DNA from: Microbotryomycetes sp. JL201
Lineage: Eukaryota; Basidiomycota; Microbotryomycetes
DNA: 36,130 nt
Direction: 5' to 3'
Assembly (NCBI GenBank): GCA_033819885.1
Contig: JAQYUZ010000072.1
Span: 1 to 36,130 of the forward strand
Part shown: piece after piece, positions 1 to 36,130 of the stretch
Layout: each line of letters begins with the position of its first letter
Numbering within the stretch: the first letter of the stretch is position 1
The notes under the pieces: generated by a model
Database searches by the model: none
The model's input: the letters and a program-made list of their open reading frames with translations, nothing else
What the model was told of the DNA's origin: nothing
Position numbers and translations under genes: made by a program

Positions 1-76
<76 letters not shown>
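1..76. repeat. Homopolymer run of 76 C
   Basis: The window opens with 76 consecutive C residues and then passes directly into ordinary mixed sequence. Fungal telomeres are short G-rich heteropolymers such as CCCTAA units, not pure C, so this is not a telomere of known type. A homopolymer artefact at a contig end is the simplest reading. From 77 to 190 I see no gene, only the presumed 3' flank of the FIST gene. Confidence 0.9.
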
Positions 77-190
77 AGCGATGAACCCGAAGTAGTTTGC
101 TCTCGACTTTGTTGCTTGTACATCGCTTTTTTGCTCGAGTCGACTGGCCAAGGGTACAACAATATGGCATGTACGTCTCTTACGCTCTCT

Positions 191-1885
191 TCAACCGAGT
201 CTGGCTCCGACCCCTTCGATTTTGCAAACCCAACTTCCGCTCTCGCCCGTCTGCTTGGACAAGATGATACCGTTCTCGCTGGCGCATACAAACGCGTCTG
301 CTGTTGAAACCGAGCCTTGCTTGTCCAATTCGGAGGGTTCATGAGGCGCCGTGTATGATGGTGCCGAGGAAATGACATTGATCGAGTTTGGCGCGAGCGG
401 TTTGAGAACCGATGGTGCTGCAGCGGGGGCCAGCGAGTTGGGCGTTGGTCGGTGCAAGAACTGCGCAAACAAGGAACGAGATGAGCATAAAGACGTGTTG
501 AGTGCAGGTCAAGAAACTTGCAGCAACATGATATCCTGTTTTGACTTCTTCCTCCGTCTCGATCGAGATTGCGCCTCGAGACGGATCGCCAGACATGATT
601 GGAGACACATGACGAGCAGTCGTCAAGTCGAGCGGTGCCTGAAACGGATGTCACTGAGCTAGCAGGCCAGGGGTTGTTCTCCGAATGCAATTTACCGTAG
701 GTTCATAGTCAAACACTGCAGCGTAAAATTCTTTGTCCTTTTCTGCCGCACGTTCGTGAGATTCGCCTAGTTCTGCTTTTGGAAGTGCAGAAACGAGATC
801 GAGCAGCATCCGTGCCGCGTTCTGATCTGACAGCGTGAGGACGATATTGCCTTTCGAGCTGCGATTGTCGTGACGCATCAGTGAGCTGATGCAGCAATCC
901 TGCACACAGTGGAGGCTACCTTGTGACTTTTTGTGTTTGACCAAGCTGTTGCAGTGATGCATAATCAACTGTGATAGCTTGAGCCGACTTGGAATCGATA
1001 ATGGCGACGCCGACGGCGCCCATCATTGCAGTTTCAGAATCGTAAAATAACGTATACGGAGCCGCAGACGGTGAGTGAAATGGCGTAGATGACCCGACTA
1101 GTCCGATCTGTAGATCCGAGTGAGCAATCACACACGCTCAAAACGCTCTCGGAAGATCAGATGTGGCTCGCCTTTGCTGCCCGCGGATACTTGCTCAACG
1201 CTCCCAAAAAAGCTTGTACGCGGTCCGCAGTGAAGAATACCACTTGCTTGACTTGTTCGGGCCTGCGATGTCGTGAACCATTGAGTTTCGTGTAGCGATC
1301 TCGAAAAGCTCGAAGAGTCACTCACTCGACGCCGTCCAATTCTTGGAGCTGGACAGCATTCCCGGTCTGCACATTCGTATCTTCTCCAAATCCCCATGTT
1401 TTACCGCTGAGAAAGGCTTGTAGACCTGCTTCGTTCAGATCGCCCTGATCCGGTTCAGGTTTAATTTCTCGGCCAAGTGCAATGTTGGGCCTGCCTTGGA
1501 GCGACGATTGGAATGCAATGGCGCGCGCTGTGCCCGTCGGAGTGAATGTTGCGACACTAACAGAGTATCGCTCGTCGCCTTCGATGGCAGGCGCGACGAT
1601 ACTGGCGACCGATGACGGCATCACTTCGCCGACGCATCCGATTGACGTTGTTGATGCAAATGCAGCGTACAACGGCGAGTGGAGCTGAAAAGGAATGTTT
1701 TTGGACACTGTGTAGGCCGTCACAGACTCTGTGTCCGGCTTGAACGTCGCCTGAACATGCTCGACCAACTTGTGCGCGCTATCGCTCACATATGTCGTGG
1801 TCGTCCACACACTACGAGATCGATTGATTGACGCGAATTGGTGTGAGCACGCGTCTACCCGTCGTGCAAAGAACCGTGGTATCAT
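191..1885 (-). CDS. FIST-domain protein, six exons
   Basis: Exons (minus strand): 1885-1326, 1262-1172, 1107-920, 858-696, 638-528, 460-191; 460 aa. FIST domains are predicted sensory modules proposed to bind small ligands; fungal members are poorly studied. The family signature is rebuilt across the intron 2 junction: ...SKYPRAAK|IGLVGSSTPF, followed by PYTLF and GAVGVAI. The C-terminal part carries GDPSRGAISI and FLHRP, as in other fungal FIST proteins. The N-terminus (MIPRFFARR...) is basic and could be a mitochondrial presequence, but this is weak. Intron 2 (1171-1108) starts with GCGAGC, a GC donor; no GT donor keeps the frame there. Intron 5 has a poor donor (GTTGCT), chosen because it restores FLHRP in frame. 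The gene is divergent from the NmrA-like gene and ends near the contig edge. Confidence 0.82.
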
Positions 1886-2555
1886 TGAATATTGTCAAAA
1901 AGACAAGGATCAGCCGAGCGGTCCTTCGCCGTTATCGCCATCTAGTAATTTGCGACACGACAGTGATACGAATACTCTTGTCAAATGCAAGCGAGCTCAG
2001 CTACAGTTCTCCGAGATATTCAACAAATCATCCGCGTCGAGGCGCGTCTCGGATTCTTCACCAAGCAGGAGGAGGCGGACGTTCGTCTTGGCGGGCAGAA
2101 TCGTCATCAATATACAGTGATTATGCTAGACACACTAGTATCGCGGTTTTTCGCCGTCTGAAGTGGTTCACTGTTGTGTTTTTATTTCCCGCTTCTGAGC
2201 TCCGGTGTCGAAAACGTCGAAAATGGCATCGGAATGACTGTCATATGTCCTTTTCGAGCTCGAGGACATTTGTTGCTGGTTTCCAGTATGGTGCTGATGA
2301 CTGGGACACCCCAACCCAATGCGAACAGGGCTCGGTCAGACGCTTGCCCGCAGCACTTCGCGCTTGCCTTGGTGGAAGCCGGGTCCAGTCAGCCGGGATG
2401 TCCACGCTTGGCAGCAAGTCAAGCTCAACAGGTCGACATCGTTCCTCTCTCCCTTGTTCTTTTCCCGCTCACCACTTGTCGAAAGCAGACAGGCTGCCTG
2501 TTCTTATCGCGCAAGAATCGAGGTCACGTGCCCCCACTTTATCGCTCTCTTGAAC
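1886..2555. promoter_or_regulatory. Divergent intergenic region between FIST and NmrA-like genes
   Basis: These 670 bp separate two divergent start codons. Open frames cross the region on the plus strand but show no family motif. A CACGTG E-box (2525-2530) lies 25 bp before the NmrA-like ATG; such sites bind Cbf1/USF-type bHLH factors in fungi. Which gene it serves is inference. Confidence 0.4.
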
Positions 2556-3437
2556 ATGGTCGCCAGTCGCGCAGGTCGTTCTGTCATGTGCCTCGGAGGC
2601 ACAGGTGCTCAAGGAGGATCGGTCATCAAAGCTTTGCTTGCCTCGCCAGTCGAGTATGCACTTCACACCATCACGCGCAACAGCAACAGCCCCAGGGCAC
2701 AGAAACTCGTCGAGCAGGGCGTTCAAGTTCACGAAGGCGATATCTCGGACGTCGATGCTCTTGATCGACTCTTCAAGGATAAATCCGTCATTTTTGCCAT
2801 GACAGATTATTGGGCGACCGGTAGCGCCCAGCGGGAATACGAAGACGGCGTCAAGCTGATTGATGCGGCAAAGCGAGCTGGCTGTGACCTTTTCGTGTGG
2901 TCAGGATTGCCTGCAGTCTGCAAAATCAGCGGCGGCAAGCTCACAAAGGTGCACCACTTTGACTCGAAAGCCGCAATCACCGAATACGCCCAGCAGAGTG
3001 GCGTGCCTCTGTCGACCGTCATGCCAGGATGTTATGCGAGCAACTTTTTGGGAGGGCTGGGACCACGTGTCGTAGGGCAGGGCCAGGCCAAATGGTGTTT
3101 GCCTGTGTCTCCGGAAACTCGCATCGCCCTGATCGACTCTGCTGCCGACTACGGCACGTTTGTTCGTGAAGCGATCGAAAGCAAGCGCGTTGGTGGTCCC
3201 GGAACGGAGTTGTACGCTTGCGCTGAAGAGATCAGCTTGGAAGAGATGGCCCAGCAGTGGTCCGAAGGTGAGCCGCGAATCGCAGAGTTCAGACAGATTA
3301 CCCAGACTGAAAGACCAAAAACAGTGACTGGCGTCAACGTCAAGTTTGAGCAAGTTCCAGACGAGGCTTATGGCAATGACGAGATGCTCGAGATGGTCAA
3401 ATGGTTCGAAGGTTATGGCTGTAAGCGCGATCCGTAA
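2556..3437 (+). CDS. NmrA-like family NAD(P)-binding protein
   Basis: A single exon of 293 aa. NmrA-like proteins are atypical short-chain dehydrogenases with a Rossmann fold that bind NAD(P) and usually act as redox sensors or regulators, not enzymes; the founder is the nitrogen regulator NmrA. The N-terminus has the dinucleotide-binding motif GGTGAQGGSV (about residues 14-23), followed by VHEGDISD and FAMTDYW, which match the usual spacing of beta strands in the family. I chose the ATG at 2556 because it places the glycine motif close to the N-terminus as in homologues; the frame stays open upstream to 2319, but that part resembles no family sequence. No intron is needed. The upstream E-box is noted separately. 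The specific function is unknown. Confidence 0.88.
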   Translation: MVASRAGRSVMCLGGTGAQGGSVIKALLASPVEYALHTITRNSNSPRAQKLVEQGVQVHEGDISDVDALDRLFKDKSVIFAMTDYWATGSAQREYEDGVKLIDAAKRAGCDLFVWSGLPAVCKISGGKLTKVHHFDSKAAITEYAQQSGVPLSTVMPGCYASNFLGGLGPRVVGQGQAKWCLPVSPETRIALIDSAADYGTFVREAIESKRVGGPGTELYACAEEISLEEMAQQWSEGEPRIAEFRQITQTERPKTVTGVNVKFEQVPDEAYGNDEMLEMVKWFEGYGCKRDP

Positions 3438-3854
3438 ACGCATCGGGTCGGCTATTGACGTCCGCTTGATCAGACTTTGGCGGAAAGGACTGGCGCAAGT
3501 CGCAGCAAGACCTGCAAGCCCATGTCACGACGTGGAAAGAATTTGTGCAGAAAAACGCCCAGCAGTGGTTTCGCTGAATGGTGGGGGCAAAGGACAATTA
3601 TTGGCCGAAAATCTGACTCGGCGGTACATGAAGTAGCTTGTTAGTACTGATGGATGGAAGTTCACACGAAGTCTTTGCTGTGCGCGATCCAGTGCATCGG
3701 CTACCTTTGGTGCCGCTCCGAGGTCTGCCCCTTACCGCAACTCAGCGCCTAGTGAGTGCAGACCCCGTCGCGAAATCCTTCGCTCCTGTATTGAGACTGT
3801 TGAGGATCTTGCGTGTAGCCTAGCGTCGCGTCTGTCTGTCTGTTCGCCTGCGTC
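3438..3854. other. Intergenic, no gene seen
   Basis: These 417 bp lie between two plus-strand genes. They hold the presumed 3' end of the NmrA-like transcript and the promoter of the hydroxyacyl-CoA dehydrogenase gene. The short open frames here show no motif or usable splice pattern. Confidence 0.5.
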
Positions 3855-5196
3855 ATGCTCACGCGTGCTATCGCTCGCTCTCAAGCCACTGCGCGACACT
3901 TGACCCCAGCTGCACCTGTCATCGCTTCAAGATACATGTCGTCGACATCCGCTGCACGAGCGCACATCAACAAGGTCACAGTGTTTGGCGTCAGTCGCGC
4001 GTGATTTGCCCCGCTTGGACGAGCTGCTGATACATTGCATCTTGACTGCCATGTCCTTACCTTTAGGCTGGTCTGATGGGCGCTGGAATCGTCCAAGTCG
4101 CCGCTCACAATGGTATCAAAGTGGGCAAGTCTCGTACCCGCGTCTTCCTGTTCGGAAAGTCACGTGCAATCATCTAACCGAACTCTTTCGCGAGTCAGTC
4201 ATGACGGATGTTTCGGATGCCGCACTCGACAATGGCAGGTCAATCATCACGAAATCGCTGACGCGCGTCGCTCGCAAACTTCATCCCGACAACGAAGCCG
4301 AACAAAAGAAGTTGATCGACGCCACGTTCAGCAACATTTCGACAACGACATCTGCCGCCGAGGCAGTCAAAGATACAGACTTGGTCATTGAAGCGATTGT
4401 TGAAAATTTGTCGACAAAACAAGAATTGTTTAGAAGGTTGGACGAGTTGGCGCCAAAGCACACCATCTTTGCCAGCAACACGAGTTCGTTGAGCATTGCA
4501 AAAATTTCGGAAACGTGTTCGCCAGAGAGGCAAACAAAGTTTGGTGGCTTCCACGCTTTCAACCCGGTCCCTCAAATGAAGCTCGTGCGTGCTCGTCTGT
4601 TTTCGGTGGACAGGATTAATTCTCTGACCGCACACGCAAATGCAGGTCGAGATCGTGCGCACGGACAAGACGGACGAAGAAACACGAGAGGCGCTGCTCG
4701 ACGTGTGCAAACGGATGAAAAAGACGCCTGTCAACTGCAAAGACACGCCAGGGTCCGTAATTCGACACCCGATTCGTACCTAGAAGGCTGACCTTGCCTC
4801 CTTGAACTGAATCGCACAGTTTTATCGTCAACCGCTTGCTCGTACCGTACATGCTCGAAGCTATTCGCATGGTCGAGCGTGGCGACGCATCCGCTGAAGA
4901 CGTCGACACCGCTATGAAGCTAGGCGCGGGCTTGCCCATGGGTCCCATCGAGTTGAGCGACTTTGTCGGGCTCGATACGCTGTCATTCATCGCAGAAGGA
5001 TGGAGGAACGAACGCGTGAAGACTGGAGAGATTGACGAAAAGCAGGTCGAGACGGTCAACATTCTCGACAAACTCGTCAAGGAGGGCAAAAAAGGGCGCA
5101 AATCGGGCGAAGGATTCTTCAAATGTGAGTACACCTACGATTGAGACGATGTGTTGGATCGATACGACTAACGCGATGCCCACGGTAACAGACTAG
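3855..5196 (+). CDS. 3-hydroxyacyl-CoA dehydrogenase, mitochondrial
   Basis: Exons 3855-3989, 4067-4124, 4199-4584, 4646-4752, 4820-5124, 5192-5196; 331 aa. The enzyme oxidises L-3-hydroxyacyl-CoA to 3-ketoacyl-CoA with NAD+ in beta-oxidation (HADH / 3-hydroxybutyryl-CoA dehydrogenase family). The N-terminus ([16 protein letters not shown]...RYMSST) is a typical mitochondrial presequence. The NAD motif [13 protein letters not shown] is split by intron 1. ASNTSSLSI and [15 protein letters not shown] follow, the latter carrying the catalytic His and Glu of the family. The C-terminal domain has [13 protein letters not shown] and [13 protein letters not shown]. The last exon supplies only the end of ...GFFKY plus the stop. 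Intron 2 (4125-4198) begins GCAAGT, a GC donor; the join gives KV|VMTDVSD in frame. The acyl-CoA synthetase gene converges on it from the other strand, 127 bp away. Confidence 0.93.
4125..4198 (+). other. GC-AG intron in the hydroxyacyl-CoA dehydrogenase gene
   Basis: The donor is GTGG|GCAAGT and the acceptor GTCAG|TCATG. Joining them restores an uninterrupted frame through the segment after the NAD-binding motif. No GT donor nearby does so. Confidence 0.75.
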
Positions 5197-5323
5197 AGCG
5201 TTTAAACAGTGCCGCGAACTTTTTTGTGACCCTTGCAATCAAATGTCTACCCGAAGCATGATGGTACCTGAATATGCGGGCATGTATGCGATCTACCATT
5301 TTCGGAATATGAAATCTCGCCGA

Positions 5324-7687
5324 TCATTTTTCTGTCCTGACCTTGCCAACACCTTTTGCCACCAACTCTTTCGTCCACTCGCGAAGCTCAACCTTGCGCT
5401 GCGGATTGACGCGTCTTGCTGTCAGCATTCCTGAAGAAATCTGATCCGTGGTGCAGACCTTACAATTTTGCCACTTTGAGTCACCGGGAACGCATCGTTC
5501 ACGCCGTCTTCTCCTAAGAACCAGACCCAGTCGGGAGCGTGCTGGTGTCCCAGCAAGCCGGCAACGTGTTGCCTCAACTGTTGACCCGTCAAAGCTCGTC
5601 CTTCTGGTGTTGCAGCCCTTGATACGAACGCGCCAGGGACTTCACCCATGAACGAATCCGAGACCGCAACGACCGAACAATCATTGACTCCGGGACACAA
5701 CAAGGCTCTCGCTTCGATCAACACGCCTGACAAGTTTTCACCACCTCTGATGATCAAGTCTTTGATCCTGCCCGTGATTCGAATGTACCCTTGTTCATCC
5801 ATCGTCGCTTGGTCTCCCGTCTTCATCCATTTCACTCCATTCTTGTCTGTAAACGTAGCTTTGGCCGTTTCGTGTTCATTGTTCCAGTAACCTTTCATAA
5901 CGGCGTAACCTCCTCCCCACAACTCTCCCTTTTCGCCAACTTTGACCGGTTTCGTCAAGTTCGGATCAGGGTAATGTTCGTCATCCGGTGAAACAATCTT
6001 GACAAACGCGTGCGGCATGACTCGACCGATCGTCTCACATTTCTTGTCGATCGGATCTTGCGTGGTCGACATGACGAGTGCCGGGCTGCACTCTGTCAAT
6101 CCGTAGGTGATGGTCAAATCTTTCAAGTTTAACCTGTTGATCAACCTCCTCATAATGTCGTCTGGTACAGGTGAACCTGCGGCGATGCCTGTTCTCAACG
6201 ACGTAAAATCCAGAGGTCCGAGGTCTGTCAAATTTTGAACGTGTTCGGTTTTGGCGAGCTTGTCCAACAAGTTCAACTCGGCGATAAACATTGTTGGGAC
6301 ACCGTGAATCGCAGTTGCCCTTTCGATATGTGCGGCGCGCAGTGCAAGAGCCGGATCGAACGATTCAGAACCGAAAATGATGCAGCCGGCGTGTGTCCAA
6401 AAAGCCAAGTTGCCCAATACCAACCCAAAGCAGTGAAAGTTCGGAGGTACATTTACGAGAGCTTCACCTCGTTCCCCGTCGCGGGTGGGTTCTTTGAGCT
6501 TCATGCATTGGCCGATATACCTGCCATTGTTGAGAATGTTTCGGTGCGTCAAAGCGACTGCTTTAGGAAAAGCTGTCGTGCCGCTCGTAAATTGGTGGTT
6601 AATGACATCGTCCGGATGTTGGTCTTTGATGGCTTCGGCAGGTATGCCTTTGCCTTCCCAGTCCAATAAGTTGCGAAAATCGCGCCCGCCAAGATTCTTC
6701 TTTTCAAGCATCTGTCTGAATTTTTCAGCGCCAAGGTTGGTGTTGTCGACGATGAACACTTCGTTGAGCATCGGACATTCTTCGTCAATCAATTCCTTGT
6801 CGACGGGAGTGTGAGACAGAGTCGGCAGCATTTCAAGAAGCATCTCGACGAGGTCGCGGTTCTTGATTGTTGGCGAGATGACAAGAGCTCGGCAACCTGT
6901 CAAGTTGAGAGCGGCACGTAGCTCGGGCACTGATGATGCAGGATTGATGCAAACGAGCACAGCGCCGATCTATAGCGACATTCTGTCAGCGTCGAGCCAG
7001 TGGTCGTCGACTTGTCGGGTTGCACTTGCCTTTGCCAAAGCCCACTGCAGGAGAGCGTATGCTGAACCATTGCCTGAATGAAGTAGTTCGGCGTCGCAGT
7101 TAGCGCAAGCGCCTTGACAACGAGAGCGGACGCGACTCTGTACCTAGAAAGACACCAACTCGATCACCCTTTTCGACACCCTGTTTGAGCAGTCCTCTTG
7201 CGAGAGCATCGACGTGCTCGTTCATCTGACGGTAATTCCACCTGAGGCATTCCTTTTCTCCTTGCCCTGCTCTGTGCCCGGCGGTCGAGTTGAGTGAATA
7301 CTGATTGTCAACCTCGTGCCTTGAGATGAGGGCGGGGCTGTTTGGATACGTGTCACAGAGCTTGTTCCAGAACTCGCCAAGAGTTTGCTCGAGCAAGGCC
7401 GGCTCTGACGGCCCGACGACGTCACTCAAGCCATTTCGAGGTCTTACACAGCGCGCTGGAGTAGTTGACAAGTGTCTGTAGCTGTACGCGTTGGTGAACC
7501 GGGTTGTTTGGCAAGTGCGGAGTTGTGCGCGGGATCCGAGTGTGGGGCTCCCTCTTGGACTCGCAGGCCATCCTCGCCGCTCAACAAGCTGCACATTTGG
7601 CAACCCGACTGCTGCCGGTAAGCGACTTTGCCCGACAGGCGCTCTGGCGCACGCTCGTCGCAGCATCGTGAGGCAGTTCAAGCCCAA
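5324..7687 (-). CDS. Mitochondrial acyl-CoA synthetase (AMP-binding, ACSF2-like)
   Basis: Exons (minus): 7687-7144, 7073-7030, 6969-5464, 5398-5324; 722 aa. It belongs to the ANL superfamily: it activates a fatty acid with ATP to an acyl-adenylate, then transfers it to CoA. The most similar class I recognise is ACSF2-like medium-chain enzymes. A long basic N-terminus (ending near YRHLSTTPARCVRP) looks like a mitochondrial presequence; the second Met (7666) could also start it. Motifs in order: YALLQWALAK|IGAVLVCINP (joined over intron 2), FTSGTTAFPKAVALTHRN (P-loop, with Ala where Gly is usual), YGLTECSP, GELWGGGYAVMKGYW, KTGDQATMDEQGYI, GRIKDLIIRGGEN and the C-terminal lysine motif QSGKI|RKVELREW. 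Intron 2 (7029-6970) starts GCAAGT, a GC donor. Confidence 0.9.
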
Positions 7688-8102
7688 GCACTCAAAGCCA
7701 ATTGTGCCGCCGGCACTTGGTGAGCGCGCGCGCCGGCCCGCCGGCAGTCACAGCACTCTGACGCACACGCCAAGCTCAGCCATCACTTCTTGTGTATTGA
7801 ATTTATGATTTCCGGCTGTCTCCGGGACAATATTATTCATTTTCTCCTTTCAAGGCCGCAAGTCACGTGACTCTGCGGCACCTTGTCGGCAGCGCAGAGA
7901 CGCAGAGACGGAAGTAGCATTGTGCCGATTGCTTGACAGACGGGCCGGTGCAATGTGCAGTACAGCTCGCAGGTCAGTCAAATTGCCGCTGCTGTCTGTG
8001 CGCGCGAGCCAAATTTAACGTGCGTTGATTGCTGCGCATTCGCGTTGTGCCGAGCCGCGTCCGGGCCACGAGGAATCGCTTCCTTCGTCCAGGGTCGCCG
8101 GC
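7688..8102. promoter_or_regulatory. Divergent promoter region with a CACGTG palindrome
   Basis: These 415 bp separate the divergent acyl-CoA synthetase and mannosyltransferase genes. The perfect 12-bp palindrome AGTCACGTGACT (7861-7872) contains an E-box. A GC-rich stretch with CG dinucleotide runs lies near 7725-7745. Binding by a bHLH factor is inference. Confidence 0.45.
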
Positions 8103-10283
8103 ATGGACGAGGAGCACAAGCATCTGCTGGACGACTACCACGAGCTCGAGCTGTGGCCGTCCGCGTCGTCGTCGAGCGCGCTCGTCGATGAACCTGTGCG
8201 CGCCAAATCCGAGCGCTCCTGGCGCTCACGATGTGTCAGACCAGCGAGGCCGTCCCTCGTCAAGCTTGCTGTTGCAACAGTGTGCACGTGTGCGCTTGTA
8301 GTCGCGTCGGTGCACGCATACGTCAACTTGTCGCCAGCCTGGTTCGCACAGTGGCAGCACGCGACACAGCGTCATGCCGCTCTCACCCAACAGACACTCG
8401 CAGGGTTTGCCGAAACATCCAAGCTTGAAGCAGTCGCTCCCGACCTAGCGCAGAGTCTCGCGCTCAACAGGACGTTCAAAGTGCACGAAGTCTTGTCTCA
8501 CGACGCGCTCAACACGACAGACGGCTCGCCCGAATGCGTCTTGAGCGAGTTTCACAAGCACAGGTATGCGCCGATGCTGCCCCAGACCTACCCCGTCGGC
8601 GCGTTCCCGTGGAGACTTCATTCATGGCAACCACACACCCTCCCGAGGCACAAGCTCAAGTACTGTCAGTTGCGTGCGCGCGTTCGTGCACAGCCACAGC
8701 AGCGTGTACTGATCCATTCATGATCACTTCTTTGTTCTCCATTTTTGCGCCTCCAGTCATCGCCGTCAATCTTTACAATTCAACAGACGTCACGCCGTCA
8801 ATCATCAAGGCCCTGACCGAGGTCCTCACATTGCTCGGTCCGCACCGCTTCCACGTGTCCATATACGAGAACGGCTGGGTGGACAACGAGTGGCATGACA
8901 GGACGCCTGCACAGCTGTATTTGTTTGCCAAGGCGTTGGAAGCTCTCGGCGCAGGGCACACCATTATCAGCGACTCGGACAGACCGCCTGGATGGCAACC
9001 GTTCAAACGGATCCCTGGCTTGGCTGAGGTGAGAAACTTGGCAATGAAGCCATTGTATGACGCACCGCCTGGCACATTTGACAGAGTCATCTTTTTGAAC
9101 GACGGTACGCCACTCGCCTGGTCAGGTCACTGCCGCTCAAACTCATTCATCATTCGCATGCGCAGTCCACTTTTGTCCGGCCGACTTGCTTGAGCTCATG
9201 TACCAGCATGAAGTTCAAGAGGCCGATCAAAGCTGCGGCATGGACTACAAGAGGCAAGGCCCGCGTTCTTCGAGGTGAACGGTTTGTCAGCAGAGCTGAC
9301 CTGTCCAACGTGTCTTCGCCTACTTTTTTTCCGCCACAGTCTCAAAATTCCAATCTTTCAGCCCGACTACCCGATTCTGTTTTATGACGTTTGGGTTGCG
9401 AGGGACGCCAATGGTTACGAATTTCAACAGATTGACGACGGCGGTGGATGGGCGATCCCGACGCCATTGTTGCCTCACGCGCCTCCTGGTGATCAAGACC
9501 GGTTCTACGACAATCTCCCGATACAAGTCTACTCGTGTTGGAATGGTGTGACGGTCATTGACGCGGCCGTGTTCCGACCCGTCCACTCTTTGCCGTCAAT
9601 CTCGTTTTCAACTCTGGCGACGCCGGATTCAAGGAACGAGACCGCCAGAAGCGCGTCCCAAGGCACTGTCGCTGACGACGCAGCTGATGTCGCATCAGCA
9701 GAGGCTGGTTTGAGGTTCCGTGCGCTGGACGACAGCGATATTCGGAGCGAATGTTTTTTGTTTTGCCAAGATTTGTGGCGACTGAAAGCCCACAATAAGA
9801 CGGTCGAACAGCTCCGTCAAGATCGACAATATTTTGCGCCCCCAAAGGTCATAGACGACCTTTCGCTGTCTGAACGACAAGCCTTGGACGATCGGATAGG
9901 CAGAGGAGCTAGAATTCAAGTCGTGCCAAGAACGAGTGTCGCTTACTTTATGGAGGACTACAGGAGAAAGAGGCAGGATTGGAATGTGACTACGTTGCAG
10001 GTTGAAGGTGACGAATTGGTCAAGCAGAGAAAGTTGGAGTTGATCAATTGGAAGGACGAACCGCCACAGTCGGTGCATGCGTACTTGTATGGTGAGTCAT
10101 CGACACTTTGTGGCATCGAATATCATTGGCACTGGTATAACGTCTGCTGACGCGTCTTCGTCGCAATTCAACTCAAAAGCCAAATGGGACCGAAGAGTGA
10201 GTAATGTTACGTCGGTCTCGTGTGGCTTGACATCGCTGACGCGTATCCGGTGGTCATGACAGGTCGATATCCCGCCGTATTGA
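8103..10283 (+). CDS. GT69 alpha-1,3-mannosyltransferase, CAP59/CMT1 family
   Basis: Exons 8103-8664, 8757-9104, 9166-9253 (or 9274), 9340-10091, 10180-10196, 10263-10283; 595 aa (602 with the longer exon 3). Members are type II Golgi mannosyltransferases; Cryptococcus CMT1 and CAP59 act in capsule and cell-surface mannan synthesis. A cytosolic tail (MDEEHKHLLDDYHEL) is followed by one membrane segment around residues 59-80. The catalytic region has YFIAVNLYNSTDVTPSII, VSIYENGWVDNEWHD, EVRNLAMKPLYD, RVIFLNDV|HFCPADLLEL and DQSCGMDY, all hallmarks of the family. ILFYDVWVARDANGYEF follows. The end is ...KWDRR|VDIPPY. Exon 3 can end at a GC donor (GCAAGG, 9254) or at GTGAAC (9275), 21 nt apart in the same phase. 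An ATG at 8025 is in frame, but 8103 gives the usual short tail. Confidence 0.9.
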
Positions 10284-10530
10284 TGTTGTGCATCTTGGAC
10301 ACTACCGGGCAATGAGCATCCGAGGCTTGTAGCGATATTTTGGGACACTTTTAGGGTAGCAGGCATTCTCTCCGCCGTAAACGACATGTTGACACTATCA
10401 AGACCGGTTCAGTGACTTTGTGCAGTTGGATACAGGATACGAATGACAACATGAGAAGCTAGCGGACAAGAGTACAGGCACTCGGCGTGTGCCTCCAAAA
10501 ACGGGCATAATGGGCGCCGAGAGAGCATGA

Positions 10531-11166
10531 CTATCGCATCTTCTTCTTGAAGGCGCCTCCCGGTCTGCTCTCGTGCAAGGCTACGTAGTCTGTGCCGAGC
10601 TTGAACTTGTCTTTTGAAGAAGCGCCGACGCCACTGTGACCGCGTCTGCGTGCCGATGTCCCTCCGGCGCCACCGGCTGCAAATTTCGCTTTTCGTTTCT
10701 CTTCTTCTATCCTCATTTGCTCTTTAGCCTGCCTCATCTTGTCCTTGAACGCGAGCGCCTTGCGGCTCGTCGCTGGAAACGTCGTGTCAAACGTCGCCGA
10801 TGCGGCACCGGTGTCTTGCAAGTGGGCGCCATCGTCGACGTTATCGTTCATGACATCGTCTGCAGTGTCGATGTGTTGTGCGGCTGCCCTGTGCTTCTCC
10901 AGTTGCCTGCCGTTGCCTCTGTTCTTTGCACTCGTGTTGAATAGCGGGATTGGCAGCCTGTGTTCGGCCGCAACGGCGTCTTCGGGTGACTGTGACCTGA
11001 CTCTGGTTGCTGGCTTGCTCGTTGCGGGCGCCGTCACCTTGCGCGACACCTTTTCGGCCTTTGTCTGTGCGCCGAGCGAGACAAGACAAAAGTCGGCACA
11101 TGCTACACTACGCTCGTCATGTTTAGGACTGACCGGTCGTTTCATAAATTTGGCACTGCGCCCCAT
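10531..11166 (-). CDS. Conserved fungal basic protein, MGRSAKFMKRP type
   Basis: Exons (minus): 11166-11134 and 11064-10531; 188 aa. I do not know a function. The N-terminus MGRSAKFMKRP|TKAEK is one I associate with small uncharacterised fungal proteins, and the intron sits just after this block. The middle is low-complexity and Ala/Asp/Ser-rich. The C-terminal third has a charged helix (KALAFKDKMRQAKEQMRIEE, then a Lys/Arg run) and a basic tail ending RPGGAFKKKMR. No signal peptide or membrane segment is seen. The composition suggests a nuclear or RNA-associated protein, but that is inference. Intron donor is GTCAGT. It is divergent from the PPR-like gene and convergent with the mannosyltransferase gene. 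Confidence 0.72.
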   Translation of the reverse strand: MGRSAKFMKRPVSPKHDERSVACADFCLVSLGAQTKAEKVSRKVTAPATSKPATRVRSQSPEDAVAAEHRLPIPLFNTSAKNRGNGRQLEKHRAAAQHIDTADDVMNDNVDDGAHLQDTGAASATFDTTFPATSRKALAFKDKMRQAKEQMRIEEEKRKAKFAAGGAGGTSARRRGHSGVGASSKDKFKLGTDYVALHESRPGGAFKKKMR

Positions 11167-11369
11167 TGTTTTGATTAGAACGTGCCAACGCAGAGGACGG
11201 AAAGGTGCCAAAACTTGGCGGTCGACTTTCGTCACGATCGTCAAATGCGCCACGACTAGCAACCTCCGATTTCCATCCCGTGTGAGATTTGTCAAAACAA
11301 TAATAAACTTCAGCCCTGACCGAGTCCTCTTTAGCGCTCGGTCGTTGCAGTGTCGGCCAAAACAGTTCC

Positions 11370-14356
11370 ATGGCGAGCGGCAGCCGCCCTGTGCGCCTCT
11401 TGACGGCCACAGCGACCGTGTTCAGGGCATGCACATGTGCTTCAACGTCCACAAGCCCGCCGTGTATGCACGGGTCGCCTGTGGCCGCCTTGCACGCGCG
11501 CGAATCGTCTTCGTTCGCCGCCGCTACGCCAAACCTCGCCGATGCACGCGACCACGACAACAAATCTCGACGACCGCAACCTGCTGCCGAGCTCAAACCT
11601 CATGAGAGCCCAAAGACGGCACTCAAGCCGACCAGAAAAGCTACACTAGACTGGCACGGACAGTGGCGCGCTGCGGCCCGAGCTCAGACAGGTAAACGCC
11701 TCTGGCCAGGGTTTGCCCCTGAGACTGCCACATCAGCTTTACGGACAATAGGTCATCCGACCCGTGGTGACGGCGCTGAAGGTGCCGCAAGCCCTCAGCC
11801 TGAGCAAGAGCAGGCGCCTGCAATCGTTCGTGAGTCTGAGCTTTGCGCTGCAGCTGCCAGGAGACTATCCCGACGCTAAAGCCATCAACATCAGCGGATT
11901 CATCTGCACCAGACGTAGTAGCTCGACCCAAATCAACGGAAGGCGCGCTCGAGCGAGATCGTTTGTTAAATGGCCTCGATATGCGATTAGTCTTGTTGGG
12001 CATGCACAGCAACTATGGACCGTTGGACTCGCCCAGTCAAGATTCAAGTGAGCTTAAAGAGTTTTACAATCGTACACAACACCTCGATCATCTTGGCCGC
12101 CTTCGACTTGTGTGGCGTACGTTCAGAGCCTACTCGGACCTCGGCAGAAACGTCGATGATTTGGAAGCAGCTCTCACCTTTCTAAACTATTTGGCTTCAC
12201 CAACTTTGACGCTCGCCGTGCAAACGACAGAACAAACTGTAATCGACATGGATACTCGCCTACGCGCATCCTTGGAATGCCTGCAAGACTTGCTCGAGAC
12301 GGCGATCACAGAGTCAGATGTCGCAGTCGCGCCGACCTGGATAACAAAGACAGGGTCATCTGTTCCTCAACATGTTTCATTGCGGGTCATCTTGTTACGG
12401 ACGGTAGCGCCGCTCGCTCTGAAAATCAACAGTCTCGACCTCGCCGTCAAAGCAAGTACTTCTCTCTTGGCACTTCGCGCAGAGAACGCCATTTCAGTGT
12501 CCGACACGATCAACAATCCGGACGTTGAACTTGTCAAAAGCGTCCTTGCCGCCGTCACTTCAAGTGCACGTCTCGACTCTCTAACGACATACGACAAGCG
12601 ATCGAAATCGGCCGCAAAGACGGATAAACTGCTGGCGCTGAGCGTCAAGCTTCTGGATGCGCTCGCCGAAGTTGTGTCGCCTGCTTCAGCTTCGACAACA
12701 GGCTCGGTTACCCAGCCTGATATTGAGAGGGCGCTCCATGCACTAGCCGACGAGATAGGACAGCGCCATCGACCTGACATACTCGCTACGATGTGGACAA
12801 CGTGGGGCCTGGGTAGACAGTGGCAATTGGCAGCCAGGTGGCGAATCATGATTGCTCGTTGGACAAACGGATCGGCTTTCACTCGATCACGTTTGCCTCC
12901 TGCACCACAATATGTCTTCGACCAAATCGTACAAGCTACGACTGAAGATGTCAAATCGTCTAGATGTGACGACTGGACCAACGCAGACAAGGTTTCGTGG
13001 ATCGAAACACTTACGAGCGGCCCGCCGACGCCTAAAACCATGTCGGCATGCAAGCAGGCCTATTTGCACTGGATGTCCCGCTCCGGGTCGTCTTTTGCTC
13101 TGACGGCAGGCGTGAGTTTAAAAGTGGCGACCCTGGCCGTCAAACTTGGCCAAAACGAGTTTGCACACGACGTCGCTATCGCATTCGTCAGCAGACGAAC
13201 GGCGAACCAGTCGCCTTTCCTGACCCTTGGACGAGCTAAAAAGACGAGCCCTCAGGCGAACAGAAAAGTGTCAACGACCGTGATTCCACATGCCGATTTA
13301 ACGGCGTTGGCCGGGCTGTATTCTCTTTTGGGAGACCACGCTTCGGTCGACCACGTATTTCGGCATATGGCGTCGACCAAAATGCTGCCCGACGGTCGCG
13401 ACCTCGATATATTGCTCAGTTGGGCCGCCTCAGGTGTCCCTCTCTCGCCCGAAAAGCCTGCAGAGGATGACGCTGTGCAGGACCCATTGACGCAGCTTTT
13501 AAACTTTGCTCGACATCATGACGTTTGGCTATCCGTCAGCAATCTCAAAGGCGCAGTCAAAGCCGTTTTACGCCTGCCTGCGACGACCACGCTCGAGATT
13601 TCTACGAAAGTGGATCGGTTAAAGCGACTGTTTAACGAGTCGAGGGCTTGTCAGTTGTCATCGTTGGAGATGGACGAGCTGCGATTGGTCGTCAGATCGC
13701 ACCTCGCCGGCCATCGGCGCGAGTTGTCCATTTTACGTCGAGTTGAAATGGACCAAGTGACGGAATGGCGTCGATCGATCGACAAAGGGTCTAGCCTGGC
13801 TCGACCTGTCACAATCCTCCGTTCACCTTGGTCTGACATGGGAGATTTGGTCGATTTTATTCCCGAGGCCGTGTGCCTACCTCTGTCGGAGACTCGTCGA
13901 TCGAATAGAGAGGATTTGCTGGCCCAACCAAGCGATGTTGTCTCTCGTTCTCGAGTCATGTCCCTTTTGCTTGACTGCCGAAAGCATAAAGACGTCAGGC
14001 TTGCCGTTGAAACGTTCTTGTTCGTCGCCGATCCAACCTCACAGGCGACGAGAGCGAGCTTTTTTGACGATGGTATCGTCCGCGTCACTTTCAAGACAAT
14101 CCTATCTGGATGGAAGTCTTTGTCGTCGTCAGAGGACCCTCAGAGATTGTTGAAACAGGTCGGCCGGGCATTCGACGTGGTCGCGGAGGATGGTTCAAAT
14201 CTCAAGCGAGTCGATCGCAAAGAAACTATCGACCTGGTGTACCAAGTCGGCATCAAAGTGCTGGGCGACAAGTCGCGGATTGCAGATTTGTTGGCGAGTG
14301 GCGCATTTGAACCGAGTGCGAGGCAGCGCAGGATTGTCCAGGCATTTATTGCCTGA
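11370..14356 (+). CDS. Large mitochondrial helical-repeat (PPR-like) protein
   Basis: Exons 11370-11691, 11752-11829, 11895-14356; 953 aa. The first exon encodes an Arg/Ser/Ala-rich leader (MASGSRPVRLLTATATVF...) typical of a mitochondrial presequence. The long third exon is mostly alpha-helical in pattern. At least one segment reads as a pentatricopeptide-type repeat: DLTALAGLYSLLGDHASVDH then VFRHMASTKMLPDG, with the usual two-helix spacing; other helical pairs are more diverged. PPR proteins bind organellar RNA in processing or translation, which would be the best guess here. I cannot name an orthologue. Intron 2 (11830-11894) has donor GTGAGT, a GCTAAAG branch-like site and acceptor CATCAG; this choice restores the frame into exon 3. 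The stop is 114 bp before the next gene. Confidence 0.7.
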
Positions 14357-14470
14357 GTGAGAGCCGAGGTGGCTCGTGGACAACCACATGTTGTTGTATA
14401 CAATGGCATTCCGTCATGAGCATGACATTCTGTGAAAATGGGTGGATGATGGGCTGCAGTCGTTGACCTC

Positions 14471-17400
14471 ATGAATGACGCGCCACCGGCTTGGCTGGCC
14501 AGCTCTCAGCAGCTGCGGCTGTTGAACCCATCCGACTTGGCCGTTACTGGCGAGCATGACACGTCCACGGCTGCAGCTGTGCCTGGTTCGACGATCACGA
14601 GCGCGCTCGTCGTCGTCGTCATTTTCACACTCGTCGTCGCTACCACAGCCATCTACTACGCTTGTAGACGCGTCTCTCACGCCAAACAACATGGTCGGCG
14701 CCGACAGTCGCTCTCGGCGGCAGACAGAGAGGCGCAGCGGACGAGGATGGCGCTCGAGCTCGTCAAGGTCGTCATTGCCGCCGTTCTACTGGCCGGGACG
14801 CTCGCCAAAGTCGTCATTGAGCAGCCAAACTCACACTGGAGCTTGCTGCTTCTAGATGTGACGGTCGTCGTCATTGCAGTGAGTTTGGCACTGGCCTTTC
14901 CGGCTCGAGCTCGGGCCTCTCTCTCCCCATCTTGTCTCTTTCTCAGGCTGACGATGACTACGGACACAGGTGTACCTTGCTTTAACAAGCTTCATCTCGC
15001 TTGTCTATCCGAATATTGCGAGAACGATACGAGCTCATCAGTGGACGCTGTTTCTCACTTTGCTCATCGCACTCGCCATAAACAACGTAAGTGCTTCTTG
15101 TCTTCTCGGTCTGACGGAGCTTCATCGTTGACTCGATGTGCATCACAGGTGACACCGTTCGTATTCCGTCAAAGGCCGCCAACCGACATCGTGACAGATT
15201 TGGGCTTTGCACAGACGGCCCTCGCAACCGTACTCGTCCTAGTGCTGCTCCTGACGCCACCACACTGGCAACCCTTGATCAGGAAATGTCCGCCCAATCC
15301 GGCTCAAATCGCTTCTCCGTTGTCAAATTTGTTGTTCGCCTTTTTGGAAACGAGAATGTGGAAATGGTATCGCCAGACGACCAAAGCAGAGCGAGACAAG
15401 GAGTTTACCTCATTCGTGCCAAACTTGCCAGACTACTTGCATTCAAGCTGGATCTTGAGTCGGTTTAGGTGGCGAGGTGACGAGCGCCATTCGACACAGA
15501 CAGAAAACGAAGGCCAGGACAATGACGAGGAATCCGAAAACGGCAATCCGACAAAAGATGATGAGCAATACAAGCAACAATATCCGCCGTCTGGCTCGGT
15601 ATACAAGTTCATGTGGGCGTTTAGACTCGAATTCGTCAAGATTTTCGCTTTTGCGACGGTCTGGGTGCTTGCAATCTTCGTCTCGCCCTTGTCGATGAAC
15701 TTGGTACGTGTGCTTCGCTCCGTTCTTGTCGCTCGCAATGGTCGAATCTCACGAACAATCTCATACAGCTTCTGAGATACGTTCAGGACAACGCCGACAC
15801 TCTCGTGTCTCCATACGTATTTGTATTTGGCATTTTTCTGGCGCCAATCGTCTCGTCCGTTGCTTTTCAGTGCGCAACCTACAGAATCTCACAGATTGGA
15901 TTGAGATTGCGATGTATATTGGGTCACGCTGTGTACGCCAAATTGCTGAGGGTCAAAGCTGGTGGCGGAGGCTCAAAGAATGACGATGAAGAAGCTGTGG
16001 GCTCTGGGGGCAACGAGGCGATCGGCAAGGTCAACAGTCAGTCGTCACGTCGTCTTGTACACTACTTTCGGCAATCTCAGGCTGACGCTCGCAAGCAGAC
16101 CTTGTTGGAACGGACATTGATGTTATCACGTCTTCATTGGCAAGTGCAATCGTCCCCTGCCCTCGATGCATTGCTGACCTCTGTGCCTTTCTCACAAAGA
16201 CGACGGCACTTCAACTTTTCGGCGTTTTGCCAAAACTTGTCGTCTCTCTCATCTTTTTGTACTTTTTGCTCGGCTGGAGCGCGTTTGTTGCGCTTGGCGC
16301 CATCATCGCATTTGCGCCCGTATCGACCATGGTCAGCAAGAAGTACGGCAACGTGCAAGAGGAAATTATGAAAGCGACAGACAAACGGATTACGATCGTC
16401 GGCGAGCTCGTATCCTCGATCAGGGTGCTCAAGATGCTCAACTGGCAAGACTCGTCCCGCAAAAAGATCTACGATGCGAGGGAAACAGAGTTGGCTCGGA
16501 TCACAAAACGAGCTAAAGTTTACGCCGGATTGATGTTCTTGTCGACTGGGATCCCGGCCGTTGTGACGTTGTCGACTTTTGCGACTTATGTCTTTTTTCG
16601 CAAACAGTCTCTGACGGCCTCGACGGCGTTCACGTCAATGTCATTGTTTGGCTTGTTGAGGGAGGCCGTCAGTAAGTTGACTTTGCTCGGTCACGTCGGT
16701 GGAACAGATGTTGATCGCTCTTGCAGTCTCGTCGACATATCTTCTCTCGGCTTTCATGCGCGCGCGCGTTTCTCTCGGCCGAATCACGAGGTTCATTGCA
16801 GACACAGAGGAGCTGGACGACCGTCCACGAATGATAAAGGGAGACACGATCGAAATCAAAGCCGGCAAGTTCAACTTTTCGCGGTTCGGTAAAGGCGGCT
16901 TTACACTCGAAATCGACAATTTGCGTCTGCCCATGGGCAAGACGACCATTGTAGCAGGTGACGTTGGCAGTGGCAAGAGTGCCTTGCTGAACGCTTTGCT
17001 TGGTGAGATGCACACCGCGTCTGGTACGCTTCAGTATCCGGCGCGCATGTCGACATCGTTCGCCGCCCAATCGCCTTGGTTGCAAGACGACTCTGTCAAG
17101 GCGAACATCTTGTTTGGCAATGAGTACGATGAAGACAGGTACTACGAGACGTTGTTTGCTTGCGCTCTAGAGAGCGATATTGAAGGTTTTCCGGATGGTG
17201 ACGAAACGCGAGTTGGTGAGAAAGGGCTGTCCATGTCAGGAGGTCAGAAGCAAAGAATCGCGTTGGCCCGCGCGGTCTATGCCAAGACAGATATTGTATT
17301 GCTTGACGACGTGTTGAGCGCTGTCGACAGGTGAGCTTGCACGACAACATGTACGCCAGGGTTTCGGACTGAAAAGATGATGTTTGGCAGCAATACTGCA

Positions 17401-20002
17401 GCACATCTCGTTGACAACTGTTTGAACGGACAACTTTTGAAAGGACGAACTGTGGTGCTTGTCACGCACTTTGTCAAAATGTGCACTCGCAGAGTCCAGG
17501 ATTGCGAACTCGTCGTTCACATGCACGAGGGTCGCATCCAAAAGCAAGGACCACCTGAAAGGGGACTGCAGCCAGATGGAGGGAGTACGGCAATGGGTCG
17601 AACGAGCTCTCAGTCATCCTTGCGTTCAAACAAAAAAGAGCAGGCAAGCGGTACGGATGATGGCGCAGGTAAAAACAAACATGAGCAGTCGTACGATGAA
17701 GGCAACGAAGGAGAAAACGACATTTCGTTCAAAGTGTACAAGAGGTACTTTGCGGCATTTGGGCAGTCTCTGAGAACCAGAATCGTTTTTTGGATCGTCT
17801 ACGCGATTATCAACATTGTCGCGCATGTTTTGATGCTATCCCAGGCAAGCTGTTTATTCATGATATTCGTGCGTGGTCGTAGGCTGACCTGGGGGTTTGC
17901 TTAGGGATGGTTCGTCGGCAAATGGGTCAACGCCGGCGACCGCGACAAGCGACCAGGATTTTATTTTTCAATCTACACGGCTATCCAGATATCTGGTGCC
18001 GTATCTCTCACAGCGATGTACTTGATGCTCATTTGGGGTGCCATTAATGCGTCCCGAGCGATCCATGAGCGTTTGACGAGGTCTGTATTCGGAGCGCCGT
18101 TCAGGTTCTTTGATGTGACGCCCCAAGGCGCAATCGTGAACCGGTTCTCCAAGGATTGCGAGATTCTGGATACGGAGCAGGTCGAGAATCTGCAGCCCGT
18201 CTTGGATTACAGCGTTCAGGTATTGTTTGTCGCCAGTACGTGACTGGCATGGCTTTGATGACGAAAGCTCAGGAAATTGACTCTGACTCTTCGGGCATCG
18301 TCGTGCAGTTATTATAACCGTTATTCTTCCGATTTTCTTATTGCCGGCGGCAGTCATCTGTCTCGTGTTCTTTTTCATTGGCAAGGTCTATGTCAGGTCT
18401 GTCAAGCCCCGGAGAGTCCTGGCGCTCGAGATTCTCTGACCACTCTGATCTCACAGGAATGCTCTCGCTGCACGGAAGCAAGTAGCTGCGGCACGCTCAC
18501 CTCTGTTCTCAACTTTGGGCGATACGACGAGCGGTGTTGTGACTATTCGCGCATTTGAGCGGACGCGGACATTTGCGCGAGCTTACCTGGCTCATACGGA
18601 TCGATACAACCAAATGCAATTGTACGAAGACGGTCTCGATCGTTGGCTTGAGGAACGCAGCGACATGGTCGGCGCAACCGTGTCTTTTATCGTCGGCTTG
18701 TTATCGCTCAAAGGTGGCTTGAGTTCTGGCACGACGGGCTTTCTCGTCTCTACAGGGCTCGAATTCACTTCGAGGATTTTGTTTGTCGTGAGGGCGATCA
18801 ACAAGAACGAGCTGTCGATGAACTCTGTCCAGAGAATCTTGTCAATGAGTGATATCGAGCAAGAGAGTCCGCCGTCGGATGAGCATGAACCGCCTGCAAA
18901 CTGGCCGCAAGGGGAGATTGAAGTCAGTCAGCAAGAAGGGCACGCGTAGAAAGGAGATCTTGCTGACTCGGGTTTTCAATTTCAGTTCAAAGAGTATTCG
19001 GCCAAGTACGCAGAGGATGGACCCGAAGTGCTGCACGGTTTGACGTTCAAGATCAAAAAGGGAGAAAAAATTGGCATTGTTGGACCTTCGGGATGTGGTC
19101 AGTATACAATTGCGCCCAAGGAAGCACTGATTGACCCTTGAACACATACTCGTGTATGTATGAGCACAGGCAAAAGCTCACTCAGTTTGGCGATACTGCG
19201 ATTCATAATACCATCTGGCGGTTCAATCTCTATCGACGGCAGAAGAGTGGATGAGACAAACCTTGAATCTCTTCGTAGCCGCGTCACGTTGATCCCGCAA
19301 GATCCTATCCTTTTCACGGGCACGTTGCGAAGCAACCTCGACCCGGACAACGAGTATGACGACCATGAGTTGTGGCAAGCAATTCAGCGGAGTGGATTCG
19401 CGAAACAAGGCGAGCAAGGCAGTCGCGATTCAAACGGCTTATCGTTGGATTCAGCCGTACACAGTTCTGGCTCAAACTTTTCCCAAGGTCAGCGACAGTT
19501 GTTGTCGCTGGCGCGTGCGCTAGTGCGTTCGAGCCGGATCCTCATTCTCGACGAAGCCAGTGAGGTTGAATTTATGTGATTTTGTGCTTTTTCAGAGCTG
19601 ACTCGTTGACTTGGTAGCCGCCTCGCTCGACAACGAGTCTGACCGGCTTATGCAAAAAGTGATTCGTGAAGAGTTTACAGACTGTACGAATTTGACGATC
19701 GCGCACAGGCTAGGCAAGTTGATGATGATGTCCTCGTTTGAGAGCATTTTCGTTGCTGAACTTGTCTTTACCTCGTTTGCCTCACGACCACTCGTCCGAA
19801 TGCAGAGACGGTTATTGACTATTCGAGGATCCTTGTGCTCGACGGTGGCAAGGTCGTCGAGTTTGATGCGCCGAGTGCGCTGCTTGACCGCCCCGACTCT
19901 AGATTCCGGGCGTTGTGCGAGGCGAGTGGCGACTTGGACGAGCTAAAGCGGCGAGCGAACGAGAGCAGGAAAAAGGGAGCAAGCGGGGCGAATTCGCGAT
20001 GA
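14471..20002 (+). CDS. ABCC/MRP-type ABC transporter (Ybt1-like), 15 exons
   Basis: Exons: 14471-14878, 14970-15086, 15149-15703, 15769-16036, 16099-16151, 16200-16667, 16708-17330, 17391-17844, 17905-18235, 18309-18396, 18457-18922, 18986-19097, 19170-19559, 19618-19713, 19806-20002; 1541 aa, a normal length. Full-length exporters of this class move organic anions and glutathione conjugates, often into the vacuole. An N-terminal membrane region precedes two TMD-NBD halves. NBD1: Walker A GDVGSGKSALL (about 708), signature MSGGQKQRIALARA (about 797), Walker B IVLLDDVLSAVD with Asp in place of the catalytic Glu, as is normal for ABCC NBD1. NBD2: GPSGC|GKSS split by an intron (about 1310), FSQGQRQLLSLARAL, ILILDEA|TASLD. 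The NBD2 signature and IAHRL/TVIDYSRILVLD resemble yeast Ybt1. Introns 8 (17845-17904) and 14 (19714-19805) use GC donors; four others use GTCAGT. Confidence 0.92.
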
Positions 20003-20146
20003 TGGGGAAATCTATCGTTGCAGTTGTATTGTACAAGAGGCATTGATGACGAGCACAGGACGTGTCATCATGGCAAGAGGCCGAAGGAGCGGCCCGAGCC
20101 GATGACCCAAAGTTGAAAGCCGCGGACGTGTCTTTCTCACCACACC

Positions 20147-21545
20147 ATGTTTGCTCAAGTCGCCGCTCGCCAGACGCTCGGCCGTCGCGCGTTTTCGACA
20201 TCGCGTAGCAACAATGTCGCCGTCGCCGTGCTCGGCGCTGCTGGTCAGTCTCGGATTTTCCGCCGCGCGTCTTTCGCCGCGATCGCCGCCCGCGCGCCCG
20301 CACCCGCGCTCTCACGCTCACGTCCACTCGCTCGCTTGCTGACAATGATCCACTTGTCTCTCTGCGCGTGACTTGCAGGCGGTATTGGCCAGCCCTTGTC
20401 GCTGTTGCTCAAGCAGAACCCGCTCGTCACAAAGCTGTCGCTGTTTGACATCAGGGGCGCACCCGGCGTCGCCGCAGACGTCTCGCACGTCAACACGCCT
20501 GCCAAGGTGCGTAATTGCGTGCATGACGACATGGATCGTGAGCGATCGCTGACGTTAACGTCGCCCTCTCACACTTGCGCAGACGGTCGGCTATGCTCCC
20601 GAGAACGACGGCCTCAAGAAGGCTCTCGAGGGCGCAGAGATCATTTTGATCCCGGCTGGTGTTCCGCGCAAGGTCAGTCGTCCGGCCCACCGCGCCACGT
20701 CTCCCCGCGGTCCTCACATCCTCTTCCCGCGCTAGCCCGGCATGACCCGTGACGACTTGTTCAACACGAACGCGTCCATCGTCCGCGACTTGGCTGCCGC
20801 TGCCGCCGAAGTCTGCCCCAAGGCGCGCATCGGCATCATCGCCAACCCGGTCAACTCGACCGTGCCCATCACGGCAGAGACGTTCAAGCTCAAGGGCGTG
20901 TACGATCCCAAGCGCCTCTTTGGTGTCACCACGCTTGACTTGACTCGCGCCTCGACTTTCCTCGCTGGCATCGCCGGCAAGCATCCCCGCGACGTCAACG
21001 TGCCCGTCGTCGGTGGCCACTCTGGCCCGACCATCGTTCCCCTCTTGTCACAGGTCCCAGAAGGCAAAAAGGTCATTGAGCAAGGTGGCGAACAACTCGC
21101 TGCGCTCGTCAAGCGCATCCAATTTGGCGGTGACGAGGTTGTCAAGGCAAAGGACGGCGCAGGATCAGCCACGCTCTCGATGGCTTACGGTCAGTCTGCT
21201 CTTGTCTTCCGAACTTCTCCCGTACCTGCAAACCCTGCTGACACTTGTTCACCCTTGCTGAAACACATAGCCGGTGCCGAGTGGGCTGACGCCTTGTTGC
21301 GCGCCATGAACGGCGAAAAGAATGTCACTTTGTGCACTTATGTCGAATCTCCCCTGTACGCCGACCAAGGCGTCACTTACTTTTCGTCGCCCGTCACCTT
21401 GACGTCCGAAGGTACCGTCGGCGAGATCCACCCTGTCGGTCAACTGGACGCGACAGAGCAAAAGCTGTTGGAAGCTTGCTTGCCAGACTTGAAGAAGAAC
21501 ATTGCCGCTGGCGAAAAATTTGTTGCTGGCAACCCTCCCAAGTAA
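20147..21545 (+). CDS. MDH1: Malate dehydrogenase, mitochondrial
   Basis: Exons 20147-20243, 20379-20506, 20583-20672, 20736-21189, 21271-21545; 347 aa. It interconverts malate and oxaloacetate with NAD in the citric acid cycle. The presequence [20 protein letters not shown] is classic mitochondrial. The NAD site [20 protein letters not shown] is rebuilt over intron 1. [20 protein letters not shown] follows, then [20 protein letters not shown] with substrate arginines, [10 protein letters not shown], and the catalytic-region [11 protein letters not shown] and [18 protein letters not shown] containing the active-site His. C-terminal YFSSPVTL and FVAGNPPK are as in other fungal mMDHs. Three of the four introns use GTCAGT donors. 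The lack of a PTS1 end and the presence of a presequence argue for the mitochondrial isozyme. Confidence 0.96.
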
Positions 21546-21835
21546 ATCTGGCGATTTCCGGTCATGACGTTCGAATGAGAGCGCACTAGAGTGAATTCGC
21601 CAACTGTTTTTTGCACGTAGAAGTTTTTGATGCAAATCGAAGAACAGCAAACGCAAAAAGAAATCCACAGTTACGCTGTTTCGAACATGTCAGGTGGACT
21701 GCTTGGGTCGTCGCTCGGAGAGAGCAAGGTTCATGTGATGTCTGTGTGTACGTACGTCCCGAGACGAAATATGAACTTTATCGAGTCAAACGACGGATCG
21801 TCTCAACTAGAAAAACACTCTGTGTGTGTAAATGA

Positions 21836-21924
<89 letters not shown>

Positions 21925-22047
21925 TGTGTGTGTGTGTGTGTATGTGTGTACTTTATTGCAAGTGCGAGACAAGAAAGAAAAAAGACATAAAGAGAAGAAC
22001 GAGATGTATAAATACTTGTAACAACGCTCTAGCCTTAATGTTTTTTT
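21546..22047. other. Convergent 3' intergenic region
   Basis: This stretch lies between the convergent MDH1 and isocitrate dehydrogenase genes and is mostly 3' untranslated sequence around a TG microsatellite. Open frames through the repeat are composition artefacts. No other gene is seen. Confidence 0.6.
21841..21949. repeat. TG/CA microsatellite
   Basis: There is an uninterrupted run of about 38 TG units (21841-21917). After single TA interruptions it continues as TG units to about 21949. Shorter TG tracts flank it from about 21820. Alternating purine-pyrimidine DNA of this length can adopt Z-form and is usually length-polymorphic. Confidence 0.97.
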
Positions 22048-24420
22048 TCAAAGCGAAGCCTTTTTGGCAAACTTCTTTTCCAAAGACTGCCTCACATGGT
22101 CGAGGAAACCTTCAGTCGTGACGTAATGTTCTCGCTTCATGTTTCGTCCGTGAATGGCCAAAGCCAAATCTTTGGTCATGACACCGTCATTGTCAATCGC
22201 CTCGACGCAGCAAGCTTCGAGGTCTTGGGCGAACGAGACGAGCTTGGGATTGTTGTCTCGCTTGCCCATTTGAATCAAGCCACGGGTCCATGCGTAGATG
22301 CTATGTACCGGCGAAACCAAGAAGTAAATACGACGTTACGTCAGCCCAAGTCATGCACGAGGGGCGCCGCAAATGACACAGGAACTATTGAGGACTCACG
22401 AGGCGACAGAGTTGGTCGAAGTCTCGTTGCCCTTCTGGTACTCGCGCCAGTGTCGCGTAACAGTGCCGTGGGCTGCCTCTGACTCGTAAGCCTTGCCGTC
22501 GGGCGTCATGAGCTCCGAAGTCATCAAGCCAAGCGAACCGAAACCTTGGGCGACAATGTCGGATTGAACGTCGCCGTCGTAGTTCTTCAACGCCATGATG
22601 TATCCACCAGAGCTCTTGATCATTTGTGCGACCATGTCGTCAATCAATCGGTGCTCGTACCACAATCCGGCCTTCTCAAACTCGGCCTTGTAGGTTGTCT
22701 CGTAGATCTCTTGGACTGGAACACGCCAAGGCATCGGGTGGCCCAGTCAGAGTCACGCAACTACTTGAAAGCCTGGGGGGACCACAGAGTCACTCACAGA
22801 TGTCCTTCCATTGTCCATCGTAACCCTTCAAGATGGTGTTCTTGGTTGACATGTACTGCGAGCGGTCAAGGACTTAACACGGCTAGAGCTGGCGCCCGAG
22901 ATCACATCACTCACGAGAGGGTACTTCTTCTCGAGCGCCATCTTGAACGACGAGTGAGCAAAGTCCTTGATTGACTGCAAGTCGATTGCGATGCAACAGT
23001 CAGATTGACTCGGCCAGAAGGACAGGGTTTGTGCGCGAGCGTGAAATTGTCTCACCTGCTCAGTGTTGTACATGGCCAAACCAACACCCTTGCCCTTGAA
23101 GTGGAAGATCTCCAAGCTTTGGGAGCCCTTTGACTTGTCGTCAGGAGTGTAGACGAGCTCGAGCTTGCCGGCAGCGGGGACGACAATGTCGGTTGCACGG
23201 TACTGGCAGAGAGATAGACCAGTTAGATCATGATAACGGGGTCGGACCGATAGATTCTACGCACTTGGTCACCGTGTGCGTGACGGCCGACAATGATGGG
23301 CTTGGTCCAACCTGTAGATCGGGAAATGGCAATCAGAGAGGTTTGATTCGACAGGTGCTGTCGAGGCATACCAGGAACACTCTTTGGAACCTTTTCGACA
23401 ATGATAGGCTCTCGGAAGACGGTGCCGCCGAGAATATTTCGGATGGTGCCATTGGGCGACTGTGAGTGGCGAAAACGCACCAGTCAGACCAGGAAGAGCG
23501 TGGATAGAGCGGTGGCCGAAGCCGGCTGCAGGCAATCCGCCGCAAAGTTGAACTTGCCTTCCACATCTTCTTGAGCTTGAACTCTTCGACACGGGCCTCG
23601 TCGGGCGTGATGGTAGCGCACTGCACGACAAGATGCACATTAGTCGTCATCCATCATTGCAACGGTTCAGACATTATCAAGTCGACAAAATCTGATCGCA
23701 ACGGTCCGGGTGGCCTGGGCTCGGAGACGCAGACAGGCGGCATGTGGCGGCGGTGCCGCGGCTTGGGCAAAGTCGGCCGAGAGACACATGCGCGGTCGAC
23801 GGCCAAGAGAAACGCCCGCTCACCTTGACACCGATACCATGCTCGAGGATGGCGTTGGCGGCATCGACTGTAACCTTGTCGTCTGTCTCGTCACTGCAGA
23901 TCGTAACAGACCGATGAGAATATGAGCAAGCGCCGTCGGCGGCACGGCTGAGCCAATCGAAACTGACCGGTACTCCAAGCCCAAGTCGTAGTACTTGAGA
24001 TCAATGTCGAGGAATGGCAAGATCAATTCTTCACGAATCTTTTTCCAGCTGCCGACGAGATGCAAAGCCTCGTCAGTCGTTGTAGACGGTTCGGAAACGT
24101 CCCCAAACGCGCGCGCGCGCGGGCGCGGAATCGGATTGCCCGGCCTCACATGACACGAGTCATCTCGTCGCCATCAAGCTGCAACGCGACATTGTCCAGT
24201 TGTCAGCCACGTTTGCACTCTGTGTTCTGGATTGGCCAACTGCAGGCTTGCGCATGGCGCACGGGCACATGAAGCCGACCGAGCCACTCGGGCGAGGTCG
24301 TGGCAGTCGCGCGAGACCAAAGAACTTTCGCCCTCACAGGCAGCCATAGATCTTTTGAGCTTTACATACCTCGACGAGAGGCTTGGAGACCTTGATGCGT
24401 TGCTCGGGTGAGATGGCCAT
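22048..24420 (-). CDS. NADP-dependent isocitrate dehydrogenase, 12 exons
   Basis: Exons (minus): 24420-24370, 24178-24150, 24048-23968, 23893-23824, 23620-23558, 23459-23372, 23311-23265, 23202-23056, 22974-22915, 22855-22798, 22715-22400, 22300-22048; 420 aa, the usual cytosolic length. It makes 2-oxoglutarate and NADPH from isocitrate. Motifs: [69 protein letters not shown] (substrate Ser/Asn/Arg), [23 protein letters not shown]-type [28 protein letters not shown] and [17 protein letters not shown]. The C-terminus KKASL is not a standard PTS1. Intron 5 (23557-23460) starts GCAAGT, a GC donor that joins MWK|SPNGT. The frame is open upstream to an ATG at 24612 with an Arg-rich stretch, so a longer, mitochondrially targeted form is possible. 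Confidence 0.95.
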
Positions 24421-24826
24421 TCCTGGTTCGTGGGCAGAGGGGTGAGAAAGGAGAGAGCGGCGCCCAAAAAGGACGATCGAACGCGCGCGCGCACGCCAAA
24501 CGGCCCGGCGGCGGCAGCGCGGAGTTGGTCGGGGCGCGATTGTCATCCCATTTTTGTGCGGGGGGAAACACATTCGCGTGCACAGTACACGCCGGACAAT
24601 TGGAATAATCACCCGTACACCAGTTGATACACCGAAACATGGGAATATGAAACAGAAAGACAGTCAGCTCGCCTGTGCCGCCGAAACATTTCTTGGGCTG
24701 CAGCTGGCAAGGAACAATTCAAGAGCGCCATGCATCGCATCCGAGCTTGTTCTGCCCGAGCTCTGAACATGATTACCGAAAGTATCCAGCCTGGCTGCGA
24801 CAGACTGAGCCTCGCCGAGCTCGATG
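24421..24826. promoter_or_regulatory. Upstream region of the isocitrate dehydrogenase gene
   Basis: About 400 bp precede the chosen ATG. On the minus strand 24612-24421 is open and in frame with the gene, Arg-rich, and has a Met at 24612. It could be 5' UTR or an alternative N-terminal extension. A CG-dinucleotide run lies at about 24481-24492. Confidence 0.4.
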
Positions 24827-25173
24827 CTACGGCATGATCACAGCAGAAAATAGGCGCAGAGCGCCATAAGCCAGTACTTGCACAAGCTCTGCCTGACGCT
24901 GACAAGACAGCTGTCGTTCAGACTGTGCAGACGCGGGCGAGCTTCTGGAGAGGCACTCGCAACGAGCACAAGCTCGGTCCCAGGGTCGGACCAGCGTCGG
25001 CAGCCTTTGATCTGCTTGTTCGAGACGATGACGACTAGCTTACCGTAGTGGGTTGCTGCGGCAGAAAACGCGCGCATAGTCGAGCTCGAGCCAAACGAGT
25101 ACGGCGATGTACCGATCCAGGCGCGAGCATTGCCGGCGGGACGCGCCGACTTCAGCAGTCTCAAAGCAGACAT
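24827..25173 (-). CDS. Possible small mitochondrial protein, two exons
   Basis: Proposed exons (minus): 25173-25044 and 24888-24827; 63 aa. The first exon reads MSALRLLKSARPAGNARAWI and continues with FGSSSTMRAFSAAATHY, which has the composition of a mitochondrial targeting sequence. Joining donor GTAAGC to acceptor GGCAG gives a second exon encoding ELVQVLAYGALRLFSAVIMP, a hydrophobic helix, then a stop. I do not recognise the family. The intron would be 155 nt, longer than most here, and the acceptor is not unique, so the 3' part may be wrong. An in-frame ATG at 25263 would extend the protein. The gap between two expressed minus-strand genes is of a suitable size for a small gene. It could also be chance. 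Confidence 0.3.
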
Positions 25174-25345
25174 TGTCGAATCTGCAGTGTTGGCAAAATG
25201 GATAGAGTGTTGAGCGGCCGAAAGCACTCCTGCTGCGAGTCTCGTGACTTTCGCTTGAGTCATCCCAAATACCGTTCGTACACCTCATAGTCACCGAATT
25301 GATAATCAAATCGGATTCATTTTCAACGACGGTATCATTCTTTCT

Positions 25346-27695
25346 TCAAATCGCCTTGCGACGCAGCCTTTCCTCCGGCAACGCCACCTGCGGCCCTTTC
25401 GACAAGCCCCCTTCATTCCTACCATTCGCTCGCACATCTCCAGCATTCGCCGCATCTCGAACAGGTACCGGGCCAGGTGGCGCATCATCGTCTTCCGGGA
25501 ACCAGTTCGTGTCGCTCAGCTTTAGCGCTTCGTTCCAGTCTGAGCGGGATTTTCTCCAGCCTAGTCAGCACCTCTCACCCTCGTCAGCATGTCATATCAC
25601 TGAACATACCTTTCTTTCGCCTGCGCTTTATTGAGAAAAAGTCGAGAAACCCGGGCTTGCGTGGAACCCATCTCCGTCTCGCTGCTCTTTCTTCTGCGAC
25701 GAACCACTTTTCGGCGTCGGCGGGCAATCCACACCTCTCGACAGCCAATACCTCAACTCGCATGCGCAAATCTTCGCGCATGTTTCGTAACAGCATTAGC
25801 TGGGCTTTGCCTATCCACAACAGTCGGAACAGCGACAGGCTTGCACGCAACGACGACGTCAAATCTTCAAGCCACCGTAAAGTGAGCCACATGATGACTG
25901 GAAAGACGACGATTGACAGAGGCAGAATTGGAAACGTCGCGAGCGAGAACAAGAACCAGACGACGACACCAGTCAAAAGTCCAGTCACGAGTTTTGTTTG
26001 TGCAACTGTAGGCGCAAAGGAAAAGTCAACGTTGAAAGACGTGCCATTACTGGAAGTAATAGAATGGACGAAAAGGCTTACTTTCATCGTATGTGCTAAA
26101 GCCATGCGAACGAGTCAGGCCAGTTCTTATCATTGAGTAAATCTGACCGCGACTTACTCCCAAACAGGTCCACCTCTCTTCATCTTTTCGGAACGAGACC
26201 GCGCGACTAAGAAGATTGGCGCCCAGAGAAACAATCCTGGCAAAGAAACCGCAAACAAGACCGACGCTCCGCCGAGGCGAACCAGCAACCTCTTGAGTAG
26301 AACTCGTCGTCTGAACGTCCGTGGGTCACGCCTGACTCTGTCGTCCTTGATGCCGTGCAGATGCAGCAGGTTTTGGTAGGCCTGTGGGCTCGTAACGATG
26401 AGCGACCTACATTTGCTAGTGACATCCCGCTAACCGCTCGGGCATACCTGCAGATCACGGACGAGAGCTTTGACATCCAACTCTTGACCGTCCTTGATGT
26501 CGGAAGGTTGAGCAAAATAGTCACCACCTTCGTGCTCTGCCTTTTCTTTGGCCGATCTCATTGGGGTCTTCAAGACACCTTTGACGCTCACGCCAGCCGC
26601 GTCACTCCACCTCTGCTCGGCCCTTTTCTCCTCGTTACCGAGTCCTTCAACGAACCTCTGGGTCAGTCGAACGTGCGATCCCAAGTCGAGCCTGGTCCCA
26701 AGTGGGGCATAAAGTCGCCTGGCCGTGTGAGCCGCTCGAATGATCGTCCAAGACGGCGCGTCGAGCATGCCTGATCGAATCGAGCTTGCAATTGTCGAAG
26801 TCAAGCTTCGAATCGCAGCGTCGGATTGTCGAACGAGCTCTGGATGAGTTCGGGGTGATACGACGAGCGGCTCGTGAAACGTGACGAGCACGTCTGAGCG
26901 GAACAAGTTGCGATGCAAATAAGTGATTGAGCACGTCTGCACGCACAGTTGAAACTTGTCGTTCATGGCGTTGCGCGCAAGGGTGTCCGAGATGATGCGG
27001 GCAACGCCTTGACGCAGTGGCGCCAGCTGAGGGTGGTACCTCGACATGCCTTCGGGAAACATGGCAATTTGATCACCCGCTTCAAGGGCTTTGATAAGTT
27101 TGCCGAAAACGATTGCGTTATCGACGGGTTGACCTTCCTTGTAATCTTTGGGTCTCATGATGGGCAACGTGCCCGCACTTTCGATCAACCAACTTGTGAA
27201 CGTGCCTCGTCCAAACTGAGTAGCTTTTGCCGTCAAGCGAATCAATCTTCGTTTCTACCAATGGCCATACGGTGTTGTCAGCTCCAAACACCTGTGATTC
27301 TCGCCACCCATGAAGCCGACGGACCTCTCTTGGCACGGTCGTGACGAGTAGCAAGGCATCCGTCAAGCTATTACTGTGGTTTGCGACGAGGAAACATGGT
27401 ACTCCGTCTGGGGGAATGTGTTCACTGCCTTCAACGTGGATTGTCGAGTAGAACACTCGCAGTACGAACCTGCACGTCACGAAACGGTAAGCATCGTCGA
27501 CTTTGTTGTTTGAGCAGTGTATTCGGGCTCTCTGAATGAGGCTACGCACTGAAACAGGAGCCGGATCAACGTGAACGAGAGTGAGTATGGCGGACGCTTG
27601 CCCGTGTTGTACGTGAGCCGGGCAGCGCCATCCCAATGCTTGAGAGCTACATCAGACGGCTCTACTGACTTGCTGCCCGCGGTGTCCGGCGCCAT
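25346..27695 (-). CDS. Glycerol-3-phosphate / DHAP O-acyltransferase (GPT2/SCT1-like)
   Basis: Exons (minus): 27695-27550, 27469-27325, 27254-26448, 26381-26158, 26095-26082, 26005-25610, 25560-25346; 648 aa. The enzyme makes lysophosphatidate at the ER, the first step of glycerolipid synthesis; yeast paralogues are Gpt2 and Sct1. The PlsC acyltransferase domain has the catalytic block FLVANHSNSLTDALLL (about 74-89), joined to RRLIRLTAKATQFGRG, GTLPIMRP, and AMFPEGMSRYHPQLAPLRQG (about 158-177), which is the FPEG block. Two hydrophobic regions follow (GGASVLFAVSLPGLFLWAPI; VTGLLTGVVVWFLFSLATFP and beyond), the usual C-terminal membrane anchors. The tail is acidic then basic. Exon 5 is only 14 nt. 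A TGACGTCA site lies about 70 bp before the ATG. Confidence 0.92.
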
Positions 27696-28006
27696 GGCGT
27701 CCGCGTGTCACGTACACGCGCCGGTGTGAGCCGGAGACCAGTCCTTTGTGGAGCGCACCATATGACGTCAACAGACATCCTCACAAAACATTACATCTTC
27801 CGAAAGCACAGCGACAACATAGTCAAGTAACGATAGAATGTCAAGACACTCGAGGGAAACCTAACGACAGATGTACAGAGCGAGTAAAGGCTGGCCAGTT
27901 ATTCGAAAAAAAAGACAACAAATGCGTGTTTGAAAAAGAGACTAGTGTAAAGAAAGCATGTCTGAAAAAGACAGAATGTAAAGCGGCCTGACGCCGGTCG
28001 GACTCG
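27696..28006. other. Intergenic between MUB1-like and acyltransferase genes
   Basis: These 311 bp hold the acyltransferase promoter and the 3' end of the MUB1-like transcript, both on the minus strand. No gene is seen. Confidence 0.5.
27763..27770. promoter_or_regulatory. CRE/ATF-type site TGACGTCA
   Basis: A perfect palindromic TGACGTCA lies 68-75 bp upstream of the acyltransferase ATG. bZIP factors of the Atf/CREB class bind this octamer in fungi. Function here is inference. Confidence 0.45.
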
Positions 28007-30312
28007 TCACAGTACGACGTCGTGGCCTTCGCCACCGAACACGACCTCATTGCCGTTCATCATATCTTGAGCCACTTGATTTTCGTCCATGCCGAGAGCC
28101 ATGCCGACTGCAACGCCATTCATGTCTGCCAGCGTGTCAAGTCCTCCAATCCTTCGACCGGCGATCGTGTTTGGAGGCGGTCCGAGTGAATGGCGCCGGC
28201 CGCCTGCAGGGGAGATCCGCGCGAAAGCAGAGCTCGCCAATGGAGCAGCTGGCACGTGCAAATCATCATCGTCGTCATCGTCTTCCCCGGCTGCGCCGCT
28301 GGAGCGCGAAGTGCGTCCGCTAGCCGTGCCGGATCTCGAATCGCGTCGCCGCAAGTCGCGCCGCTGCGTTGACGAAACACCCGACAAGCCCACGTTGGCA
28401 GACTCGTCAACTTGCATCTCGTCTCGGGTGTTCGGTTCAAATGCCCTGCTTGCTTCGCCAACGCCTGCCGCCGCCGCAGTTGATGAGGTTTCCTTCGGCG
28501 CAGCTTTGGCGCACCAGTAACGATGGCCCTTGCTCCAAGCCGCGCTCTGACATGTCTTTGAGCAGTATTTGGCTTTGCGGCAGCGACGGCACTTGGCAAA
28601 CTCTCGCGCATAACGTTCCCACAAGCCGCACTCCATGTTGGCGCACTGTCGAATGCCGCCGCGTGATTCGTCCTTGCGACAGGCGTTGCGCATGATGACG
28701 CCGGCCCAGTATTGGACCTCGTTTGAGTGGCGAGGCGTGTACGTGTCGAGCGTTGAAGGGCGGTGCGTAAATTGCTCGACGAGCGAAAAGACGTTGACAG
28801 CCTGGACGTCCTCAGATGCGCCGGCCAAATTCGACAGAGACGGCGAGTGGAAGACGGTCCGCACGTGCGGATACTTTGACAAGTAGGCCAAGAGCTGCAG
28901 TGACAGCAAGACATCCTCGTCTTTAAACTGGAATGCTTCGTCGTTTTGCGGAGATTGTTGCAGGGCGGGATCGGCGGACAAGCCGGGTCCGACTGGCGAG
29001 CCGGATTCGTCTTGTGAGTTATCATGACGTTCCGGGAATTCAACTTGCTCTTCTCCGTGTCGATGCGCCTGCTTGGTTTCACAGGCGCGGCACTGCGACG
29101 ATTGGTGACTATTGTAAGCGACAAGCTCGTCGTCGTGCCCCGAAGAGGAGCCAGTGTCCCCTTCGTCCATTGACACGACAGTGTCTGGCGTTGACGTGCG
29201 GGCAGGTGGAACAAGCGTGTTTGTCGTAAAAGCCGAAGCGCTCGAGCCAGCGATCGTCGAAGAGCGAGAAGATTCGAGAACACGCGCTCTCGGCCGAGTG
29301 AGCGCCGGGACGTGCGATGCTGTCTGACGAATATGATCTTTGGCTTCTGCTTCTGCTCTTCTCTTGCTCATGTCATCGAGGTAGCGCTCGAGCACCGTGA
29401 CGACAACGTCGAGCGCGCCAGCTTCCACAACGCGCGTCCGAATCGTCTCTGAGCCGCGCACTCCAATATTGACGACGCACTGGAAGGCGAGTGTGTAGGT
29501 GAATAGTACTTGTTGATTCCTGCTCGAAGACGAGGACACTGTTGAATCGTGATGGGCGGCGGCGGCGGCTGCAGCGGCTAGATCAACGTCCATCACGTCT
29601 TGCAGCTGATCGAGATGGACCGTTGGCTTGTATTCGGAGAAAGCCTTGAATGGGCTTCTGCGTGCAACCTTGCCAAAAGCGGGACTTTTGCCTTTGAGTT
29701 TCGACAGAGGCTCGTCTACAGCGACGGGTCCACCGGTGACACATGCCTTGAGTATTCTGATCAAGCGCTCGAGACCGCCATCGACGGCAAGAATCTCTCG
29801 TATCCGAGGCGAAGTCGCTGTCAGGTACGACAAGTGTGTCAAAGAGTTGACGAGCGGCAAGGAGGGCGCAGGAGCGTCGATCGCTGTCGACGCGCAACCG
29901 TAAGCGAGTCAGCATCAATACTTTTCTAGGATTGCCCCGAGGACTGGCGCAAGCGGATTCAACGGTGTTGGTGCACGGTGCTGTGCAGTTACTGCGCGAC
30001 AGCGAGGCTGAGCAGAGACGGGGCGGACGGCTGCGCTGCCCAACGGACCCCGCAGGGCGTGCGTTGGACATGACCGAGTCCGCTCAAGCCGTCAGGGCTC
30101 TTTGAGACGGTTGACGTGGCCCGAGCTGACGCCAACAGACAAGCGCGTGCGGCCGGTCTGAGGCGAGTGCGTGCTGGCGGGGAGCGAGGGCGGACAAAGG
30201 GGGAATGGCCGAAGTGGCGCCGTGAGAACTCACCTCGTCGGTCATACAAGGCTGATGAAATGCACACGCAAGCCCTGTTTTGGGCAGGAAAGCTGACGTT
30301 TGACTCGCGCAT
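28007..30312 (-). CDS. MUB1: MUB1/SamB homologue, MYND zinc-finger protein
   Basis: Exons (minus): 30312-30234 and 29883-28007; 651 aa. Yeast Mub1 partners the E3 ligase Ubr2 in degrading Rpn4, the proteasome-gene activator; Aspergillus SamB affects polarity and development. The N-terminus MRESNVSFPAQNRACVCISS, followed by ALYDRR|AID, is the conserved family start, and LPLVNSLTHLSYLTATSPRI with REILAVDGGLERLIRIL continues it after the intron. The MYND finger lies near residues 441-485: CGLWERYAREFAKCRRCRKA, then KYCSKTCQSAAWSKGHRYWC, with all eight Cys/His ligands in the expected spacing. Low-complexity stretches include an Ala run, Ser-rich runs and an Asp run. The single intron is 350 nt, the longest in the window. 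An overlapping 387-aa frame on the same strand is a composition shadow. Confidence 0.92.
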
Positions 30313-31575
30313 GTTTGTTTACGAGGCGAGAGGCGGCAGCGGGCGAGAGTAGTCGTCGAGTCGAGTCGAGCCGAGGCCTGCCAGGGCGAGCGGGACTGCT
30401 TGGCGCGGCGGCACTTGAGCGCTGTTGAGCACGGTGACTGTGTGACGACTAAATGCAACGAGTTGGGCCAAGTCAGATTCAAGCCGAGACCATTGCGGCC
30501 GTGGTGTGCGCTGCGTGTGGTGACTAAGGGCTGGCTGCGCGCAGTGACAAAGCCGTCGTGCAGTGTGGCGACCCGAGGCGAGCGACACGACGGACACGCA
30601 CGCACGACACAGATGAGCAGAAACATCTTGTCAGCTCAAGAGTCCTCGTGACTTGAACCGCGAGTGGGGACGGTCGTCAAGACGTGCGACAACGGATGAC
30701 GCGCGCGCGCGCCTCTCTCTCGACGTCTGCAGCACATCAACCCCCGAGACGCCGACAATCGCCACGACCCCCATACTTGTCATGATGAGACGCCTTGCAG
30801 ACTCACACAGAGAACTCAAGGGCAGGCCAGGAGGGTGCGCCGGTTTGATTGGATTGGATTTGCGGGACAAGACGCTTTCGCCGCCCACGCAACCCCCAAA
30901 AACGACACTCGCACCACAAAAAACATTCGTAAATCAAGCACGAACCCTGCACCCGGATCTAATTTTGCATTCTCACCGCTTCATAGACTCTGACAATCAC
31001 CTCTGCCACCCAGTGTGCTGCAGGACTCACCAAAACTCGAGCCAAGAACATACGCCGTGACTCGGCACAGACTGCAAATGAATAATCCTCTCGAAGCTAC
31101 GGTTGCTTCATATCAAGAAACATCTCTCGATCACATCATGCGCGCTGCTACCTCTGCCACTTTGTACGAGTAACGAGCTCGGGCCCACTTGCCTGATCCG
31201 GGCTCGAGGGTGGCCCCAGCTTCGCAGTCGCCGACTTCCGCTCACGTGCAGTCGTTACAACGCACACACGAGGCAATGAGCTCGTTCATCTTGCTGCATC
31301 CATGCGTCAGCATTCCAGAGGCACCTTGCGCTTTCAATGAGTGGCCTGGCTTGTTGCGCACGGACCACACGCTCGAGACGGATTGCAAACCGACATCGGG
31401 TGCCGCGCACGTCCAGCGCGCGTTCACAGCGTCAGGAGATCAATTATTACAGCACCGCATGGCTGGTCCAAGTATGTCCTTGCCGAAATCACATACGCCT
31501 CGCGCGACACCCATTGACCGAGCGCTGCCCTCATGAATCGAACTCTCAGCACGTGATCAACAACAGGCATCGAGA
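30313..31575. other. Long intergenic region, no gene seen
   Basis: These 1263 bp separate divergent genes (MUB1-like and an unrecognised protein), the largest gap in the window. Several short frames cross it on both strands without motifs or convincing splice patterns. It contains a small GTCGA-type repeat (about 30354-30370), a CG run (about 30699-30711), and a CACGTG E-box (31550-31555) about 20 bp before the next ATG. No tRNA-like B box was found. Confidence 0.5.
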
Positions 31576-32697
31576 ATGAAGGCCAGTTCAGAGCAGTCAC
31601 GTGCAAACAATCACCCCGCCAACGTGCCCGAACTCCCTTCGCTCCTCCAACATCTTTCGCTCGCTGGTGTTTTGCCACTCCCGCTCTTTGTCGAGCCCGT
31701 TCCGACGTTCAAGTTCGCATCCGCCACCGTAGATGGCAACAGGCACATGGTAGTTGCTGAAACAGCTTGGGGCAACGCAAACACTCCACAAACCGGCTCA
31801 AAGCGGTCGTCAGCACAGTCCGACTCCAATGATCCTCATTTGACATCTCGGCTCAAAAAACGCAAGCTATCGCATCGAATCTATCAGTCTCAATCATTGC
31901 TTTCAGGCCGCCAAACAGCAACTTCAGCAGCAGATGGCGCTCCAAAGCATGAACACCGCCTCCGGACGCCGGTAGTCCGGCATCCGGCAGGCCAAAAGTC
32001 CTGGTGGCCGAGCTCGACTCTGTACGCTCGTGAGCTGATCTCTAGTAGATTTGCGCCATGTGACGGCAAGTGGACAAACAAGACGAAATCCGAGTGGCGA
32101 CGAGCAAAGGCCGACGGGCATACTGGTCCTCGACCTCGTTCCCTATCCAACGCCACGGCTGCTTGTGTCACAGCAAGTTTTTCCGGTGCACGTACTAGAA
32201 CTGTCTCTTTCCAGCACGACGTAGACGACAACGTGGCTCCGTCCGTGCACTCCCCGGATTGCGGACGTTATGAGCAACAATCCCGGTGGCTCGAGCCTGT
32301 ACAAAGGCAACAGCTTGCTGCTCAGCTACGCACCAGGCTCAGCGATGGAGGAGGATCCAGTAGGACTAGCGAGGCGCACTTGAGATTTCAAAAGTGAGCA
32401 TCTTGCTCTTTGGGTGCCGCGTGCCTGCTAATACGGTTATCGCCTTGCAGGTGGGTGATCTGGAACGCTTGGATAAAGAAAGCAAGAAGCCACGAGCAGG
32501 CAGAGGAGGAAGAGGCAGAGCTGTCTGAGACGGATGACGAGGAAGAAACTTTTTCAACGTCAGGGTCGGACGATGATGGCGATGTGGGCGGACAGGATCC
32601 TTCTTCTCACGTAATGATGCGGTCGAGTATCAGCTTAGGCGGACAAATGTCTGCTACACCATTGCGTGCTTGGCGCAGTTTATCGGTCGGAGCTTGA
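31576..32697 (+). CDS. Unrecognised protein with acidic C-terminus
   Basis: Exons 31576-32393 and 32451-32697; 354 aa. I do not recognise a family. A short N-terminal leucine/proline region (LPSLLQHLSLAGVLPLPLF) is followed by a Ser/Arg-rich stretch with a possible nuclear localisation sequence (RLKKRKLSHR). A tryptophan-containing segment (KSWWPSSTLYARELISSRF) could be a folded core. The splice joins FQK|WVIWNAWIKKARSHEQ, and exon 2 is then strongly acidic (EEEEAELSETDDEEE). Donor GTGAGC and acceptor TTGCAG are good. The mix of basic NLS and acidic tail suggests a nuclear protein, but this is inference. The start might lie further upstream if there is an extra exon. Confidence 0.55.
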
Positions 32698-32987
32698 TAT
32701 TGAAAACGCTCTTGCAACATTTGCTGCCTGCGTACACAGATCGTGTTTTCAAAGTTTTAGAATAATGCATCAGTCGTTCAAAAACATTGTGCGCGTTAGT
32801 GCAACTAGCGAAAGGGAGCGTACGGAGTCACTGGCCAAAGTGGCGAGATCCATCTTTACTCAATGCTGTCCGAGCTTCTACTTTGCTTTTCCCTGCTGCG
32901 TCTGATTTTAAACTTTCACGCCAGGAAGGTATTTCAGAAATGTGGAGCACGAACACTCAACGTCTTGGTCTCTTGCTCACCGCCAGC

Positions 32988-33819
32988 ATGCTGATCAAAG
33001 TCAAGGTGCGTGCGCTTGGCAGGTCTCAATGTCGTGTTGTGAGCCAAAATACGCTGACAACATGTTACGTAACGTTCCCTATACGGCGTCCCGCGATGCT
33101 CACGTCACCGCTCGACACTGTGTGAACCGCATGCCATCCATGCGGCCGACGTCAAAGACCCTGACGGGTAAAGAGGTGAGAATGCATAGTCCATAGCGTG
33201 CTCATGCTGTCTCGCTTCGTGCACGGAGCCTCTCGCTGATCCATGCGCTGATTCTCGTCGACAGATTGAGATCCCGATTGAGCCACACTACACAGTACGT
33301 GATCATCTTTTGTTCCGGATGACTCTCACTGGCGGGACTCGGCGGCTGCTTTTGACCTGATAAGCCGGCTCGCATTCACGGACCGAGCCAGCGCAAACGA
33401 CAAGGCTTTGCCATGTGTCGCTATATTCGCCACCAATTACCGGATCCTTGGGATCAAATAAACCAGTTGCGACGTGTTGACTGCCTACCAGGCCGCACCA
33501 GTCGTGCCCGACATATATGAGAGGTGGTGGCGCGCTCGTACTGACGCAAGCCCATCCGTTCTCATCGGTCTTCAACAGTCTGCAAAGATCAAGGAAACTC
33601 TGGAAGAAAAGGAAGGCATCCCGCCACCGCAGCAGCGACTCATCTTTGGCGGCAAGAGTCTGTGAGTGGCAAGGCGCTGCCAATCTGAATCTCAGACTGC
33701 TGACGCTGACCTTATCTTTGGCGGCCAACAGGCCCGATGACAAGACGGCAGAAGAAATGAAAATTGCACCTGGTTCAACATTGCATTTGGTACTGAGCTT
33801 GCGAGGAGGCAGACGATGA
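32988..33819 (+). CDS. RUB1: NEDD8/Rub1 ubiquitin-like modifier, five exons
   Basis: Exons 32988-33005, 33158-33175, 33265-33294, 33579-33661, 33732-33819; 78 aa. NEDD8/Rub1 is conjugated to cullins to activate SCF-type ubiquitin ligases. The joined protein reads MLIKVK|TLTGKE|IEIPIEPHYT, then SAKIKETLEEKEGIPPPQQR and LIFGGKSL, then PDDKTAEEMKIAPGSTLHLV and LSLRGGRR. It matches NEDD8 residue for residue in spacing, and the diglycine falls at 75-76 as in NEDD8. Two extra Arg after the glycines must be removed by a Yuh1/UCHL3-type hydrolase. Within the family, Ala at position 72 separates NEDD8 from ubiquitin (Arg); here the residue before LRGG is Ser, not Arg, which also fits Rub1 rather than ubiquitin. 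The first three exons total only 66 nt, so gene finders will often miss them. Confidence 0.9.
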
Positions 33820-33974
33820 AAATAGTGAAGCGAGCAAGCTTGCGAGGAGAAAGCTCTGAACGTTGTCGCTCTCGCGAAGAACGCCGTGTACCTTTGCAAT
33901 CGGATTCCAAATAGTAGTACAGCTCGGTAAAGCAGGCGTCGCAAGATTGTAACCTGGACCGGTGATTGGCGCAA

Positions 33975-34513
33975 TCAACTCTTCCTCTCGTCTTTGAAAA
34001 ACTGCACAGGCGTTCTCCGATCAGGAACGACAGCTTCCGGTACGTTTGATGACGGGTTCGAGTGTGTCGAGCTTGCGAGCGCTTGTCTGTCTCGCTCGGT
34101 GAGCGTGAAGAAGCCCTTCGTATGTTCGTCGAACCATCTTCGTACCTAGTTCACGAGCACGATGTCAGACGCTGTGTTCCTTTTCAAGTGAACCACTACG
34201 ACTGGCGCCTCACTGGCATGAAACAATGCTCTCGTTGCCCGAAATCGTAGAACAGAACTGCGTACCCTGTCAGAACTGCACAAAGACCAGGAACGCAGGT
34301 TTGGCAACGGTCAACAACACTTCGGATGGCATATGAAATGGGCACATGAGGCCCAGTCTTACCAGTCGCCAGTGCAAACGATCCAATTTGCAGGCCTCGG
34401 CTCAGCTTTGTCGGCGCGATGTGCTGAGGCAACTGCGAGGGTGGAATCGGTGGAAGACGAGGTCTCAGTGGTTTTGCAGACCCTTGCATGTTTGAAAATG
34501 TAGGTCGTGGCAT
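33975..34513 (-). CDS. Small single-TM protein, possibly mitochondrial
   Basis: Exons (minus): 34513-34363, 34275-34214, 34145-33975; 127 aa. The function is unknown. A Pro/Arg-rich N-terminus (PLRPRLPPIPPSQLPQHIAP) precedes one membrane segment joined across intron 1 (GLQIGSFALAT|VLTGYAVLFY). A compact motif then follows (DFGQREHCFMP|VRRWFDEHTKGFFTLT). The last part is hydrophilic. The pattern of TM plus an FG..EH.F.P..RW motif looks like a conserved small fungal membrane protein, but I cannot name it. Donors GTAAGA and GTGAGG are sound. The C-terminus is less sure: a different frame that overlaps the stop also looks protein-like. An in-frame upstream ATG exists at 34630. Confidence 0.6.
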
Positions 34514-34780
34514 GATTGTTCCTGGCTGGAGGAATGCGAAACTGCCGACAGCGCCAAGACACAACAAAGAACCAGGTGACCGATAGATGTCTGGTATACT
34601 TATAGGCCCAGGGCTCTTCCTGCACGACAATAGTGAAGCTGCTTCTGAGCTCTAGGGAGAATTCGCGACGAGCACCTGACTTTCCAGAACGGAAGAGAGC
34701 ATATGGTGATATTCTCAGCAATACTACTAATTTGATTGACTACGACAAGAGAGGAAACCGCTTGGAACAGCACGGCGTAT

Positions 34781-35324
34781 TTAGTGCTTGGCCGACTCCT
34801 TGTGGGCCTCGGCCTTGGCGGAGCTGCAAGGAAAGCAATGTCAACTCAGAATTAACTTCATTGCGATGAATCTCAGCCAGATACTCACTGCTTGGACTCG
34901 TCAAGCTTGTCAGAGGCGGCACTCAGGCCGGCAGAGGCGCGCTCAGACAAAGAGGCGTCAGTGTTGCCCTTGGCGACCTCCTACAAATGGTCAACGGGAT
35001 CTCCAACAGTTCAGTATAGTGCAGCACTCGCAAAAGGGTTGCCACGAACCTTGTTCTTCTCCTTGGAAGCGCCCGAAGCTGCCTCCTGCACAGACTCGGT
35101 GACATAATTGACGGCGTCCTTGGCCTTGTCAATGATGCCGCCAGAGGTGGTTGTGTTCTGCTCAGGTAGCACTAGTGGTCAGCAACCGTGGCGCGCCACT
35201 CGCGGGCCACCGGTGACGTAAGTGCCCGGCTCTGCAGACTTGCCGTGGTGGATGCCACTGTGCAGTGAAGTCAATGTACTGTCAGTCACATAGTTTCACA
35301 ACTGTTCGATCAGTCAGACTCACT
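34781..35324 (-). CDS. GRG1/CCG-1 glucose-repressible protein, paralogue A
   Basis: Exons (minus): the A of ATG ends exon 1 at 35324; then 35257-35244 (14 nt), 35157-35050, 34980-34889, 34823-34781; 85 aa. GRG-1/CCG-1 proteins are small, hydrophilic, abundant stress and starvation proteins, clock-controlled and glucose-repressed in Neurospora; the biochemical role is unknown. The protein reads MASTT|NTTTSGGIIDKAKDAV, then NYVTESVQEAASGASKEKNK|EVAKGNTDASL and ...KLDESKH|SAKAEAHKESAKH, matching the family's ASGASKExNKEVAK core and KH ending. Intron 1 cuts the start codon after A. Intron 2 (35243-35158) has a GC donor (ACG|GCAAGT). No ATG exists in the unspliced leader just before the coding part, which supports this start. 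It is head-to-head with paralogue B. Confidence 0.85.
35258..35323 (-). promoter_or_regulatory. Leader intron that splits the start codon (A|TG)
   Basis: The donor is AAGAAA|GTGAGT and the acceptor CTGCACAG|TGGCATCC. The A before the donor and the TG after the acceptor form the initiator. The resulting N-terminus MASTTNTTTSGG aligns with paralogue B (MSATTNSSTSGG). Confidence 0.75.
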
Positions 35325-35949
35325 TTCTTGTGTTCGAACGGAGTGTAAGGAAGAAGGAGGAGGTGTTTCCCAGCTCGTCCAAAGGGGCTTTCATCCAACT
35401 TGGAATTGCAGACGTCACTGCCGATTTGCCGGTCACCTGATTGCCAAGCGGTCAGATCACGACATTCCTTGAGCTGCCTAATACGACACTTCGCAGTTGG
35501 TAATAGGGCTCGACTTGCTACCAAGGACTCGATGCATATAGGGGTCCAAGACATGTAACACAGACCTTCGCTTCAGCTCTAGCCACATAAAGTGTCATCA
35601 AAGCTCTTGTGCATTAGTTGAGCGCAACACAACAACATTCCCAGCGCTCGGAAGACGCTGCCGTCTGAGCTCGAGCCTCACTTATCGCCTCAGACACGAC
35701 GCGACGCGTTCATCGTTGTCAACACGTGACTACAAGAACTTCACGCTGCCTGCATGCGCATTCAGCTGAGCGTGTCAGAGCGGGACATCGTCTCGCGCGA
35801 GGCTCGTTGCCGACTGCGGGCTGACGCGGATTGCCTCTTCTTGTGCCAGAACCTCGTCAGGCTTCGAAAGCTGGCAGTGACTCTCTCTTTTCTACACCAC
35901 AGGCTTGCCTTTGACTTTAACTTACACGCCTACCTTCAACAAAAGAACA
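35325..35949. promoter_or_regulatory. Divergent promoter shared by two GRG1 paralogues
   Basis: This 625-bp region separates the two start codons and includes both 5' leaders. AGGGG stress-response-like pentamers occur at 35383-35387 and 35540-35544, with a TATA-like GCATATA beside the second. A CACGTG E-box is at 35723-35728. These fit stress- or glucose-controlled expression, but this is inference from short motifs. Confidence 0.5.
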
Positions 35950-36130
35950 ATGTGAGTGAAAAATGACACGTCAGCTGACGCCACCACTGCGACGATAGGA
36001 ACACGCCGGGCAACCGGCAAACAAGCTCATAGTCGCTGACACAGACGCACTTCCCCTGGCTCGCAGGTCTGCCACTACAAACTCTTCCACCTCTGGCGGC
36101 ATCGCCGACAAGATCTCGAACGCTGCCAAC
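35950..36130 (+). CDS. GRG1/CCG-1 paralogue B, cut off by the window edge
   Basis: Only the start is in the window: AT (35950-35951) from exon 1 and 36067-36130 from exon 2. The joined frame reads M, then SATTNSSTSGGIADKISNAA and N, clearly paralogous to the start of GRG1 paralogue A. The intron (35952-36066, 115 nt; donor GTGAGT, acceptor CTCGCAG) interrupts the start codon between T and G. In unspliced RNA the same AT is followed by GTGA, giving AUG-UGA, an immediate stop. The rest of the gene lies beyond 36130. Confidence 0.8.
35952..36066 (+). promoter_or_regulatory. Leader intron that splits the start codon (AT|G)
   Basis: The donor is AACAAT|GTGAGT and the acceptor GCTCGCAG|GTCTGCC. 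A branch-like CTGAC lies within. The position differs by one base relative to the start codon from the intron in paralogue A. Confidence 0.75.

Follow-up and report, generated by a model that had tools for sequence, protein, structure and literature searches.

Can the start codon of a gene come into being only when an intron is removed and, if so, is such an arrangement kept as a device for making translation depend on splicing? The question is raised by one end of a contig from the basidiomycete yeast Microbotryomycetes sp. JL201. The window analysed here is the whole of this 36,130-nt contig (C70; JL201 genome, 17.15 Mb, 92 contigs), which includes two paralogous genes, A and B, each with an intron falling within its predicted initiator ATG. 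Paralogue B, a small gene of stress type, cleanly illustrates a start codon that probably arises only through splicing. Split start codons show how annotation goes wrong on such genes and, if intron retention were regulated, would offer a simple way to tie translation wholly to splicing. Our preferred reading, to which we give a probability of roughly 0.8, is that paralogue B is an ordinary Grg1 gene with a phase 2 spliceosomal intron in codon 1 and that splicing creates its start.

The first codons of paralogues A and B

The leader of paralogue B (...CAACAAAAGAACAAT) ends with the bases AT at 35950..35951 (+ strand), directly followed by a GTGAGT donor. The predicted intron 1 (35952..36066, +) is 115 nt long, reads GTGAGT...CTCGCAG, lies in phase 2 of codon 1 and carries a branch-point-like CTGAC at 36036..36040 (+), assigned by consensus match only, whose first base is 31 nt from the intron 3′ end. 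Beyond the acceptor, GTCTGCCACTACA opens exon 2 (36067..36130, +), which supplies the G of ATG, then SATTNSSTSGGIADKISNAAN, and is cut by the contig end. The AT joined to the G TCT GCC that follows the CAG acceptor gives MSATTNSSTSGG, and the junction of 35951 with 36067 reads on as ATG TCT GCC ACT ACA..., that is MSATTNSSTSGGIADKISNAAN, to the contig end. This join had been proposed in an earlier reading of the DNA (the sequence-only reading) and is borne out by the GTGAGT, the 115-nt length and the CAG found at 35952-36066.

No other start presents itself readily for this frame. It is shut upstream by a TGA at 35878, with no in-frame ATG between this stop and the AT, and the only other ATGs within 400 nt upstream, at 35553 and 35754, are both in another frame. 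The ATG at 35754 opens an ORF of 70 codons plus stop (35754..35966, +) which spans the split start out of frame and would matter only for transcripts that begin further upstream. Methionine is absent from the probable continuation of the protein (P0008, see below) and from the interior of the paralogue A protein, and for paralogue B an upstream ATG combined with a weaker donor is possible. It is likely that the start codon of paralogue B is assembled by splicing of an ordinary intron, and its protein can probably be made solely from spliced RNA.

Chance placement of such donors was estimated with 20,000 first-order Markov samples, in which an AT|GTRNGT donor occurred 42–160 nt 5′ of a given acceptor in 0.8% of cases and an A|GTRNGT donor in 4.6%. 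The motif ATGTRAGT is not enriched in the window (2 seen, 1.71 expected). Its second copy, ATGTGAGT at 5123, was considered as another split start and rejected, as it appears, by eye only, to be an ordinary coding donor.

Paralogue A lies on the − strand, to which all the following coordinates refer, and is described by a five-exon model encoding an 85-aa protein. The last base of exon 1 (35324..35324) is the A of the start codon. It is followed by intron 1 (35258..35323; 66 nt, GTGAGT...CACAG), in phase 1 of codon 1 (A|TG), and by a 14-nt micro-exon (35244..35257; TG GCA TCC ACC ACG) whose residues match P0001, P0005 and other homologues. Intron 2 (35158..35243; 86 nt) is of the GC-AG type (GCAAGT...GAGCAG), exon 3 occupies 35050..35157, intron 3 34981..35049 (GTTCGT...TTGTAG), exon 4 34889..34980 and intron 4 34824..34888 (GTGAGT...TTGCAG), and the last exon with the stop lies at 34781..34823. 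Canonical signals that join the parts of the ATG are thus present in both genes, GTGAGT...CAG with CTGAC in B and GTGAGT...CAG in A. The 14-nt micro-exon between the start-codon intron and a GC-AG intron is found in A and not in B.

The paralogue A protein (13% K, no internal Met) belongs to the Grg1 (glucose-repressible protein) family, PF11034, with 91.9 bits against a curated cut-off of 25 (E 2.8e-26; profile positions 2-67 of 67). The 22 residues of paralogue B within the window match no Pfam family when taken alone, and they resemble the N-terminus of the Grg1 family. Their continuation is most simply sought in OIV83_006563 (P0008), a partial JL201 protein of 84 residues listed with PF11034 and encoded on a contig of 577 bp. 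P0008 begins SATTNSSTSGGIADKISNAAN, at residue 2 of B, and runs to a normal Grg1 C-terminus. Within the 92 contigs that include the window, only residues 1-21 of P0008 have a fully identical match, at 36068-36130, the other matches being 38-67% identical, and its start at S2 is what is expected from an exon opening with one leftover G. On the most economical view, P0008 is the remainder of paralogue B, judging by these 21 identical residues and by the pattern of the assembly rather than by a joined contig. Many microbotryomycete members of the family have 85 aa, compared to 71 aa in many ascomycete ones.

The AUG-UGA of unspliced RNA

In unspliced paralogue B RNA the AT reads into the intron as ATG TGA (35950..35955, +), exactly as the sequence-only reading had stated. 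It had also proposed that this minimal start-stop would block translation of retained-intron RNA; a separate, selected device is not supported. Wherever AT precedes a GTRA donor, the unspliced RNA necessarily reads ATG TRA and so meets a stop; the AUG-UGA is therefore not independent evidence. It is also redundant in paralogue B, since a retained intron of 115 nt shifts the frame anyway and P0008 has no Met. The next ATG after the ATG TGA, at 35963, opens an ORF of only 11 codons. At the corresponding place in paralogue A the unspliced junction is AAAGTGAGT and contains no AUG; an ATG TGA within intron 1 of that gene (35286..35291, −, the A of ATG at 35291) lies 32 nt inside the intron, off the junction. 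The idea that the same trick operates in both paralogues consequently applies to the split codon itself, which is A|TG in A and AT|G in B, and fails for the AUG-UGA. The latter is, in our interpretation, mostly a by-product of AU preceding a GURA donor.

How often this by-product should arise depends on the share of GTRA among donors. A small automatic set, built with simple coding models from 236 kb (the window and 20 stretches of 10 kb), included 12 introns in a first attempt and then 22, with GTRA donors in 6/12 and 11/22 respectively; these counts are of low confidence, and so few and uncertain introns serve for a rough GTRA share only, not for a genome-wide rate of split starts. Among ten GT donors read directly from A, B, a third Grg1 gene (copies counted once) and a NEDD8-like gene, six are GTRA: those of introns 1 and 4 of A, intron 1 of B, the last intron of the third Grg1 gene and two introns of the NEDD8-like gene. 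With about half of donors being GTRA, roughly every second AT|G split would give an AUG-stop by default.

The first codon in homologous records

Recurrence of the split was assessed in 85 protein records, comprising all 42 of a first listing and 43 from a second, in which 79 of the best 120 (of 696) were new; the 43 were picked by name, mostly from Microbotryomycetes, and scored by eye. In 52 records Met occupies its expected position; 41 of these start there, and 11 carry it behind an extension. Behind an extension, 13 records have another residue in its place (R, T, R, L, S, E, W, E, R, K, S, R, L), and three are partial from residue 2 (P0008, P0028 and P0190, the last on a contig of 86.9 kb). 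The remaining 17 could not be scored, the region being missing or different. The 13 and the three come from Rhodotorula toruloides, Sporobolomyces blumeae, S. phaffii, S. carnicolor, S. pararoseus, S. ruberrimus and S. johnsonii, Rhodosporidiobolus lusitaniae, Microbotryum saponariae, NB124-2 and JL201.

An intact ATG in exon 2 would spare a gene finder from replacing Met, which suggests that the split extends beyond JL201. To our knowledge, gene finders are generally unable to model a split start codon, and these 16 records probably carry a wrong or missing N-terminus. We found no paper on gene finders and split start codons among the best-ranked titles and abstract openings of the open-licence literature, nor, in the same scope, one on a Grg1 gene with a split start codon. 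Within a single annotation series of S. blumeae, P0169 has the Met while P0012 and P0037 do not, so that either the paralogues or their annotations differ, and some homologous genes may have an intact ATG. As judged from protein records, conservation of the split may be mosaic, and universal conservation is unsupported given the 52 records of 85 with Met in place. Three records of 'merc' source (P0019, P0176, P0187), with Met behind an in-frame leader, are compatible with either a split or an intact ATG. Scans of genome contigs (71 matches) and viral contigs (302 matches) with the family alignment returned none that encodes a relative.

All 13 substituted residues can be encoded by a codon of the form NN|G, and this fit was considered as proof of a phase 2 split. 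As proof it turned out weak: 85% of extension residues fit as well (null p 0.125), and neighbouring positions fit in 11/13, 12/13 and 10/12 cases. What stands is the absence of Met at precisely this position. A phase 1 split (NTG) is compatible with 2/13 of the substituted residues.

The records nearest to paralogue A, P0001 (NB124-2) and P0002 (JL221), keep the Met behind extensions. That of P0001 is MSGDRK, and by eye S G D R is also encoded in JL201 upstream of intron 1, at about 35440-35429; in JL201 the codon before TCA GGT GAC CGG is CAA, not ATG. It seems that the P0001 gene model reached for an upstream exon, as would be expected if its Met were not intact in NB124-2. Alternatively, a real longer N-terminus in P0001 and P0002 would fit, their extensions SGDRK and SGDK being alike.

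Two further features of the records were seen in passing. In R. toruloides P0003, P0004, P0163 and P0164, two tandem Grg1 genes are apparently fused in one model (by eye), perhaps through failure to detect the start of the second gene. P0175 and P0179, named Adineta steineri and Rotaria sordida (bdelloid rotifers), are Grg1-like with two repeats and possibly reflect horizontal transfer or contamination.

Alternative readings and genomic setting

If paralogue B is an ordinary Grg1 gene with an intron in codon 1, splicing would join AU to G and so produce the only AUG found for the N-terminus of the family. Ribosomes would then translate the spliced RNA into an 85-aa protein, and RNA retaining the intron would give no Grg1, as its frame is without a start. 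Protein output would be wholly dependent on splicing through the position of the intron. We expect splicing of this intron to be constitutive, and an intron so near the cap may be kept for general reasons (early introns, high expression) and not as a switch, although a regulatory role is possible.

A selected role would go further: the intron within AUG and the AUG-UGA would be maintained because they prevent unspliced RNA from being translated, possibly together with regulated retention. This we consider unlikely. Conserved splicing-licensed translation had been the central suggestion of the sequence-only reading, and part of it stands, in that both paralogues need splicing, split the same codon, at a different base, and have relatives whose models break at that codon (16 of 85 records, including R. 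toruloides, several Sporobolomyces, Rhodosporidiobolus lusitaniae and Microbotryum saponariae). The 52 records with an in-place Met speak against its conservation. The AUG-UGA results from the donor, is missing at the junction of A and is redundant with a 115-nt read-through which would shift the frame of B regardless. We would place little confidence in the still more specific proposal that the Grg1 family of Microbotryomycetes keeps an initiator-codon intron so as to confine translation of these stress/glucose genes to spliced RNA, its regulated retention acting as an on-off switch leaving no peptide.

The start of paralogue B might instead lie at the ATG at 35754, with another donor (e.g. 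GTCAGA at 35774) spliced to the same acceptor and an N-terminal extension as the result. Six such models keep the frame open, with a GT donor in one and GC donors in the other five, and annotators have chosen models of a similar sort in relatives (P0012, P0026, P0027, P0032). The candidate donors are, however, further from GTRAGT, the extensions of the 13 Met-substituted records are unalike (by eye, unaligned) while residues from 2 on are conserved, and Met occupies its usual position in 52 of the 85 records, 41 of which begin with it; this start is very improbable. That the B fragment is a broken copy, or a product of misassembly, at the contig end is scarcely to be believed. C70 does end within paralogue B, the sequence for P0008 is on a separate 577-bp contig, and exactly 77 bases on its promoter side recur at the end of contig C79, as in a k-mer overlap, but P0008 carries the frame on to a normal Grg1 C-terminus and the splice signals of paralogue B are intact.

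The preferred reading, an ordinary intron that splits the start codon, has precedents. In the parts of the article available, a 2026 study of Yarrowia lipolytica treats as a class 42 introns whose 5′ splice site lies right after the A, T or G of the start codon (PMC13309789). As in JL201, these are fungal 5′ splice sites directly following a start-codon base; in contrast to our sequence prediction in a distant basidiomycete, they are derived from transcriptomes and linked to high expression, and the figure of 42 pools positions after A, T and G, with no share for A or T alone in those parts (PMC13309789). According to the accessible sections of Nielsen and Wernersson (2006), many phase 0 introns lie directly after ATG in genes for short lysine-rich proteins, and introns that disrupt the start codon are relatively rare (PMC1626468). 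Paralogue A likewise has its first coding intron at codon 1 and encodes a short lysine-rich protein, but their peak concerns phase 0 introns after ATG whereas the JL201 introns lie within it (PMC1626468). Start-codon introns are already known in fungi, though uncommon, and paralogue B probably adds a case.

A minimal AUG-stop in a 5′ leader is also known from Arabidopsis NIP5;1, where, in the portion of the article at hand, AUGUAA in the 5′ untranslated region triggers boron-dependent stalling and mRNA decay (PMC11915504). The likeness to paralogue B is confined to the AUG-stop itself, which in B would be present only in unspliced RNA. The Rhodotorula intronic promoters, described in the sections seen for FAS1 and LDP1 with a first intron in the 5′ UTR, have no bearing on split starts (PMC5124236).

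The setting of the two genes was examined as well. The window encodes a MYND protein identical (100%, 597 aa as queried) to OIV83_006317 (P0043) of JL201, and no hits were obtained in the window with Rfam (gathering threshold) or in a tRNA scan. A gene at 32988-33819, which we take from its sequence to be NEDD8/Rub1-like, has at least five exons, two of them of 18 nt (hand-made model with one stretch unresolved). Its first intron follows 18 coding nt, so that an intron close to the start is not special to Grg1 in this window.

The 77 bases shared with the end of C79 (35739..35815, +; C79:25382-25458; L009 1501-1577) are as would be left by a k=77 assembler at a repeat, a sign that the promoter side of paralogue B is present at least twice. 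A 21-kb contig, C80, carries at both ends near-identical 3′ exons of the third Grg1-like gene (L005 1-255; L006 1648-1394), in opposite orientation and pointing inwards; these are probably recent inverted copies at which the assembly broke. We infer that the Grg1 complement of JL201 consists of one A gene, probably two of B type and another two copies, and that the assembly broke at these places.
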